From Pontibacter indicus (lineage in GTDB: Bacteria > Bacteroidota > Bacteroidia > Cytophagales > Hymenobacteraceae): a stretch of DNA of 64,000 bases. Location: assembly GCF_900156345.1 (NCBI RefSeq), contig NZ_FTPP01000003.1, positions 248,001 to 312,000 on the forward strand. The letters are read 5' to 3'. Below the pieces are notes generated by a model. The model ran no database searches. It was not told the DNA's origin and saw only the letters and a list, made by a program, of their open reading frames with translations. The position numbers and the translations under genes were made by a program. Position 1 is the stretch's first letter. Each line of letters opens with the position of its first letter. Positions 1 to 64,000 of the stretch are shown piece by piece.

Positions 1-1198
1 TGGCGAGGCTCTCCTTGATGCGGCGGAGCGCCTCGATTAATTTATCATCGGATGTGGCGTAAGAGAAACGGATACACTGCGGCGCGCCGAAGGCCTCGCC
101 ACTCACCAGCGCCACATGTGCGTCGGTCAGCAGGTATAGGCTCAGGTCCAGTGCGCTGTTGATGGTGGTACCGTTGTAGCTCTTGCCGAAGTAGTGGCTC
201 ACATCCGGAAAAATATAGAAAGCGCCGGTTGGCACATTGGTTTTAAAGCCTGGTATACCTTGCATGATCTCGAGCACCAGGTCGCGGCGGCGGCGGTAGG
301 CGTCGCGCATTTCCAGTGCTGATTCATTCCCTCCGAGCAGCGCCGCGTGGGCCGCCTTCTGGGCGATGGAGCAGGTACCGGATGTGATCTGGCTCTGCAT
401 TTTATCGCAGGCAGCGGCAATCTCTTTGTGCGCGGCGATGTAACCCACGCGCCAGCCCGTCATGGCGTAGCCTTTCGAAAAGCCATTCACGGTAATCACG
501 CGGTCTTTGATAAAGTCGAAGGCAGCCATACTGGCGTGCTTGCCTCCGAAGTTGATGTACTCGTAGATCTCGTCAGCGATGACGTATACCTGCGGATGCT
601 TCTCGAGCACCCTGGCCAGCGCCAGCAACTCCGCCTCGTCGAACACCGAACCGGTTGGGTTGCAGGGTGAGGAGTACATCACCACTTTGGTATTGGAGGT
701 AATGGCGCTTTCCAGCTGCTCCGGCGTTACCTTGAAGTCGTTCTCCAGACGGCCCTGCAGCGGCACCGGCACCCCTTCCGCCAGCTTCACGATCTCCTCA
801 TACGACACCCAGTAAGGCGAAAAGATGATCACTTCATCGCCCGGGTTCACCAGGCACATCACCGCGTTGGCAATGGATTGCTTGGCGCCTGTCGACACCA
901 CGATGTTCTCCGGACCATAGTCCAGGTTGTTGTCGCGCTTGAACTTATCGGCAATGGCCTGGCGCAAGGCAGGAAAGCCCGGCACCGGGGTATAGAAGGT
1001 AAAGCCTTCGTCGATGGCCTGCTTGGCGGCATCTTTGATGTACTGGGGTGTCTGGAAATCCGGCTCCCCGAAGCTCAGGTTGATGATATCGAATCCCTGC
1101 GCCGCCAACTCACGGCCTTTCTTAGCCATGGCAATGGTCTGAGACTCCGAAAGCGAGGTGATCCGGTCGGAAAGTATATGTGAAGCGGTGTGCTGCAT
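1..1198 (-). CDS. Aspartate aminotransferase (class I PLP), 3' end cut by window edge
   Basis: Pyridoxal-phosphate transaminase that interconverts aspartate/2-oxoglutarate with oxaloacetate/glutamate in the cytoplasm. I translated the minus strand from the ATG at 1198: 399 residues are visible with no stop, ending in a typical C-terminal helix (ALRRIKESLA), so only a few residues are missing beyond base 1. The N-terminus has the substrate-binding stretch LSFGEPDFQTP, and the motif FSKGYAMTGWRVGY contains the PLP-binding lysine at about residue 242. Length and motifs match the AspC/AAT subfamily common in Bacteroidota. A related aromatic or prephenate aminotransferase cannot be excluded. The upstream gap holds repeats. 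Confidence 0.9.
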   Translation of the reverse strand, partial: MQHTASHILSDRITSLSESQTIAMAKKGRELAAQGFDIINLSFGEPDFQTPQYIKDAAKQAIDEGFTFYTPVPGFPALRQAIADKFKRDNNLDYGPENIVVSTGAKQSIANAVMCLVNPGDEVIIFSPYWVSYEEIVKLAEGVPVPLQGRLENDFKVTPEQLESAITSNTKVVMYSSPCNPTGSVFDEAELLALARVLEKHPQVYVIADEIYEYINFGGKHASMAAFDFIKDRVITVNGFSKGYAMTGWRVGYIAAHKEIAAACDKMQSQITSGTCSIAQKAAHAALLGGNESALEMRDAYRRRRDLVLEIMQGIPGFKTNVPTGAFYIFPDVSHYFGKSYNGTTINSALDLSLYLLTDAHVALVSGEAFGAPQCIRFSYATSDDKLIEALRRIKESLA

Positions 1199-1312
1199 GT
1201 CATTCTGAATTAAGCCCCAAAGTTAATATAATACAAGACATTTCCAGTGAAGTGGGGGTTGTTTTAGCTCCCCCGACTTCCTATTCAAAAATTGTAGGGC
1301 GAGTGCCTTTCA

Positions 1313-1375
1313 CTGTCTGAAACAGGATTTTCAGGATTAAAGGATTAACAGGATTTTCGTGCACGATTGGCGCCC
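1313..1375 (+). repeat. Dispersed repeat A (CAGGATTTTCAGGATTA type), copy 1
   Basis: Reads CTGTCTGAAACAGGATTTT, then CAGGATTAAAGGATTAACAG, then GATT, and continues into TTCGTGCACGATTGGC. Other copies lie at 2833-2894 (with an 18-bp insertion) and 49854-49910. From memory, similar words occur in intergenic DNA of many Bacteroidota; the role is unknown. Confidence 0.85.
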
Positions 1376-1432
1376 ATCAAGAGTAGGGTTTTGACACTTC
1401 CAGTTTACAGGTATAAGCTTCGTAGTCACAGA

Positions 1433-1620
1433 CCACTGGCAGGTATAGCAAGGCTAACTTGCACGCTGACAATGAAACATAAGGTGGTGCCAGGTGCACT
1501 AAATGACACTCCACTGTTCGAGCGGTCAGCGAGTTTGGAGGGTCTTGACTTTTTTGCTTACTTTTTGTGTCAAGACAAAAAGTGAGGCCCGCCCGGCCAG
1601 GGCAAGCTATAAAACAGCTT
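1433..1620 (+). repeat. Dispersed repeat B, copy 1
   Basis: Aligns by eye with the reverse complement of 42031-42204 over at least 140 bp: shared blocks include AGTGGAG/CTCCACTGTT, CAGCGAGTTTGGAG, GTCTTGA and the AAGCTATA...ACAG end. The weaker left part shares CACTGGCAGGTATA with about 42245-42265. It contains no plausible gene. This copy lacks the two C-rich insertions present in copy 2. Confidence 0.75.
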
Positions 1621-1732
1621 AACTTAAGGTATAGGAAGGCTGAAGCTATGCAAGATATAGTTATATCTAGACCAGAGGCCCCACGAACGTAGACGTTCGC
1701 GCCATTTTATTTATACCTATACCTCCGAAAAC

Positions 1733-1760
1733 AAAAAGGACATGCAGCCGCATGTCCTTT
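1733..1760 (-). terminator. Rho-independent terminator of recR
   Basis: Stem AAAGGACATGC (1735-1745) pairs with GCATGTCCTTT (1750-1760) around a 4-nt loop; on the minus strand it is followed by a T-rich run. It lies 25 bp after the recR stop. Confidence 0.85.
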
Positions 1761-1784
1761 CCCAGCTATCAAAAGCCGTAAGTT

Positions 1785-2393
1785 TTAGTTCTTGCCGTAA
1801 GACGTACGCTCTACAATGCTGCGTCCCAAGGTAATTTCGTCGGTATATTCCAGCTCCCCTCCCACCGGCACGCCACGCGCAATGGTCGTGATGCGCACGT
1901 TGTGGTCACGGAGTTTGCGGGTTAAGTAGAAGGCGGTGGTATCGCCCTCCATGGTCGGGCTGATGGCCAGCAGAATCTCCTTTACCTCGGAGTTCGGCAG
2001 GCGCTCCAGCAACGAATCGATGTGCAGGTCCGATGGTCCAACACCTTCGATTGGCGAGATCACACCACCCAGCACATGGTACAGGCCTTTGAATTGCGCG
2101 GTATTTTCGATCGCGATCACATCGCGGATGTCGCTTACCACGCACAGCAGGCTGCGGTCACGTAGCGGATTGGAACAAATGGCGCATACCTCTGTGTCGG
2201 AGATGTTGTGGCACTGCTTGCAATGCTTCACCTCGGTGCGCATTTTCACGATCGCCTCGGCCAGCAGAAAAGTCTCTTCAGACTCTTGCTTGAGCATGTG
2301 CAGGGCCAGCCGAAGAGCCGTTTTACGTCCCACGCCCGGGAGCTTTGCCAACTCCTCGACGGCGTTTTCAATCAGTTTAGACGGAAAATTCAT
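1785..2393 (-). CDS. recR: Recombination mediator RecR
   Basis: RecR acts with RecF/RecO to load RecA at single-stranded gaps during repair. At 202 residues it is normal length. Seen: an N-terminal helix-hairpin-helix (ELAKLPGVGRKTALRLA, about 14-30), a four-cysteine zinc site (C58, C61, C70, C73), then a Toprim domain (LCVVSDIRDVIAIE; LLAISPTMEGDTTA), ending with the conserved ARGVPVGGELEYTD stretch. It begins 13 bp downstream of clpS on the same strand, so the two are probably cotranscribed, and ends at a hairpin terminator. Confidence 0.97.
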   Translation of the reverse strand: MNFPSKLIENAVEELAKLPGVGRKTALRLALHMLKQESEETFLLAEAIVKMRTEVKHCKQCHNISDTEVCAICSNPLRDRSLLCVVSDIRDVIAIENTAQFKGLYHVLGGVISPIEGVGPSDLHIDSLLERLPNSEVKEILLAISPTMEGDTTAFYLTRKLRDHNVRITTIARGVPVGGELEYTDEITLGRSIVERTSYGKN

Positions 2394-2406
2394 GTAAACC
2401 CTCCGC

Positions 2407-2688
2407 TTACTCTATGTTGGCAGATAGGTCTTTGTCGTGAAGGGCAGTGCACATACCTGCCAGTTCTTCGTAAGACCCCACCTTTACGGTGCACTTGCCT
2501 TTATAATGGATCAGCAGCGTGCACTGCTCCGCCTGTTCCGCCGTATGGCCGCATACCTTTATGAGCGTTGTAATTACGTGATCAAAGGTGTTTACATCGT
2601 CGTTGTATACGATCAGGTTACGCAGATCGGTGCTTTCCTCAAGTAGGGCGACATCGTCCTGGTGTAAAATTTCAGTCTCAATATTCAT
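2407..2688 (-). CDS. clpS: ATP-dependent Clp protease adaptor ClpS
   Basis: ClpS binds N-degron substrates (bulky N-terminal residues) and hands them to ClpA-type unfoldases of the ClpP protease. At 93 residues it is of family length. The core NLIVYNDDVNTFDHVI is the substrate-pocket motif, and CTLLIHYKGKCTVKVGS is the typical helix-strand following it. An acidic, disordered N-terminal tail of about 20 residues precedes the core, as usual. It is the first gene of a likely clpS-recR unit. Confidence 0.96.
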   Translation of the reverse strand: MNIETEILHQDDVALLEESTDLRNLIVYNDDVNTFDHVITTLIKVCGHTAEQAEQCTLLIHYKGKCTVKVGSYEELAGMCTALHDKDLSANIE

Positions 2689-2832
2689 GTTGCAAAATTA
2701 CGAATTTCTACGGAGCTACGGAAGCAGAAACTGCTATAAAACAGCTCTTCCCGAATAGCTCCGGCTATCAAAAAAGGTATAGGTTAAAACAATCCGAAGG
2801 CGGGCTTAATTCCTGTGAAGTAGGATATTATT

Positions 2833-2894
2833 CTGTCTGAATCAGGATTTTCAGGATTAAAGAGGGCCCCTACCCCCACGGATTAACAGGATTA
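2833..2894 (+). repeat. Dispersed repeat A, copy 2, interrupted by an 18-bp C-rich word
   Basis: Same order as copy 1 (CTGTCTGAATCAGGATTTT, CAGGATTAAA ... GGATTAACAGGATT) but split between GGATTAAA and GGATTAACAGG by GAGGGCCCCTACCCCCAC (2862-2879). Nothing is lost at the junction, so it looks like a clean insertion. The same C-rich word sits inside repeat B copy 2. Confidence 0.85.
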
Positions 2895-2914
2895 TACACT
2901 CTCAACTACTCTTC

Positions 2915-3099
2915 CCCTCGCTCGCGTCCCGCGAGTGTGAGCTATCCTGTGGCGTCCCGCCACTTGTGCACGATACTCCTCACCCTTCCATATGCGAAGT
3001 ATATCCCCTTAGCAACTGTCGACTCCTATACCTCCACAAGACTTCACCAAGCGGCTAGAATCCGCCCGATAGTTCACACTCGCGGGACGCGAGCGAGGG
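2915..3099. repeat. 185-bp element with long terminal inverted repeats
   Basis: The left arm 2915-2940 is the exact reverse complement of 3074-3099 (26 of 26), and the match extends inward about six more bases with one mismatch. The core motif is CGCGTCCCGCGAGTGT. The centre (about 120 bp) has no gene. Related CCCGCGAGTGT pieces occur near 42530 and 42595. It could be a MITE-like element or a large stem-loop; no target-site duplication was seen. Confidence 0.7.
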
Positions 3100-3271
3100 C
3101 AGTTTTATGATTATCTACAGCCTCATCAACAGTTATAGCCTTTTCTTGCCTTCAAGTCTGCCCATCTTGAACCAAACACCAATTTTACCTAGCTTTACAG
3201 GTATAGCCAGCGCGTTCGCAACCAATAGCACCAGCGCCCGTTTCGCCGGATTATACTTAAGTCTATACCTT

Positions 3272-3814
3272 ATGCCCACCGTTTCCACTGGTTTTAAAAA
3301 AGCTGTCAAGCAGCTGAGCGACAAAGAAAAGGAAGCCATCATTCTCAAGGCCGCTCGCCGCGATGCGGAATTGTACGACATGCTGTCAATCGAGTTGGGC
3401 GAACTCACAGCGGAGGAACTTTATGACCAGACAGCCGAGACAATCCACGAGTTGATGATCGGAACTACGGGCCGCTACCTCGGCCGCGCCCTAACCAAAT
3501 CGCTGCGCAAGTCGGCCAAGGAGATCGCCCGTTTCAAGCGCGTGACCAAAGACGCCAAGCTGGAGATCGACCTGCACCTCTACCTGCTGCGCCTGATCTT
3601 CGACAACTTCACCGGCCAGTTCGACAGCTACTACAAAGCCTTCTACACCGCCACGGCTCGCCTGCTGCAGCGCACCATCCAGCTAATCCGCAAGAACCTG
3701 CACGAGGACTACCACCTCGAGTATAAAGACGACCTCGACGATTTTCTGCAGCAGATCCACAGCCGCAACAAGCCGCTGAGCTTTGATTTGGTGAGGGAAT
3801 TTGAGGTGGGGTGA
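3272..3814 (+). CDS. Conserved hypothetical protein, helical and charged
   Basis: A 180-residue cytoplasmic protein with no signal peptide, rich in charged helices (LSDKEKEAIILKAARRD; SLRKSAKEIARFKRVTKD; DYHLEYKDDLDDFLQQI). I recognise the style of a small protein family common in Bacteroidota but cannot name a function. The start is set at the ATG at 3272 because the 55 preceding codons are hydrophobic, low-quality sequence running out of a repeat, while everything after it is coherent. It stands alone between the repeats and a secreted protein gene. Confidence 0.7.
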   Translation: MPTVSTGFKKAVKQLSDKEKEAIILKAARRDAELYDMLSIELGELTAEELYDQTAETIHELMIGTTGRYLGRALTKSLRKSAKEIARFKRVTKDAKLEIDLHLYLLRLIFDNFTGQFDSYYKAFYTATARLLQRTIQLIRKNLHEDYHLEYKDDLDDFLQQIHSRNKPLSFDLVREFEVG

Positions 3815-3852
3815 TCAATGTTTAGCTTATACCTTGACCTGAATCACAAGAA

Positions 3853-4710
3853 ATGATAAGGCTTCTTCTAATTTTCATTTTCCTGGCTCCATTCTCTGCT
3901 TTTTCCTGCGATGCAGACCCGCCTCCTGTTGCCCTGGAATTCCTGAAAGCGAAACACGTTTTTTTTGGTCAGGCCACTTCCAAGGTATACGCTAAAGACT
4001 CCCTTACCTACACAGTCTCGTTTACTGTAGAGCAACACTTTAAAGAAGGGGGCTCCCTACCAGAAACACTTGCTTTCACGTTGCCTGCAGAAGGAGAAAT
4101 TACAGGCAGTTATAGCTCCTGCGATTTTGGCGTTTTGCTGGGCCGAAAGTGGCTGATATACGCCTACACATATAATGGCATTTTGACTTTCAGCTATTAC
4201 GGCTCTAACTCTAAACCAACAGAGTCTCTTGATGCTATACCCAAGCAGGAGCTTGAAATCTTAAATTCAGGTCATGAGATTGATTACAGGAATATCATTT
4301 TTGACGAATCGCTACTCAAGAGCCCAACTGCAGTAACGTATGTAGGGCCTTCCCCAAAAATTCAACTACATAGCTTACTTACCCATATCGATAACACAAA
4401 ATACAGACAAACCAGCCGCTTAACTTTTGAGAATTTTATAGCAGGGATCGATTCGTCGGGGAATATTATGGAATTGTTCATACCTGATCGGCGAGCAAAA
4501 CATGTGTTTCAAGCAGTGTATGATGTGCAAGCTACAGTGTGGACTCCCCTGAAAGAGCTGAGCTCTTTACAATTCGACCTGTTGCAGGCACTCAAAGCCT
4601 CGGGCCAATGGAAGCCTGCCCGCTTTATGGGCAAGTCTGTGAATTCACAGGTGTTTTTTCAAGTCTACATCGACGAGCAGGGCAAGGTCACCACTTCAGC
4701 TTTTTATTAG
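3853..4710 (+). CDS. Secreted protein, NTR/TIMP-like N-terminus and TonB-C-like tail (tentative)
   Basis: A 285-residue exported protein: signal peptide MIRLLLIFIFLAPFSAFS followed at once by a cysteine (C19) and a stretch (LKAKHVFFGQATSKVY ... VEQHFKEG) resembling NTR/TIMP-like modules, with a second cysteine in SYSSCDFG. The last 50 residues (QWKPARFMGKSVNSQVFFQV, DEQGKV) resemble the TonB C-terminal fold that appears in two genes at 22.5-25.4 kb. Both domain calls rest on motif resemblance only. No operon partner is evident. Function unknown. Confidence 0.6.
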   Translation: MIRLLLIFIFLAPFSAFSCDADPPPVALEFLKAKHVFFGQATSKVYAKDSLTYTVSFTVEQHFKEGGSLPETLAFTLPAEGEITGSYSSCDFGVLLGRKWLIYAYTYNGILTFSYYGSNSKPTESLDAIPKQELEILNSGHEIDYRNIIFDESLLKSPTAVTYVGPSPKIQLHSLLTHIDNTKYRQTSRLTFENFIAGIDSSGNIMELFIPDRRAKHVFQAVYDVQATVWTPLKELSSLQFDLLQALKASGQWKPARFMGKSVNSQVFFQVYIDEQGKVTTSAFY

Positions 4711-4836
4711 ATTTGTTTACTTACTGTGCTATAGCTCAATTCCCTGATTGCAGCTAGGTATTAAACCTTTTCTGATTTCTCCCCTCAAATCCCTAAATTT
4801 GAAAATCTAACCTAATCTAATCGAATACACCCTGTC

Positions 4837-7800
4837 ATGAAGAAGCATACCTATCTGAGTATGTTCCTGGCGGCGGCGCTGGCCTTACCCATGGGCACAG
4901 CCACGGCGCAGGACAAAAAAGACAACAAATGGAACGTGGAGGAAGCCCGCGGACCGCAAAAAGAAGTTACCGTAACAACCGACGAAGGCACTTGGATGAG
5001 CGTGGACGTGAGTCCGGACGGCAAGGAGATTGTCTTCGACATGCTCGGCGACATCTACATCATGCCCATCACCGGCGGCAAAGCAAAACTCCTTCGCAGC
5101 GGCCGTTCCTACGAGGTGCAGCCCCGTTTCAGCCCCGATGGCAAGTTTATCTCCTTCACTTCTGATGCAGGCGGCGGCGATAACATCTGGGTGATGAAGC
5201 GCGACGGTTCTGATGCCAAGCAAATCACCAAAGAGAACTTCCGCCTCCTGAACAATGCCGTTTGGACGCCTGACGGGGAGTACCTGATCGCGCGCAAGCA
5301 CTTCACGGCTTCCCGTTCGCTGGGTGCCGGTGAGATGTGGATGTACCACAAATCGGGCGGTAACGGTGTGCAGCTGACCAAGCGCAAAAACGACCAGCAG
5401 GATGCCGGTGAGCCCGTGGTTTCGCCTGACGGCAGGTATGTGTACTACTCTGAAGACATGAGTGGCGGCACAACCTTTGAGTACAACAAAGACCCGAACG
5501 GCCAGATCTACGTGATCCGCCGCGTGGACCGCAACACAGGAGAGATCGAGAACGTGGTGACCGGCAACGGCGGTGCGGTTCGTCCGGTGCTTTCCCGCGA
5601 TGGCAAACAGCTGGCTTTCGTGCGCCGCGTGCGTACCAAGTCGGTCCTTTTCATACACGACCTCAAAACAGGTGAGCAGTGGCCCATCTACGACCAGCTG
5701 AGCAAAGACCAGCAGGAAGCCTGGGCGATCTTCGGCGTATACCCTTACTTCTCCTGGACGCCTGACAACAAGAGCATCGTGTTCTGGGCAAACGGCAAGA
5801 TCAACAAGATCGATGTCGCTTCTCAGAAAGTAACCAACATCCCGTTTGAGGCGACTGCTACGCACCACATTGCCGAAGCCGTGCGCCACGATTTCAGTAA
5901 GTCAGGTATGGCTCCGGACCAGTTCGCGGCCAAGGCCATTCGCCATGCCGTGACTTCGCCTGACGGCAAGCTGCTCGTGTTCAACGCGGCCGGCCACATC
6001 TATAAAAAAGAACTGCCAAATGGCAAGCCGGAGCGCGTGACCAACGGCAAGGACTTCGAGTTCTACCCAACTTTCTCGCCAGACGGCAAGACACTGGTAT
6101 TCTCTACCTGGGATGATGAAAACCTGGGCGCGCTGGTGAAAGTGGACATCCGCAAGAAAAATGCGAAGCCAACCAAAATCACTTCTGAAAAAGGCTTCTA
6201 TACCAATGCTTCTTTCTCGCCGAACGGCAAGCTGATTGTGTACAGCAAAGACGGTGGCAACAACCACATGGGTTATGCTTTTGGCAACGAGCGCGGTATT
6301 TATTACATGACGGCAGAGGGCAAGAACCCGACGTTAGTACAAAAGAGCGGCTTCAACCCACTCTTTAATGCGAGCTCTGACCGTATTTTCTTCACGGGAG
6401 GCGCTGGTGGCAAGTATGTCTTCAAGAGCGTGGACCTGAACGGCAAAGAAGAGCGCACGCACTATACCTCTACCTACACCGACCAGTTCTACCCTAGCCC
6501 GGACAACAAGTGGCTGGCTTTCGTAGAGCTGTTCAACGGCTACGTGGTGCCGTTCTCAGCGAACGGTACTGGCATGGAACTGAGCGCTGAGACCAAAGCG
6601 ATGCCAGTCGCCCGCTTCACCAAAGATGCCGGCACGAGCGTGCACTGGTCAGGCAATAGCAAGAAAGTGAATTGGGTGCTAGGCGACGAGTATTTCTCCA
6701 ACGACCTGAAAGATCGTTTTGCTTTCCTGGAAGGCGCTCCTGAGAAGTTGCCTGCCATCGACACCACAGGTATAAAAATTGGCCTGGAACTAAAAACCGA
6801 CAAGCCACAAGGCAAAGTAGCCTTCACCAACGCCCGCATCATCACGATGAAAGGCGATGAAGTAATCGAAGGCGGTACGATTGTAGTAGACGGCAACCGC
6901 ATTGTGTCAGTAGGCAAAGGCATCGCCGTGCCGAAAGACGCCAAAGTGATTGATGCCAGCGGCAAGACCATTATGCCGGGTCTGGTAGACGTACACGCGC
7001 ACCTGGGTACCTTCCGCAACGGCATGAGCCCGAAACAGCAATGGTCTTACCTGGCCAACCTGGCTTACGGTGTCACCACCACGCACGACCCTTCTTCTAC
7101 CACCGAGATGGTGTTCAGCCAATCGGAGGCTGTGAAGGCCGGCCACATGGTGGGCCCGCGCATTTACTCAACCGGTACGATCCTGTACGGTGCTGACGGC
7201 AACTTCAAAGCTGTGATCAACAGCCTCGACGATGCCCGTTCGCACCTGCGCCGCATTCAGGCTGCCGGGGGTTTCTCGGTGAAGAGCTACAACCAGCCGC
7301 GCCGTGATCAGCGCCAGCAGGTGATCCAGGCAGCCCGCGAACTGGACATGACCGTGGTACCGGAAGGCGGCTCGACCTTCTTCCATAACATGAGCATGAT
7401 CCTCGACGGTCACTCCGGCATTGAGCACAACATCCCAATCGCACCGCTTTACAAAGACGTGATCGAGGTATGGAAAGCTTCGAACACCGGCTATACCCCT
7501 ACTCTGGTGGTGAACTATGGCGCGACCAGCGGCGAGTACTACTGGTACCAGAACACCAAGGTATGGGAGAAGGAAAGACTCCTGAAATTCACGCCACGCT
7601 CTGTCATTGACGGCCGCTCGCGCTTTGTGATGCAGGTGCCGGACGAGGAGTACCGCAACGGTTACTTCAAAACGTCGGAAGCCTGCAAGGCCCTGACCGA
7701 CGCCGGCGTGAAAGTGAACCTCGGTGCGCACGGACAGCTGCAAGGCCTGGGCGCCCACTGGGAACTGTGGATGCTGCAGCAAGGTGGTATGAGTAACCTG

Positions 7801-8130
7801 GAAGCCCTGCGTGCCGCGACCCTGAACGGTGCCGAGTACCTGGGCATGGGCAAAGAGATCGGCTCACTGGAAACCGGTAAACTGGCCGACCTGATCGTGC
7901 TGGACCAGAACCCACTGGAGAATATCCAGAACTCGGAGCACGTACGCTACACCATGGTAAACGGCCGTCTGTTTGACGCCGCCACGATGAACGAAGTAGG
8001 CAACCAAGAGCGCAAGCCGGGCAAATTCTGGTGGGAGAACAACAAGTACGCTTCGTCTTTTGACTGGCACGAAGGTACTGATACCCGCGTGGGAGGTATA
8101 GCCGGTGAGAACTGCACTTGCCGCCATTAA
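4837..8130 (+). CDS. Periplasmic TolB-propeller / amidohydrolase fusion protein
   Basis: A 1097-residue exported hydrolase. Signal peptide (MKKHTYLSMFLAAALALPMG, cleaved near ATAQ). Residues about 45-640 are a beta-propeller with repeated PD40/TolB motifs (VSPDGKEIVFD, FSPDGKFISFTSD, FSPDGKTLVFSTWDD, FSPNGKLIVYSKDG). Residues about 665-1060 are an imidazolonepropionase-like amidohydrolase: metal motif VDVHAHLG with H720 and H722, later LGAHGQ and the closing GSLETGKLADLIVLD. Proteins with this order are widespread in Bacteroidota and probably cleave a cyclic amide or peptide-like substrate; the substrate is unknown. ATA codons are rare in the gene and mostly fall within AGGTATA words. It ends at a bidirectional terminator. 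Confidence 0.9.
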   Translation: MKKHTYLSMFLAAALALPMGTATAQDKKDNKWNVEEARGPQKEVTVTTDEGTWMSVDVSPDGKEIVFDMLGDIYIMPITGGKAKLLRSGRSYEVQPRFSPDGKFISFTSDAGGGDNIWVMKRDGSDAKQITKENFRLLNNAVWTPDGEYLIARKHFTASRSLGAGEMWMYHKSGGNGVQLTKRKNDQQDAGEPVVSPDGRYVYYSEDMSGGTTFEYNKDPNGQIYVIRRVDRNTGEIENVVTGNGGAVRPVLSRDGKQLAFVRRVRTKSVLFIHDLKTGEQWPIYDQLSKDQQEAWAIFGVYPYFSWTPDNKSIVFWANGKINKIDVASQKVTNIPFEATATHHIAEAVRHDFSKSGMAPDQFAAKAIRHAVTSPDGKLLVFNAAGHIYKKELPNGKPERVTNGKDFEFYPTFSPDGKTLVFSTWDDENLGALVKVDIRKKNAKPTKITSEKGFYTNASFSPNGKLIVYSKDGGNNHMGYAFGNERGIYYMTAEGKNPTLVQKSGFNPLFNASSDRIFFTGGAGGKYVFKSVDLNGKEERTHYTSTYTDQFYPSPDNKWLAFVELFNGYVVPFSANGTGMELSAETKAMPVARFTKDAGTSVHWSGNSKKVNWVLGDEYFSNDLKDRFAFLEGAPEKLPAIDTTGIKIGLELKTDKPQGKVAFTNARIITMKGDEVIEGGTIVVDGNRIVSVGKGIAVPKDAKVIDASGKTIMPGLVDVHAHLGTFRNGMSPKQQWSYLANLAYGVTTTHDPSSTTEMVFSQSEAVKAGHMVGPRIYSTGTILYGADGNFKAVINSLDDARSHLRRIQAAGGFSVKSYNQPRRDQRQQVIQAARELDMTVVPEGGSTFFHNMSMILDGHSGIEHNIPIAPLYKDVIEVWKASNTGYTPTLVVNYGATSGEYYWYQNTKVWEKERLLKFTPRSVIDGRSRFVMQVPDEEYRNGYFKTSEACKALTDAGVKVNLGAHGQLQGLGAHWELWMLQQGGMSNLEALRAATLNGAEYLGMGKEIGSLETGKLADLIVLDQNPLENIQNSEHVRYTMVNGRLFDAATMNEVGNQERKPGKFWWENNKYASSFDWHEGTDTRVGGIAGENCTCRH

Positions 8131-8153
8131 TATTTTAGGTATACCTGATAAGG

Positions 8154-8190
8154 AACGCCCCTACTCTTCTGAGTCGGGGCGTTTTGTTTT
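8154..8190. terminator. Bidirectional terminator between converging genes
   Basis: AACGCCCC (8154-8161) pairs with GGGGCGTT (8176-8183) followed by TTGTTTTATT. It lies between the stop codons of the converging amidohydrolase and serine hydrolase genes and could serve both. Confidence 0.8.
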
Positions 8191-9379
8191 ATTCCTTCAC
8201 CGCCGCCAGCACCCGCTTAATCAACTCATCCGGGTTGCCGTTGTGCCAGCGCCACACGATTACAAGTTCATGCTCCGGATCAACCCAAATGGTATTCTGC
8301 CCGGCACCTAAAGCGGCGTAGCTGGTGGTGGGAGCACTCGGCCAGGCTTTGCCTTCGGTGTTGAGCCACCACAGGTAGCCGTAGTCAGGGCCGACCGGAC
8401 CGCGGGAGGTCGTCGCTTCCTTCACCCATTCCTCCGGCACGATCTGCCTGTCTTTCCAGCGGCCGTTGCGCAGGAAGAGGTAGCCGAAGCGGGCTTCATC
8501 GCGGGTACTGATCCAGAGGCCGCCGCCCCAGCGGGTACCGCCGCTCACCGAGGGCATGCGCTTGCCGTCAATCTCCACATAAGAGTTGTGGTAAGGCACG
8601 TACTTCCAGGTATGGGAGGCATCGATCGGGTCCATCACTTCATCTTTAAATACCTCTGGAAGCGGCTTTTTCCACAAGCGGAGCATGGACAGGGCGAAGC
8701 GATTGATGCGCACGTCGTTGTACTCGTAATAAGTGCCGGGCTCCTGCAGTTCACGCGGCTTGCGCTCGCCTTTCCCGAACTCCTTCTTTCCCACAAAGTC
8801 ATGTTTCTTACCCCACAGCTCGCCTTCCCACTCACTCGTCTGCCGCACATGGTGCTCCCAGGTCACCTTCCGGTTCTGCTCCGAGTCATAGCCACCGTCC
8901 TGCACATAGTTCGCTACCGGGTCTTGGATGTCTTTGATCAGGCCGCGGTCAATGGTGATGCCCAGAATCGTGGAAAGCACGCTCTTGGCCACGCTGTAGG
9001 TCGGATCTACCCGCTCTGTCTCACCCCATTCTGCCACAATGTAGCCGTTCTTCAGGATGATGCCGTTGGTGCTGGCTCTGTCGTCAGGTATAGGGCCGAG
9101 CAGTTTCCCGAAGATCTCCTCCTGGGTTGAGAAGTTTTTGGGCATCTGGGTTGTCTCCTGCGTCTTTGCCCATTCTACGGCCTGCTGCAACAGGTTAGCG
9201 TCCATGCCTACATGCTCCGGTTGCCTCTTTTCCCAGTTGTTGCCCTTGCCTGGGTAGTATACCTTGTTTTCAACTTGTTGCGTGCTGGCTGTAGAGGTTT
9301 GCTGCGGCTGTTGCTGGCAGGCAACTAGGCTCAGGGCTAGCGCGAGGTATAAGAGTTTGCTTTTCAACATCGTGTTCAT
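8189..9379 (-). CDS. Class C beta-lactamase-like serine hydrolase, lipoprotein
   Basis: A 396-residue penicillin-binding-protein/esterase-fold hydrolase anchored as a lipoprotein: lipobox LSLVAC with C21. The catalytic SxxK is SVAK (S129, K132); the second motif is YEYN; the third (usually K/HTG) region reads AALGAGQN before a beta-strand WVDPEHELVIV. The family (EstB/AmpC-like) covers esterases, D-peptidases and 6-aminohexanoate hydrolases, so the substrate cannot be read from sequence. It is a single gene converging on the amidohydrolase. Confidence 0.88.
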   Translation of the reverse strand: MNTMLKSKLLYLALALSLVACQQQPQQTSTASTQQVENKVYYPGKGNNWEKRQPEHVGMDANLLQQAVEWAKTQETTQMPKNFSTQEEIFGKLLGPIPDDRASTNGIILKNGYIVAEWGETERVDPTYSVAKSVLSTILGITIDRGLIKDIQDPVANYVQDGGYDSEQNRKVTWEHHVRQTSEWEGELWGKKHDFVGKKEFGKGERKPRELQEPGTYYEYNDVRINRFALSMLRLWKKPLPEVFKDEVMDPIDASHTWKYVPYHNSYVEIDGKRMPSVSGGTRWGGGLWISTRDEARFGYLFLRNGRWKDRQIVPEEWVKEATTSRGPVGPDYGYLWWLNTEGKAWPSAPTTSYAALGAGQNTIWVDPEHELVIVWRWHNGNPDELIKRVLAAVKE

Positions 9380-9450
9380 TGGGTTTAGTATGTGTTCCTT
9401 AAAACTAATGAAAAGGAAGGTATAGCGGTTAGTTTGGTCAGGCTAACACA

Positions 9451-9483
9451 TAAAAAAGCTGGAGGCATTTATCACCTCCAGCT
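9451..9483 (-). terminator. Terminator of the TerB-like gene
   Basis: AGCTGGAGG (9457-9465) pairs with CCTCCAGCT (9475-9483); on the minus strand it is followed by TTTTTTA. It lies about 50 bp past the stop of the 9532-10353 gene. Confidence 0.8.
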
Positions 9484-9531
9484 CTATGCTTTGTTTACAC
9501 CTGTAAAAGGGGAGCAGTCTTCAACTATACC

Positions 9532-10353
9532 TTACCACCCCGTGCTGCTACCTCTTTTACCGCCGCCTAATAAGCCCCCGAGCAGACCGCCCAGTCCACC
9601 GGAACCCATGCCGCCGTAGCGGCTTTTGCCGTTCAGGCCACCCAGCACCGAGGCCATGGAGCCTAGTCCGCTATTGGAGCGTCGGCCGCCTCCCATCAGA
9701 CCACCCCGGCCCATCATCATGCCACCGAGCAAGCCGCCTAACAGGCCGCCGCCCATACCTCCCATGCCGCCCATCATGCCACCACGTCGCTTGCCGCCGC
9801 TCATCAGGCGGGCCAGCACAATGGGAGCTGCTATACCTAGTATACCCTGTACCATTTGCGGCGAGATTCCCGCATTCTTGAACATGTCGCCAAAGCCGTT
9901 CTTGCTCATAAAGGACTGTGAGGTCGGGTCTTCGCCTTGCTGCTGCGCCTCATCGGCCTTGTTCACAAACTGCTCCAGCAGGCTGTATTGCTTCTGGTCC
10001 ACGCCCATGTAGTTGGCCATTTCCTGTATCCGCTTCTGCTCGTCCGGGGTATAGGCGCCGTCGGCCTTGGCGAAGCTGATGATATCGGTGATGAAGGAGA
10101 AGCGCAACTGGCTCTTCTTGAGCACATCCAGCACCCGCTGCATGCTAATCTGCGAAGGATTCTTGGCAATATCGATCACCTCCTGCTCCACATTCTCCGG
10201 CATCTCAGCGGCTTCGCTCAGTACCCGCAGAAACTCCAGTTCTTCCTCCGAGGCGTGTCCGTCGGCAGAGGCCACAGAAGCCAGGGCAGCCAGATAGGCA
10301 CCTTTCTCTTCCATGGTATAATCTTTTAACAATGTTGTTTGGTCCTGTTCCAT
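9532..10353 (-). CDS. TerB-like protein with glycine/methionine-rich C-terminal tail
   Basis: A 273-residue protein. Residues about 15-140 form an all-helical TerB/DjlA-type domain, with two acidic turns (SVASADGHASEEELEFL and SFAKADGAYTPDEQKRIQE) that in TerB can bind metal. Residues about 165-185 (QGILGIAAPIVLARLM) are hydrophobic. Residues 187-273 are a low-complexity tail built from GGMGG and GGLLGGLLGG repeats with dispersed Arg/Lys. The tail suggests assembly, membrane contact or a nucleic-acid surface; none is shown. No tellurite genes are nearby. Single gene with its own terminator. Confidence 0.75.
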   Translation of the reverse strand: MEQDQTTLLKDYTMEEKGAYLAALASVASADGHASEEELEFLRVLSEAAEMPENVEQEVIDIAKNPSQISMQRVLDVLKKSQLRFSFITDIISFAKADGAYTPDEQKRIQEMANYMGVDQKQYSLLEQFVNKADEAQQQGEDPTSQSFMSKNGFGDMFKNAGISPQMVQGILGIAAPIVLARLMSGGKRRGGMMGGMGGMGGGLLGGLLGGMMMGRGGLMGGGRRSNSGLGSMASVLGGLNGKSRYGGMGSGGLGGLLGGLLGGGKRGSSTGW

Positions 10354-10430
10354 AGCTATCGGTTTTGCTTACTGACATTTAAACGCTCAGGTCTGTCAGA
10401 AGTTGGTAGCTGCAAAACATCCAGACCAAA

Positions 10431-10883
10431 TTAGTCCCTTACCTGGTCGAGTATATCGCTCAGGTGCTGCGCCTCTGCTTCGGTCAGGCTCTTGAATGTG
10501 TCCTCTTCCAGCTGCTTCATCAGCGGATCGAGGCTATCGAGCAGTTCTATTCCTTTCTTCGTGATGGCGATCTCCACCTTGCGCCTGTTCTGCTCGCAAA
10601 GTTCGCGGGTCACCAACCCTTTCAAACGCAGTTTTTCCACCAGACGGGTGGCATTGCTCATGCGGTTGAGCATACGTTCCTGAATGGTGAATAAGTTGAG
10701 GGGCTTCCCATGCTGTCCTCTCAGGATGCGCAGCACGTTGAACTGTTGCGAAGAGATGTCGTATGGCTTGAGCAGCCCATCGACGCGCGCCATCATCCAC
10801 TCGCCCGTAAACATTAGGTTCAGCGAGGCCTTCTGGAAGGGGCTTCTGAACTTGGGCATCTTTAATTCATCTTCTAGCTTCAT
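10431..10883 (-). CDS. MarR family transcriptional regulator
   Basis: A 150-residue winged-helix repressor-type protein. The order is MarR-like: N-terminal dimer helix, recognition region (SSQQFNVLRILRGQHG, LFTIQERMLNRMSNATRLVE), wing with basic residues (CEQNRRKVEIAITKKG) and C-terminal dimer helix (LTEAEAQHLSDILDQVR). It is divergent from the aminotransferase-GRAS gene, and a perfect 12-bp palindrome (10927-10938) lies between them, so control of itself and of that gene is the natural inference. No inducer can be predicted. Confidence 0.93.
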   Translation of the reverse strand: MKLEDELKMPKFRSPFQKASLNLMFTGEWMMARVDGLLKPYDISSQQFNVLRILRGQHGKPLNLFTIQERMLNRMSNATRLVEKLRLKGLVTRELCEQNRRKVEIAITKKGIELLDSLDPLMKQLEEDTFKSLTEAEAQHLSDILDQVRD

Positions 10884-10926
10884 GTGATAAAATTCTCATA
10901 TTGAGGTGCAATAACGCTTGCAATTA

Positions 10927-10938
10927 TTGTATATACAA
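10927..10938. promoter_or_regulatory. Palindrome TTGTATATACAA, candidate MarR operator
   Basis: A perfect 12-bp dyad in the 210-bp gap between the divergent marR-type gene (start 10883) and the aminotransferase-GRAS gene (start 11094). It lies 44 bp upstream of the regulator's start, where MarR proteins often bind. No second copy was seen in the gap. Confidence 0.5.
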
Positions 10939-11093
10939 CATTTTCAAGTATTTAGTTTCTCGCTTTTAGCCCGCATTTTTACCGACCTTCATTTTGTTAT
11001 TATTTTTTTATGCTTAGACCACATTCCAAATATAATATGCATTTATAAACTGCTATATTGCAATTAATACCAATATACCGCTTTGCTATACCT

Positions 11094-13244
11094 ATGGAAA
11101 ACGAACGCCCTCCTTACCAAGCTGCCACGAACGAGAACCTGTTTGGGACCTCCCCACAGGTGCTTGCCGCCATGCAGGAGGCCCTGAGCAGCGTGCACGG
11201 TTACCCAACACCCGACGCAGCCGACCTGCGACACGCGTTGGCCAGGAAACTGGGGGTGCAGGCAAACGAAATTGTAGTGGGAAGCGGCTCGGCCGAACTG
11301 ATCTCGTTGTTGGTGCGTCGCTTTTGCGGGCACGACAAGGGCAGCGAGGTGCTGACTTTCACCCCCTCCTACCCGCTGTACTGCCACGAGGCCCAAGCGT
11401 TGCGAATTCCCTGCACCGAAATTCCGCTGACGAGCGGCTACCGGATTGACCTGGAGGCTCTGCAGCGCGAACTGCGGCCATCCACGCGACTTTGCTTTAT
11501 CTGCAATCCCAATAACCCGACCGGCACCTACCTGACAAGCGCTGAACTAGAGCAAGTACTCGACAGTCTGCCGGCGCACGTTACCGTGGTGGTTGACGAG
11601 GCGTATATCGAATATGTCACCGCTCCAGATTGTGCGGATGCTGTGTCCCTGCTGGCACGCTACTCGAACCTGGTTGTGCTGCGCACTTTCTCCAAAGCCT
11701 ACGGACTAGCCTCTGTTCGCATCGGGTACATGATCGCGCAGCGCCACTTGATTGAGCAGTTACTGGAGGTGAAACAACCTTACAATGTCAACCAGTTGGC
11801 CCAGGTAGCTGCCCTGGCTGCGCTGGAAGACGACCACTTTCTGCAGACGACGCTGCAGGCTACACAGGACGGGAAGACGAAGTTGGAACAGGCTTTGCAT
11901 AAAATAGGCGTCCAGTACTGGCCTTCACAAGGCAATTTTCTGCTGCTGGATGCCGGTGGCTACAGTGCCGATGACGTACACACATACCTGCTTGCCAATA
12001 ACATTCTGGTGCGCCGCGCCGACCAACATACCCTGCGCCTAACCATAGGCCCAGACGAACATCAGCTATACCTGTTACAAATGCTACAAGAATTACTGCA
12101 CCCCTCCCGCGTTTACGCCTCACAACCGCTACTGGCACAAGTGCTCGATTTGGGCTACGAGGTGCAGGAGCAGCCGGAAGAGGCGACAGTCAGCGCACAC
12201 GACTTACTGATCAAGGCAACCGAGCAAACGGATGCAGAAGGCCGCATTGCGCAGGCTTTTGCAAAGGCGCTGATCTTGCGCTGTCAGCAGGACAAGCAGG
12301 CCGCCTCTGGCAATTTGTATGCCTCCAACTACGGGGAAATGGACATGATCGCAGCCTTCAATGTGCTGGTGACCGCCACGCCATTGGTTAGCTTCGGCCA
12401 TCGCTTCGCCAACCATTCCATCCTGTCTGCCATTGCCGGGAAGCCCTCGGTATACCTGCTCGACCTGGGTATAGGCAGCGGTTTGCAGTGGTTTCATTTC
12501 ATGGATTTGCTGGCTGCTTTGCCAGGCGATCGCCCTAAGCTCCACCTCACCGGCATCGACATTCCGGATAGCAGCAACCCCGACCCGGCTTACAAGCTTC
12601 GGGCAACGGGCGAGCGCCTGGCAGCGCATGCCGGGCGACTGGGCCTGGATTTCAGCTATACCTACGTGGCCACCCGCCTCGAAGACTTCAACCTGCAGTC
12701 GCTCGAGATTGACGCTTCCCATACCTTGATCGTGAATGCGGCACTCACCCTGCACCACCTGGCCGACGAGCTAGTGGCTATACCTGACCAGCGCGACCGG
12801 GTGCTGCAACAGATTAGGGCGCTGCGTCCGCAATTGCTCACCCTGACCGAACCAGACTCGGAGCACAACCGCCTCGAATTTCTGCCCCGCCTGCGCGAGT
12901 CGCTGCGCCACTACTATACCGTGTTTGATGTGCTCGACACGCTGCTACCAGCCGACATGCCCGAGCGACGCGTAATAGAGCAGGAGTTTTTTGGGAGGGA
13001 GATCCTCAATGTAGTGGCCTTCGAAGGGATTGACCGGGTGGAGCGCCACGAACGGCAGGACGCCTGGCAGCACCGGCTCATACGCAATGGCTTTAAGCCC
13101 GCTCCGAGCCAGGTGACTGCCGCCCAGATCCAGACTGAACTAGACCTGCATCCACAATTCAGCCTCGCCTCACATACGGCAGGCTATACCTTGCACTGGA
13201 AAGGCACCAACATCATAGCCGCTACGGCATGGCAGGTAAGTTGA
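11094..13244 (+). CDS. HisC-like aminotransferase fused to a GRAS domain
   Basis: A 716-residue two-domain protein. Residues 1-335 are a class I/II PLP aminotransferase of histidinol-phosphate type: NPNNPTG (138-144), VVVDEAYIEY, and FSKAYGLASVRIGY with the PLP lysine K201. Residues about 370-716 carry the GRAS motif series known from plant SCARECROW/DELLA proteins and rare bacterial homologues: LHRI-like helices, the VHIID equivalent VYLLDLGIGSGLQW (453-466), LHLTGIDIP, ATGERLAAHAGRLGL, the FLPRLRESLRHYY block, FFGREILNVVAFEG then RVERHE (about 647), and the SAW-like WKGTNIIAATAW (702-713). Bacterial GRAS domains are viewed as Rossmann methyltransferase relatives, so the protein may aminate and methylate one small molecule (inference). 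The ATG at 11094 is chosen over a TTG 12 codons earlier. Confidence 0.88.
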   Translation: MENERPPYQAATNENLFGTSPQVLAAMQEALSSVHGYPTPDAADLRHALARKLGVQANEIVVGSGSAELISLLVRRFCGHDKGSEVLTFTPSYPLYCHEAQALRIPCTEIPLTSGYRIDLEALQRELRPSTRLCFICNPNNPTGTYLTSAELEQVLDSLPAHVTVVVDEAYIEYVTAPDCADAVSLLARYSNLVVLRTFSKAYGLASVRIGYMIAQRHLIEQLLEVKQPYNVNQLAQVAALAALEDDHFLQTTLQATQDGKTKLEQALHKIGVQYWPSQGNFLLLDAGGYSADDVHTYLLANNILVRRADQHTLRLTIGPDEHQLYLLQMLQELLHPSRVYASQPLLAQVLDLGYEVQEQPEEATVSAHDLLIKATEQTDAEGRIAQAFAKALILRCQQDKQAASGNLYASNYGEMDMIAAFNVLVTATPLVSFGHRFANHSILSAIAGKPSVYLLDLGIGSGLQWFHFMDLLAALPGDRPKLHLTGIDIPDSSNPDPAYKLRATGERLAAHAGRLGLDFSYTYVATRLEDFNLQSLEIDASHTLIVNAALTLHHLADELVAIPDQRDRVLQQIRALRPQLLTLTEPDSEHNRLEFLPRLRESLRHYYTVFDVLDTLLPADMPERRVIEQEFFGREILNVVAFEGIDRVERHERQDAWQHRLIRNGFKPAPSQVTAAQIQTELDLHPQFSLASHTAGYTLHWKGTNIIAATAWQVS

Positions 13245-13258
13245 GGACGAAGCGATTT

Positions 13259-13432
13259 GGACAAAGGACTTTTTGACAAAAGACAAAGGAAGGCTGGATA
13301 GAAAGAGTCACTTCTTGAATGTGTTCTGCATACAGGCACCCGCCCCGATTTGCTGATCAGGTATAGATGACTTCTGTCCTTAAAACTTAGAGCCTTATAT
13401 CCAAAAGTCTTTTGCCAAAAGCTCCTTTGTCC
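13259..13432. repeat. Imperfect inverted repeat between converging genes
   Basis: The arm at 13259-13284 (GGACAAAGGACTTTTTGACA then AAAGAC) matches the reverse complement of 13407-13432 at about 22 of 26 bases. The arms bracket about 120 bp with no gene, including one AGGTATAG word. It may act as a long hairpin terminator or be a decayed mobile repeat; a related GACAAAGGACAA occurs near 44166. Confidence 0.6.
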
Positions 13433-13438
13433 AGATAA

Positions 13439-13996
13439 TTAAAGTCCCAGCTTGCGGAGGGCCAGCAGGCAAAGGGCCACTGAGCCTGACACATGTATCT
13501 GGCCGCTAAGCACCATTTGCCCTACTTCCTGCAGGGGCACTTTTAATACTTCGATGTGCTCGCTCTCGTCCAGATCTTGCGCGGACACTTCGCGTGCGTT
13601 GCGCATCAGGAAGAAGTAGATTTTGTTTGTATCTTTTGTCGGGTTGTCGATCACTTCCAGGAGCAGCTCCATGTCATCAGAGGTATAGCCGGTCTCCTCG
13701 AGCAGTTCGCGACGAGCTGCTTCCTTTGGGTCGTTTTCGTGCGCGTCGATCACACCGCCCGGCAACTCAATGAAAATATCGCTGGCAGCGTGTTTGTACT
13801 GGCGCACGAAGAGCACGTGCCCGTCCTCCGTGATCGGGAAAGTGAGTACCACATCGGGGCGCACGCTCACAAAGTAATCGTCCATTTGATGGCCATTGGG
13901 CAGCTCCACATGGTCGCGCCTTAAGGTATACCACTTGTGATCGAACACCACCTGCGATTTGAGCGTCTTCCAGCGCTCTATTCCTTTCTTCGTCAT
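13439..13996 (-). CDS. Nudix hydrolase (ADP-ribose pyrophosphatase-like)
   Basis: A 185-residue enzyme that probably hydrolyses nucleoside diphosphate-linked molecules such as ADP-ribose. The Nudix box starts at GGVIDAHENDPKEAARRE and continues LLEETGY; it has one residue more than the usual spacing between the glycine and the RE pair. The flanks (VLFVRQYKHAASDIFIELPG and NPTKDTNKIYFF) are as in ADP-ribose pyrophosphatases. The start is set at the ATG at 13996: an upstream ATG at 14050 lies inside the neighbour's terminator stem and only a few bases beyond a -7 box (14064-14071). Confidence 0.9.
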   Translation of the reverse strand: MTKKGIERWKTLKSQVVFDHKWYTLRRDHVELPNGHQMDDYFVSVRPDVVLTFPITEDGHVLFVRQYKHAASDIFIELPGGVIDAHENDPKEAARRELLEETGYTSDDMELLLEVIDNPTKDTNKIYFFLMRNAREVSAQDLDESEHIEVLKVPLQEVGQMVLSGQIHVSGSVALCLLALRKLGL

Positions 13997-14044
13997 TTTA
14001 TGCAAATTATCCGTGCAGAGTTGGCTGACTACCGCACAAAAAAG

Positions 14045-14076
14045 AGCCATACCTGCTTCTCTGCAAAGGTATGGCT
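14045..14076 (-). terminator. Terminator of the CgeB-like gene, overlapping a -7 box
   Basis: AGCCATACCT (14045-14054) pairs perfectly with AGGTATGGCT (14067-14076). On the minus strand it is followed by CTTTTTTG. The same DNA carries TACCTTTG on the minus strand (14064-14071), the -7 box for the downstream Nudix gene. Confidence 0.75.
14064..14071 (-). promoter_or_regulatory. -7 box TACCTTTG for the Nudix gene
   Basis: Matches the Bacteroidota -7 consensus TAnnTTTG, 68 bp upstream of the ATG at 13996. It lies within the preceding gene's terminator stem. No clear -33 TTG was found at the usual spacing. Confidence 0.4.
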
Positions 14077-14099
14077 TCTCTTAATTAAAGCTTTTCTTA

Positions 14100-15194
14100 T
14101 CAGCTGATCGTTTCCAGCTGTTCTTCATCCGAAATGTTCAGGATCATGAGCTCTCCTACATAGGTTTCCAGCTCGTGTGCGCGGTGGGTGGCCGTGTGGT
14201 GCGCCATCACCTTACGTCGCGCCCGCATGCCGATGGCCTTCCGCTCAGACGTACAGATCTCGCGCAGGTAGCGTAGCGTTTCAGAGGCACTCTTGGTAAT
14301 CAGTATCTCAGACTCAGGCTCGAAAAGCGTTTCTATACCTTCCCAATAGTCAGAGATGACAGGTGTGCAGCAGGCGGCCGCCTCAAAAAGGCGCATGCTC
14401 GGGGTATAGCCAAACCTGCTGGTGCCGGCTCGGGCTATGCTCAGGGCAAAGCGCTGGCTGTTGAAAAAATCGCGGTGCTCAACCGGAGTCAGGTGATGGA
14501 GCATGCTGATGTTGCTGGGCCAACCCATGTCCTCGGGGTACTTGGTGCCAGCCACCGCAAAGCGACCTTCAGGCCATTGTGCTGCCGCATCTACCATTAG
14601 TTTCTGAAGGATCGACTGCCGGTCTTCTGAATAAGCGCCCAGATACCCCAGATCCCATTTGATCTCGCGGTACTCCTGGTGGTAGAGTGCCGGGTCAACT
14701 GAAAAATACAGCGGTCGTGCCATGCGGGCACCGTATTTCTGCTCAAACAAGGCTAGCGCCGGACCGCCTGTGCAGGACAGGTAGAGGTCGAAGGCGGGAA
14801 TCAGGCTCGCATGCAGGTAGGAAGGGCCCTGACCTTCCAGTTCGGTGAGGGTAGCCGGGGCGTCCAGGTCGTAGAAGGCTTTGATGCCCTTCGCCGTCTC
14901 GATCACCCATTTCGCGATGGCACTGCCCTCAGCCAGACTCGAACCCACCATCACCATGTCGGCCTCGCGCACCTGCTCTGTGTACTGCTGCAGTTGTTCC
15001 AGCGAGGCGTACGTTCCGATCTGGCAGAAGTCAGGTTCGCCCAGGTCGGCTGCCACACGCTGCGCTGGCTTTCTTTCCAGAAACAGGATGCGATGGGCGT
15101 TGGCATTCAGCGCCCGCACCAGGTTGCGGTAAGTGGTGGCATGGCCGTTGCCCCAGGAGGTCGTGATCGAAAGGCCTAGTATAACGATATTCAT
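14100..15194 (-). CDS. CgeB-like glycosyltransferase
   Basis: A 364-residue GT-B-type protein. The N-terminus (MNIVILGLSITTSWGNGHATTY) is a short Rossmann start, and the C-terminal part has the CgeB/DUF3880-type signature (FALSIARAGTSRFGYTPSMR, LFEAAACCTPVISDYWEGIE, then LRYLREICTSE). Such proteins transfer sugars to proteins, spores or glycans; donor and acceptor are unknown. It follows the GT4 gene by 41 bp on the same strand, so the two probably form one transcript, ended by the hairpin at 14045-14076. Confidence 0.85.
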   Translation of the reverse strand: MNIVILGLSITTSWGNGHATTYRNLVRALNANAHRILFLERKPAQRVAADLGEPDFCQIGTYASLEQLQQYTEQVREADMVMVGSSLAEGSAIAKWVIETAKGIKAFYDLDAPATLTELEGQGPSYLHASLIPAFDLYLSCTGGPALALFEQKYGARMARPLYFSVDPALYHQEYREIKWDLGYLGAYSEDRQSILQKLMVDAAAQWPEGRFAVAGTKYPEDMGWPSNISMLHHLTPVEHRDFFNSQRFALSIARAGTSRFGYTPSMRLFEAAACCTPVISDYWEGIETLFEPESEILITKSASETLRYLREICTSERKAIGMRARRKVMAHHTATHRAHELETYVGELMILNISDEEQLETIS

Positions 15195-15235
15195 GTCGTT
15201 GTCAGACAGTTTTTGGTAAAGATAAGCTTAGATTT

Positions 15236-16345
15236 TCATTTAGAGACCGAAACCGGTGCCTCAATCAGCTGCCCGTACAGATAACTGTAGTCCTGGGCCA
15301 TCTGATCGGCGGTATAGCCATGCGAGCGTTTCACGGCACGGCAGGCCATGATGTTGCGGCAAAACTCATCATCAATCAAATTCTCTATTGTGTCACGCAG
15401 CTCGTCCGCGCTGGACGGGTCCACGTATCGGGCGGCGTTGCCCCACACTTCGGCCATGCTCTCGGTCTTGCCCACTACCAGCGCGCAACCCGACATGGCT
15501 GCTTCCAACACTGTGAGCCCGAAAGGCTCGTACTTGGCAGGCAGCGCGTAAATGGATGCTCTGGATAGCCAGTCTGTTACCTCTTTGTTGGTGAGCTGCC
15601 CTAGAAAGTGTACATTGTCCAGTTCCATGGCCTCCCCTGTTTCCGGATGCCTGCCCTCACCGGCTATGTATACAGGCCATTGCAGGGCTGAGGCAATGTG
15701 CGCCAGCATCTGGATGTTCTTGGCCTCGTCCCACACCCTGCCCAGGCTGAACACGAAAGGCTCTTTGCGTCCGAACTGGAAGTACTGCTGCCCGCGCCCA
15801 TTGTATACCACTGCGCTGTGTTTGAACGGACCATACAACTCCTCGGCCTGGTGCATCATGGCCTGCGTAGGGGCCACTACTGTGTCGGCTGCTTGCAGCC
15901 CCTTGCGCACCATTTCGCGGTACTTGTTCCATTTTTTTGGTGCCTCCTCCTGCTTAACGGCACGCCACCACGACAGTACGCACGAGTGAATCACCGTTAG
16001 CACAGGCTTGCCCCAGTCCAGGCTACCGTAGCTCAGGTGGTTGAGGTGGATCAGGTCGGGCTGTACCTGGTCGCGCAGTTGTAGCAGCCATTCGCCGGCC
16101 TTCTTTACGTCTTCCCAGGGATTGTCCATCCACTCCAGTTTGTACTCGCTTTCATATACCGTGAGGTTGGGGATGCTCTCCGCCTGGGCGCGCTGCTCTT
16201 CGCTCATAGGCTCGCCCATGGTGGCCAGCGCCACATTGGTGCCTTGGGTCGCCATGGCTCTTGTTAGTTCCAGTGCATAAGTCCATACGCTGCCAACCGT
16301 ATCGGCAGTCATCAGGATCGTCGATGGGTAAAGGGGTGTTCTCAT
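15236..16345 (-). CDS. Glycosyltransferase family 4 protein
   Basis: A 369-residue GT-B glycosyltransferase starting at the ATG at 16345 (MRTPLYPSTILMTADTVGSV); an ATG 19 codons earlier adds only an unstructured stretch. The N-domain contains LIHLNHLSYGSLDWGKPVLT and a linker SCVLSWWRAV. The C-domain has FSLGRVWDEAKNIQ and the EX7E donor motif in YEPFGLTVLEAAMSGCALVV. Paired with the CgeB-like gene downstream. The pair lies outside the main polysaccharide locus and probably builds a separate glycan or glycogen-like product; this is a guess. Confidence 0.88.
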   Translation of the reverse strand: MRTPLYPSTILMTADTVGSVWTYALELTRAMATQGTNVALATMGEPMSEEQRAQAESIPNLTVYESEYKLEWMDNPWEDVKKAGEWLLQLRDQVQPDLIHLNHLSYGSLDWGKPVLTVIHSCVLSWWRAVKQEEAPKKWNKYREMVRKGLQAADTVVAPTQAMMHQAEELYGPFKHSAVVYNGRGQQYFQFGRKEPFVFSLGRVWDEAKNIQMLAHIASALQWPVYIAGEGRHPETGEAMELDNVHFLGQLTNKEVTDWLSRASIYALPAKYEPFGLTVLEAAMSGCALVVGKTESMAEVWGNAARYVDPSSADELRDTIENLIDDEFCRNIMACRAVKRSHGYTADQMAQDYSYLYGQLIEAPVSVSK

Positions 16346-16590
16346 TATCTTTTCTGGTGAAGTATGTGATACATCATGTTTTGGTTCGGGCCAATAAACC
16401 ATCTCCGTCGGTTTGCAAAACGGCGCTTGGAGACAGGTCTAGAAATTGGTAAGCGTACCGGCCAGGTATAAAGGTGGGCCTGTGGCCGGTTTGCCAGTGT
16501 ACAACGGCTTGCACTCTATTACGCGTGTAAGACGGATTCCGTTAATGTGATCTACGGTTTTATTGCGTTTTTTCGACGGCCGTGTATCCT

Positions 16591-17283
16591 ATGCTCCCAA
16601 ATGCTGAACTAATCCTGCCCGCCAGGCGAGCTGCAGGCATCGTAGGTTGGCACCTTGCGTATAACACTTTGAACCACGCGAGCCTTATTTTGAAAGGAGC
16701 ACCAGAGTACAGCCGTACGAAAAAACGCATTTTCCTGATCCGCCATGCGCGGCCGGTAGTACCGAAGAAGGGTTACTTTAACAAGGCTGCTGCAAGCAAC
16801 TACATCAATGATTACGACGCGGCAGAGGTAGAGCAGTTTGTCCTGGAGCACGAGGCCATCCCCTACCGGGAGGTCCGGCAGGTATACTGCAGCACCCTGG
16901 TGAGGTCGCAACTCACAGCCCGCCAGATTTTCGGTGAGGAGGTCGAGTTGGTGGTGAGGCACGAGTTCCGGGAGTTTGAGCGTCGGATCTTTTCATTGCC
17001 TTTGCTGCGGCTCCCCATCCGGCTCTGGCTCCTAAGTGCCAGGATGCTTTGGATGATGGGGCTTAACAACAGGGGAATAGAAACGTTCAGGCAGGCGAAG
17101 CAGCGGGCACGGGAGGCAGCCTCTTTTCTGGCAGAGCAGGCAGAACAAAAACCGCCCGTCATTCTGGTGGGGCACGGCCTGCTTAACAACTTTATACGCT
17201 GGTACCTGCAGGACCTGGGCTGGAAGACGGCCATCCACGAAGGCAGCGGTTTCTTGAGTGTGACGATGCTGGAGATGGACTAA
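16591..17283 (+). CDS. Histidine phosphatase superfamily protein
   Basis: About 230 residues, divergent from the glycosyltransferase pair. The phosphohistidine motif is FLIRHARP (RHA instead of the common RHG), the second catalytic histidine lies in VILVGHGLLNNFIRWYL, and YCSTLVRSQLTARQIF is the typical substrate loop. The first 45 residues before KKRIFLIRH have no family match, so the true start is uncertain (an in-frame GTG lies 9 bp upstream of the ATG used here). The family includes phosphoglycerate mutases and sugar or lipid phosphatases; the substrate is unknown. Confidence 0.8.
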   Translation: MLPNAELILPARRAAGIVGWHLAYNTLNHASLILKGAPEYSRTKKRIFLIRHARPVVPKKGYFNKAAASNYINDYDAAEVEQFVLEHEAIPYREVRQVYCSTLVRSQLTARQIFGEEVELVVRHEFREFERRIFSLPLLRLPIRLWLLSARMLWMMGLNNRGIETFRQAKQRAREAASFLAEQAEQKPPVILVGHGLLNNFIRWYLQDLGWKTAIHEGSGFLSVTMLEMD

Positions 17284-17560
17284 AAATCAACAACATAGAT
17301 CATCAGAACACATGGTATAAAAGCTGTTCTCACACTTACATAACGCACATTCTAATATCATCACAGGATATTTTGTTTAACAACTGACACACCCGGTACG
17401 GCTATTTTGTGCCATTTACCGTATATGCTTTTGCAACATACACCATATGATTATTTCAATATTATTTATCTTAATTCAGTAAATCAATGAACCCTTCATT
17501 TGAATTTATTCAACCTTTTTTTGCCATATCGGTTTTCATTCCAAATCAAATTTAACTACT
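17284..17560. other. AT-rich upstream region of the SusC gene
   Basis: A 277-bp AT-rich leader without a gene, probably holding the susCD promoter. A possible -7-like TATTTTG occurs at about 17404, but the -33 element is not at normal spacing, so no promoter is called. No regulatory gene is adjacent. Confidence 0.4.
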
Positions 17561-20500
17561 ATGAAGAAGAGTATACTACTGAGCTTCTTTTTGGTCCTGG
17601 CGCTTGTAAGAAGTGTCTGGGCACAAACCCAAACCGTATCCGGTAGAGTGACCGCCGCGAGCGATGGCTCCGCGCTACCGGGTGTTACCGTGCTGGAACG
17701 GGGCACATCTAACGGCGTCACCACCGGAGTGGATGGGGAATACACCCTAACAGTTCAACCAAATGCTACGTTGGTATTTAGTTTTATAGGTATGCAGCGC
17801 CAGGAAATTCCTGTAAACGGACGCTCTACAGTGGATGTGCAGCTGGCTGCCGACGAGCGCCAGCTGAGCGAAGTAGTGGTTGTGGGTTACGGCACGCAGG
17901 AGCGCCGTGAGGTGACAGGTGCCACTGCCAAAGTTAAATCGGAAGATATTCAGAACCTGCCGGTTGTGGGTGTTGACCAGGCCCTGCAGGGCCGCGCAGC
18001 CGGTGTGCAGATCTCGCAGAACTCCGGTACGCCAGGCGGTGGTATTACCGTGCGCGTACGCGGTGCAACCTCCATTTCAGCCAGTAACCAGCCGCTCTAC
18101 GTAGTGGACGGCGTGCCGCTAACAACAGGTGACTTCTCGCAGTTGGGCTTTGGTGGTCAGTCTGTTAACGCAGTTACTGACATCAACCCCAACGACATCG
18201 AATCTATCGACATCCTAAAAGACGCTTCCGCCGCTGCCATCTACGGTTCGCGCGCTGCCAACGGCGTTGTGCTCATTACCACCAAGCGCGGCTCTGCCCG
18301 CCAGACGCAGGTAAACTTCAACATGTATGCGGGTACACAGAACTATTGGAAAAAGCCGAAGCTTCTGAATGCTCAGCAGTATACCGACATCATGATGGAG
18401 GCCTTTATAAATGATGGTTATGCACCGGAAGGACAGTACACACCCGAAGAGTTTATTGACTTCTATTATGGTGAAGTTGATTTCCCTATATCTGATACAG
18501 ATTGGGTAGATGAAATCTCTCGCAAGGCTGGTATCCAGAATTATGAGATTTCGTTGAGCGGCGGCGACCCGAAGACGCGCTACTATGTGTCTGGTAACTA
18601 CTTCGATCAGAAAGGTGTTGTAATCGGCAGCCGTTATCAGCGCTACTCCACCCGCCTGAACCTGGATCACCAGGCGAATGACAAGTTCTCGTTGGGTACC
18701 AGCATCCAACTCAGTCAATCTGACAGCGACCGTATCATCAGCGACAACTCCATTACCAGCCCGTTTGCCAATGCGCTGGCAGCCTCTCCGCTCTGGCCCG
18801 TCTATTCTGACGCAGAAACCAGAACATACTCTTATCCGAACTTCTACTACACCAACCCGGTGGCGGAAGGCCTTGAAAACGATAACGAAACACGCAACCT
18901 GCGCGCCGTGGGTAATGCCTTTGCCAAATACACGATCATATCTGGTCTTGACTTTCAGGTGAAGGGCGGTATAGACGTGCTGAATGTAGACGAACGCCGC
19001 TATAGTGCAGCTAACTTCCCGGGTGCTACTTTCTTAGAGCAGGAAGGTCAGGCGATCAATGCTACGACAACTGTTTCGAAGCGCCTACTGGAAGCCACAC
19101 TTGCTTACAACAAGGCATTCAACGAAGTACACAGCATATCAACTGTAATCGGTGCCAGCAATGAAGATAACGTGATTCGCAGCACCAGCGTGACAGGCGA
19201 GGGCTTTGCCAGTGAGCGTTTCCGTTACGTATCGAGCGCAGCCCGTGTAAACGCCGGTACGGGTGCAGAGTTCGAGTCTTCGCTGGTTTCGTTCTTTGGC
19301 CGTGTCAACTACTCCTTCAGAGACAGGTACCTGTTGGGTGTGAACTTCCGTGCGGACGGCTCTTCGCGCTTTGGTGAAAACAACCGCTATGGTTACTTCC
19401 CTTCTGTTTCTGCCGGCTGGAGACTGATCGAAGAAGACTTCATGTCTGGCCTGGACTATATGAGTGAACTGAAACTCCGTGCCTCCTATGGTGTAACCGG
19501 TAACCAGGAAATCGGCGATTTCCAATACCTTCCCCTTTATACAGGTAGCAGCAATTACCTTGATCTGTCTGGTTTGGCGCCGTCGCAGCTGGCAAACCCT
19601 GACCTGAAGTGGGAAACCACCAAGCAATTTAACGTAGGTGCTGACCTCGGCTTCCTGAATGGGCGCGTAAACCTGGCCGTTGACTACTATGTGAAGAAGA
19701 CGGACGACTTGCTCTTTGCCCGTCCTATACCTACTCAGAGCGGTTTCTCGAGTGTGCAGTTCAACGTGGGCTCAACAGAGAACAAAGGCTTCGAGATTGC
19801 CCTGAACACGGTAAACATCTCTAACCCTGGCGATGGATTTAACTGGACGACAGACTTTAACATTGCCCGCAACCGCAACAAGGTAACCTCGCTTTACGAA
19901 GGGCAGGACATTTTCTACGGTTTTGGTGGTAACTCTATCGTGCTGCGCGAAGGCTATCCGATCGGCACGTTCTATGGTCTGATCGCGGACGGCATTTACA
20001 GCAGACAAGATGAGGTGCCTGCCTCTAAAACAGAGTTTAACGGCACACTGGCTGGTGACGTGAACTACCGCGATATCAACAACGACGGTATCATTACTGA
20101 CGATGACTTTACGGTAATCGGTAACGCTCAGCCAGACTTTATCGGTGGTTTAACAAACACAGTGCGCTTCAAGGGTTTCGACCTGAACGTGTTCTTCCAG
20201 TTCTCATATGGCAACGACATTGCCATGCCATCGCGTGAGTACCAGATGCACCTGGGCCGCTACGACGATAACATGGTGGAAGACGTGTTGGGCAGATGGC
20301 AGCAAGAAGGGGACGTAACGGACGTGCCGCGCGCTACTTACGATGACCCGAACTACAACGGCCGTAGCAACTCTTCACGCTTCATATACGATGGCTCATA
20401 CCTGCGCCTCAAGAACCTGGTGCTGGGATATACCTTGCCATCTTCGCTTAGCGAGCGACTGAAAATGAGAACGCTGCGCGTATACGCCCAGGCGCAGAAC

Positions 20501-20638
20501 CTCGTTACGTTCACCGATTATCCTGGCTTCGACCCGGAAGTGAACTTTGCCGGCACCAGTAACACCACGCTGGGTGTGGACTTCTATACCGTGCCGCAGA
20601 ACCGTACCATTACATTTGGTATTAATGTTGGATTTTAA
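17561..20638 (+). CDS. SusC/RagA family TonB-linked outer membrane protein
   Basis: A 1025-residue TonB-dependent transporter for bulky glycans or peptides. Signal peptide ending near SVWAQ; carboxypeptidase D-like regulatory domain (VSGRVTAASDGSALPGVTV, about 25-105); TonB box region (LSEVVVVGYGTQERREVTGA); plug with the SusC signature QPLYVVDGVPL and DIESIDILKDASAAAIYGSR; then a beta-barrel ending in an aromatic residue (FGINVGF). It is followed by its SusD partner after 20 bp. No polysaccharide lyase, glycoside hydrolase, anti-sigma or sensor gene lies alongside, so the substrate cannot be inferred. Confidence 0.97.
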   Translation: MKKSILLSFFLVLALVRSVWAQTQTVSGRVTAASDGSALPGVTVLERGTSNGVTTGVDGEYTLTVQPNATLVFSFIGMQRQEIPVNGRSTVDVQLAADERQLSEVVVVGYGTQERREVTGATAKVKSEDIQNLPVVGVDQALQGRAAGVQISQNSGTPGGGITVRVRGATSISASNQPLYVVDGVPLTTGDFSQLGFGGQSVNAVTDINPNDIESIDILKDASAAAIYGSRAANGVVLITTKRGSARQTQVNFNMYAGTQNYWKKPKLLNAQQYTDIMMEAFINDGYAPEGQYTPEEFIDFYYGEVDFPISDTDWVDEISRKAGIQNYEISLSGGDPKTRYYVSGNYFDQKGVVIGSRYQRYSTRLNLDHQANDKFSLGTSIQLSQSDSDRIISDNSITSPFANALAASPLWPVYSDAETRTYSYPNFYYTNPVAEGLENDNETRNLRAVGNAFAKYTIISGLDFQVKGGIDVLNVDERRYSAANFPGATFLEQEGQAINATTTVSKRLLEATLAYNKAFNEVHSISTVIGASNEDNVIRSTSVTGEGFASERFRYVSSAARVNAGTGAEFESSLVSFFGRVNYSFRDRYLLGVNFRADGSSRFGENNRYGYFPSVSAGWRLIEEDFMSGLDYMSELKLRASYGVTGNQEIGDFQYLPLYTGSSNYLDLSGLAPSQLANPDLKWETTKQFNVGADLGFLNGRVNLAVDYYVKKTDDLLFARPIPTQSGFSSVQFNVGSTENKGFEIALNTVNISNPGDGFNWTTDFNIARNRNKVTSLYEGQDIFYGFGGNSIVLREGYPIGTFYGLIADGIYSRQDEVPASKTEFNGTLAGDVNYRDINNDGIITDDDFTVIGNAQPDFIGGLTNTVRFKGFDLNVFFQFSYGNDIAMPSREYQMHLGRYDDNMVEDVLGRWQQEGDVTDVPRATYDDPNYNGRSNSSRFIYDGSYLRLKNLVLGYTLPSSLSERLKMRTLRVYAQAQNLVTFTDYPGFDPEVNFAGTSNTTLGVDFYTVPQNRTITFGINVGF

Positions 20639-20658
20639 TCCTTAAACCGATTAGTAAG

Positions 20659-22047
20659 ATGAAAAAATATACCTATATATTGGCCGCAGTGCTTGGTTTA
20701 AGTGTGCTGACCGGCTGCGAGGATAGATTGGAAGTGGCGCCCACCACGCAGGTAGAAGCAGATGTTGCCGTAACTGATTTCAACTCACTGGACAAGGCAG
20801 CGCTTGGCGTTTACAGTGCCCTGCAGTCCGAAGATTACTATGGCTTCCGCTATAACCTTTATCACGAGATCTACTCCGACAACATGCAGTTCGTTGGTAC
20901 GTTCACCACGGATGCCGAAGCAGCCCGACGCGCTTTAACTGCGTCTAACCTGCAGATTGAAAGTTTCTGGGGGGCCATCTACGTGGCTATCAACCGTGCC
21001 AACACCGTTATTTCTCAGGCAGAGCGCTTGGTTGCGGCAGGTACCATCACGGCTGAGCAGCGCGATGCCATCAGTGGTGAAATGCACTTTCTGAGAGCGC
21101 TGGCTTATTTTGACCTGGTGAAAGTTTTTGGTGGTGTGCCACTTGAGCTGAATGCCACAGCTGGCTTGTCGGACATCCAGTATTTGCCACGCTCTTCTGA
21201 GCAGGAAGTGTATACGCAGATCATTACCGACCTGACCACTGCCGAGAACATGCTGAGTATGGTAGAGTCTGGCGACCCACGCCGTGCCTCGAGTCTTGCC
21301 GCCACTGCCTTGCTAGCACGTGTGTATTTGCAGAACGGTAACAACGCAGAGGCACAAGCTAAAGCCAGCCAAGTGATCGAAAGCGGCGCTTTTGCGCTGA
21401 TGCCTACTTTCGCCAGCATCTTCACCACCGAAGCGGGCGGTAAAACGGAGTCTATCTTCGAAATTGATTTTACACCAAACGATCAGAACAGCTTAGGCTC
21501 GGCCACCAACCCGAACACACCGGGCCAGAAGTTTTATGTGAGCGAGGATACATACAACGCGCTGCAGGCATCAGCAGCCAACGGCGACGACCGTTTTGAG
21601 GCTACCGCACGCGTTGAAGGCTCTGCCGGCCGCCGGCGTTTGCTGAAATACGAAGACGCCGTGAACAACGCTGACAACGTAATCATCATCCGCCTGGCTG
21701 AAATGTACCTGATCAGAGCAGAGGCTGCCGTAAGGCAAACGGCGAATGGTGGCGACAACATTCTGCCTGTATCACCACAGGTTCTGTCTGACATCAACAC
21801 GGTAAGAACCAGAGCAGGACTTCGGCCGCTACTTGTTCTCACCAACAGAGCGGCCTTGAGTGAAATACTGCTTCAGCGTCGCCTTGAGTTTGTAGGTGAA
21901 GGATTGCGTTTTATGGACCTGCGCCGTTACAATCTTACCTGCGAAATACTTGGCTTCTGTAACGCACAAGCCTTCCGTAACCTATGGCCTATCCCACTGC
22001 AGCAGATTGAAGTAAATCCTGAGTTGACACAGAATCCTGGTTATTAA
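20659..22047 (+). CDS. SusD/RagB family nutrient-binding outer membrane lipoprotein
   Basis: A 462-residue surface lipoprotein (lipobox LSVLTGC, C20) that forms the lid over its SusC partner. Typical landmarks: NRANTVISQAERL, GEMHFLRALAYFDLVKVFGG, TPR-like helices (AATALLARVYLQNGNNAEA), and near the C-terminus LQRRLEFVGEGLRFMDLRRY with NPELTQNPGY. At under 500 residues it is on the short side. Cotranscribed with susC; a strong terminator follows. Confidence 0.96.
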   Translation: MKKYTYILAAVLGLSVLTGCEDRLEVAPTTQVEADVAVTDFNSLDKAALGVYSALQSEDYYGFRYNLYHEIYSDNMQFVGTFTTDAEAARRALTASNLQIESFWGAIYVAINRANTVISQAERLVAAGTITAEQRDAISGEMHFLRALAYFDLVKVFGGVPLELNATAGLSDIQYLPRSSEQEVYTQIITDLTTAENMLSMVESGDPRRASSLAATALLARVYLQNGNNAEAQAKASQVIESGAFALMPTFASIFTTEAGGKTESIFEIDFTPNDQNSLGSATNPNTPGQKFYVSEDTYNALQASAANGDDRFEATARVEGSAGRRRLLKYEDAVNNADNVIIIRLAEMYLIRAEAAVRQTANGGDNILPVSPQVLSDINTVRTRAGLRPLLVLTNRAALSEILLQRRLEFVGEGLRFMDLRRYNLTCEILGFCNAQAFRNLWPIPLQQIEVNPELTQNPGY

Positions 22048-22064
22048 GCAGCAAGTGCCTATTT

Positions 22065-22105
22065 AAATCAAAAAGAGCTCCCTTCGCAGGAGCTCTTTTT
22101 GATTT
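22065..22105 (+). terminator. Terminator of the susCD operon
   Basis: A perfect 17-bp stem: AAATCAAAAAGAGCTCC (22065-22081) with its reverse complement (22089-22105), 7-nt loop, A/T-rich outer arms. It works in either direction and closes susCD before the blaI-type promoter. Confidence 0.9.
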
Positions 22106-22114
22106 AATCTCACA

Positions 22115-22142
22115 AAAACTAAACTTTTAGTTTGTAAACTAA
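22115..22142. promoter_or_regulatory. Tandem dyads, candidate BlaI/MecI operator
   Basis: TTAGTTT-GT-AAACTAA (22127-22142) is a perfect dyad; overlapping it to the left is ACTAAA-CT-TTTAGT. Both lie 45-70 bp upstream of the BlaI-like start, and TATCTTTA further down may be the -7 box. BlaI-type repressors bind short dyads over their own promoters, so autorepression is likely; the sequence differs from the Firmicutes TACAnnTGTA operator. Confidence 0.55.
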
Positions 22143-22184
22143 GTAATTAGTTATATCTTTATCCTACCAAGCAGAAATAGCCTT

Positions 22185-22577
22185 ATGAAAGAACTCACCA
22201 AAGCCGAAGAAGAGATCATGCAGATCCTCTGGAAAATCGAGAAAGGATTTGTTAAAGACATCCTGGAGGAGATGCCGGAGCCAAGGCCTGCCTATAACAC
22301 TGTGTCCACCATCGTGCGCATTCTGGAGAAGAAGGGCTTTGTGGGCTATACCGCCTTTGGTAAGTCGCACGAGTATTTTCCGTTGGTGGCCGAGGACAAG
22401 TATAAGAGCTTCTTTCTGAAAAACTTTATGAGCGGCTACTTCGGGGGCTCTTTCGAAAAGCTTGTATCGTTCTTCGCCAAGGACAACAACCTGGATGTGA
22501 AAGAACTGGACCAACTGATGCGCCATGTAAAAAACGATCTTAAAGAGGAGGACCAACAAGATGGAAACAATGGTTAA
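22185..22577 (+). CDS. BlaI/MecI/CopY family transcriptional repressor
   Basis: A 130-residue winged-helix regulator. The N-terminus (LTKAEEEIMQILWKIEKG) and the recognition region (RPAYNTVSTIVRILEKKGFV) are characteristic of the BlaI/MecI family; the C-terminal helix (NNLDVKELDQLMRHVKNDL) is the dimer element. It overlaps the BlaR1-like gene by 17 bp, giving a translationally coupled sensor-repressor pair. In classical systems the M56 protease cleaves this repressor after a signal; here no beta-lactamase gene follows. Confidence 0.94.
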   Translation: MKELTKAEEEIMQILWKIEKGFVKDILEEMPEPRPAYNTVSTIVRILEKKGFVGYTAFGKSHEYFPLVAEDKYKSFFLKNFMSGYFGGSFEKLVSFFAKDNNLDVKELDQLMRHVKNDLKEEDQQDGNNG

Positions 22578-24006
22578 TTACCTGCTACAATCGGCCCTGG
22601 TGCTACTGGTGCTCTTCGTGTTTTACAGGCTCGTGCTGCACAACCAGCCTGGCCTGCTCTACAATCGCATCTACCTGTTGCTGGCTCCTTTGGTGGCCCT
22701 GATTATTCCGCTGCTGGAGTTGCCTTTCTCCTTTCAGACAGTGCTTCCCACGGCCAATGTTATACCTGCCATCCAATTGCAAGAGGTGCAGGTGACCGCC
22801 TATGGTCCCACGCCTGCTGCCGAAACGCCTTTGTTTAGCATCAACCAACTCATGCTCTTGCTTTACAGTATGGTGGGGCTGTTTCTACTCATCAGACTAG
22901 GTATACAGATGGTGCGCATCCGAATAATGGCCGCTGCTGCCAGTCCCCTACCCGCGCCAGATTCCGCAGCAACTGTGCTTAAGACCGAGAACCAGGCTCC
23001 TTCTTTCGCCTTTCTGCACTATGTGTTTCTGGGCGACATGCAGCACCTTTCCCCGCAGGAACAGCAGCAGATCCTTTTGCATGAAATAGCCCATGTGCGC
23101 CTCCGCCATACCTATGATGTGCTTTATTATGAAATCCTGACGGCACTACTCTGGTTTAATCCGCTGGTGTGGCTTATGAAAGAAGAGCTGCGCAACGTGC
23201 ACGAGTTCCAGGCCGATGCCGAGGTACTGACCAACTGCCAGCCGCAGGAGTACAGTTCGCTGCTTGCCAAAGAAGCGCTCTTTATGGCCGGCATACCGGT
23301 AGGCAGCTACTTCCAGAAACCCCAGGTGTTCCGCCGTTTGCGCATGCTGCAGCTGCACGGTCAGCCCGCCAGCAAAACCCGTTTGTTCCTGGCACTGCCT
23401 GTCATCCTCTTGTTGCTCCTCGCTTTCTCGGCCAATAAAGTAAGCGCCGACATCACACCCAATGTAGAAGAACCGGCCTCGCTGACGGAATTGCTCATCA
23501 CCGCTCCTGCCCGCAAAGCTGGTATACCGGTCGGGAACCAGCAGCAGGCAGGTATAGCGCAGGATGCCGCAGAAGCAATAGTGAAGCCCGCAGCTACCGA
23601 AACAGCCAGCACCGTGAAGAAGGAGGATTTCAAAAACGTGAAACCGGCGGTTACGATCCCTCCTTCAGAAGAAGAGTTTCCGGGTGAGAAGCCCTATACC
23701 TATGTAGAGCAAATGCCCAAGTTTAAAGGCGGCGAGGGGGAAATGATGAAGTTCATGGGCCGCAACATCCGCTATTCAAAAGATGCACAGGAAGCCGGCA
23801 CAGAAGGGCTCGTTGTGCTGACCTTCGTCGTAGACAAGGAGGGCGGACTGCAGGACATCGCAGTCGTCAAATCATTGCACGAATCGCTCGATAAGGAAGC
23901 CATCCGGGTGGTGGAGAAAATGCAGGGGCAGTGGTCGCCGGGAAGACAAAATGGAGTGGCTGTACCTGTCCGCTATACCTTGCCTGTTCGCTTTGCCATA
24001 AAATAA
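22561..24006 (+). CDS. BlaR1-like M56 membrane metallopeptidase with TonB C-terminal domain
   Basis: A 481-residue inner membrane protein: N-terminal membrane segments (about 5-55 and 95-120), zinc motif HEIAH (H174-H178) within LLHEIAHVRLRHTYDVLYYE, a further membrane segment at about 278-295 (LFLALPVILLLLLAFSA), a periplasmic linker, and a TonB C-terminal domain (about 385-481, YVEQMPKFKGGEGEM ... WSPGRQNGVAVPVRYTLP). It should sense an envelope signal and cleave the adjacent repressor. The tail is a close paralogue of the first domain of the next gene. A TonB domain replaces the beta-lactam sensor of BlaR1, so the signal is unlikely to be a beta-lactam. Confidence 0.9.
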   Translation: METMVNYLLQSALVLLVLFVFYRLVLHNQPGLLYNRIYLLLAPLVALIIPLLELPFSFQTVLPTANVIPAIQLQEVQVTAYGPTPAAETPLFSINQLMLLLYSMVGLFLLIRLGIQMVRIRIMAAAASPLPAPDSAATVLKTENQAPSFAFLHYVFLGDMQHLSPQEQQQILLHEIAHVRLRHTYDVLYYEILTALLWFNPLVWLMKEELRNVHEFQADAEVLTNCQPQEYSSLLAKEALFMAGIPVGSYFQKPQVFRRLRMLQLHGQPASKTRLFLALPVILLLLLAFSANKVSADITPNVEEPASLTELLITAPARKAGIPVGNQQQAGIAQDAAEAIVKPAATETASTVKKEDFKNVKPAVTIPPSEEEFPGEKPYTYVEQMPKFKGGEGEMMKFMGRNIRYSKDAQEAGTEGLVVLTFVVDKEGGLQDIAVVKSLHESLDKEAIRVVEKMQGQWSPGRQNGVAVPVRYTLPVRFAIK

Positions 24007-24107
24007 CATTTTCACCCTTTTTTATACCTGATCTACCCGGCCCGAAAACCGGCACAGGATAACTATTGCCTTTTCTTTCCTCTAACAAAACTTTAAAAAC
24101 ACCTCTC

Positions 24108-25370
24108 ATGAAAAACAAAAACACACGCAAAATCTGGCTGGCCGCTCCCCTGCTGGCCCTCTTGCTCAGTTTCGGACTACAGACGGATGTGCTGGCACAG
24201 AGCAAAAAGTCCGGAAAAGAGCCTTACGCCTATGTAGAGCAGATGCCCGAGTTCAAGGGCGGTGAGAAAGAGATGATGAAATTCCTGGGCACGAACATCC
24301 AGTATCCGGCTATTGCCAAAAGCAACGGGCTGGAGGGCCTGGCGGTGCTGACATTTGTGGTTGAAGCCGACGGTAAAATCAGCGATGTAAAAACAGTGAA
24401 GTCGCTGAGCAAAGAAACAGATGAGGAGGCGATACGGGTCGTGAATATGTTGAGTGGCCAGTGGAACCCGGGCCGCCAGAATGGCGAGGTGGTGCGCGTA
24501 CGCTATACCTTACCGATCCGGTTTGCCCTGAAGGAAAGTGATCGCGCCGCCACAGCCAGTGTAGCGAACCGCATGCCTGCCTTTAAAGGCGGCACCGAAG
24601 CCATGCACCAGGCCATGATGGCCCACCTGAGCTTGCCAGCCGAAGCCAAAAAAGAGAATCTGAACGCACGTGTGATGGTGAAGTTCTATGTGGACCGCGA
24701 GGGACAGGTGAGCAACGTCCGGCTGGAAGGCACCAAACTGAAAAAAATGGTCGGCCCGGGCTCTGAACTCGACTACATGGACGCTTCCACGTTCCAGTTG
24801 CAGAACAAAGCCCTCCTAGCCAAACTGTCAGAATCGGCGATGTCGGCAGTAAAAGCCACATCCGGCCAATGGGAACCTGCCCTGAAAAGTGGTCAGCCTG
24901 CCGGCGCCGAAGTCGTACTGCCGGTACAGTTCCTGAGCTCAGAATCGGGTCAGGGCAGCGAAAAGATGGGTGTGCCGACCATGACCAAGTATACCAAAGC
25001 CTCCTATAAGATCGATGAAGTAGACGTAAAGCCGACCTTCAAAGAAGGGGCCTTTGAGCGCTATCTGGCCAAAAACCTACGCTACCCGGCTGATGCTTCA
25101 TTTGAAGGGCTTGTAGATGTGCACCTAGTCGTAAAAGAGGACGGCAAAGTCATGAGCATGTTTACGGTAGCCATTGGCAAAGAACTGCATGATGCCATTA
25201 CAGGCACCATCCGCAACACACAAGGTATGTGGAACCCCGGCAAGGTAGACGGACAGCCAGTCCCTGTGTCGCAAACGATTAAAGTACTGTTTGTGATCGA
25301 AGGAAGTGCCAATAAGCCGTCAGCAGAAGACCTAAAAAACGCTGATGTGGTGGTGACAAGGTATAAGTAG
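24108..25370 (+). CDS. Periplasmic protein with three TonB C-terminal-like domains
   Basis: A 420-residue exported protein: signal peptide MKNKNTRKIWLAAPLLALLL with cleavage near DVLAQ. Three TonB-C-like units follow: about 35-145 (YVEQMPEFKGGEKEM ... WNPGRQNGEVVRVRYTLP), about 155-280 (RMPAFKGG ... QWEPALKSGQ), and about 305-400 (VDVKPTFKEG ... MWNPGKVDGQPV). There is no ExbB/D-contacting transmembrane start, so it is probably not a classical TonB but a soluble partner of the BlaR1-like sensor. The ATG at 24108 is preferred because it gives a proper signal peptide; a TTG 14 codons earlier does not. Confidence 0.82.
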   Translation: MKNKNTRKIWLAAPLLALLLSFGLQTDVLAQSKKSGKEPYAYVEQMPEFKGGEKEMMKFLGTNIQYPAIAKSNGLEGLAVLTFVVEADGKISDVKTVKSLSKETDEEAIRVVNMLSGQWNPGRQNGEVVRVRYTLPIRFALKESDRAATASVANRMPAFKGGTEAMHQAMMAHLSLPAEAKKENLNARVMVKFYVDREGQVSNVRLEGTKLKKMVGPGSELDYMDASTFQLQNKALLAKLSESAMSAVKATSGQWEPALKSGQPAGAEVVLPVQFLSSESGQGSEKMGVPTMTKYTKASYKIDEVDVKPTFKEGAFERYLAKNLRYPADASFEGLVDVHLVVKEDGKVMSMFTVAIGKELHDAITGTIRNTQGMWNPGKVDGQPVPVSQTIKVLFVIEGSANKPSAEDLKNADVVVTRYK

Positions 25371-25443
25371 GCTAATAATTACAAAATATTAGGTTGTCCC
25401 TGGCGCTGCTTCTGGTGGCCCAAGGGTTTTTCACTACAACAGC

Positions 25444-25476
25444 AAAGCCACCCTGATGCTGCATCGGGGTGGCTTT
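25444..25476. terminator. Bidirectional terminator before surE
   Basis: AAAGCCACCC (25444-25453) pairs with GGGTGGCTTT (25467-25476). It lies between the converging TonB-domain gene and surE. Confidence 0.75.
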
Positions 25477-25505
25477 CTGTGTTATTTGCTATACCTGGCT
25501 ATACC

Positions 25506-26279
25506 TTACAAATCCCAATCATTCAAAGTCGACATGGCGTGGTAGGCGGTCATATCGAACTGGCAGGGCACTACCGACACATAATTGTTGAGGAGCGCCC
25601 ACTCGTCGGTATCCTCGCCTCTGTCGTGGTTTACGAAGCTGCCCGTCAGCCAGAAGTAGCGGCGGTTGCGCGGGTCGAGGCGCTCGTCGAACTCCTCCTG
25701 CCAGCGGGCGTGGGCCTGGCGACATACCTTTACGCCTTTTATCGGCTCGTCGCTTTTCTTCGGTAGGTTCACATTCAGGGCCGTATTCTCAGGTATACCA
25801 TGTTGCAGGGCCTGGCGGATGATCAGCTCCACAAACTCTTCGGTGTGGGAAAAATCGGCTTCGTGGCCGTAGTCGCAGAGCGAGAAGCCGATGGCGGGAT
25901 GTCCCTCGATGGCCGCTTCTATGGCCGCTGACATAGTGCCGGAATACAGCACACTGATGCTGGAGTTGGAGCCGTGGTTGATGCCGCTCACCACCAGGTC
26001 GGGCTTGCGGTCCTTGAGCACATGAAACTTAGCCAGTTTTACGCAGTCGGCGGGCGTGCCGGAGCACTCATAAGATTCTACACCCAGGTCATCGAAGGCA
26101 ATGGAGCGGTCGAGCCGCAGTGTGTTGCCGATCGTGATCGCGTGTCCCATACCTGACTGCGGGCCATCCGGCGCCACCACTACTACTTCTCCTATCGTCT
26201 GGGCCACTTTTACCAGCGTGCGTATACCTGGCGCTGTGATACCGTCATCGTTCGAAACCAGGATCAAAGGTCTAGCCAT
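25506..26279 (-). CDS. surE: 5'/3'-nucleotidase SurE
   Basis: A 257-residue metal-dependent nucleotidase that removes phosphate from nucleoside monophosphates, linked to stationary-phase survival. Hallmarks: the N-terminal acidic pair in ILVSNDDGITAPGI (metal ligands), AP..PQSGMGHAIT, SYECSGTPADCVKLA, and the metal-site asparagine in VVSGINHGSNSSISVLYSGTMSAA. Length is normal. It stands alone, divergent from a lipoprotein gene. Confidence 0.96.
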   Translation of the reverse strand: MARPLILVSNDDGITAPGIRTLVKVAQTIGEVVVVAPDGPQSGMGHAITIGNTLRLDRSIAFDDLGVESYECSGTPADCVKLAKFHVLKDRKPDLVVSGINHGSNSSISVLYSGTMSAAIEAAIEGHPAIGFSLCDYGHEADFSHTEEFVELIIRQALQHGIPENTALNVNLPKKSDEPIKGVKVCRQAHARWQEEFDERLDPRNRRYFWLTGSFVNHDRGEDTDEWALLNNYVSVVPCQFDMTAYHAMSTLNDWDL

Positions 26280-26399
26280 TTTATTATTTTAATTTGATGT
26301 ATGACAAAATAAACGAATTACGTTTTCGTGCTAATATACGACAACCCGGGCTGCCGTAACAGGGTTACACAGAATATAATGATTCTCTAATCTCACCTT

Positions 26400-27032
26400 A
26401 TGCTCAAGAATATATTGTACGCGATCCTGTTGGGGGTAGGCATGGCAGCTTGCCTTTCTGACCAGGCCAACAGCGATGAAGCGGCCTCCAATACAGCAAG
26501 TCCGACCGAGAGCAGCCCGATGTCAGACCCCATGGAAGCTGACGCATCACCGGCTGTTACAGACCCTGCTGATCTGGTGCTTGCCAAAGGCCAGGCGGGC
26601 CATGTGCGCATCGGCATGCCCATCGAAGAAATGCGCAGCCAGGTACCGGCAGGCCAGCAAATCCGGGACACCACCCTGCAGCTCGAGGGCCAGCAGTACA
26701 CGGCCTATGTAATTAGCTCTCCTGAAAGTGAGGGAGGTGTGCTGGTAGAGCAGGTCTGCGAGCCCAACTGCCAGGTATGGCGCATCAGCATCCGCAGCCC
26801 CGACTACAGAACGGCCCAGGGGATAGGGGTCGGCTCGAAATACAGCGAGGTGGCGCAACACTTCCCCATCACCTACACCAGCTTGGGCGAGGCAGGCTTT
26901 GTGGCGGTGAGCGAGACCCATGGGATGTCATTTATCCTGGATACCAAACAGCTGGACCAAAGCCTGCTGCACCAGTTAAAGCCCGGTCAGGTACCGGCCA
27001 ACACCTTGGTGCAGGGCATTTTAATATATTAG
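26400..27032 (+). CDS. Hypothetical lipoprotein
   Basis: A 210-residue envelope protein with a clear lipobox (LLGVGMAAC, C18), a Ser/Thr/Asp-rich linker of about 40 residues (typical of surface-spacer regions), then a small globular domain starting at GQAGHVRIGMPIEEM that contains a CEPNC motif and VGSKYSEVAQHFPITY. The domain resembles uncharacterised small periplasmic modules of Bacteroidota. Function unknown. It lies 40 bp upstream of the DoxX gene and may share its transcript. Confidence 0.7.
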   Translation: MLKNILYAILLGVGMAACLSDQANSDEAASNTASPTESSPMSDPMEADASPAVTDPADLVLAKGQAGHVRIGMPIEEMRSQVPAGQQIRDTTLQLEGQQYTAYVISSPESEGGVLVEQVCEPNCQVWRISIRSPDYRTAQGIGVGSKYSEVAQHFPITYTSLGEAGFVAVSETHGMSFILDTKQLDQSLLHQLKPGQVPANTLVQGILIY

Positions 27033-27072
27033 ACTTTTGTAATATTTAAGCGGATTTTGTATTATTGCTGTC

Positions 27073-27519
27073 ATGTCATTACTCCGCACCCGCTACAGCT
27101 ATAAAAACACCGGTCTGCTGCTGCTCCGCATCGGCATCGGCATTATGTTCATCCTGCATGGCTGGCCCAAAATGGTCGGCGGGCCTGAGCGTTGGGCCAA
27201 GATCGGGGCGAACATGCAGCTGCTGGGAATAGACTTTATGCCGGAGTTCTGGGGCTTTATGGCCGCATTTGCCGAAACAGTGGGTGGTGCGCTGCTGGTG
27301 CTGGGCCTCTTCTTTCGCCCGACCCTTATCTTACTGGTCATCACCATGCTGGTCGCTGCCCTGCGCCACCAGGTTGCCGGCGATGGCTTCAGCGGTTATT
27401 CACACGCTTTGGAGGCGGCCATTCTCTTTTTCTCGCTTTATTTCATTGGTCCGGGCAGGTATAGCCTTGACAAAATGCTTTTTCCGTCAAACAAGCACCG
27501 GAAGACTTTTCAGGTATAA
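27073..27519 (+). CDS. DoxX family membrane protein
   Basis: A 148-residue integral membrane protein with four predicted segments. The first contains the family hallmark LLLRIGIGIMFILHGWPKMVGG; GFMAAFAETVGGALLVLGLF and LILLVITMLVAALRH follow. DoxX-type proteins are linked to quinone or thiosulfate chemistry in some archaea, but most bacterial members have no known role. No redox partner lies next to it. Confidence 0.9.
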   Translation: MSLLRTRYSYKNTGLLLLRIGIGIMFILHGWPKMVGGPERWAKIGANMQLLGIDFMPEFWGFMAAFAETVGGALLVLGLFFRPTLILLVITMLVAALRHQVAGDGFSGYSHALEAAILFFSLYFIGPGRYSLDKMLFPSNKHRKTFQV

Positions 27520-27649
27520 CTTTAGCCGACAGCAGGCTTAAGTCACGGCCCCTACGCCCCATAAAATCGAAGTCCTGACACTTTTCTAATTCCATTTCTA
27601 AGCATAAATGGTTAACATTGCTCTGCAAGAACAATTGTAGACACCACAC

Positions 27650-29401
27650 ATGCTAACCACCCTGCTTTTAGCCGCGCTGCTGGCTACCGGAACACCTGAC
27701 AAAACAGATCTCAAAACGCCCTACGAGAAAGGCAACAAGAACCAGACCGCCACTTACGACGAGGCCATCGACTGGTACCGCAAGCTCGACGCGGCCTATG
27801 ACGAAGTCAAAATGGTGCCTTACGGCTATACCGATTCTGGCCGCTTGCTGCACCTGGTCATCGTTTCTACCGACAAGGATTTTGACCCGAAATCGATCAA
27901 ACAAAAGGATAAGCGCGTGCTGCTGATTCAGAACGGCATCCACCCGGGCGAGCCGGAAGGTATAGACGCCACCATGCTGCTTCTCCGCGACTACATGCAG
28001 GACAAAAGTAAGCGCAAACAACTGGATAATGTGGTGCTGGCCGTGATTCCGGTATACAACATTGGAGGAGCGCTCAACCGCAACAGCCATACCCGCACCA
28101 ACCAGAACGGTCCGGAGACGTATGGCTTCCGCGGCAATGCCCGCAACCTCGACCTGAACCGCGACTACCTCAAGACCGATTCCAAAAACGCGCAGGCTTT
28201 CCACCTCATCTACCGCGATTGGGATCCGGATGTGTTCATGGATAACCATACCTCCAACGGCGCCGACTACCAGCACGTGATGACACTCATTGCCACGCAG
28301 CACAACAAGCTGAACCCGACGCTGGCCGGCTACCTGCAAGGCAAAATGCTGCCTACTTTGTATGAAGGCATGAAGAAGGACAAATTCCCAATGGTACCTT
28401 ACATGAACACCATTGGCGAGACGCCGGAAAAAGGCATACTGGGCTTCATGGAGTCGCCACGCTACGCGACCGGATATACGGCGCTGTACAACACCATCGG
28501 TTTTGTGCCGGAAACGCACATGCTCAAGCCTTTCGACCAGCGCGTACAGTCTACTTACAAGCTGATGGAGCACATGATCAGCACCGTGAGCCGCGACGCC
28601 AAAGAGATTGGTGAGGTACGTGCCAAGGCCAAGCAGGAAACCCTGACCCAGAAAACCTTTGCACTGGACTGGCAACTGGACACGACAAAAGTAGAGCAGA
28701 TCCCCTTCCTGGGCTATGCCGCTAAGTATAAGCCAAGCGAGGTAAGCGGACTAGAGCGCCTCTACTACGACCGCAAGGCCCCCTACTCGACCAACATCAA
28801 CTACTACAACACCTATACCCCAACTGTAACGGTAGAAAAGCCGGTAGCCTACATCATTCCGCAGGCCTGGCGCGAGGTGATCGACCGGCTCAAGCTGAAC
28901 AAGGTGGAGATGCGCCAGCTCAAGCGCGACACCACCATCACACTCGATAGCTACTACATCACCGACTACAAAACATCGCCGCGTGCCTACGAGGGCCATT
29001 ACCTGCACTCTGCCACGCAGGTGGAGACGCGCACCATGCCGCGTCAGTTTCTGAAAGGCGACTACGTGGTATACCTGAATCAGGAGGCCAACCGCTTTTT
29101 GGTAGAGGCCCTGGAGCCGCAGGCAGTGGACTCCTACTTCAACTGGAACTTCTTCGACAGCATCCTGATGCAGAAAGAATACTTCTCGAGCTATGTGTTC
29201 GAAGACCTGGCCGCTGACATTCTGAAGCAGAAGCCGGAGTTGCGCAAGCAGTTGGAAGAGCGTAAAAAGAAAGACCCGGAGTTTGCCAAAAATGCCCGCG
29301 CCCAGCTGGATTTTGTGTACCGGAACTCCCCGCACTACGAGCCTACCCACAATTTATACCCGGTAGGCCGACTGATGCAGGATGTGAAGCTGCCTTTATA
29401 A
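27650..29401 (+). CDS. M14 family zinc carboxypeptidase
   Basis: A 583-residue exported metallopeptidase with a short signal peptide (MLTTLLLAALLATG). Zinc ligands: HPGEPEG (H98, E101) and H200 in FMDNHTSNG. NLDLNRDYLK is the substrate-carboxylate region, and E289 in FVPETHML is the general base. The C-terminal 200 residues (NFFDSILMQKEYFSSYVFED and DFVYRNSP) form the extra domain usual in large Bacteroidota M14 proteins. It should trim peptides or peptidoglycan stems in the periplasm. It ends at a strong terminator. Confidence 0.93.
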   Translation: MLTTLLLAALLATGTPDKTDLKTPYEKGNKNQTATYDEAIDWYRKLDAAYDEVKMVPYGYTDSGRLLHLVIVSTDKDFDPKSIKQKDKRVLLIQNGIHPGEPEGIDATMLLLRDYMQDKSKRKQLDNVVLAVIPVYNIGGALNRNSHTRTNQNGPETYGFRGNARNLDLNRDYLKTDSKNAQAFHLIYRDWDPDVFMDNHTSNGADYQHVMTLIATQHNKLNPTLAGYLQGKMLPTLYEGMKKDKFPMVPYMNTIGETPEKGILGFMESPRYATGYTALYNTIGFVPETHMLKPFDQRVQSTYKLMEHMISTVSRDAKEIGEVRAKAKQETLTQKTFALDWQLDTTKVEQIPFLGYAAKYKPSEVSGLERLYYDRKAPYSTNINYYNTYTPTVTVEKPVAYIIPQAWREVIDRLKLNKVEMRQLKRDTTITLDSYYITDYKTSPRAYEGHYLHSATQVETRTMPRQFLKGDYVVYLNQEANRFLVEALEPQAVDSYFNWNFFDSILMQKEYFSSYVFEDLAADILKQKPELRKQLEERKKKDPEFAKNARAQLDFVYRNSPHYEPTHNLYPVGRLMQDVKLPL

Positions 29402-29409
29402 GCTATTCT

Positions 29410-29450
29410 AAAAAGCAAAAGCCACCTTTATCGGGTGGCTTTTGCTTTTT
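29410..29450 (+). terminator. Strong terminator after the M14 peptidase gene
   Basis: A 17-bp stem, AAAAAGCAAAAGCCACC (29410-29426) with GGTGGCTTTTGCTTTTT (29434-29450), 7-nt loop and a T run. Confidence 0.9.
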
Positions 29451-29476
29451 AGAAGGTATAAATAATTCAAGTCGCC

Positions 29477-29484
29477 TATATTTG
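29477..29484 (+). promoter_or_regulatory. -7 box TATATTTG for the sugar dehydrogenase gene
   Basis: An exact match to TAnnTTTG 54 bp before the ATG at 29539, just after the preceding terminator. No TTG at the ideal -33 spacing. Confidence 0.5.
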
Positions 29485-29538
29485 TATACACAATTCTACA
29501 GTCCACGTAAAGCCGCAAGACTGAACCATACCTATACT

Positions 29539-31020
29539 ATGTTAAAAGCACAGAACCTGCTCCCCCTGCTTGGCCTAGCCCTGATCACGCTGAACGGCTG
29601 CACCGGCTCCAGTTCAAGCACGAGCAATACAGACACCAACACGCAGACCATCGCCCAGAACTCCGTTCAGGAAGTAGCCCTCAGCGAAGCCCAACTGGAG
29701 AAAGCCCGCACCAACTACGCCAGCTACTGCTCCGGCTGCCACGGCGAAAAGCTCGAGGCCTTTACCGATCGCAAATGGAAGCATGGCAACACTCCTGAAA
29801 ATCTTTTTGCCGCCATCAAACACGGCTACCCGGATGAAGGTATGCCGGCCTTCGGGCAAACCTTTTCGGACCAGGAAATCACTGCACTGGTCGCCTACAT
29901 TCAGGAAGGCATACAGAACGTGAAGCAATATGACTTCAGCGAGGAAGTCAAAACAGCCGCTGTCTATACCTCCGAATCCCTGCGCTATCGCCTCGACACC
30001 GTGGCGACAGGTATGGAAGTGCCCTGGGGCATGGCTTTCATGCCCAACGGCGATATGCTCGTCACCGACCGCAACGGAGCTTTTTATCGTTTGCCGAAGG
30101 GAAGCCGTCAGCTGCAGAAAATAGCCGGTGCCCCGGAGGTGCTGGCACAGGGACAGGGCGGTCTGCTGGACGTAGAACTTCACCCTGACTTTACGAAGAA
30201 CAACCTGATCTACCTCTCCTACTCTGCTTTCAAAAAAGAAGGGGACCAAACTTTATCGACCACAGCCGTGATGCGCGCTAAACTGGAAGGCAACAAATTA
30301 ACCGACCAGAAAGTGATCTTCGAGGCGCAGCCCTGGGCACGCACACGTCACCACTACGGCTCGCGCCTGGAGTTTGGTCGTGATGGCATGCTATACCTAT
30401 CAGTAGGCGACCGTGGTCAGCACCACGAAAATGCCCAGACTATCGAAAGAGCCCCCGGCAAAGTACACCGCATCAAAGACGACGGCACTATCCCTACCGA
30501 CAACCCGTTTGTGAACGAAAAAAACGCCGTCGCCTCTATCTGGACTATCGGAAACCGCAACATCCAGGGCATGACCATCCACCCAAGCACCGGCGCCATC
30601 TGGACGAACGAGCATGGCCCGCGCGGTGGTGATGAAGTGAATATCGCCGAGCGCGGCAAGAACTACGGCTGGCCGGTCATCTCCTACGGCATCAACTACA
30701 ACGGCACCGTCCTCACCGAACTGACTAAAAAAGAAGGTATGGAGCAACCGCTCTGGTACTGGGTTCCTTCCATCGCGCCATCCGGTATGGCTTTCGTGAC
30801 AGGCAACCGCTACAAAGGCTGGGAAGGCGACCTATTGGTGGGATCGCTCCGATTCCAGTTCCTGAGCAAACTTAAAATGAATGGAAATAAGATTGTAAGT
30901 GAAGAGAAGTTACTGAAGAACATTGGCCGTGTGCGGGATGTGAAGATGGGGCCGGATGGATTTATTTATGTAGCGGTAGAGAGTCCGGGTACGATTTACA
31001 GGGTGGTACCTATCGAGTAG
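29539..31020 (+). CDS. PQQ-dependent sugar dehydrogenase with N-terminal cytochrome c domain
   Basis: A 493-residue periplasmic lipoprotein (lipobox LITLNGC, C21). Residues about 50-130 are a cytochrome c with haem motif CSGCH and a distal methionine in YPDEGMPAFG. Residues about 150-490 are a glucose/sorbosone dehydrogenase-type six-bladed propeller (VPWGMAFMPNGDMLVTDRNG, LLDVELHPDF, NEHGPRGGDEVN, IAPSGMAFVTGN). It should oxidise an aldose with PQQ and pass electrons to its own haem. The start is the ATG at 29539, giving a clean lipoprotein signal and lying downstream of the -7 box at 29477. No PQQ synthesis genes are in the window. Confidence 0.92.
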   Translation: MLKAQNLLPLLGLALITLNGCTGSSSSTSNTDTNTQTIAQNSVQEVALSEAQLEKARTNYASYCSGCHGEKLEAFTDRKWKHGNTPENLFAAIKHGYPDEGMPAFGQTFSDQEITALVAYIQEGIQNVKQYDFSEEVKTAAVYTSESLRYRLDTVATGMEVPWGMAFMPNGDMLVTDRNGAFYRLPKGSRQLQKIAGAPEVLAQGQGGLLDVELHPDFTKNNLIYLSYSAFKKEGDQTLSTTAVMRAKLEGNKLTDQKVIFEAQPWARTRHHYGSRLEFGRDGMLYLSVGDRGQHHENAQTIERAPGKVHRIKDDGTIPTDNPFVNEKNAVASIWTIGNRNIQGMTIHPSTGAIWTNEHGPRGGDEVNIAERGKNYGWPVISYGINYNGTVLTELTKKEGMEQPLWYWVPSIAPSGMAFVTGNRYKGWEGDLLVGSLRFQFLSKLKMNGNKIVSEEKLLKNIGRVRDVKMGPDGFIYVAVESPGTIYRVVPIE

Positions 31021-31060
31021 GTAGCGCAAAAGGTATATTGACAAGCAAGTGGCACAAAAA

Positions 31061-31111
31061 ACCCGGGTGCCTGGCAGGCAGACACGGATGTGTCCGCTAC
31101 AAGCACCGGGT
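31061..31111 (-). terminator. Probable terminator of the integrase gene
   Basis: ACCCGGGTGC (31061-31070) pairs, with one bulge, with GCACCGGGT (31103-31111); inside the loop GACAC-GGAT-GTGTC forms a second hairpin. A T run follows on the minus strand. It lies 121 bp past the integrase stop. Confidence 0.5.
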
Positions 31112-31231
31112 ATCCGTCACCATCTGCCGTAGCGGAGGAAATGTCAACGTGGAAGCAGTGGCTGCCCGCTGATGAGGGGATGCCCTACCTGTAGCCGCGC
31201 TGCAGCCTGGATGCTTTCACGGAGCGGCTAC

Positions 31232-32455
31232 TCACCGCCCCATCAACCGCAACTTTTCCCGGAGCTGCTGCATGTCCTGGCTCACCTTCCGGTCCAGGCC
31301 CCTGGCATAATGCGGGTTGGTCTTCAGGCTGCAATACCCCGGCATTTGGCTGACAAGTTCGAGGGGCACTCCCTCGGAGAGCATGACAGTGGTGGCAAAA
31401 GTGTGGCGGGCGGTGTGGAAGGTGACAGGCTTTTCAATCCCGCACACGTCTGCTATTTCCTTCAGGCAGGGGTTCATCTTCTGGTTGCTCGGCACAGGCA
31501 GCAACCTGTCCTCATACAAACACTGCGGGTGATCCCGGTAACGCTCCAGAATAGTGAGGGCCGTCGGCAGGAGCGGAATGCGGGAAGGGGTGTCCTTCTT
31601 CTGCCTGTTCTTAAAAATCCACTGCTCCCCGTCCACTCCCGTTTGGATATCCGCCCGCCTGAGCTGCTGCACGTCCACATAGGCAAGGCCCGTGTAGCAG
31701 CTGAAGAGGAACACGTCCCGCACCTGCGCCAGCCGGTCGGTGGCGAACTCCTTATCCGTCATCCGCTGCAGCTCGGCCTTGGTGAGATGCTCCCGAATCA
31801 CCTCCCGCATGCTCATCTTGTAGCACAGGAAGGGGTCGCGCTCCAGCCAGCCGTTTTTGAGGCACAGGTGGATGACCTTCTTGAAGTTGGCCAGGTACTT
31901 TATGGTGGTGTTGTGGGCGCAGTTTCGCTCGGTCTTGAACCAGAACTCGTAGTCGGTGATAAACTGATAGGAGAGCTTCCTGACGTCCATGTCCTCCAAG
32001 CCGTACTTCCACCGGATGAAGTCCCGCGTGTGCTGCAGGGAGGTGGCGTAGCGCTCCAGCGTGCCCGGAGCGTAGTCCCTGCCCACCAGCTGGGCCATCT
32101 GCTCGTTGTGCGTGCGGAAGACTTCCAGCAGCAGCACCGGCTTCTCCTCCACCCCCATCCACTTCTCCTTAAACGCCTCCACGGTCACGAGCCTGCTTTC
32201 CTCGAGCAGTTCCCGGTGGTGCCCATAGGCCTTCGCCCGGAGGGTATCCAGGTAAGCGTTCACGCTGCGGGCCAAGGCTGAGCGGCCCTTCACTTTGCCC
32301 GCCTCGGCTGACCATCGGGCGGGCGAGACGTAGCGGGAGGTGCTCAGCTCCAGCCGCCGGCCCTGCAGCGTGACGCGCAGGTAGATGGTCAAACGCTTGT
32401 CTTTCGTGGTCTTGGCTTTCCTGCCGTAGAACAGGATACTGATCTTGGTGTCCAT
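31232..32455 (-). CDS. Tyrosine site-specific recombinase (Bacteroidota integrase type), altered active site
   Basis: A 407-residue integrase: arm-binding N-domain (MDTKISILFYGRKAK; SPARWSAEAGKVKG), SAM-like core-binding domain (about 110-200), and catalytic domain. The arginine-I position reads CYTGLAYVDVQQL (Ala, as in several Bacteroidota integrases), HTARHTFAT supplies H-x-x-R, and the nucleophile lies in HYARGLDRKV. The usual LGH before it is replaced by MPGY, so the second histidine is missing. The ATG at 32455 is fixed by a strong AGGAGG (32462-32467) 6 nt upstream, unusual for this phylum. No other mobile genes and no att repeats were seen. The gene carries no AGGTATA word, consistent with foreign origin. 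Confidence 0.9.
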   Translation of the reverse strand: MDTKISILFYGRKAKTTKDKRLTIYLRVTLQGRRLELSTSRYVSPARWSAEAGKVKGRSALARSVNAYLDTLRAKAYGHHRELLEESRLVTVEAFKEKWMGVEEKPVLLLEVFRTHNEQMAQLVGRDYAPGTLERYATSLQHTRDFIRWKYGLEDMDVRKLSYQFITDYEFWFKTERNCAHNTTIKYLANFKKVIHLCLKNGWLERDPFLCYKMSMREVIREHLTKAELQRMTDKEFATDRLAQVRDVFLFSCYTGLAYVDVQQLRRADIQTGVDGEQWIFKNRQKKDTPSRIPLLPTALTILERYRDHPQCLYEDRLLPVPSNQKMNPCLKEIADVCGIEKPVTFHTARHTFATTVMLSEGVPLELVSQMPGYCSLKTNPHYARGLDRKVSQDMQQLREKLRLMGR

Positions 32456-32461
32456 GTCGTT

Positions 32462-32467
32462 CCTCCT
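32462..32467 (-). promoter_or_regulatory. Shine-Dalgarno AGGAGG of the integrase gene
   Basis: A perfect AGGAGG, 6 nt before the ATG. Genes elsewhere in the window mostly lack such a site, as is normal for Bacteroidota. It decides the start at 32455. Confidence 0.7.
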
Positions 32468-32505
32468 TTTTTTGCTTAAACTTAACAATCAAACCAAGGC
32501 TCCGC

Positions 32506-32530
32506 AAGATGTAAAATATATGTACATCTT
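32506..32530. promoter_or_regulatory. Inverted repeat AAGATGTA...TACATCTT upstream of the integrase
   Basis: Perfect 8-bp arms (32506-32513 and 32523-32530) 50-75 bp upstream of the integrase ATG, with AT-rich DNA between that includes a TATATTTT-like -7 on the minus strand. A candidate repressor site over the promoter. Confidence 0.4.
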
Positions 32531-32653
32531 ATTTACAACCAGGCGGTTACGCATCACTTCAGGTACCCAAAAACGGAACAGTCTTGGACACCCGGTGTTG
32601 CTACCTCAAAAGGGATAGAAATCCAACATTAGAAGTGGCGCTGAAAGCAAAAA

Positions 32654-32680
32654 GGCCCCTAAACCGCTGGTCTAGGGGCC
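32654..32680 (-). terminator. Terminator of the dipeptidase gene
   Basis: GGCCCCTA (32654-32661) pairs with TAGGGGCC (32673-32680), followed by TTTTTGC on the minus strand; 34 bp past the stop. Confidence 0.8.
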
Positions 32681-32713
32681 CTAAGGGATGGGTTGCTATG
32701 TGGTTACACCTGC

Positions 32714-33913
32714 TTAAGAAGCCACATTCGCGCGGAGCACGCGCAGGAAGTTCTCTCCCAGGATTTTCTTAATATCTTCTTCGCTATACCCTCTAGCAAG
32801 CAGTTCGCGGGTGATGATGGGCATGTCGGCTACGCTGTCGAGCTGCTGGGGAGTCGAAGTGATACCGTCGAAGTCGGAACCGAGGCCTACGTGGTCTACG
32901 CCTACGAGCTTCACAATGTGGTCGAGGTGGTCCATCAGCAGGGAAAGCGGCGGACGCAGCTGGGCAGCCTCCTCCGGGAAGTTCGCTTGTGCCCAGTCGT
33001 ATATTTCAATGGAATTTTTACCTGCCTTGCGGAGCGAATCAACTTCGGCCTTGTGTCTCTCCCGGAAAGCCTTCATCCGGTTATCATACTCCGGATCGAG
33101 GAAACCCGAGAAGAAGTTAAGATGGATGACACCGCCGTTTTTGGCAATCGCCTTTATCTGGTCATCCTTCAGGTTGCGGGAATGCGGGTTGAAATGGTGC
33201 ACGCAGCTGTGCGACACCAGCACCGGTTTGGTGGTAGTAGCCATGGCATCCCAGAAGGTGCGCTCGCCCACATGGCTCAGGTCAACCAGCATACCCAGTT
33301 CATTCATTTTGCGCACCACTTGCTTTCCAAAACGGGTTAACCCTGGCTTGCGGTTCTTGGGCAGTTTGCCACTTGTTTCATCCAGGGCAGAAGTGGCCCA
33401 AGGCGTGGAGTTGTTCCAGGTCAGGGTCATGTAGATGGTGCCGCGTTTGTGCAACGCCTCCAGGTACTTCAGATTGCTTTCCATCATGTGGCCTCCCTCT
33501 ACCCCAATCATGGTCGCCATTTTGTTTTGCGCAACGGCCTGCTCTATGTCAGCAGGCGTTCGGGCGAGCATCATCTTGTCGGGATTGCGCTTCACAATCG
33601 CTTCGAGCGAGTCGATTTGCAGGTTGGCGAATTTAAAGCCTTTGCCCTTCCCGTACGTTTCGTCGCTCCAGACAGAGAACACCTGCACATCCACCCCACC
33701 CTCTTTAAAGCGGGTCAGATCCGAGTGCGTTTTGCCTCGCAAGTCGTCTTCCAGTCGCAGGCCTTCCAGCACCGAAATCAGCACGTCGTTGTGTGTGTCA
33801 ACCACAATCGCCTTTTCGTGCAGTTGCTTGTAGTCCTGTGCCGAAGCTTGCAGCGTACCGCAAAGCAGCGCCGCCAGGGTCAGGCCGCTACCCAGTAGTT
33901 TCTTATATTTCAT
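32714..33913 (-). CDS. Membrane dipeptidase, M19 (renal dipeptidase) family
   Basis: A 399-residue exported zinc dipeptidase. Signal peptide from the ATG at 33913 (MKYKKLLGSGLTLAALLCGT, cut near ASAQ); an ATG 10 codons upstream would spoil it. The first metal motif is VVDTHNDV (HxD); the bridging Glu is in IGVEGGHMME; later ligands are in LVDLSHVG and VSHSCVHHFNPHSRNL; VDHVGLGSDFDG closes the site. It hydrolyses dipeptides, possibly including D-amino acid dipeptides from peptidoglycan. With the M14 peptidase and the 4837 amidohydrolase it is one of three exported peptide-type hydrolases in the window. Confidence 0.94.
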   Translation of the reverse strand: MKYKKLLGSGLTLAALLCGTLQASAQDYKQLHEKAIVVDTHNDVLISVLEGLRLEDDLRGKTHSDLTRFKEGGVDVQVFSVWSDETYGKGKGFKFANLQIDSLEAIVKRNPDKMMLARTPADIEQAVAQNKMATMIGVEGGHMMESNLKYLEALHKRGTIYMTLTWNNSTPWATSALDETSGKLPKNRKPGLTRFGKQVVRKMNELGMLVDLSHVGERTFWDAMATTTKPVLVSHSCVHHFNPHSRNLKDDQIKAIAKNGGVIHLNFFSGFLDPEYDNRMKAFRERHKAEVDSLRKAGKNSIEIYDWAQANFPEEAAQLRPPLSLLMDHLDHIVKLVGVDHVGLGSDFDGITSTPQQLDSVADMPIITRELLARGYSEEDIKKILGENFLRVLRANVAS

Positions 33914-34034
33914 AGTGTGATGCTTAAGGCTCCAGAGAGCCATATCTTAAATATAGTGAAAAGGCTTGATTTTCCTACAGTAACTAATCACCCAATTCCG
34001 ATTACTGGGATTAAGGGAATTACTATTACTGTGC

Positions 34035-34053
34035 AGGTATAGGTATAGGTATA
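34035..34053 (+). repeat. Three tandem copies of the AGGTATA word
   Basis: Reads AGGTATAGGTATAGGTATA in the gap between the dipeptidase and DUF3267 genes. It is the densest local array of the word that is enriched across the window. Confidence 0.8.
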
Positions 34054-34090
34054 AGCGGGCAGATCTAACGAAACAGCCCTCGATCTAAGG

Positions 34091-34684
34091 CTATACCTGC
34101 TTACTTAACACATAGCAACCGATTTTGTCAGGATGGTCTTGCACGAGGTCTGAACTGTGCTGGTGGCGCAGCATCCAAAGAATAAGCAGGTCGCCGGCGG
34201 CAGCAATGCTGAAGAAGAGGCCGAACAAAAAGAGCAGAAAGTGCCCCATGGCTATCCCCACAATGGCCGGCAGTAGCCCCATGACCAGTCCCGGCATCAT
34301 ACCACCTGTCACATAGTGCCTGAGCGGCAACACTTCCTTGCAGTGACAGTAAGGTGTGAGCGCTTTCCAATGCACGCCGTATTTAATCGATTGAAACCCA
34401 TTTTGGCAAAAGATGGCCCAGGTAAGTCCATGCAAAAGTTCGTGCACTACCGCCCCCAGCACAAATACCAACAACATAACCACAGGCGAAAGCATCAGCA
34501 GCTGTTGGTGTGTTTGCGCGAGCTGCCGCAGATTCCGGGCGGAGAACTGTTCTGGCCAGATGAGCAAGTAAGCCGCTCCATAAACCAACATGATTGGCAC
34601 CACAAAGGCGAGCACCTGCACATTGGCCTTTGCGGCAGAAATACTCAACTCCGTTTTCCTGTATTTTTCTTCTTCTAGCTGCAT
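34091..34684 (-). CDS. DUF3267 family putative membrane zincin protease
   Basis: A 197-residue protein with about four membrane segments (VLAFVVPIMLVYGAAYLL; LMLSPVVMLLVFVLGAVV; then two near 130-170). HELLH directly after the second segment, the cysteine/histidine-containing CHCKEVLPLRHYV and the closing DHPDKIGCYV are hallmarks of DUF3267, a site-2-protease-like family. It may cleave membrane-embedded substrates; no substrate or anti-sigma factor is adjacent. Single gene. Confidence 0.88.
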   Translation of the reverse strand: MQLEEEKYRKTELSISAAKANVQVLAFVVPIMLVYGAAYLLIWPEQFSARNLRQLAQTHQQLLMLSPVVMLLVFVLGAVVHELLHGLTWAIFCQNGFQSIKYGVHWKALTPYCHCKEVLPLRHYVTGGMMPGLVMGLLPAIVGIAMGHFLLFLFGLFFSIAAAGDLLILWMLRHQHSSDLVQDHPDKIGCYVLSKQV

Positions 34685-34767
34685 GAGGCAATTTTCTCTT
34701 CTAAATAGCGAAAAACAGCTACATATTCAAGTTGAATTTAAGCTTTCTGCGGATGAACTTTGTTTGC

Positions 34768-35520
34768 ATGGACTTCAAAGGTATACTCTTCCGGATTTTG
34801 CCGGGCTTGCTTATAGTTTTAGGACTGAGCTCGCCGGCACAAGCGCAAAGCGAGCGTGTGAAAGATTTTAACAACAATGGCTGGTACATGTACTTCGGCG
34901 ATCACAAAATAACGCCGAAATGGGGCCTCCATACCGAGCTGCAGTGGCGGCGTCACAACGTGCTCAAAGACCCGCAGCAACTGCTCATCCGCACAGGTAT
35001 AAACTACGACCTGACACCAGCCGCTATGTTCACGCTGGGCTACGGCTACATCGAAACGCACCCCTACGGCGACTATCCGGCGGCGGGCATTTTTCCGGAG
35101 CACCGCATCTACCAACAGCTGCAGCTCCGAAACAGCCTGGCACGGGTGGGCCTAACGCATCGCTACCGGCTGGAGCAGCGCTGGATCAAACCGGCCGGAG
35201 CCGAAACCACCACTTACCTTAACCGGGCGCGCTACATGCTCAAGGCCACCCTGCCGCTCATCGGGAACAGCATCGAGGCAGGCGAGCCCTTCCTGGCGGC
35301 TTATGATGAAATCTTCATCGGCTTTGGCCACAACATCCAGCGCAATATTTTCGACCAGAACCGGGCTTATGCCGCCCTGGGGTATAAGATCAATGATGCC
35401 GCCACTTTGGAGCTGGGCTACCTGAACCAGATCGTACAGAAGGCCAGCGGCACCGTGTTTGAGCACAACCATACCTTGCAGCTAAGCTTTTTCTACAACC
35501 TGGATTTCACCAGAAAGTAG
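34768..35520 (+). CDS. DUF2490 family outer membrane protein
   Basis: About 250 residues: signal peptide (ILFRILPGLLIVLGL, cut near PAQAQ), then alternating amphipathic strands (WGLHTELQWRRHN; LLIRTGINYDLTPA; YAALGYKINDAATLELGYLN) ending with an aromatic C-terminal strand (LQLSFFYNLDF), as in small beta-barrels of the DUF2490 family. The function of the family is unknown. Start codons at 34732 and 34753 are also possible; 34768 gives the best signal peptide. Confidence 0.8.
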   Translation: MDFKGILFRILPGLLIVLGLSSPAQAQSERVKDFNNNGWYMYFGDHKITPKWGLHTELQWRRHNVLKDPQQLLIRTGINYDLTPAAMFTLGYGYIETHPYGDYPAAGIFPEHRIYQQLQLRNSLARVGLTHRYRLEQRWIKPAGAETTTYLNRARYMLKATLPLIGNSIEAGEPFLAAYDEIFIGFGHNIQRNIFDQNRAYAALGYKINDAATLELGYLNQIVQKASGTVFEHNHTLQLSFFYNLDFTRK

Positions 35521-35689
35521 GGGGTTATTTTCTTTTTGTCATCCTGTAAGGATCTTGGTAGCAAGCAGCAAAGGCCCAGCATTCGGGTGAAGAACCTTTT
35601 TTAACCAAGGTTCTTAACAAAAAGACCGCAAGATTCGCGCTTATTTAGCTTGAAAAGCAGCCCCGCTATACCTGATCAAACGGCCTTTC

Positions 35690-35718
35690 TTGTCAGTATC
35701 AGAAAAAAGCTATATTTG
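35690..35718 (+). promoter_or_regulatory. Bacteroidota-type promoter of the ABC transporter operon
   Basis: TTG (35690-35692), 18-bp spacer, TATATTTG (35711-35718): close to the consensus TTTG-N19-TAnnTTTG. It lies 18 bp before the ATG at 35737 and within an upstream in-frame extension, so it excludes the longer start. Confidence 0.75.
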
Positions 35719-35736
35719 TCTAAACGACTTCCCGCT

Positions 35737-36627
35737 ATGGCAACAGTCTTATACCTGGACGAACTCTCTAAAAAATACGGAAGCCTGCAGGCCGTCGACC
35801 GGCTGACGATGCAGGTGGAGGCGGGCAGCATTTACGGCTTGCTTGGCCCGAACGGCAGCGGCAAAACCACTACCTTGGGCATGGTGCTGGATGTGATCCG
35901 TCCGAGCGGAGGCAACTTTCTGTGGTTTGGGCGGTCGGTGAGCCGTGAGACCAAACGCCGGGTAGGCGCACTGCTCGAAACGCCTAACTTCTACCCTTAC
36001 CTCACGGCCAAAGCAAACCTGCAGGTAGTGGCCGATACCAAGCAGGCCGACCATCGGAACATCAACAAGATGCTGGATATGGTGGGCCTTGGCACCCGCA
36101 GCCATACTACGTTTAAGGGCTTTTCACTTGGCATGAAACAACGCCTGGCCCTGGCCGCTGCCATGCTCAACGACCCCGAAGTGCTCGTGCTCGACGAGCC
36201 CACCAACGGCCTCGATCCGCAAGGTATAGCCGAGGTGCGCGATCTGATCACACGCATCGCGGCGCAGGGTAAAACCATTTTGCTGGCCAGTCACTTGCTG
36301 GATGAGGTGGAGAAGGTATGCACGCATGTGGCGGTGCTGCAGTCCGGTAAGCTCAAGGCCAACGGTCCGGTGGGAGACATCCTCTCTACACAGGACCAAC
36401 TGCTGATCAGTGCAGAAGAACTCGCTCCGGTGCTGCAGTTGCTGGAGCGATTGCCATATGTGGTGCGATTTGCGCAGGAGAAAAATTACATCGGCCTCAC
36501 ACTTTCCGAAGGCTATAGCAGCACCGACCTCAACCGCGATATGTTTGTGCAGGGCATCGTGCTCTCGCAGCTTCTGGTGCGCCGCAAAAGCCTGGAGGCG
36601 CAGTTCCTTGAAATCACCCAAAAATAA
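35737..36627 (+). CDS. ABC transporter ATP-binding protein
   Basis: A 296-residue ATPase: Walker A LLGPNGSGKTTT, signature FSLGMKQRLALAAAML, Walker B VLVLDEPTNGLDP, switch histidine in LLASHLLDE. The signature is SLGMK rather than LSGGQ, as in GldA/bacitracin-type and other Bacteroidota exporters. The C-terminal 80 residues are the regulatory tail usual in this group. The start at 35737 (MATVLYLDELSKKYG) is set by the promoter just upstream. The permease gene follows after 6 bp. Substrate unknown. Confidence 0.94.
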   Translation: MATVLYLDELSKKYGSLQAVDRLTMQVEAGSIYGLLGPNGSGKTTTLGMVLDVIRPSGGNFLWFGRSVSRETKRRVGALLETPNFYPYLTAKANLQVVADTKQADHRNINKMLDMVGLGTRSHTTFKGFSLGMKQRLALAAAMLNDPEVLVLDEPTNGLDPQGIAEVRDLITRIAAQGKTILLASHLLDEVEKVCTHVAVLQSGKLKANGPVGDILSTQDQLLISAEELAPVLQLLERLPYVVRFAQEKNYIGLTLSEGYSSTDLNRDMFVQGIVLSQLLVRRKSLEAQFLEITQK

Positions 36628-36633
36628 GCCCGC

Positions 36634-37404
36634 ATGAACCTGATTCGAACCGAACTCAGAAAGACACTCCTATACCCTACTTTCTGGGTGATTATGGCCA
36701 TTTATGTGCTGCTGCAGGTACTGCTGATCTATTTTAGCAGCAACCTGTCGATTAGCGGGCAGTCGCTGGGCAAGTCGCTTTATGAATTTCCGAATCTGTG
36801 GATGCGCTTCTCCTATATCGCCTACTTTTTCAACCTCCTGCTAGGTATACTGGTTATTGTGCTGATCACTGACGAGTACAGTTACCGCACGCTCCGGCAG
36901 CAGGTGATTGACGGGCGCTCACGAACAGAGGCCGTGCTAGCAAAATTTTACGTGACACTGGGCCTGGCTGCCATCGGGACGGCTTTTCTGTTTGTGGTAG
37001 GCCTTCTTTTTGGCTTTCTCTACAGTTCAGACACCACCTTAGGAGCTATTTTTGGTAAAATCGATTACCTGTCCTACTTCTTCGTGCAGGCTGTCGGCTA
37101 CATGTGTCTGGCCATGTTCTTTGCCTTTCTGATTCGCAAGAGTGGCCTGGCCATCATCGCTTTCCTGGCCTGGTCCAAAATAGTGGAGCCGATCATACAC
37201 TACCAGCTTGATGATCGCATTGACCGTTTTATGCCCATGAAAGTGTTTGGCAGCCTCACTCCTACGCCCGGACAGGAGCTTATAGACGGCCTCACCAGCC
37301 CTACCATGGCGCTCAGCCCGGCCTGGGCGGTGCTACCTGCCCTGTTTTACATCGCGCTGCTCGTGCTCGCCTCTATCCTGCTGGTGCGCTTCCGCGATTT
37401 GTAG
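36634..37404 (+). CDS. ABC transporter permease (ABC-2 type)
   Basis: A 256-residue membrane protein with six predicted segments, beginning MNLIRTELRKTLLYPTFWVI. The stretch LITDEYSYRTLRQQVIDGRSRTEAVLAKF is the typical cytoplasmic loop of gliding/multidrug-type ABC-2 permeases. It forms an operon with the ATPase upstream and probably works as a homodimer with two ATPase copies in an exporter. No third (GldG-like) gene is present, so a gliding role is not supported. Confidence 0.88.
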   Translation: MNLIRTELRKTLLYPTFWVIMAIYVLLQVLLIYFSSNLSISGQSLGKSLYEFPNLWMRFSYIAYFFNLLLGILVIVLITDEYSYRTLRQQVIDGRSRTEAVLAKFYVTLGLAAIGTAFLFVVGLLFGFLYSSDTTLGAIFGKIDYLSYFFVQAVGYMCLAMFFAFLIRKSGLAIIAFLAWSKIVEPIIHYQLDDRIDRFMPMKVFGSLTPTPGQELIDGLTSPTMALSPAWAVLPALFYIALLVLASILLVRFRDL

Positions 37405-37415
37405 GGAAATCGACT

Positions 37416-38090
37416 TTAGAGTAGTGTATTATAATAATTTACAATACTGAGCAGGTCCTGCGACCGCTTGAAGTCGAGTTTATTGGACTTGGCATACTGC
37501 TTCACTTTTCCGGTATAAGCGCCGCAAAGTCTGAGCAGATCCTTTTTGTTTTTGCGTAGCTGCACAATTTCGCCGTTGGGCAGCAGCATGTACAGTATTT
37601 CCTGAAACTCTGTGCCTTCCGAGGCGAAATGCGGGAAATAGCTCGTCTGCAACGAAGCGGTGGCATACTTCTGGTCCGAGCTCGCTGCCGACAACCCGAC
37701 ATAGCGCTTCATCAGTACCAGCTCTCCCTCATTGATCTGCTCAAAGAACACGGGTACCTTAAAGTCGCTTTCGAGGCTTCCCCTGTTCCACAGTAGGGAC
37801 CGGAAAATCTGAGGTTTGCCTTTATACACCCCACTTATCATGAAATGACTGACGTTCACAGCCGAGAAAGAATTGACAATACCGTCTTCTGATGCAATTT
37901 GTACAACATCCTCAGCTGGGTGATAGATCACAGCCCCTTCCAGACTGTCGCCACTAGCCATGACGACTTTTCCGTAGAGCCAGCGCTCTGTATCAAACGC
38001 CTCCTGAGCTTGCGCCCAACCCGACCTGCTACTGCAAGCAAAGGCCATAAATAATGTAAAAAGAAAATATTTGGTCCACTGTATTCTCAT
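37416..38090 (-). CDS. Hypothetical exported protein
   Basis: A 224-residue protein with an N-terminal signal (YFLFTLFMAFACSSRSGWAQ). Cleavage after WAQA is likely; a lipoprotein anchor at the cysteine is possible but the box is weak. The mature part starts LYGKVVMASGDSLEGAVIYH, a small beta-rich module seen in Bacteroidota exported proteins, followed by helices and a basic C-terminus (KNKKDLLRLCGAYTGKVKQY). Function not recognised. It converges on the ABC permease with 11 bp between stops. Confidence 0.65.
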   Translation of the reverse strand: MRIQWTKYFLFTLFMAFACSSRSGWAQAQEAFDTERWLYGKVVMASGDSLEGAVIYHPAEDVVQIASEDGIVNSFSAVNVSHFMISGVYKGKPQIFRSLLWNRGSLESDFKVPVFFEQINEGELVLMKRYVGLSAASSDQKYATASLQTSYFPHFASEGTEFQEILYMLLPNGEIVQLRKNKKDLLRLCGAYTGKVKQYAKSNKLDFKRSQDLLSIVNYYNTLL

Positions 38091-38247
38091 CTGCCTAAAT
38101 TAAAATAATGTAAATAACCCTATTCCCAACACCCACCTAACACATTGTTATACATAAGTTTACACTCAATTCTTAACGTAATAAATCTAAAGTGGGATAG
38201 TCCGTTTACTAAAATTTATCCAGAAGAGACATAATACAGTGCAAAAA

Positions 38248-38275
38248 AAAGCCCGTACCTGGTGGTACGGGCTTT
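38248..38275 (-). terminator. Terminator of ribBA
   Basis: AAAGCCCGTACC (38248-38259) pairs with GGTACGGGCTTT (38264-38275), followed by a T run on the minus strand, 25 bp after the ribBA stop. Confidence 0.85.
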
Positions 38276-38299
38276 GGGGTTCATCTTAAGTAGGGCTTC

Positions 38300-39541
38300 T
38301 TAGCGCACTACCGTATTTTTCAAAATTTCGTGGCCTAGCTTGTCACGCTTGGTAGCCAGATAGTTCTGGTTGTGCGGGTTTGGCGCGATCTCGATCGGCA
38401 GATTCTCCACCACTTCCAGTCCGTAACCGATCAGACCGACGCGCTTTTTCGGATTGTTGGTAATCAGGCGCATTTTCGTCACACCAAGGTCACGCAAAAT
38501 CTGGGCACCCACGCCATAGTCGCGGTCGTCCATGCCAAAGCCCAGCTCCAGGTTGGCCTCTACTGTGTCGCGGCCTTGTTCTTGCAGTTTGTAGGCTTTC
38601 AGTTTGTTGATCAGACCGATGCCACGTCCTTCCTGGTTCATGTACACGATCACGCCTTTGCCCTCGCGCTCTACCATGCGCATGGCTTCGTGCAGCTGTG
38701 GACCGCAGTCGCAGCGGCAAGACCCGAAGATATCGCCCGTTACGCAGGATGAGTGCACGCGCACGAGCACCGGCTCGTCTTCTTTCCACTCCCCTTTCAC
38801 CAGAGCCAGGTGCTTGGCACCGTTGCTGCGCTGCGTGAAGGCATACAGATCAAAGTTTCCGAAATCGGTTGGCAATTCTACGGCAATTTCGCGGTCAATG
38901 AGGCTTTCCTTTTTCAGGCGGTACTCCACCAGGTCTTTGATCGAGATCAGCTTCAGGTTGAAACGCTCGGCCACTTTCACCAGATCAGGCAGGCGGGCCA
39001 TCGTACCGTCTTCGTTCATGATCTCGATCAGTACACCGGCCGGCGCAAGTCCTGCCAGACGCGCCAGGTCAACGGCCGCCTCTGTGTGGCCCGGACGGCG
39101 CAGAACGCCTTCTTTCTTCGCTTTCAGCGGGAAGATGTGGCCTGGTTTGCCAAGCGAATTCGGATCGGTAGTAGGGTCAACCAGGGCCTGAATGGTTTTG
39201 GCGCGGTCAGAAGCGGAAATACCGGTGGTACAGCCGTGCCCGATCAGGTCAACCGACACCGTAAATGGCGTGGCGTGCAGCGCTGTGTTGCGGCCCACCA
39301 TCAGTTCAAGGCCCAGTTCTTCGCAACGTTCCTCTGTAATGGGCGCGCAGATCAGTCCGCGGCCGTGCGTCGCCATGAAGTTGATGATCTCAGGCGTTAC
39401 CTTCTCTGCCGCGCAGATAAAGTCGCCCTCATTCTCGCGGTCATCATCGTCCACCACAATAATGATCTTACCCTGGCGGATGTCCTCGATCGCGTCCTCT
39501 ATTGAATCGAGCTTGATTGGCTCTGTTGAATTAGTTTCCAT
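38300..39541 (-). CDS. ribBA: Bifunctional DHBP synthase / GTP cyclohydrolase II
   Basis: A 413-residue riboflavin-pathway enzyme. Residues 1-205 are 3,4-dihydroxy-2-butanone-4-phosphate synthase ([15 protein letters not shown] acidic loop; [21 protein letters not shown]). Residues 206-413 are GTP cyclohydrolase II with zinc cysteines in [17 protein letters not shown], the [11 protein letters not shown] arginine loop and [12 protein letters not shown]. All key residues of both halves are present, so both look active. No FMN riboswitch motif was found upstream; a -7 box (TACCTTTG) lies at 39612-39619. Other rib genes are not in the window. Confidence 0.97.
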
Positions 39542-39611
39542 GTGTTAATCCGTATACCTGCTATACCTGTGGTAATCAGCAAGGTGATTGTCTATACTAT
39601 GAAATGCGCTG

Positions 39612-39619
39612 CAAAGGTA
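39612..39619 (-). promoter_or_regulatory. -7 box TACCTTTG for ribBA
   Basis: An exact TAnnTTTG match on the minus strand, followed by GCAGCG, 71 bp upstream of the ribBA ATG. No -33 element found at the normal distance. Confidence 0.45.
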
Positions 39620-39681
39620 AAAAGTTTATACCGCATTGCCTTCTTATTTCATAACACAATCTAATAGAGAAGTATTCCTTC

Positions 39682-41610
39682 CTACTTATTCACCACAATA
39701 CCCAGCAAATCGCCGATCTGCTTTTCGAAGGATTTGAGTTGGAAGATGATCTGCAGCACGCGGTCCTGCTCCGCCGGGTCAGTCACGAGGCGCAGCTTCT
39801 CCATCTCGGATTTCATCAGCAGCTGCACATTGCGCCACTTCAGGCGCAGCACGGCGCGTTCGGCTCCGTAGGGCAGCAGATCCGATTCGTGCGGCACGTA
39901 GATTTGGTGGGTTTCCCAGTTATGCGACAGCTCGTAAGGGTCTGAGAGCAGGTTGGTGGCTTCGGTCCGTATTTCCTGATCCGGATAGTTGATGAAGTCA
40001 TCTGCCGCAGGTATAATGCCCTGTTGCAGCTTCTCTTTCACCACTTCGATCAGGCGGGCGTATAGCGGGGTACGGAACTCCACGTCCTCCAACTGCTCTA
40101 GCATATACTGGCAGGTATTTTGGCCGTCCACTAGCACTTTATCAGGGTAGTTGAGCAGCATGCGCACAATTTCGCGTTCGTAGCGTTTGAGGCTATCGGC
40201 TTCGGTGGCTGGTTTTTGAATTTCCTCCTGCTCTGCCTCGAAGGCCTCTGCTTCTGCCAGGTCCTCCGGACTGCCAGAGCGTTGCTGCTTTTGCTGGCGC
40301 TCCTGCAGGTGCATTTTGTTATACTCCGATATCAGCAGCTGCTCATCAATATCGAAAATAAGGCTGCAGCTCTGGAAGAAAACCGAGCGCTTGATCGGGT
40401 CCGGAATTTTGGAGATAGAGGTCACGATCTCGCGGATCGCCTCGGCCTTCTTTACCGGATTACCCTTCGCCTCTTCGGCGTACAGACTAGCCTTGAACGA
40501 GATAAAGTCCTGAGCGTGCTCGGCCACGTAGGCTTTGAACTTCTCGTCGCCCACCTTGTGGATGTAGGAGTCGGGGTCTTCGCCTGCCGGGAAAGTGACC
40601 ACGTTCACGTTCAGGCCATTCTCCAGGATCAGGTCTATACCTCTGAGAGAGGCCTTTATACCTGCCGCGTCGCCATCGTAGAGCACCGTAATGTTCTGGG
40701 TATAGCGGGCTATGAGCTTGATCTGCCCTTCGGTGAGCGAAGTACCAGACGAAGCTACCACGTTTTCTATACCTCCCTGGTGTAGCGAGAGCACGTCGAG
40801 ATAGCCTTCCACCATATAGCAGGTGTCCTGCATCCGGATGGCCTGCCGGGCCTGGTACATGCCGTAGAGCACGTTGCTCTTGTGGTAGATATCAGACTCA
40901 GGGGAGTTGAGGTACTTCGGGCTTTTTTTGTCGTTGCTTTTGAGCGTGCGGGCACCAAACCCGATTACGCGCCCCGAAATATTATGGATCGGGAACATGA
41001 CACGCCCCCGGAAACGGTCGTACTTTTTGCCGTCTTCCTTTACAATGGTCAGCCCCGTCGATTCCAGGTACTTTTGCTTATACCCGGCCTTCAGGGCGGC
41101 ATCCGTCAGGTCGGACCAGGCATCGAGGCTATACCCGAGCTCAAACTTTTTGATGGTGCTATTGCTGAGTCCGCGCTCCTTCAGGTAAGATTGCCCTATA
41201 CTTCCTTCTTCGTGCTGATGCAGCAGGTGCTGGTAGTGTTTGCTGGCAAAATCGGAGACGATGTAGAGGCTGTCGCGCTCGCTCTGCTCTTTAGCATACT
41301 CCGGGTTCGGCTCATCTTCAGGCACCTCAATGCCGTACTTCTTGGCCAGGTACTTCAGCGCCTCCGGAAAGCTCGTGCCCTCCACGTCCATGATAAACTG
41401 CACCGAGTTGCCCGCCTTTCCGCAGCCAAAGCATTTGTAAATGCCTTTCGCCGGCGAAACTGAAAAGGATGGTGATTTCTCGTGATGGAAAGGGCAGTTT
41501 GCCCACAGGTTCTGCCCCTTCTTCTTGAGTGACACAAAATCCCCTACTACTTCCGCTATATCGGCCTGGGTAAGGATCTGGTCAACTACTTCTTTCGGGA
41601 TCAGGGACAT
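39682..41610 (-). CDS. dnaG: DNA primase DnaG
   Basis: A 642-residue replicative primase that makes RNA primers at the fork. Residues about 36-66 are the CHC2 zinc finger (C39, H42, C60, C63). The RNA polymerase core follows (FRGRVMFPIHNISGRVIGFG), then the Toprim motifs (CYMVEGYLDVLSL and TVLYDGDAAG). The C-terminal 200 residues are the helical helicase-interaction region, less conserved. Full length. It precedes ribBA by 140 bp on the same strand but each gene seems to have its own promoter. Confidence 0.97.
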   Translation of the reverse strand: MSLIPKEVVDQILTQADIAEVVGDFVSLKKKGQNLWANCPFHHEKSPSFSVSPAKGIYKCFGCGKAGNSVQFIMDVEGTSFPEALKYLAKKYGIEVPEDEPNPEYAKEQSERDSLYIVSDFASKHYQHLLHQHEEGSIGQSYLKERGLSNSTIKKFELGYSLDAWSDLTDAALKAGYKQKYLESTGLTIVKEDGKKYDRFRGRVMFPIHNISGRVIGFGARTLKSNDKKSPKYLNSPESDIYHKSNVLYGMYQARQAIRMQDTCYMVEGYLDVLSLHQGGIENVVASSGTSLTEGQIKLIARYTQNITVLYDGDAAGIKASLRGIDLILENGLNVNVVTFPAGEDPDSYIHKVGDEKFKAYVAEHAQDFISFKASLYAEEAKGNPVKKAEAIREIVTSISKIPDPIKRSVFFQSCSLIFDIDEQLLISEYNKMHLQERQQKQQRSGSPEDLAEAEAFEAEQEEIQKPATEADSLKRYEREIVRMLLNYPDKVLVDGQNTCQYMLEQLEDVEFRTPLYARLIEVVKEKLQQGIIPAADDFINYPDQEIRTEATNLLSDPYELSHNWETHQIYVPHESDLLPYGAERAVLRLKWRNVQLLMKSEMEKLRLVTDPAEQDRVLQIIFQLKSFEKQIGDLLGIVVNK

Positions 41611-41633
41611 GGGTATGCAGTTTTGAGGGGTTA

Positions 41634-41641
41634 CAAATATA
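41634..41641 (-). promoter_or_regulatory. -7 box TATATTTG for dnaG
   Basis: An exact match to TAnnTTTG on the minus strand, 23 bp before the dnaG ATG. No convincing -33 element. Confidence 0.5.
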
Positions 41642-41916
41642 GATTTAAATTGTTGAAAGGTTAAATTGTTGATTGGCTAAATTGCTAATCTTGCTTTGCA
41701 TTTGATTGACTTCCGGCAACAAGTTATTCTGATTGTTCAGGTCTGTAGGATAAGGTTTAGTTTGGCTAGAGGTAGTTTATGTTTGATGTAACGGCGACCT
41801 CTTTCATGGCGCAAGCGTCCTCGCTCGTGTCTTTTATCATGAGGCCTCTGGCCAAGTATAGGTATGGTGTTACTCTGGCAAGGTATAGCATTATACTCGA
41901 AGGCTCTGAGCAGGCT

Positions 41917-41940
41917 CTTTCGGATTTCCTAATCCGAAAG
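41917..41940. repeat. Perfect 10-bp-arm hairpin
   Basis: CTTTCGGATT-TCCT-AATCCGAAAG, flanked by non-coding DNA and not next to any gene end, so not an obvious terminator. Confidence 0.6.
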
Positions 41941-42030
41941 AAATCTGTTAAGGATGTCCACATCCCCATGTGTAAGGTAAAGCTAATGCTATTGCAGGTA
42001 TTAGTACTGCTGTAAGTATAGCAACCTGAG

Positions 42031-42204
42031 TTGTTGTATAGCTTCGCCTGTGCGGCGGGCACCTACTTTTTTCCTTGATGAAAAAATCGAGGGCCCCTAC
42101 CCCCAGTAGGCAAAAAAATCAAGACGCTCCAAACTCGCTGAACGCTCTTGACAGGGGGACCCCTTCACCCCCAACAGTGGAGCGTCAAAAATGCACCTAG
42201 CACC
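42031..42204 (-). repeat. Dispersed repeat B, copy 2, with two C-rich insertions
   Basis: The reverse complement aligns with 1483-1620. Compared with copy 1 it contains GAGGGCCCCTACCCCCA at 42089-42105 and a 24-bp C-rich segment at 42149-42172 (core GGGGGACCCCTTCACCCCC). The first is the same word that interrupts repeat A at 2862-2879. Homology resumes on both sides of each insertion. Confidence 0.75.
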
Positions 42205-42735
42205 GCTTTCTGATTCATAGCTGAGGGGCAAGGATGTCTTCCTATACCTGCCAGTGTTAGTTTATAATAGTAGTGAAAGGCTCCTTCCCCTGTTTTGGGG
42301 TTAGGAGTGGTTGGATCCGGTATAGCTATACCTTTACAAAGCTTATACCTTGCAATGGCAACGGCAGAAAATCCCCTCTGGGGGTAGGGGCCATCTTTGA
42401 AGAGAGGGGCAGGGGTGTGTTTAATAATTTACGAGAATCCTGCTTCTCCACCGCCAATTGATTAGACGCTTGCGGGTCTAAAGACGCCGCGAAGTCCGGG
42501 GACGGCCAATGACCTCGCGGTGTGTGCAGCTCCCGCGAGTGTCTAAACCGACTGCTGCAGTCATACCAACTCATCTACAGCCGATCTCCTATACACTCGC
42601 AGGTCTGAAAGACGCTGAGAGGTCTCTGCGCTCTTAGCCAGCTCAACCCTAAAAATCCATGAGGTACGGGCCTTGTATTAAGATTCAGACTATTAATCAC
42701 CATCCACCAAATCATGTTTAAAGTTTTTTTGTTTG

Positions 42736-42743
42736 TATCTTTG
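42736..42743 (+). promoter_or_regulatory. -7 box TATCTTTG for mrp
   Basis: An exact TAnnTTTG match 26 bp before the mrp ATG, in a T-rich stretch; the -33 element is unclear. Confidence 0.55.
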
Positions 42744-42769
42744 TAAGGCTTCACAAAAGCATTAATACT

Positions 42770-43873
42770 ATGGCAATTTCAAAAGAAGATATACTCAAAG
42801 CCCTCAGCTATGTAGAGGAGCCGGATCTTGGAAAGGATCTGGTGACGCTCAACATGATTGAGGACGTGCAGGTAGACGGCAGGAACGTGAGCTTCACCGT
42901 GATCCTGACCACACCCGCCTGCCCACTGAAAGACCTGATCCGCAATGCCTGTATCCGCGCCATCCATACCATGGTGGACAAGGAGGCCGAAGTGACGGTC
43001 AACATGACCTCGCGTGTGACTTCCGGCCGTGCAGGCAGCAGCGAGGTACTGAAGGGTGTTAAAAATATCCTGGCGATAGCCTCCGGTAAAGGAGGGGTTG
43101 GCAAGTCTACCGTTACGAGCAACCTGGCTATTGCCTTGGCGCAGTCCGGTGCAAAGGTAGGGCTAATCGACGCGGATATTTTCGGGCCGTCTATACCTAC
43201 CATGTTTGGTGTAGAAGACATGCGTCCGAGCATGGTACAGGGCGACCATGGCAAAAACTATATCATCCCGGTTGAGAAATACGGAGTGAAGCTGATGTCG
43301 ATCGGTTTCCTGACGCCTCCTGACCATGCGGTGATCTGGCGTGGCCCGATGGCGAGCTCTGCCCTCAAGCAGTTTATAACTGATGTGGAGTGGGGCGAAC
43401 TAGACTACCTGCTCCTCGACCTCCCTCCGGGAACATCCGACATCCACCTGACTATGGTGCAGGTGCTGCCGGTAACAGGCGCTGTGATCGTGACGACACC
43501 TCAAAAAGTAGCTATTGCTGACGCCCAGAAAGGTCTGCAAATGTTCCGCCAGCCACAAATCAACGTGCCGGTGTTGGGCGTTGTGGAGAACATGGCCTAC
43601 TTTACACCTGCCGAACTTCCTGAAAATAAATATTATATCTTTGGGCAGGAAGGTGGTCAGAATATGGCCAAGAAATTTGATGTGCCTGTATTAGGCCAGG
43701 TGCCGTTGGTGCAGAGCATCCGTGAAAGCGGCGATGAAGGAACACCGGTAGCTCTGCAGAACGATTCACCGGCTTCTGGTGTTTTCAGTGAGTTGGCCCA
43801 GGCTGTAGCCCAGCAGGTGTCGGTTCGTAATGCGACCATAGCCAAAACACAACCTGTAGAAATTAAAACTTAA
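42770..43873 (+). CDS. Mrp/ApbC-type iron-sulfur cluster carrier ATPase
   Basis: A 367-residue P-loop NTPase that carries Fe-S clusters to apoproteins. Residues 1-90 are a MIP18/DUF59 domain (ILKALSYVEEPDLGKDLVTL ... TPACPLKDLI). Residues about 98-350 are the MinD-like ATPase with deviant Walker A ASGKGGVGKST, VGLIDADIFGPSIP and LLLDLPPGTSDIHLT. The usual CxxC of Mrp/ApbC is absent: after ENMAYFTPAE the sequence runs on to IFGQEGG without cysteines. It sits 5 bp upstream of an Nfu-type gene, which supports an Fe-S assembly role. Confidence 0.93.
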   Translation: MAISKEDILKALSYVEEPDLGKDLVTLNMIEDVQVDGRNVSFTVILTTPACPLKDLIRNACIRAIHTMVDKEAEVTVNMTSRVTSGRAGSSEVLKGVKNILAIASGKGGVGKSTVTSNLAIALAQSGAKVGLIDADIFGPSIPTMFGVEDMRPSMVQGDHGKNYIIPVEKYGVKLMSIGFLTPPDHAVIWRGPMASSALKQFITDVEWGELDYLLLDLPPGTSDIHLTMVQVLPVTGAVIVTTPQKVAIADAQKGLQMFRQPQINVPVLGVVENMAYFTPAELPENKYYIFGQEGGQNMAKKFDVPVLGQVPLVQSIRESGDEGTPVALQNDSPASGVFSELAQAVAQQVSVRNATIAKTQPVEIKT

Positions 43874-43878
43874 GACAC

Positions 43879-44145
43879 ATGGCAACCATAAACGTTGACA
43901 ACGATTTTTTACTTCGCATTGAGAGTGCCCTCGACCAGATCAGGCCATACCTGGAGGCTGACGGCGGCAACGTGAAAGTGCTCGAAGTAACCGATGACAT
44001 GACTCTGAGGCTGGAGTTGCTCGGCGCCTGTGGCACTTGCCCGATGTCTACTATGACGCTTAAAGCAGGTGTAGAGCAATCTGTATTGAAAGCCGTACCT
44101 GAAATTAAGGCAGTAGAGGCAGTAAATTTGACACCGCTGGGGTAA
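43879..44145 (+). CDS. NifU C-terminal domain (Nfu) Fe-S scaffold protein
   Basis: An 88-residue single-domain protein. The Fe-S ligand motif is CGTCPMS (CxxC) after LRLELLGA, and the fold start ALDQIRPYLEADGGNVKVLE is classic for Nfu/NifU-C. As a dimer it would hold one [4Fe-4S] cluster and donate it to targets. Cotranscribed with mrp (5-bp gap) and ended by the hairpin at 44186-44217. Confidence 0.95.
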   Translation: MATINVDNDFLLRIESALDQIRPYLEADGGNVKVLEVTDDMTLRLELLGACGTCPMSTMTLKAGVEQSVLKAVPEIKAVEAVNLTPLG

Positions 44146-44185
44146 GATAAGTAGCCAAGGAGTTCTGACAAAGGACAATATACCT

Positions 44186-44220
44186 AAAGCAGGTGCTGAG
44201 AAATCGGCACCTGCTTTTTT
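44186..44220 (+). terminator. Terminator of the mrp-nfu operon
   Basis: AAAGCAGGTGC (44186-44196) pairs with GCACCTGCTTT (44207-44217) and is followed by more T residues. Confidence 0.85.
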
Positions 44221-44327
44221 GTTGGACTAGCCAAGTATAGGTATAGTATCGCCCTTGCACACGTCACAGCGAAGTAAATCCAACTTACCTACAAAGTTTT
44301 CGCTTTTCCCATACTCCTCAAAATCCC

Positions 44328-44335
44328 TATCTTTG
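44328..44335 (+). promoter_or_regulatory. -7 box TATCTTTG for fahA
   Basis: An exact TAnnTTTG match 26 bp before the fahA ATG; no clear -33. Confidence 0.5.
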
Positions 44336-44361
44336 TCTAACAACCCAGAATTTCTTGCACT

Positions 44362-45633
44362 ATGATAAAAGCGAACGACCCTGCCCTGCATTCCTGGATC
44401 GAAATAGCCCCCGACAGTGATTTCCCTATACAGAACCTCCCGTTCGGTATTTTTGAGTCCGCTACCAGAGACCCGCGCGTTGGGGTGGCCATCGGAGAAT
44501 ATGTGCTCGACCTTTATGCCGTGGCTCAGCACAACCTCTTCGAGTTGCTCGACATCGATCCAACGGTCTTTCACCGCCCATACCTGAACGATTTCATAGC
44601 CCTTGGCAAGCCGGTATGGCGGGCTGTTCGAAACCGGGTATCGGAGCTATTGCGCAACGACAACGAAGAGATCAGTGGCAACAGCAGGCTGATGCAGGAA
44701 TGTCTGATCAAGCGGAGTGACGTTCGCATGAGGATGCCGGTGAAAGTGGGCAACTACACGGATTTCTATTCTAGCATCGAGCATGCTACCAACGTGGGTA
44801 CCATGTTCCGCGACCCAAAAAACGCCCTACTGCCTAACTGGAAGCACATCCCGATCGGTTATCATGGCCGGGCGTCTTCTATTGTTGTGTCTGGCACTAA
44901 CATACGCCGCCCCAACGGTCAAACCAAGGCGCCTGACGCCGATGCACCAACTTTTGGTCCCTCCCGTCTGCTCGACTTTGAGCTGGAGGTGGCCTTTATA
45001 ACAGGTCGAGAAACCAAGTTGGGTGATATGATTAGTCCCGACGAAGCAGACGACTACATCTTTGGTCTGGTGCTCTTCAACGACTGGTCAGCGAGGGACA
45101 TTCAAACCTGGGAGTACGTTCCACTAGGGCCATTCCTGGCTAAAAGCTTTGCCTCTTCTATATCTCCTTGGGTAGTGACGCTAGACGCACTAGAGCCTTT
45201 CCGCGTGAAAGGCCCGGTACAGGATCCAAAGCCTCTGCCCTACCTTGAGTTCCGTGGCGATCACAACTACGACATTAACTTGGAAGTGCTCTTGAAACCG
45301 GAAGATGGAGTTGAGAACAGCATCTGCCGTTCCAACTTCAGGTATATGTATTGGAACATGAACCAGCAGTTGGCCCACCAGAGCAGCAACGGCTGTAACA
45401 TACAGGTCGGCGACATGTACGCTTCCGGCACCATCAGCGGCCCGGACAAGACCTCTTACGGCTCCATGCTCGAGCTCACCTGGCGCGGCACCCAACCTAT
45501 CCAACTATCCGACGGCACGCAGCGCAAGTTCATCAACGACTACGACACAGTCATCATGCGCGGCTTCGCCGAGCGGAATGGTATCAGAGTTGGCTTTGGG
45601 GAAGTGAGAAGCAAGGTGCTGCCGGCTTTGTAG
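44362..45633 (+). CDS. fahA: Fumarylacetoacetase
   Basis: A 423-residue last enzyme of tyrosine/homogentisate breakdown, splitting fumarylacetoacetate to fumarate and acetoacetate. The N-terminal SH3-like domain is about 1-120; the FAH domain has YTDFYSSIEHATNVGTMFRD (metal Asp and catalytic His-Glu), PIGYHGRASSIVVSG, LDFELEVAFITG (metal Glu) and FNDWSARDIQTWEYVPLGPF (metal Asp). Full length with all signature residues. No other homogentisate-pathway genes are adjacent, so it is a single-gene unit with its own promoter and a double hairpin at its end. Confidence 0.97.
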   Translation: MIKANDPALHSWIEIAPDSDFPIQNLPFGIFESATRDPRVGVAIGEYVLDLYAVAQHNLFELLDIDPTVFHRPYLNDFIALGKPVWRAVRNRVSELLRNDNEEISGNSRLMQECLIKRSDVRMRMPVKVGNYTDFYSSIEHATNVGTMFRDPKNALLPNWKHIPIGYHGRASSIVVSGTNIRRPNGQTKAPDADAPTFGPSRLLDFELEVAFITGRETKLGDMISPDEADDYIFGLVLFNDWSARDIQTWEYVPLGPFLAKSFASSISPWVVTLDALEPFRVKGPVQDPKPLPYLEFRGDHNYDINLEVLLKPEDGVENSICRSNFRYMYWNMNQQLAHQSSNGCNIQVGDMYASGTISGPDKTSYGSMLELTWRGTQPIQLSDGTQRKFINDYDTVIMRGFAERNGIRVGFGEVRSKVLPAL

Positions 45634-45653
45634 GTTGATTTCCTCGGCATGTT

Positions 45654-45685
45654 GGGAAAGTCCCCCTTTCAAGGGGGGCTTTCCC
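45654..45685. repeat. Long hairpin downstream of fahA
   Basis: GGGAAAG (45654-45660) and CTTTCCC (45679-45685) enclose CCCCC...GGGGGG, giving a GC-rich perfect-looking stem. It precedes the true terminator and resembles C-rich short repeats elsewhere in the window. Confidence 0.6.
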
Positions 45686-45704
45686 TGAAATGTAAACGAT
45701 AATA

Positions 45705-45743
45705 AAACAGCAAAGGCCCGGATTTACCGGGCCTTTGCTGTTT
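45705..45743. terminator. Bidirectional terminator between fahA and the polysaccharide locus
   Basis: AAACAGCAAAGGCCCGG (45705-45721) pairs with CCGGGCCTTTGCTGTTT (45727-45743) around a 5-nt loop; A and T runs on both sides. It separates converging genes. Confidence 0.88.
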
Positions 45744-45757
45744 GTAAGGGTAAGGTC

Positions 45758-47689
45758 TTACTGCACCATCGAATCCAACTCCTCGAATCGGGAGTTCTTG
45801 CTCTTGAACTCAGGAACGATCCTTTTCATTTGCTTCACAGTATCCAGCTCGTCGCCATCCTTGTTGAGGTTGAGCAGCTCGTTGATGCTGGCGAGCACTT
45901 TGTTGTAGGTATACTCGCGCACTTTAGATACTTTGATTTTCTCGTGATGAGTAGGAATAGTTAGCTCTTCCTGGTTTAGGAGTTCCTCGTAGAGCTTCTC
46001 TCCCGGACGAAGGCCTGAGAACACGATCTCTATATCATCAGAGGTCAGACCGGCCAGTTTGATCATCTTACGAGCCAGATCCACAATCTTAACGGGCTGT
46101 CCCATATCGAAGATGAAGATTTCACCGCCTCTACCCATCGTACCGGCTTCAAGCACCAACTGCACCGCTTCAGGTATAGTCATGAAGTAACGGGTAATAT
46201 CTGGGTGTGTCACTGTAATCGGGCCGCCTTTCTCGATCTGGGAACGGAAGCGTGGGATAACAGAACCATTGGAGCCCAGCACGTTGCCAAAGCGTGTTGT
46301 GATGAAACGGGTTTGCTGCAGGGAAGTGCCTGTTACATTATCCTGCAGTTTTGGCTGCGCACTAATGTTGTTGAGCGATTGGATGTAGATCTCGGCAATA
46401 CGCTTCGAAGCCCCCATGATGTTGGTAGGGTTCACCGCCTTATCAGTGGATATCATAACGAACTTCTCCACATCAAAAGTCATAGAGAGGTCTGCCAGGT
46501 TTTTGGTACCCAAAACGTTTGTCAGGATTGCCTCAGACGGATTGCTTTCCATCATCGGCACGTGCTTGTAGGCAGCTGCATGGTATACCATCTGCGGATT
46601 ATGTTCCTTGAACAGGGCATACATGCGGTTGAAGTTCTGGATATCAGCAATGCAAAGTTTAAGGCAAGCCTCCGGGAACTGCTCCTCCATTTCCAGTTGC
46701 AGGTCATGCAAAGGTGACTCGGCTTGGTCACAGATGATCACCATTTCCGGCTTATAAGACAGCACCTGACGCACAATCTCTGAACCAATTGAGCCAGCAC
46801 CTCCGGTGATCAGGATACGCTTACCGGCAAGGTCAGCTGATATCTTGTCATTTTCGATTACGATCGGTGGACGCTGCAAGAGGTCTTCAATACGTAGGTC
46901 CTGTATCTGGTTCATGCGCAGCTGGCCTGACATCCATTGTTCCGTCGGTGGCACAGTTACTACTTTTATACCTAGCTCTACACAGGTTTCGATCGCATTC
47001 TTGCGAGCGTCTGATTTCAGTTCTTCACTCAGAATAACCAGTTTATCGATCTTGAGCTTCCGCTGCAGTTTTTCGATGTCATTGATATGGTAGACCCGCT
47101 TCTGCTGAATGTGCTTATCGATCTTGTTCGGATTATCATCCACAAAGCCCACAATATTCAGGCGCCCTGCGTTACTAAGCTCCAAAGCCTGCTTCACCAA
47201 AATGGCAAAGCTATCAGCTCCATAAATCAGCACAGACTCCTTGTCGCCGCTGGCTCCGCGCTTGATATAGTAGAACAGAGCCTTCGCTCCCAGGCGCATC
47301 ATGATCAGCACCGAAGAACTGATGAAAAAATTGACCAACAGCACAACGTAGATGTTTACAGAGTCGATGTGCAGCTCTGGTGATACCCAAAAGCCTATGA
47401 TAGCGCCATAAAGCAAGCTAGCCATTAACACAGCCGTGAAGATGCGGTAAATGTCGTCGGTGCTGGAGTAGCGGATCAGGCCTGTATGGATGCGCATGGC
47501 ATAAAATACCATAACAGAGATTGCCATGTATATACCACTGTACACAAAAAAGTGACCACGCAAAATGGTTTCAAAATCAAACTGGCGTATGATGAAGAAA
47601 GACAAAGCAAAAGACCAGGTAGAGATGATTTGATCGATGATCAGAATGATCCACTTTGGTAAGGCTTTGTTCTGTAAAAATGTTTTCAT
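45758..47689 (-). CDS. PglF/CapD-like membrane nucleotide-sugar 4,6-dehydratase
   Basis: A 643-residue enzyme with four N-terminal membrane segments (about 10-130), a CoA-binding-like Rossmann region (about 145-260, VLIYGADSFAILVKQAL) and a catalytic SDR domain: ILITGGAGSIGSEIVRQVL, ESPLHDLQLEME, VYHAAAYKHVPMMESNP, and STDKAVNPTNIMGASKR, where Met replaces the usual Tyr as in UDP-GlcNAc 4,6-dehydratases. It would make the 4-keto-6-deoxy sugar that the downstream PglE/PglD-like enzymes convert further. Transcribed separately: a terminator and a 346-bp gap lie between it and the aminotransferase gene. Confidence 0.93.
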   Translation of the reverse strand: MKTFLQNKALPKWIILIIDQIISTWSFALSFFIIRQFDFETILRGHFFVYSGIYMAISVMVFYAMRIHTGLIRYSSTDDIYRIFTAVLMASLLYGAIIGFWVSPELHIDSVNIYVVLLVNFFISSSVLIMMRLGAKALFYYIKRGASGDKESVLIYGADSFAILVKQALELSNAGRLNIVGFVDDNPNKIDKHIQQKRVYHINDIEKLQRKLKIDKLVILSEELKSDARKNAIETCVELGIKVVTVPPTEQWMSGQLRMNQIQDLRIEDLLQRPPIVIENDKISADLAGKRILITGGAGSIGSEIVRQVLSYKPEMVIICDQAESPLHDLQLEMEEQFPEACLKLCIADIQNFNRMYALFKEHNPQMVYHAAAYKHVPMMESNPSEAILTNVLGTKNLADLSMTFDVEKFVMISTDKAVNPTNIMGASKRIAEIYIQSLNNISAQPKLQDNVTGTSLQQTRFITTRFGNVLGSNGSVIPRFRSQIEKGGPITVTHPDITRYFMTIPEAVQLVLEAGTMGRGGEIFIFDMGQPVKIVDLARKMIKLAGLTSDDIEIVFSGLRPGEKLYEELLNQEELTIPTHHEKIKVSKVREYTYNKVLASINELLNLNKDGDELDTVKQMKRIVPEFKSKNSRFEELDSMVQ

Positions 47690-48035
47690 ACGGAGGTCCC
47701 GGGTAGAGAAGAGCTTAGAGTACGGTGATAGGCTGGCATTAGTTTTAATTTAAATTAATACCTGTTTTGTCCAGTCAAAAGTTCCCTGACTACGTCATAA
47801 TATAATTAGTAGTTAACACGCTAACTAAATCTTAACGCAGTTTCACCGGCATAATTATATCACTCACAATTCTAAATAATATTTATGCCGTACAAAATTA
47901 AAGAAAAGTACTGAAACTATCAGCTTTTAACTTACTGTTTCTCAATTCTCACAGCTTATACCTATACGTAAAAAGCCGCCTTTGCTTTGCCATAATGAAC
48001 AAAACAGAGGCGGCTTTTTACAAAACAAAGTTCTA
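47690..48035. other. AT-rich promoter-type gap in the polysaccharide locus
   Basis: 346 bp without a gene: terminator of the aminotransferase operon at the right (47968-48021), then an AT-rich stretch likely to hold the promoter of the PglF-like gene. No exact TAnnTTTG box was found. Short local dyads (GTTAACACGCTAAC, 47813-47826) may be regulatory. Confidence 0.5.
47968..48021 (-). terminator. Terminator of the main polysaccharide operon
   Basis: GTAAAAAGCCGCCT (47968-47981) pairs with AGGCGGCTTTTTAC (48008-48021); T run on the minus strand. It lies 14 bp after the aminotransferase stop. Confidence 0.85.
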
Positions 48036-49166
48036 TCAGCCGAAACAGGCTTTGATACAGTTTACTACCCGCTCCCGCTCTTCGTTCGTCATATTAGAGC
48101 CTGAAGGCAGACATAGACCTTGGTTAAACAGTCGCTCGCTTGTACCATCGCCGTAGTAGGGCGCATTGGCAAACACCGGCTGCATGTGCATTGGCTTCCA
48201 GAGTGGGCGCGATTCAATATTCTCACGTTCCAGCGCCAAGCGGATATCCTCCAGGCTCACTCCCTTGCTATCATCCACCAGTATCGTGCTCAACCAGCGG
48301 TTGGAGTAATAGTCGCCTGTTGGTTCTTGTGCAAATTGAATAGCAGGTATAGCAGCCAGCTTTTCCTGATAAAAGGTATAGTTGGCCCGGCGCTGCTGCA
48401 CACGGTCTAGCAGCACGTCCATTTGTCCGCGACCGATAGCAGCACATACGTTGCTCATGCGGTAGTTATACCCAATATGCGAGTGCTGGTAGTGTGGAGC
48501 CGCGTCACGGGCTTGCGTAGCCAGGAAACGGGCCTGCTTGATGTAGGCTTCGTTGTTCGAAACCAAGGCGCCGCCACCAGAAGTCGTGATGATCTTGTTA
48601 CCGTTGAAGGACAGGATGCTCATCGCTCCGAAGGTGCCCAGCTTACGTCCCTTATAAGTAGAACCCAGCGCCTCCGCCGCATCTTCCACCACAGGTATAG
48701 CATAGCGGTCGGCAATGACCATAATACGGTCCATCTCCGCCGGCATGCCGTAAAGGTGTACCACAATGATGGCCTTTGGCTTTTTCCCTTTACTGATGCG
48801 GTCTTCAATTGCTGCTTCCAGCAGGTCAGGCGACATGTTCCAGGTACGGTCTTCGCTATCCACAAACACCGGCGTGGCTCCCTGGTATACGATGGGGTTA
48901 GCCGAAGCCGAGAAGGTCATGCTTTGGCAGATCACTTCATCTCCTGCTTGCACGCCCAGCATGATGAGCGCCAGGTGCAGCGCCGCAGTACCCGAGCTAA
49001 GCGCTGCCACATGCACGCCCTCCCCCAGGAAGTCTGCTAAGTCACGCTCAAAGCCGTCTACATGTGGACCAAGCGGCGCGATCCAGTTCGTATCAAAAGC
49101 CTCTTTTACATTCTTGAACTCATTTGTTCCCATGTGCGGGGAAGAGAGCCAGATTTTTGTATTCAT
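48036..49166 (-). CDS. PglE-like DegT/DnrJ/EryC1/StrS aminotransferase
   Basis: A 376-residue PLP sugar aminotransferase that adds an amino group to a 4-keto sugar nucleotide. Seen: HVAALSSGTAALHLALIMLG, DEVICQSMTFSASANPI, VVHLYGMPAEMD, VEDAAEALGSTY, and FNGNKIITTSGGGALVS with the PLP lysine. The FNGNK form is typical of UDP-4-amino-4,6-dideoxy-sugar enzymes (PglE/PseC group). It overlaps the acetyltransferase gene by 4 bp. With the PglF- and PglD-like genes it completes a UDP-bacillosamine-type route. Confidence 0.93.
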   Translation of the reverse strand: MNTKIWLSSPHMGTNEFKNVKEAFDTNWIAPLGPHVDGFERDLADFLGEGVHVAALSSGTAALHLALIMLGVQAGDEVICQSMTFSASANPIVYQGATPVFVDSEDRTWNMSPDLLEAAIEDRISKGKKPKAIIVVHLYGMPAEMDRIMVIADRYAIPVVEDAAEALGSTYKGRKLGTFGAMSILSFNGNKIITTSGGGALVSNNEAYIKQARFLATQARDAAPHYQHSHIGYNYRMSNVCAAIGRGQMDVLLDRVQQRRANYTFYQEKLAAIPAIQFAQEPTGDYYSNRWLSTILVDDSKGVSLEDIRLALERENIESRPLWKPMHMQPVFANAPYYGDGTSERLFNQGLCLPSGSNMTNEERERVVNCIKACFG

Positions 49167-49768
49167 AGTTTAGTCTGATGTTCTTTAATAATGCGGGCAG
49201 GGTTTCCCACGGCAGTCACGCCATCGGGAAGATCGCGTATCACTACGGCACCAGCCCCTATTTTGCACCACTTACCAATCTTCAGGTTCGGGATCACCAC
49301 AGCTCCCGCGCCAATATGCGTCCCTTCCCCTACCTGCACGTTTCCGCTCAGTACCGCTCCCGGCGAAATATGGGCATAGTCCCCGATCTGACAGTCATGG
49401 TCGATACTGGCACCGGTATTGACAATCGCATGCCGCCCGATTTGGGCGTCAGCCTGAATAATGGCCCCCTGCATGACTACGGTTCCCTCCGCAATTGTGG
49501 CAGAAGATGATATAATCGCAGTTGGATGAATGGCTTTGCCGAAGGAGACTTCCAATTTTTCAGCCACGCGGCGGCGAATGGCATTATCGCCAATGCTGAT
49601 AATTACCGGCTGCTCCAGTTCTTCTTCTACCTCAGCACCCAGCACAGGTATACCACTTATCTCTTTTATGGCAGGGTTCTTATCGAAGGCGCCTAGCACA
49701 GGTATAGCACTATCCCGCAGAATATCGATAATTACTTTCGCATGTCCGCTCGCGCCGTAAAGGTACAT
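49163..49768 (-). CDS. PglD-like sugar O/N-acetyltransferase
   Basis: A 201-residue NeuD/PglD-type enzyme: an N-terminal Rossmann part (MYLYGASGHAKVIIDIL) that binds the amino sugar, then a left-handed beta-helix of hexapeptide repeats (AIVNTGASIDHDCQIGDYAH; AVLSGNVQVGEGTHIGAGAV) with the catalytic His-Asp in SIDHDCQIG. It acetylates the 4-amino group of the PglE-type product using acetyl-CoA. A -7 box lies 27 bp upstream, so it may head a promoter-distal subunit of the locus with pglE-like downstream. Confidence 0.93.
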   Translation of the reverse strand: MYLYGASGHAKVIIDILRDSAIPVLGAFDKNPAIKEISGIPVLGAEVEEELEQPVIISIGDNAIRRRVAEKLEVSFGKAIHPTAIISSSATIAEGTVVMQGAIIQADAQIGRHAIVNTGASIDHDCQIGDYAHISPGAVLSGNVQVGEGTHIGAGAVVIPNLKIGKWCKIGAGAVVIRDLPDGVTAVGNPARIIKEHQTKL

Positions 49769-49794
49769 CGTTGTATAAGGGAGATGGTGTGGTG

Positions 49795-49802
49795 CAAAGG
49801 TA
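49795..49802 (-). promoter_or_regulatory. -7 box TACCTTTG before the PglD-like gene
   Basis: An exact TAnnTTTG match 26 bp upstream of the ATG at 49768, after a 190-bp repeat-containing gap; suggests internal transcription start for the pglD/pglE-like pair. Confidence 0.45.
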
Positions 49803-49853
49803 AGAATTCTCAGTTTCTCATTTCGAATGTAGTGAGAAATCTGAAATAGTGGA

Positions 49854-49910
49854 TGTCTGAATCAGGATTTAAGGACTTAAGGATTAACAGGATTCCTGCG
49901 CATGATTGTC
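49854..49910 (+). repeat. Dispersed repeat A, copy 3
   Basis: TGTCTGAATCAGGATTTAAG, GACTTAAGGATTAACAGGATT, then CCTGCGCATGATTGTCATCC: same order as copies 1 and 2, shortened in the middle. It sits inside the polysaccharide locus between the PglD- and PglC-like genes, next to GGACTTTGGACATGCGGA. Confidence 0.8.
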
Positions 49911-49957
49911 ATCCTCCTATCCACTTTAGAGGGGACTTTGGACATGCGGATAGAGGG

Positions 49958-50581
49958 TTAATCATTCACGTAGTTACTCCCCCTAAACCGCTCCATCGTC
50001 GCTACTCCCTCTGCACTGATCCCCTCCGACTTAAACACCTTCTCAATCGTCTTAAAGATGATCTTCACATCCAGCCAGAAGGAAACATTATCCACATACC
50101 ACACATCATAGCGGAATTTCTCTTCCCAGCTGATGGCGTTGCGCCCGTTTACCTGGGCCCAGCCGGTGATGCCAGGTCGCAACTCGTGACGGCGGCGCTG
50201 TACTTCGTTGTAAAGCGGCAGGTATTCTACCAGCAAGGGCCGGGGACCAATTAGGGACATTTCTCCTTTGATCACATTCAGTAGCTGAGGTATTTCATCC
50301 AGAGAAGTTTTGCGAACAAACGAACCTATCGGGGTGAGGCGATCAGCATCTGGCAGCAGATTACCCTGTGCATCCCGCTTGTCATTCATAGTCTTGTACT
50401 TGATCACCCGGAAAATACGGCCATGCTTGCCCGGGCGCGGCTGCAGGAAGAAAGGCTTGCCGTCATTTGCTATAGCCAGCAGCAGCGTAACAATCAGAAA
50501 GACAGGAAGCAGCACGATGAAAGCGCCTAGACTAAGCACAAAATCAATCAGGCGCTTAAAGAACCGACTATATAAGTTCAT
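49958..50581 (-). CDS. PglC-like initiating sugar-1-phosphate transferase
   Basis: A 207-residue monotopic phosphoglycosyl transferase that puts the first sugar-phosphate onto undecaprenyl phosphate. The N-terminal re-entrant helix (RLIDFVLSLGAFIVLLPVFL) is followed by FFLQPRPGKHGRIFRVIKYK and TMNDKRD, then the catalytic Asp-Glu region KTSLDEIPQLLNVIKGEMSL and GPRPLL; GITGWAQVNGRN closes the domain. Length fits the small PglC class. It overlaps the glycosyltransferase gene by 14 bp, so both belong to one operon. Confidence 0.95.
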   Translation of the reverse strand: MNLYSRFFKRLIDFVLSLGAFIVLLPVFLIVTLLLAIANDGKPFFLQPRPGKHGRIFRVIKYKTMNDKRDAQGNLLPDADRLTPIGSFVRKTSLDEIPQLLNVIKGEMSLIGPRPLLVEYLPLYNEVQRRRHELRPGITGWAQVNGRNAISWEEKFRYDVWYVDNVSFWLDVKIIFKTIEKVFKSEGISAEGVATMERFRGSNYVND

Positions 50582-51737
50582 GTTGTTTCAGATGAGTTTG
50601 GTATTCCTGTAATAAAAGCTCCCAGAAATGGGTCTGCTCGTAACGCTCCACGATCATCTGCCGTGCTTTTGATTGCATGTGGGCAAAAATCTTCTTGTCC
50701 GTTATGAAAGTGAGCATAGCCTCGTAGAGTTCCTCCGTTGACTTGGGGGACACGATCAAACCGTTTTCACCGTGTTGGATGATCTCGTTGCATCCGTTGA
50801 TGTTTGTTACGATGCTTGGCAAATCAAAGCAACCAGCCTGCATAGGCACATTGGGGAAACCTTCGCGGTAAGAAGGAAATGCCAACGCCTGACTGATTGC
50901 CAGGTATGGCCGCACATCATGCTGAAAACCAACCGACAGGATGGCCGGGTTATTTTCAATCTCCTTTAGAATACTATCATTGATCGGGTCAAGATCCTGC
51001 TCGAAGGGTCCAACCAACAAAAGTTTTATTTGTGGATGCTGTTCTTGTAGTTTCTTAAAGGCGTTTACGAGCTCTTGAATGCCTTTATCTTTTACCAGGC
51101 GACCGATAAACACAAATACAAAATCATCAGGCATTATACCTAGCTGCGCTTTCAGCTCCTCCAGTTGGGCGGCATCTAGCTGTTCCTTGTGAAAGAACTC
51201 AGTGTTGATGCCATTGCTACTCCCATTCCCGATTACCTTCACTTTATCCGGAGCGCAGAATTTACTCTCTAAGATAAATTCTTTAAGAACGGTAGAGTTC
51301 GGGTATACCTTGGTAGCGCAGGTATAGGTCAGTTTCTCCACTGCCTCCAACACCTGTCTCTTTTTGCCTTCTGTCTCCATTAGCGGCAATCCTGCTACTG
51401 TGTGCAGCCGCACTGGCACCCCTGCCAGTTTCGCGCCCAGCATCCCGATAATACCTGCTTTGGGTGTATGGGAATGTACAATGGCGGGTTTATATTTTTT
51501 GCAAAGCCGGTAGAATTGCCAGAGCGCTTTCAGATCCTGCACCGGCGTAATCTTGCGCGTCATTCCGATCTCAATCAAGGGTGTAGCCTGCTCCCTCACC
51601 ACCGCCTCTGACTCCGGCCCTGCAGCTGACACCATTACTGGCTCAAAACCTTTCGAACGCATATAGGGCAACTGACCTGTAATCAGCTTTTGCAAAGATA
51701 GTGGCACCGTGGTGATGCGGATGAGTACTGGGGGCAT
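50568..51737 (-). CDS. PglA-like glycosyltransferase family 4 protein
   Basis: A 389-residue GT-B enzyme that probably adds the second sugar to lipid-linked bacillosamine-type sugar. Motifs: YKPAIVHSHTPKAGIIGMLG, VFIGRLVKDKGIQELV, and the donor-binding FPSYREGFPNVPMQAGCFDL. The start is the ATG at 51737 (MPPVLIRITTVPLSLQKLIT); an in-frame TTG 12 codons earlier overlaps the -7 box TATCTTTG (51762-51769) and is excluded. It is translationally coupled to the PglC-like gene. Confidence 0.9.
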   Translation of the reverse strand: MPPVLIRITTVPLSLQKLITGQLPYMRSKGFEPVMVSAAGPESEAVVREQATPLIEIGMTRKITPVQDLKALWQFYRLCKKYKPAIVHSHTPKAGIIGMLGAKLAGVPVRLHTVAGLPLMETEGKKRQVLEAVEKLTYTCATKVYPNSTVLKEFILESKFCAPDKVKVIGNGSSNGINTEFFHKEQLDAAQLEELKAQLGIMPDDFVFVFIGRLVKDKGIQELVNAFKKLQEQHPQIKLLLVGPFEQDLDPINDSILKEIENNPAILSVGFQHDVRPYLAISQALAFPSYREGFPNVPMQAGCFDLPSIVTNINGCNEIIQHGENGLIVSPKSTEELYEAMLTFITDKKIFAHMQSKARQMIVERYEQTHFWELLLQEYQTHLKQHELI

Positions 51738-51761
51738 GGGGGTAATATTTGTTTTCGGGTG

Positions 51762-51769
51762 CAAAGATA
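51762..51769 (-). promoter_or_regulatory. -7 box TATCTTTG before the PglA-like gene
   Basis: An exact TAnnTTTG match 24 bp upstream of the ATG at 51737. It sets an internal start of transcription just where the AGGTATA density changes. Confidence 0.5.
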
Positions 51770-51799
51770 GCAATCTGAGTTGGCATTAGGTTCTGTTCG

Positions 51800-52996
51800 C
51801 TAAGCAGCTCCAAGTGCTGGATTTGTCTTTGTCTTCATCCTTTTATACCTGGCTATTATCTCCTCTTTCCTGCTACTAAGCACCCAAAACATAAATATCA
51901 GCATACCAGGGACCAGCATATTCTTCTGACGCATCATAATACCTAGGTTCCCGAGCGAAGTGGCGAACGCAACACTTCCTATCAGAAAAAAGAAAAACAA
52001 ACCTTTTATCTGATATGGAGCCTGCTTTAACAGACTGATGGTTTTCATATTTACTATTTTTGTAAAGAGAATCAATAAAATTAGATTCTCTAAAGAGGCG
52101 AGAACCCCCATTACGTTATGTATATCAAAGAATAGAGGTCTGAATAAAAAAGTGAAGACCTTTAATGGGAGTGGATAAGCTGATATATCTACGCTAGATC
52201 CTGTATGACCTCTACTCAAAAGCGACACCTTCTTTTCAGAGAACTGTTCTACACTTTCCGTAGAAAGTTCGTCCAGTTTAAGGAATCGCATTACATCGTC
52301 AAATATAAAGGCTGCGACAGCTATCATACAGCATGTAAGTAGAACCTTTTGAAATGGCTTTAGCTTACTATCAAATAGAAAGCCTGCTCCGAAAGAGGCT
52401 AAAAGAAATATGGTAATATGGGGTCTTATGTTATAAGACAGAAACAAAGCTATGGCTATACCTACACCCCGACGCATAGGACTCATAACACTAAACAAAA
52501 ATAAGCCTACACTGAAGAATACTAAGGTATCCTTTCCTACTCCTGAGGACCAAAAATGGAGGTTAGGCAAGAAGAATATATAAGGGAAGATATTATACCC
52601 ATAGACTTTTACATTCGTCTTGACAAGATTGGCGGTAGAAAGATAAAAGAACATTACCCCCATAAAGCCTATGAAAGTATAAATCATAGATCCGGTAAAA
52701 AAGGATAGATCCAGCACATGTACGAACCCATAGTTAAATACATGCATGAACGCGGTACCCTGGCCTTGATTTAAATACTGATCGAAGCTTAAATCAGTCT
52801 TGCGCCAGTATCCCATGGCATCTCCTCCAAATACCTGGACATAGAACATGAAGATGATACCGAAAAGCACATGGTAGTACCATAGATAGTACAACCACTT
52901 GGTGTTTCTGACGCCGGCACTTTTAGAGAAATAGGGAATTGCTACCTTAACCAGGTAGGGTATTAGTAGCAATATGATAATATCAAAAATCCCCAT
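51800..52996 (-). CDS. Wzy/EpsG-like polysaccharide polymerase (tentative)
   Basis: A 398-residue membrane protein with about ten hydrophobic segments, starting MGIFDIIILLLIPYLVKVAI. No sequence signature is decisive; a large extracytoplasmic loop (about 245-285, ESVEQFSEKKVSLLSRGHTG) and the basic tail fit O-antigen/exopolysaccharide polymerases, and it is the only such protein in this part of the locus. It would join repeat units in the periplasm. AT-rich compared with the Pgl-like genes; a flippase (Wzx) is not in the window and may lie to the right. Confidence 0.65.
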   Translation of the reverse strand: MGIFDIIILLLIPYLVKVAIPYFSKSAGVRNTKWLYYLWYYHVLFGIIFMFYVQVFGGDAMGYWRKTDLSFDQYLNQGQGTAFMHVFNYGFVHVLDLSFFTGSMIYTFIGFMGVMFFYLSTANLVKTNVKVYGYNIFPYIFFLPNLHFWSSGVGKDTLVFFSVGLFLFSVMSPMRRGVGIAIALFLSYNIRPHITIFLLASFGAGFLFDSKLKPFQKVLLTCCMIAVAAFIFDDVMRFLKLDELSTESVEQFSEKKVSLLSRGHTGSSVDISAYPLPLKVFTFLFRPLFFDIHNVMGVLASLENLILLILFTKIVNMKTISLLKQAPYQIKGLFFFFLIGSVAFATSLGNLGIMMRQKNMLVPGMLIFMFWVLSSRKEEIIARYKRMKTKTNPALGAA

Positions 52997-53007
52997 CCGC
53001 GATCAAC

Positions 53008-54087
53008 TTATAAATGAGCATCTTTTGAATTCTGCACTCCCAGTAGGCATTGCAGCCAAATGGTTTTAGCCACTTTGTAAGAATACCTTTCCTCTACCAG
53101 CGCTCGCCCCTGTTTCCCCATTTTTTCACGGAGTTCTTTGTCAGCTAATAACGTTTCTAAACTTTTTTGCCAGCTTACTAAATTAGCGGCCTTATAGCCA
53201 TTTACTCCATCCTGTATAATTTCCTCATTCACCCCTACAGGACTTCCTACCACAGGAAGGCCACAGCCCATGTATTGGATAAGTTTGTACCCACATTTAC
53301 CCTTCTCCCAGGCATCGTCATTCAAAGGCATAATTCCTATATCAAAATGCCTGATTAACTCCGCTTCCGTAGCTTCTGACCATTCCAACACTTCCTCATG
53401 TCCTTCAAATCCTACCCCTGCCTTCCCTCCTATTATGTGGAGTTTCAATGGATACTTACTGCTTAATTCTTTCAGAACCGGAACTATATTTTTGACATAT
53501 TTCAGCGTAACCGGAGAACCAATCCAACCTATTGTCACATTATCCTGCTCTTCTTGTGTCTTCACCGTGTAGGAGTCTGTATCAATTACTGTTGGAATAA
53601 TGGTAATTTGACTGGCTCCGGCCTTTTGAGCATAATCTCTTAGATAAGTGTTGCCCGCTACCACAAGCGATGATCCTTTCATTACATGCGCAATTTTTTT
53701 CTCAAGTAACGATCGAATCAATTTGTTTGGATGCAAATCATAATTATGGAAAATTGCATCGTCATAGTCTACCACATACTTGAATTTGAAGAAAGCAAGA
53801 ACCTGCTCTGCAAACGCAGGAAGATAAGGGAATAGTTCTTTCTCAATAACAATGAGATCGTATTTTGGTATAGTAAAAAGTCTTAATAACCTGTTAATAT
53901 AAGCGATGACAATGCTCAACTTGTTACTGCTTTTCTTCTGGTACAGGCGTTGCAGGTACTGATCATCAAAGAGGGGACTATATTCGCACCTAATTCCCTG
54001 TTCTTCGAAATAAGGCGTGTACTGATAGGTGCGCAGTCTGCTACTGGCTCCCAGACGGGTATACTTTGGGAAAAATAAAACTCTCAA
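53008..54087 (-). CDS. Glycosyltransferase family 4 protein, TTG start
   Basis: A 359-residue GT-B enzyme. The N-terminus MRVLFFPKYTRLGASSRLRT is a familiar start in Bacteroidota glycan loci, so the TTG at 54087 is taken as the initiator; no in-frame ATG lies upstream. The C-domain has TIGWIGSPVTLKYVKNIVPV, NDDAWEKGKCGYKLIQYMGC and GLPVVGSPVGVNEE. A -7 box (54114-54121) precedes it. Acceptor and donor unknown. Confidence 0.88.
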   Translation of the reverse strand: MRVLFFPKYTRLGASSRLRTYQYTPYFEEQGIRCEYSPLFDDQYLQRLYQKKSSNKLSIVIAYINRLLRLFTIPKYDLIVIEKELFPYLPAFAEQVLAFFKFKYVVDYDDAIFHNYDLHPNKLIRSLLEKKIAHVMKGSSLVVAGNTYLRDYAQKAGASQITIIPTVIDTDSYTVKTQEEQDNVTIGWIGSPVTLKYVKNIVPVLKELSSKYPLKLHIIGGKAGVGFEGHEEVLEWSEATEAELIRHFDIGIMPLNDDAWEKGKCGYKLIQYMGCGLPVVGSPVGVNEEIIQDGVNGYKAANLVSWQKSLETLLADKELREKMGKQGRALVEERYSYKVAKTIWLQCLLGVQNSKDAHL

Positions 54088-54113
54088 GTCTGATCTGTAA
54101 TGATGATAAAGTA

Positions 54114-54121
54114 CAAAGGTA
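54114..54121 (-). promoter_or_regulatory. -7 box TACCTTTG before the TTG-start glycosyltransferase
   Basis: An exact TAnnTTTG match on the minus strand 26 bp upstream of the TTG start. Confidence 0.45.
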
Positions 54122-54138
54122 ATACTTTTGGAGTTGAT

Positions 54139-55350
54139 CTATCTTAAGGATTGTATTGCATGTATATATTGTCCGGCAGTCTTTCCCAGATCAAAAAACT
54201 CTTCTCCAATCTTTCTGGCTTCTGCTCTGAGTTTACCCTTTTCCTGATCCAGCAACTGTAGGCTCCATTGCACAGCAGCGTCTAATTTTTCGGTTCCCAG
54301 GTCTTCGAGCAGATAGGCACATGCAACATCCTTAATGTACAACTCGGTATCACCGATTCCTTTCGTTGCGATTACCGGGACACCGCATAGCAGGTATTCC
54401 CCTAATTTAATAGGTGCAACCGCCTTCATCGAAAAGGTAGGTCTTCTTAAAGCAAAGGCTATGTCTGCTATAGACAAATAGGTAGGCACCTCTTCTGCAG
54501 CGACTTTTCTGATGAGGCATTTGTCTTGTAAATCACCATACGCCTTTAGATTCTGATAAACTACATCAGGCTGACCGGTTAAAATCAGAAATCTAGCATC
54601 TGTATATCGTTCCTGCACCCTGCTGAAAACATATAACATCTCTTCAATACAATACTGCGGTCCTATAGAACCCGCATATACTAATACAGGAAAGTCATCT
54701 GCACTAACATTGAAAAGTTTGCTTTTGACTTCTTTATTGTATTTGGGAGCAAACAGGTTCTTATCTCTGCCGTTATTTATTACTGTAATAATATTTTCAT
54801 CAAATTGAGCTCCTGCTCTGCTTGCTAAGATCTGTTTTGCCTGAAAAGATCGCACCAAAATGCCATCAGCCTTTCTCAACGCTTTGAACTCTATATCGCG
54901 GTAAATCCTGTATTGTAGTTCCAAAGGATTCCAACCACTAAAATCTACCCGCTCATCCTGCTGCAAGCCATCTGCATCATAGAGCATTTTCACCTGCGGT
55001 ATTCCACTTATTGCCCGAAGGACGATAGCTGCAGCTACTGTAGCCCGGGGCATGACAATATCAATCTTATGCTCTAGTATATACTTCCTTACTCTTTTAC
55101 TATCAAGTAGATTCGCCTTTAATAGGGCAGCGGGAACAAACTTACGGTTTACCTTGATTAACTCATAGTGAACGCCCTTCGACTCGCAGGCTTTACTTAC
55201 TTTAGAAACATACTCTTTTCCCCCCCAGGTAAACTGTAGTATATGGCATTCAATATTATTTTGGGTTGATAGTTGCTCAAATATTGGTAGAAATAAGCCT
55301 TCAATATAACTCACCTCAGGGCCATTCCAGGTAACAAATAGTAACTTCAT
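54139..55350 (-). CDS. Glycosyltransferase family 4 protein
   Basis: A 403-residue GT-B enzyme. N-domain: MKLLFVTWNGPEVSYIEGLF and KIDIVMPRATVAAAIVLRAI; C-domain: FPVLVYAGSIGPQYCIEEML, IADIAFALRRPTFSMKAVAP and IKLGEYLLCGVPVIATKGIG. The C-terminal fold resembles the YfnE/FkbM-adjacent GT4 enzymes of glycan loci. It overlaps the next upstream gene by 4 bp. Confidence 0.85.
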   Translation of the reverse strand: MKLLFVTWNGPEVSYIEGLFLPIFEQLSTQNNIECHILQFTWGGKEYVSKVSKACESKGVHYELIKVNRKFVPAALLKANLLDSKRVRKYILEHKIDIVMPRATVAAAIVLRAISGIPQVKMLYDADGLQQDERVDFSGWNPLELQYRIYRDIEFKALRKADGILVRSFQAKQILASRAGAQFDENIITVINNGRDKNLFAPKYNKEVKSKLFNVSADDFPVLVYAGSIGPQYCIEEMLYVFSRVQERYTDARFLILTGQPDVVYQNLKAYGDLQDKCLIRKVAAEEVPTYLSIADIAFALRRPTFSMKAVAPIKLGEYLLCGVPVIATKGIGDTELYIKDVACAYLLEDLGTEKLDAAVQWSLQLLDQEKGKLRAEARKIGEEFFDLGKTAGQYIHAIQSLR

Positions 55351-56471
55351 ATTATCTGTTTCTGTCTCAGCAACTCCTTATACATTTCCTCAACTTCTTT
55401 TACATACCTTTCGGCACTGTACTCTTTTTCTGCTCTTAATCTACCTTTCTTACCCATACTGATTATAAGATCCTGATTGGAAAACAGCTTATCTATTGCT
55501 GTTGCAATCTGCTCCGGTCGGTTAGCATTTACCAATATACCTGTTTCATTATTAACTACTATATCTTGCAATCCGCCAACCTTGGTTGCAACTACTGGTA
55601 GTTCATGGAACATAGCCTCGGCAGCTACTAAACCGAAACCCTCTCGCTGTGAGGCTAAGCAAAAGATATTCATTAACTTATAGTAGGGAGCTGTATCCGA
55701 TTGAAAACCTACCATAACCAGATTTCTAGACAACCCTAAACTTTCAGCTTCCCTTTTGATAAATTCTTTGTCTTTTCCGTCTCCTATTATCAACAGTTTT
55801 ATATTAGATCTCTGGCTCAAAAGGGATATAGCTTTAATTATATCTGTGAACTTTTTATGGTCATCAAACAATCTTCCTACACTTCCTATCACAAAATCCT
55901 CTACTTGAATTCCTAAAGAATTTCTTAATTTTGTTGTTTCGTGAAAAGTTACAGGTCTCGGTAAAGAAACTCCATTAGTAATCACTTTTATCTTAGATGG
56001 GGAAACTCTGGCTACCTCTTTTAAATAATTGCCAACATTTGGTGCAATAGCAATAAATTTATCTGCTATTAATGATAAAATTTTAAGAAGATAGCTAGCC
56101 TTAATTGAGCGGTTCTGAGGATCAGAGGTTTCCTCAGCAATAATGATAGGTACTCTACCCATATAGCCAGCAATTGTTGAGAGCAATACACCCTCAAAAA
56201 CAGCACCGTGAATTATGTGAGGTTTGTAAGCTTTTATTACTTTCAATACGGCTTTATACTTATCTGTATCCCATACTTTAGAAAGCACACCAATTTCAAT
56301 CACTTCCACCCCTTCTTCTTTAATATTTTCGACTAAGGGGCCCAAACTTTTAGTACATATAATTTTTATTTCGTATTTTTCTTTTGGAAGAAACTTGACA
56401 AGAGAATAGCGTCTTCGCTCTACACCGCCACTACTAATTGTCTCTTGAATAAATAATATTCTTATTTTCAC
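55347..56471 (-). CDS. Glycosyltransferase family 4 protein, GTG start
   Basis: A 374-residue GT-B enzyme: IQETISSGGVERRRYSLVKF (glycine-rich acceptor loop), PHIIHGAVFEGVLLSTIAGY, IGSVGRLFDDHKKFTDIIKA and the EX7E motif in REGFGLVAAEAMFHELPVVA. The initiator is GTG, one base after the previous gene's stop, so translation is coupled. Markedly AT-rich. Substrates unknown. Confidence 0.88.
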   Translation of the reverse strand: MKIRILFIQETISSGGVERRRYSLVKFLPKEKYEIKIICTKSLGPLVENIKEEGVEVIEIGVLSKVWDTDKYKAVLKVIKAYKPHIIHGAVFEGVLLSTIAGYMGRVPIIIAEETSDPQNRSIKASYLLKILSLIADKFIAIAPNVGNYLKEVARVSPSKIKVITNGVSLPRPVTFHETTKLRNSLGIQVEDFVIGSVGRLFDDHKKFTDIIKAISLLSQRSNIKLLIIGDGKDKEFIKREAESLGLSRNLVMVGFQSDTAPYYKLMNIFCLASQREGFGLVAAEAMFHELPVVATKVGGLQDIVVNNETGILVNANRPEQIATAIDKLFSNQDLIISMGKKGRLRAEKEYSAERYVKEVEEMYKELLRQKQII

Positions 56472-56472
56472 C

Positions 56473-57537
56473 TCAATTTCTGTATATATTGATAAGGCTT
56501 TTCCAGTGATTTTCAGATGAGAACTTATCTTTTATCAATTTTCTACTTATTAAACCCATTGACTCTCGCTGAGCAATTGTAGTTGTAGAGGCAGCAACTA
56601 ATTTCTGGAATATTTCTTCATCATTATAAGGATTAATTAACCAACCGTTGATTTCATCTTCTATCAATTCTCTTCCACCACCAATATTAGATACAATGCA
56701 AGGAATACCTACGAGCATTGCTTCCATAATAGCATTTCCTAAACCTTCAGAATATGATGGTAGCACAAATACATCAGCCTCAAGTAAAAAATTAGCAGGG
56801 TTTTGAGAAAACCCTTCTAACCAAACGCTGTTATCTATACTTAAATCGTTGACAAGCTTTTGAAGAATTTCTTTTTCAGGCCCGTCACCAACTATCTGAA
56901 GAACTGAACCTGGAGAAACATCTAAAAATCTATGAAAGACTCTTATTAATCTTGCTAAGTTTTTGATCTCAGTAAGCCTACATACAGTGACAAACCTTAG
57001 GGGCGATTCCGTTTTCGTGATTTGCCTCTCATAAATATTATAGGCAATAGGATTATACACAACTTCAATATTTTCCTTTTTTGCTTCTCCTAGTTGTACA
57101 ACTTTGTCAGCAACAGCCTTTGATATACAGACAACTTTATGAGATAGTTTGTATACATTGCCAAAGATATATCTAGAAGTTCTGCTATGATTTGGGAAAC
57201 CTATCTCTTCACTCACACGCTTTGGCACACTAGCAATGAAGGCTGCGATTTGAGCATGAAAGTTGGCCTCTGCTCCAGAAGTATGAACTACATCTGGTTT
57301 TAGAAACTTGAATATCTTAACAAGTTTAAATATTAAGTTTAAATTTGGGATGCGATAGTCAGATTCTAAGCAAATAACTTCCTTACTGTACTTCTGCAAT
57401 TCATTGGCAGCCCAGCCGCCAGTACCTAATGCAATGAATATAGTTTCTATTCCGCTAGGACAACTCTGTGCTATATTAACTAATCTTTTCTCAACTCCAC
57501 CAAAGTCTAATATAGTGCATACCCTAATTATTTTCAT
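56473..57537 (-). CDS. Glycosyltransferase family 4 protein
   Basis: A 354-residue GT-B enzyme: MKIIRVCTILDFGGVEKRLV start, PDVVHTSGAEANFHAQIAAF, FVTVCRLTEIKNLARLIRVF and the donor site YSEGLGNAIMEAMLVGIPCI. The FGGVEKR loop is shared with its neighbour at 55347, suggesting related acceptors. AT-rich DNA. Confidence 0.88.
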   Translation of the reverse strand: MKIIRVCTILDFGGVEKRLVNIAQSCPSGIETIFIALGTGGWAANELQKYSKEVICLESDYRIPNLNLIFKLVKIFKFLKPDVVHTSGAEANFHAQIAAFIASVPKRVSEEIGFPNHSRTSRYIFGNVYKLSHKVVCISKAVADKVVQLGEAKKENIEVVYNPIAYNIYERQITKTESPLRFVTVCRLTEIKNLARLIRVFHRFLDVSPGSVLQIVGDGPEKEILQKLVNDLSIDNSVWLEGFSQNPANFLLEADVFVLPSYSEGLGNAIMEAMLVGIPCIVSNIGGGRELIEDEINGWLINPYNDEEIFQKLVAASTTTIAQRESMGLISRKLIKDKFSSENHWKSLINIYRN

Positions 57538-57621
57538 TCAAAAATTTTGTTTTTTATTAATAATATAATAGTGTATATCTTTAGTTTAAAAGAGAATTTA
57601 GCCTAGAAGCTATTTTAAAGG

Positions 57622-58434
57622 CTAAAAGTTTTTCACAGCATGAAAAGCGTTAACCAGTATTTGTTTTGTTATTTCTAAGCTAGCCTTAATGGATCTATCA
57701 CTTGATTTAACATTCTCTAATAGTAATAGTGACCTTGCCTTAGCTGCGTTTAAAAAATATTGCTTATTTCTATTTGTACTTATCCTACCTGTAGGACTTC
57801 TTCTAACATAGAAAAGTGTAGTGTCTGTTCCTTTAACAATTGGTTGTCTTAAAATAGCAGTTGCGTGCATAAGCCATTCTTGGGCATTCATCAAACCTAG
57901 CTTATAGGGAGCAGTTTTAAAAAAGTTTTTTTTCCACAGGCATCCACATACATGCCATCTAACTGTATTTCTGATGTAATCATAAAACAGATTCTCTGTA
58001 ATTACATATTTTGACCAGTATTCATTATGAAGTATACCCTCTTCTGTAAAATATACTCCATTACAAACAACTAAATCTATTTCAGGATGATTATTGAAAA
58101 CATTTATTTGTTCCTGCAGGATGATTTTATCAAGTAGATCATCTGAGTCTACCCACTTTATTAGCTCACCTTTTGCCTTATCAAACCCTAAGTTTCTACA
58201 AGTATTAGCACCTTTTGGCAAAGATGTAGGTCTTTTGAGATATTTAATTCTATTATCTTTTATACAATAGTTTAATACAACTTTTTCTGTTTCATCAGTT
58301 GACCTATCATCAACGACAATTAGTTCCCAGTTAAGATAAGTTTGATTGATAATGCTTTCAATAGAATGACCAATTAAGTTAGCTCTATTGAAGGCAGGAA
58401 TAATGATGGAAACTAATGGGGTATTTGCTCTCAT
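57622..58434 (-). CDS. Glycosyltransferase family 2 protein
   Basis: A 270-residue GT-A enzyme: VSIIIPAFNRANLIGHSIES start, ELIVVDDRSTDETEKV nucleotide site, DxD region WVDSDDLLD. The remaining 150 residues carry aromatic acceptor-site motifs (TVRWHVCGCLWKKNFF, AQEWLMHATA). There are 84 bp before the next gene and 227 bp after the ATP-grasp gene; both gaps are AT-rich with nothing recognisable. Confidence 0.9.
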   Translation of the reverse strand: MRANTPLVSIIIPAFNRANLIGHSIESIINQTYLNWELIVVDDRSTDETEKVVLNYCIKDNRIKYLKRPTSLPKGANTCRNLGFDKAKGELIKWVDSDDLLDKIILQEQINVFNNHPEIDLVVCNGVYFTEEGILHNEYWSKYVITENLFYDYIRNTVRWHVCGCLWKKNFFKTAPYKLGLMNAQEWLMHATAILRQPIVKGTDTTLFYVRRSPTGRISTNRNKQYFLNAAKARSLLLLENVKSSDRSIKASLEITKQILVNAFHAVKNF

Positions 58435-58661
58435 TTATTTACAGCAGAATATCTATATATCTACTAATAGGTAAGATAGTAATGTAGGAAATGCCAAAGC
58501 TAACGAAATTATAATCCAGCTACCGTATTATAACCTTATGGGAACCAATTTTTATATGCCAAGCTAAAGTTTTGTAAAAGATCAATACTAGTATATAATT
58601 TTACTATTAGTATTCTTGATTTTAATAGTATATAAAAGAATTATAACTTTTATTTTCAAAA
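58435..58661. other. AT-rich gap within the glycan cassette
   Basis: 227 bp of very AT-rich DNA between the GT2 and ATP-grasp genes. No gene, no clear terminator and no exact -7 box seen. It may be an internal promoter or the scar of a module junction. Confidence 0.4.
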
Positions 58662-59561
58662 CTATATCATCCCTTTACAATACTTATCCCATTTACTAAT
58701 GAGTAACTTATTTCCAAATGATGTGAAAGCACTTCCAAGAAAAGGAGTAGGTGTAATTTCCCCAAATACAGCCCCTTTATGGGTAGCGTAAAAGTCTATT
58801 CTTGCAAATATTTTATACGCTCTACTTAAATCCTTTGCAGCTCTGACCATTTCATCGAGGCACTTTGGTGCTTGCTGATTCTCTCCGGTCGCATAATTTA
58901 ATTGAACCCTAGGAAGAGGAGTCCAGTTTACATCATAGAAGCTGGTCTTCCCTCTACTTGGGCTTAATCTATTTATAATCTGAATGCACGCTACCTCTCC
59001 ATTAAACATGTAAAATTTATAATCATCGGGTATTCTCTGATTACCCTTTTCATCCGTAACAAATTCTTCTATCAGAAACTCTTGGTTAGGATGCTTATCT
59101 ATTACGACAGACATAGAATTGATAAGTTCTTGCTGAGTATAACTCTTACCATCAAATAAATTTTTGCTATCTTTAATTAGATAAATAGAACTACCACCTG
59201 ATCCTGTAATCGGTCTAATAACAAAATTTTTGGGTAAAGAAGAAAAATCAATTTTATCGACATCTCTACCTTGCCAGTAAAGTTCCGGAACATTACAAGA
59301 ATGTTTGATAGCAAACTGCCTGGAATTATGTTTATTACTAAGTTTACGCTGCCAATTCTCTATATCCTCCCACTTCTCTATCGGGTCATTAGCATTCATT
59401 GTTCTATAAATAGCATCTCTATTGCCTTCTCCCGTCCAGAATGTTTTGTGCCTATATTTTATCCGCCTTGAAAACTCACTCTCAATTTTCAAAGCTTTCA
59501 TTAGCTTGTACCTTATCCTGCCAATTCTCAAATTAATTGATTCAATCCTGTTTGTAAGCAT
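58662..59561 (-). CDS. ATP-grasp protein (TupA-like family)
   Basis: A 299-residue ATP-grasp-fold protein: KNFVIRPITGSGGSSIYLI is the nucleotide-binding glycine loop, FLIEEFV and PDDYKFYMFNGEVACIQI the central strands, and ARIDFYATHKGAVFGEITPT the metal/ATP site. TupA-like members in glycan loci are predicted to ligate an amino acid or carboxylate to a sugar or teichuronopeptide-type polymer. It lies 4 bp downstream of a GT2 gene. Basic N-terminus (about 60 residues) without a signal peptide; cytoplasmic. Confidence 0.85.
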   Translation of the reverse strand: MLTNRIESINLRIGRIRYKLMKALKIESEFSRRIKYRHKTFWTGEGNRDAIYRTMNANDPIEKWEDIENWQRKLSNKHNSRQFAIKHSCNVPELYWQGRDVDKIDFSSLPKNFVIRPITGSGGSSIYLIKDSKNLFDGKSYTQQELINSMSVVIDKHPNQEFLIEEFVTDEKGNQRIPDDYKFYMFNGEVACIQIINRLSPSRGKTSFYDVNWTPLPRVQLNYATGENQQAPKCLDEMVRAAKDLSRAYKIFARIDFYATHKGAVFGEITPTPFLGSAFTSFGNKLLISKWDKYCKGMI

Positions 59562-59565
59562 CTTC

Positions 59566-60498
59566 TTAGTTTCTATACAGCTGTTTTAACAAATCATAGT
59601 GTGATTTTAACCAGGTTTTATACATCCCATTCCCGAAATAAAAGTAATTGTAAGAGTTTATATAATACTTAATAGAATCTAGAACACTTTTATTTTGCTT
59701 TATAAGCATTAATCGCCGTGTGAATAGAGCTTTCTTTATAAGATGTTTATACTTACTATCAATCACTTTGTATAATTGCTCATAAGTATTTAATCCGCTT
59801 TTGCGTTTTTCAAGATTATCTATGGAACTCCATATGCCACCATCATGCACCCTATATGCCGATGGCTGCACATCATTAGAGAATTTTGCCTTCCCATGTT
59901 GTCCTAATAAAGCAAAAAGAAAGGTATCATTATTTGTAACGCTAAAAATCTCTTTAGGACATGTTATAACTCTATTCCTGAAGAGAACTGTATTTGTTGG
60001 AATTAGTGAACCTAATATGATGCTTTCTTGAGGCAGATCTTTTTTAAAGTTTTCTGCAAGCCTTCCCTCTTTTAAAACCTTATTATCTCTATCAACGACT
60101 TTACAATCATGAAATGATAAAATATAGTCAGGGTTGGCCTCTAAAAAATCTACTTGTTTTTGTAGTTTAAATGGATCCATCCAATAGTCGTCGCCTTCTA
60201 AACAAGCAACATATTTACCTTTAAGTTTAGGTAAACAAAATTCATAAGCATTTCTAGCTGCACCTACATTACTTTTGTGATAAACCGGTTTGATAACTTG
60301 TGGGTATTTTTGTTCAAGTTCTTCAATAATCTTGCGAGTGCCATCAGTTGAGCAATCTTCTCCTATAACCAGTTCAATAGGAAAATTTGTCTTCTGCATA
60401 AGAACACTCTCAATACTTTGCCGGATAAACTTTTCATGATTATAAGTTATCATCCAGACCGAGACTACAGGAGTTTCCTCTCTTGCGTTTAATTGCAT
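59566..60498 (-). CDS. Glycosyltransferase family 2 protein
   Basis: A 310-residue GT-A enzyme: VSVWMITYNHEKFIRQSIES, ELVIGEDCSTDGTRKIIEEL, and the acidic site CLEGDDYWMDPFKLQKQVDF. The form GEDCSTDGTR...EGDDYW is common in Bacteroidota capsule loci. A basic C-terminal region without a membrane segment follows. It sits between the SDR and the ATP-grasp genes on the same strand. Confidence 0.92.
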   Translation of the reverse strand: MQLNAREETPVVSVWMITYNHEKFIRQSIESVLMQKTNFPIELVIGEDCSTDGTRKIIEELEQKYPQVIKPVYHKSNVGAARNAYEFCLPKLKGKYVACLEGDDYWMDPFKLQKQVDFLEANPDYILSFHDCKVVDRDNKVLKEGRLAENFKKDLPQESIILGSLIPTNTVLFRNRVITCPKEIFSVTNNDTFLFALLGQHGKAKFSNDVQPSAYRVHDGGIWSSIDNLEKRKSGLNTYEQLYKVIDSKYKHLIKKALFTRRLMLIKQNKSVLDSIKYYINSYNYFYFGNGMYKTWLKSHYDLLKQLYRN

Positions 60499-60531
60499 AT
60501 GGGTTAGTAAGTAAAAAACTAATAACCTCTT

Positions 60532-61212
60532 CTATAGCATACCACCATTTAGATCAATGGAGGCACCATTTAGGTATGGTGTATTAATTATAAAGTCTAC
60601 CGTTGAATATATTTCTTCAGGGGATCCGAGACGGCCAGCAGGTATTTTCTGCAGTATGTTTTCTAACATATTACCAGGTACCTGCTCAATCATACCTATA
60701 TTGAAGTAACCTAGATTTATATTGTTGATCGTAACGTTTTTTGATCCGTTTTCTACTGCGAGGGCTTTGCTCATTCCCCACAGCCCTGCTTTCGAGGTAG
60801 CATAAGCGCTGGTGCCTGGCACCCCGAGTTGAGCAACGACTGAGGAGAAATTGATAATCCTGCCATAACTGTCGGTCCGCATAATGGGCAGTACTAGACG
60901 AGTGAGATTAAACAAGCCAATTAAATTGGTTTTTATTACTTCGCTCCAGGCATCAATGTCGGCTTTATGACCGAAAGCATTATAAGAAATCCCCGCTGCA
61001 TTGATTAACACAATGTCTTTAAGCTTTCCCTTATTAGCCTCATAAAATTTAGCAACCTCCTCTTCATTGCTAATGTCTAACTGGTAATATTCACCATGAA
61101 TAGACTCAGGTTCAGTGGTTTTGTAAAGGCCCATAACCTGGTGGCCTGCTTTTGCATATTTTTCAATTAAAAATCTCCCTATCCCTCTGGATGCTCCTGT
61201 TATCAAATACAT
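60532..61212 (-). CDS. Short-chain dehydrogenase/reductase (FabG-like)
   Basis: A 226-residue SDR: nucleotide motif MYLITGASRGIGRFL, LINAAGISYNAFG, catalytic Ser in IINFSSVVAQLG and Tyr-Lys in SAYATSKAGLWG, then INNINLGYFNIGM. Placed directly downstream of a FabH-like gene, it probably reduces a 3-ketoacyl group made there rather than a sugar. It is short for a sugar SDR and lacks membrane segments. An ACP gene was not found beside it. Confidence 0.9.
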   Translation of the reverse strand: MYLITGASRGIGRFLIEKYAKAGHQVMGLYKTTEPESIHGEYYQLDISNEEEVAKFYEANKGKLKDIVLINAAGISYNAFGHKADIDAWSEVIKTNLIGLFNLTRLVLPIMRTDSYGRIINFSSVVAQLGVPGTSAYATSKAGLWGMSKALAVENGSKNVTINNINLGYFNIGMIEQVPGNMLENILQKIPAGRLGSPEEIYSTVDFIINTPYLNGASIDLNGGML

Positions 61213-61240
61213 AATGTTCTCCCGGCTTAAATATTTTTTG

Positions 61241-62230
61241 TCAGTTCCATTTTAATAAGGCCGCTCCCCAAGTCCATCCTGAGCCAACCGCAGCAAATAA
61301 GATAAAATCACCAGGCTTGATTTTCCCGGATTTATAGGTTTCATCTAATACAATAGGAATAGTACCTCCTGAGGTATTTGCATATTTTTCCATATTGATC
61401 ATCACTTTGTCGAAAGGCATTCCAATCTTCCGAGCTGTTTCCTTAAGGATTCGTATACTAGGCTGGTGAGGGACTAATAAACTAACATCATTGATTGACA
61501 TCTGCGCATCGTCTAAAACTTCCAAAATAGTATTAGGGAGTACGCTAACAGCTGTTTCAAAAACTGCAGACCCATTCATCTCAAAATAACGCTTCCGATT
61601 ATCGTGACTTTCCTGACTTATGGGATATTCTGCTCCTCCACCAGGAATGGTAAAATTAGATTTACCACGGCCATCGGAATATAAGCGGAACCGCAGAAAC
61701 CCATCATTCTCCTCATTACGGGACAATACAACAGCTCCTGCCCCATCGCCAAAAAATACACAATCGCGTCTGTCCCAATCAACTATTTTGGAAAACGTAT
61801 CAGCACCTATAACCAGCACATTTTTGTATATTCCATTCGAAACGAACTGAGAGGCAGTTGAGTATGCGTAAAGGAAGCCTGAACATACCGCTGCCAGGTC
61901 AAAAGCAACGGCCTTGTAGGCTTTAATTTTATCCTGCACAATACATGCGGTTGACGGAGCTAACCGATCAGGTGTTGAGGTCGCAACAATTATCAAATCT
62001 ATTTCATCTGCGGAAAGGTTGGCTGACTTCAGAGCGTTTAGAGCCGCTTTAGCAGCAAGGTCACTGGTAAGTTCATTGGTTACTATCCTTCTTTCTCTGA
62101 TTCCTAATTTTTCATAGACCCACGCATCTGCAGTATTTGCCCGGGCTTCTAAATCCTTGTTTGTTATAACCGTCTCTGGCAAATAAGATCCAGTTCCTAT
62201 TATTCTAACGTTAGTAATAGATTGTTTCAT
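61241..62230 (-). CDS. FabH-like 3-oxoacyl-ACP synthase III
   Basis: A 329-residue thiolase-fold condensing enzyme. Catalytic Cys in FDLAAVCSGFLYAY, His in LLVPHQPSIRI, Asn in MEKYANTSGGTIP; start IRIGTGSYLPETVITNKDLE-type (VRIIGTGSYLPETV). All three catalytic residues are present. In a glycan locus it probably makes a special acyl chain for sugar N- or O-acylation rather than general fatty acids. It overlaps the GNAT gene by 4 bp, so the two are coupled. Confidence 0.93.
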   Translation of the reverse strand: MKQSITNVRIIGTGSYLPETVITNKDLEARANTADAWVYEKLGIRERRIVTNELTSDLAAKAALNALKSANLSADEIDLIIVATSTPDRLAPSTACIVQDKIKAYKAVAFDLAAVCSGFLYAYSTASQFVSNGIYKNVLVIGADTFSKIVDWDRRDCVFFGDGAGAVVLSRNEENDGFLRFRLYSDGRGKSNFTIPGGGAEYPISQESHDNRKRYFEMNGSAVFETAVSVLPNTILEVLDDAQMSINDVSLLVPHQPSIRILKETARKIGMPFDKVMINMEKYANTSGGTIPIVLDETYKSGKIKPGDFILFAAVGSGWTWGAALLKWN

Positions 62231-62775
62231 AGACTGAATCTTTGCTTCAATTCCAAATACTCTTCCCTAATAACACTCAACAGCCATTGGTTATTATGAA
62301 TACCATTTTTGTAAACAGTATTTCTCATCAACCCTTCCTGTTTGTAACCTACTTTAAGCATCATCTTCAGGGCAACTTCATGATGTTCCAGACATTCTGC
62401 CTTACAGCGCTCCATCCTAAGTTCCTCAAAGACAAATTTAAGGATTTTCAAAGCAACTTCAGATCCCCATCCTTTGCCGGCCTTTGTAGCATCTATTTTG
62501 ATACCGCTCCAAAAGCAAGTGCCGTTACGATAATCGATCTCCGAAATTGAGGTGTAACCAACAATTTCATCGCTGCCTGAGGGAGTAATAGCAAAATAAA
62601 TGCTTATTTGGCTGTCGCCTAAAATTAGTTGCTCTACCCATTTCAAATCGCGTTCATAGGCAACAGGCCGCTTGGCTCCTCCTATAAGCTGCTCCATATC
62701 CTCTTCTTGTCGAAGTTTGTTAATGAAACTGGCATCCTCTAATCTTAGAGGTCGGAAATTAATTCTGAATTCCAT
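62227..62775 (-). CDS. GNAT family acetyl/acyltransferase
   Basis: A 182-residue N-acyltransferase of the RimJ/RimL-like group: FRPLRLEDASFINKLRQEED, IVGYTSISEIDYRNGTCFWS, the acyl-CoA loop DATKAGKGWGSEVALKILKF, and CLEHHEVALKMMLKVGYKQE. By position it may load the FabH/SDR-made acyl group, or acetate, onto an amino sugar. It overlaps both neighbours (17 bp with the DegT-like gene, 4 bp with fabH-like). Confidence 0.9.
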   Translation of the reverse strand: MEFRINFRPLRLEDASFINKLRQEEDMEQLIGGAKRPVAYERDLKWVEQLILGDSQISIYFAITPSGSDEIVGYTSISEIDYRNGTCFWSGIKIDATKAGKGWGSEVALKILKFVFEELRMERCKAECLEHHEVALKMMLKVGYKQEGLMRNTVYKNGIHNNQWLLSVIREEYLELKQRFSL

Positions 62776-63733
62776 AATATTCTAGTACATAATTTATGAT
62801 TCGACCTATAGAGTCTTTGCCGTATCTTTGATCAATAGGTAAATTGACAACATTAACTGCAAGCCTATACTCCAATGAGTCCTCTTCATTGTCGATAAGT
62901 ACATTGGGCCAATGCGTTGCTGTAAATATTTTCTTTCCTATCAACCATTGACGTAATCCGCCACTACTATCATAAAAGGGGTATACCATTGGGCCATCAA
63001 TAATTGCCCCGTCTATCCATTCAAGTTGGTTAAAGCTTTTAAGCCGCTCATGCAACAGCATGAAATTTTCAGTTCTTCTTCCTCTTATAAAGTCATATTC
63101 AATTCCTTCCAAAAGGCTTTGAGTAAGACTTGACATTTGCATGATAGGCAAATTAGACAAGCTTTTGTCATTTTCTCTATAATCGTTGAAACCGGCCTCA
63201 GCCCCTTCGTCTAAGCGCAGCAGCAAGTGCGAGCATCTCTTTGCAGAGCGGTCTTTTTGTAGTACTAAGTCCAACGAAGCTGCAGTAGAGACATATCCCC
63301 CGTCTGGCAGGCCAAAAAATTTTCTGGGAGAATAAAATGTATCAACTCCTTTCAATGGAGAACTATAAAACGCTTGTGCATTATCAATAATTAATCTTGG
63401 CACGCGGCTACTAAGCTCATGCACATAACTACTCTTAAGACCGAAATAATTAGTATATAAAACTGCTTCGTCGTTTCCTAATAATGGAATATCTTGAATC
63501 TCCAGTTGTTTATCGATGTGATAGAACTCATAGCTTATTTCGTGCTTATGAAAAGGCTCGAGCACCACATCACACGTAAAATAAGGCACATACACTTTTT
63601 TGTATCCTTGAGCTAGAAGTATATATTCGAGAGCATTCCGACCTGAATTAACTTTTGTTAGATTAGAATAAAATTCTTTTCCTCCCGGTAATTCTAATTC
63701 AAAATATCCACCAATTGCGTCAGATGAGCTCAT
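62759..63733 (-). CDS. Divergent DegT/DnrJ-like PLP aminotransferase
   Basis: A 324-residue relative of sugar aminotransferases. Landmarks: NSGRNALEYILLAQGYKKVY at the PLP phosphate-binding site, VPYFTCDVVLEPF, LIIDNAQAFYS (Asp to the pyridine nitrogen) and YSPRKFFGLPDGGYVST, whose lysine is the presumed Schiff-base residue. It is shorter than normal DegT proteins and lacks the usual central loop. The neighbours suggest formation of the amino sugar that is then acylated. Activity is likely but not certain. Confidence 0.8.
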   Translation of the reverse strand: MSSSDAIGGYFELELPGGKEFYSNLTKVNSGRNALEYILLAQGYKKVYVPYFTCDVVLEPFHKHEISYEFYHIDKQLEIQDIPLLGNDEAVLYTNYFGLKSSYVHELSSRVPRLIIDNAQAFYSSPLKGVDTFYSPRKFFGLPDGGYVSTAASLDLVLQKDRSAKRCSHLLLRLDEGAEAGFNDYRENDKSLSNLPIMQMSSLTQSLLEGIEYDFIRGRRTENFMLLHERLKSFNQLEWIDGAIIDGPMVYPFYDSSGGLRQWLIGKKIFTATHWPNVLIDNEEDSLEYRLAVNVVNLPIDQRYGKDSIGRIINYVLEYYGIQN

Positions 63734-64000
63734 AGTCCTCCAGCATTTGCCTTACCACCTTACGATCATTGAACATTAACACGTCTATTATTGAGAGCCA
63801 AGGAACAAATTCATCATTGTCAAATTGTCTGTAAGTTGAGGCATTTGGTTTTATGAAATTTAACTTTAACCCGTGCTCTAAGAAATCTCCTTTTGAGTAT
63901 AGTTCCTGACCTCCTATAGGATTGATGTAATGAAGCGCATGCTCCTGCTTACAAATATCCAGCACCCGTGCCTGCCCTTTGAGATGGGTATTCCCATAAG
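63720..64000 (-). CDS. WbqC-like family protein, N-terminus cut by window edge
   Basis: The reading frame stays open to base 64000; the visible 93 residues read YGNTHLKGQARVLDICKQE, NPIGGQELYSKGDFLEHGL, NDEFVPWLSIIDVLMFND and end REDYELI-like (VRQMLEDYELI). This is the C-terminal half of the WbqC family, common in O-antigen and glycan-modification loci, of unknown enzymatic function. It overlaps the DegT-like gene by 14 bp and heads the part of the operon seen here. The locus continues beyond the window. Confidence 0.88.
   Translation of the reverse strand, partial: YGNTHLKGQARVLDICKQEHALHYINPIGGQELYSKGDFLEHGLKLNFIKPNASTYRQFDNDEFVPWLSIIDVLMFNDRKVVRQMLEDYELI

Follow-up and report, generated by a model that had tools for sequence, protein, structure and literature searches.

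Plant GRAS proteins such as SHORT-ROOT, SCARECROW, SCL3, SCL7 and the DELLA protein RGA have no aminotransferase part, unlike a protein of the bacterium Pontibacter indicus in which a GRAS domain follows a HisC-type aminotransferase in one chain. This locus raises the question of what a GRAS domain does when it is joined to such an enzyme. The fused gene lies on the forward strand at positions 11094–13244 of the window, which is the whole 64,000-nucleotide stretch of P. indicus DNA that was analysed. The frame runs for 716 amino acids uninterrupted by stops; the ATG at 11094 is most likely its start, and a TTG at 11058 is also in frame. Pfam profile searches match Aminotran_1_2 to residues 11–324 (207 bits) and GRAS (PF03514) to residues 371–714. 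The latter match covers profile positions 27–374 of 374 and, at 277.9 bits against a curated cut-off of 27, qualifies along the whole profile. The HisC-type half (residues 11–333; 11124–12092, forward strand) also passes the NCBIfam hisC equivalog, with 305.6 bits against a cut-off of 276.55, and the GRAS half occupies 12204–13235 on the same strand. An earlier note had proposed this combination from the letters alone, to be abandoned if no significant GRAS match was found. Both profiles matched, and the unbroken frame and the Pfam and NCBIfam scores bear the proposal out. The GRAS landmarks that it listed are likewise present, namely VYLLDLGIGSGLQW (VHIID-type), ATGERLAAHAG, FLPRLRE, RVERHE and a SAW-like end.

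To judge from the sequence, the fusion holds two complete domains with intact PLP and SAM motifs. Within TFSKAYGL, Lys201 (11694–11696, forward strand) is invariant in an alignment of seven fusions and lines up with the lysine of the SK pair in HisC chains of known structure; from its role in the family, we take it to be the PLP lysine. The motifs NPNNPTG and DEAY are invariant across the same seven proteins, and together with the lysine and the equivalog score they mark this half as a HisC-type PLP aminotransferase. The GRAS half was aligned in 34 rows: 12 from Pontibacter and Botryobacter, one from Rhodothermales, 17 divergent bacterial and four plant (DELLA1, RGA, SCL3 and SCL7). Motif I, DLGIGSG (residues 457–463; 12462–12482, forward strand), has its GxGxG in all 30 bacterial rows, with the leading D replaced by N in four of the divergent ones. 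Asp489, which follows strand 2 in TGID (12558–12560, forward strand) and is presumably the ribose-binding acid, is an acidic residue (D or E) in all 30 bacterial rows. These two features are the motifs of a class I SAM methyltransferase. The LHH after strand 4 (residues 553–555; 12750–12758, forward strand; model strand 544–550) is also found in every bacterial row. EPDSEHN (residues 586–592; 12849–12869, forward strand) was placed by alignment at the end of strand 5 (model strand 581–588). The SAM-binding residues that the earlier note wished to see checked are thus kept in the alignment. An analogy with metal-binding HH motifs, as in MppJ and the CysG(N-16) mutants, was considered; no paper was found for it and it was set aside.

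The pairing of HisC with GRAS recurs, as fused or as neighbouring genes. A Rhodothermales MAG has a HisC-like gene (hisC 290.2 bits) followed by a separate GRAS gene with an ATGA overlap, and it was the only one of 114 genomes of its order with GRAS. Around divergent standalone GRAS genes, four HisC-like genes were found among 161 ORFs in 15 neighbourhoods of 9–19 kb. All four adjoin GRAS on the same strand, as against 0 of the 116 non-adjacent ORFs (Fisher p 0.0015, in a test that ignores relatedness and whose four cases were known before testing). Three of them were scanned and gave 140–169 bits for Aminotran_1_2 and 231–245 bits for hisC, under the cut-off. In genome G433, the only one of 123 in its order with GRAS, one base separates the GRAS stop from the HisC-like ATG. 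At 10 of 30 divergent GRAS loci, the 1.5 kb flank contains a HisC-like gene that lies downstream and in the same orientation. The other 20 have none within about 1.5 kb, so that GRAS can function without HisC. Altogether, 33 of the 53 GRAS loci inspected are linked to HisC (22 fused, one Rhodothermales and ten divergent). HisC precedes GRAS in Pontibacter and Rhodothermales and follows it in the divergent loci. Mapped onto the GRAS tree, the linkage requires three or more changes, and few lineages account for the ten divergent loci that show it. Four HisC partners of divergent GRAS were placed in the HisC tree, where they form one clade (100/99) separate from the fused HisC; linkage is therefore taken to have arisen two or three times rather than ten. 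A tree in which the fused and Rhodothermales HisC make up one clade was rejected only weakly (AU p 0.032, with long branches).

The fusion is probably a bifunctional small-molecule enzyme, in which a PLP transaminase and a SAM-dependent methyltransferase act on one metabolite. The HisC-type half would act as the transaminase, and the GRAS half would methylate the substrate or the product of that reaction. Two active sites of one chain would thereby serve a single metabolite. A metabolic role of this kind, amine formation plus SAM-dependent methylation, had already been suggested in the earlier note; the unfused gene pairs strengthen it, while catalysis, a shared metabolite and channelling are what we infer for the fusion. 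The likeliest chemistry can be put forward tentatively and by analogy: a 2-oxo acid may be C-methylated and then transaminated to a beta-methyl amino acid, comparable to the action of MppJ and TyrB on phenylpyruvate. As described in the available portion of PMC11496134, beta-methylphenylalanine arises from phenylpyruvate through MppJ first and TyrB second. An aromatic 2-oxo acid would suit the fused HisC, whose second-best match among solved structures is a putative phenylalanine aminotransferase. The MppJ/TyrB, SgvM and MarI routes all combine a 2-oxo acid C-methyltransferase with a transaminase, but their methyltransferases are not GRAS proteins. MppJ and TyrB are also separate proteins, whereas the fusion is one chain; the parallel is one of function and no membership is claimed.

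The main rival to C-methylation is N-methylation. Here the transaminase would yield an aromatic or imidazole-type amine or amino acid, whose nitrogen the GRAS half would methylate in the manner of EgtD. EgtD is one among many methyltransferases with a similar Z, and its sequence identity is about 14%; this chemistry is considered conceivable but not probable.

The GRAS half could instead be a non-catalytic domain for ligand binding or interaction that regulates the aminotransferase, like plant GRAS after the loss of methyltransferase function. The accessible text of PMC5873383 reports that a plant GRAS protein of the same fold bound neither SAM nor SAH by ITC, and it describes a large cavity in plant GRAS domains. 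Features of the plant type are also common to the Pontibacter and Rhodothermales rows. The QW after motif I is found in these and in the plant rows, and in 0 of the 17 divergent bacterial rows. RxERH, seen in the fusion as RVERHE (residues 648–653; 13035–13052, forward strand), occurs in Pontibacter, Rhodothermales and three of the four plant rows, and again in 0 of 17 divergent rows. The C-terminus carries AW or AF in the Pontibacter and Rhodothermales rows (VW in one) and AW in plants. The SAM motifs, however, separate the two. All four plant rows are without the GxGxG (its middle glycine is missing), the acid after strand 2 and the LHH, while the fusion has all three and the 30 bacterial rows retain them throughout. 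SCARECROW, with DLDIMQGLQW and TGLG in the corresponding stretch, is missing the glycine and the acid as well. In the fusion, a body of the plant type therefore carries a SAM site of the bacterial type, unlike a plant-type regulator that has lost its SAM motifs; a purely regulatory GRAS half appears unlikely.

A further reading is that the fused HisC is a mere second histidine-pathway enzyme and that its fusion to GRAS is incidental. The fused half does lie above the hisC equivalog cut-off, and it is the second hisC copy of the genome because another, higher-scoring one exists. That other hisC is the better match to the family (369 vs 308 bits), and PRK03321 favours the fused type (280 vs 201 bits). 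The nearest solved relative is 3ffh from Listeria (182 bits), followed by 4r2n (Rv3772, 176 bits), the putative phenylalanine aminotransferase; both share the fold and motifs of the fused half but are not joined to GRAS. The GRAS pairing also recurs outside Pontibacter, and an incidental fusion is considered very improbable.

The same fusion occurs in other genomes of the genus. The P. indicus genome (4.57 Mb, 8 contigs) has one GRAS match. By profile search, GRAS was found in 22 of 204 Hymenobacteraceae genomes, all of them Pontibacter, and in a separate scan in 19 of 37 Pontibacter genomes, the source genome included. It was found in 4 of 395 sampled Bacteroidota genomes, again counting the source genome, and in 0 of 14 control genomes. 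The rarity of GRAS in bacteria that had been asserted thus holds for those sampled. Among viral contigs, 77 stretches fit a pattern and none was a relative. A scan of named genomes gave 19 loci, 17 in Pontibacter, one in Botryobacter and one in the Rhodothermales MAG. The ORFs extracted from the 22 Pontibacter genomes are unbroken, measure 713–727 amino acids from the first ATG, and all open with NENLFG, a stretch belonging to the HisC half. Comparison of the window gene with 18 relatives (NG86, computable in 15 of 18 pairs, with many dS values near saturation) gave dN/dS of 0.06–0.31 for the HisC half and 0.06–0.22 for the GRAS half. Purifying selection acts on both halves.

In a tree of the 34 GRAS rows, a split with support of 100/99 separates Pontibacter, Rhodothermales and plants from the 17 divergent bacterial rows. 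The grouping of plants with Pontibacter has support of 93/85, and the four plant rows and the Pontibacter rows each form their own group (100/100 and 100/99). A 41-row tree again places Pontibacter, Rhodothermales and plants together (100/99), leaves the branching order among them unsettled, and joins one divergent clade weakly to their side (71/67). Long branches were flagged in both trees. Plants were represented by four rows, algae by none, and nearly all of the bacteria came from one phylum, so that the position nearest to plants is valid within this sample only. An assembly join, or the recent acquisition of GRAS by Pontibacter from a plant, could draw on the plant-like motifs and the grouping with plants, but the uninterrupted fusion in 22 genomes rules out a join, and the separate plant and Pontibacter groups and the SAM motifs that the plant rows lack make a transfer extremely improbable.

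Bacterial GRAS proteins were reportedly predicted to be small-molecule methylases by Zhang, Iyer and Aravind in 2012. This prediction is cited in the available part of PMC4609302. The fusion has the Rossmann methyltransferase fold and SAM motifs in common with these proteins, and adds a complete HisC-type aminotransferase. The methylase family is thus already known; a coupling to HisC-like enzymes was not found described in the open-access literature searched, a weak absence as the 2012 paper lies outside that search. In the accessible portions of PMC9942845 and PMC12448838, plants are held to have gained GRAS from soil bacteria, with a bacterial subgroup in a clade with plants. For the GRAS phylogeny the latter, a review, cites Fang et al. 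2017, but the title listed for that paper concerns DNA-3-methyladenine glycosylase, probably a citation slip. Both bacterial lineages that group with plants in these trees have a HisC-like aminotransferase as partner, fused in Pontibacter and as a neighbouring gene in Rhodothermales. On this basis it may be speculated that the GRAS regulators of plants arose from a transaminase-methyltransferase module, as descendants of its methyltransferase half. The ancestral pocket might then have held the 2-oxo or amino compound of the HisC-type enzyme, and the plant cavity might still bind a related molecule. The fused and neighbouring gene pairs give a hint of the role of plant GRAS ancestors. With its plant-type body, apparently intact SAM site and fixed enzymatic partner, the fusion is a tractable bacterial relative for a search for the ancestral ligand and reaction, and it turns the general methylase prediction into a specific, testable one.

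In most of the named Pontibacter and Botryobacter loci, the fusion has a divergently oriented MarR-family gene on one side (12 of 18) and, on the other, a NUDIX gene that converges on it (16 of 18). No pathway genes were seen beside it in these loci; the gene stands alone, a point against the enzymatic reading. In the window, the MarR gene (10431–10883, reverse strand) matches Pfam MarR with 31.8 bits. Between it and the fusion is a perfect palindrome, TTGTATATACAA (10927–10938), which recurs letter for letter in 11 of the 12 intergenic regions aligned. It is missing from the six named loci without the MarR gene and from one locus that has it (L052). Control of the fusion by the MarR protein through this palindrome is only a guess, because the palindrome sits closer to marR. 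It occurs at three sites in the genome. By labels assigned by eye, one of the two others (L102 and L104) lies between Dps-like and OxyR-like genes, and the remaining one upstream of a second MarR-like gene, beside an aldo/keto reductase-like gene. As a clue to function the palindrome was dropped, since these two sites pointed to no pathway.

Other surroundings of GRAS genes were also recorded. Two plasmids of the alphaproteobacterium Skermanella, NZ_CP086114.1 (L058) and NZ_CP086109.1 (L059), carry genes annotated as GRAS family protein; for about 10 kb around these, a HisC-like gene was looked for and not found. Genome G1106 has two GRAS genes (L147 and L153), and only one has a HisC-like neighbour within 1.5 kb. 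At L132, L138 and L139, standalone GRAS genes without a HisC-like neighbour are flanked by FadB-like and phosphotriesterase-like genes; at L037, which also lacks such a neighbour, two small ORFs separate GRAS from the FadB-like gene. A PLP decarboxylase-like gene lies two genes from GRAS at L134 and L140, the L134 copy scoring 247.7 bits for Pyridoxal_deC. At L129 (G929) and L130 (G946; 4137–4886), a LOG-family gene in the same orientation immediately precedes the GRAS-HisC pair, and the copy in L130 matches Pfam Lysine_decarbox.
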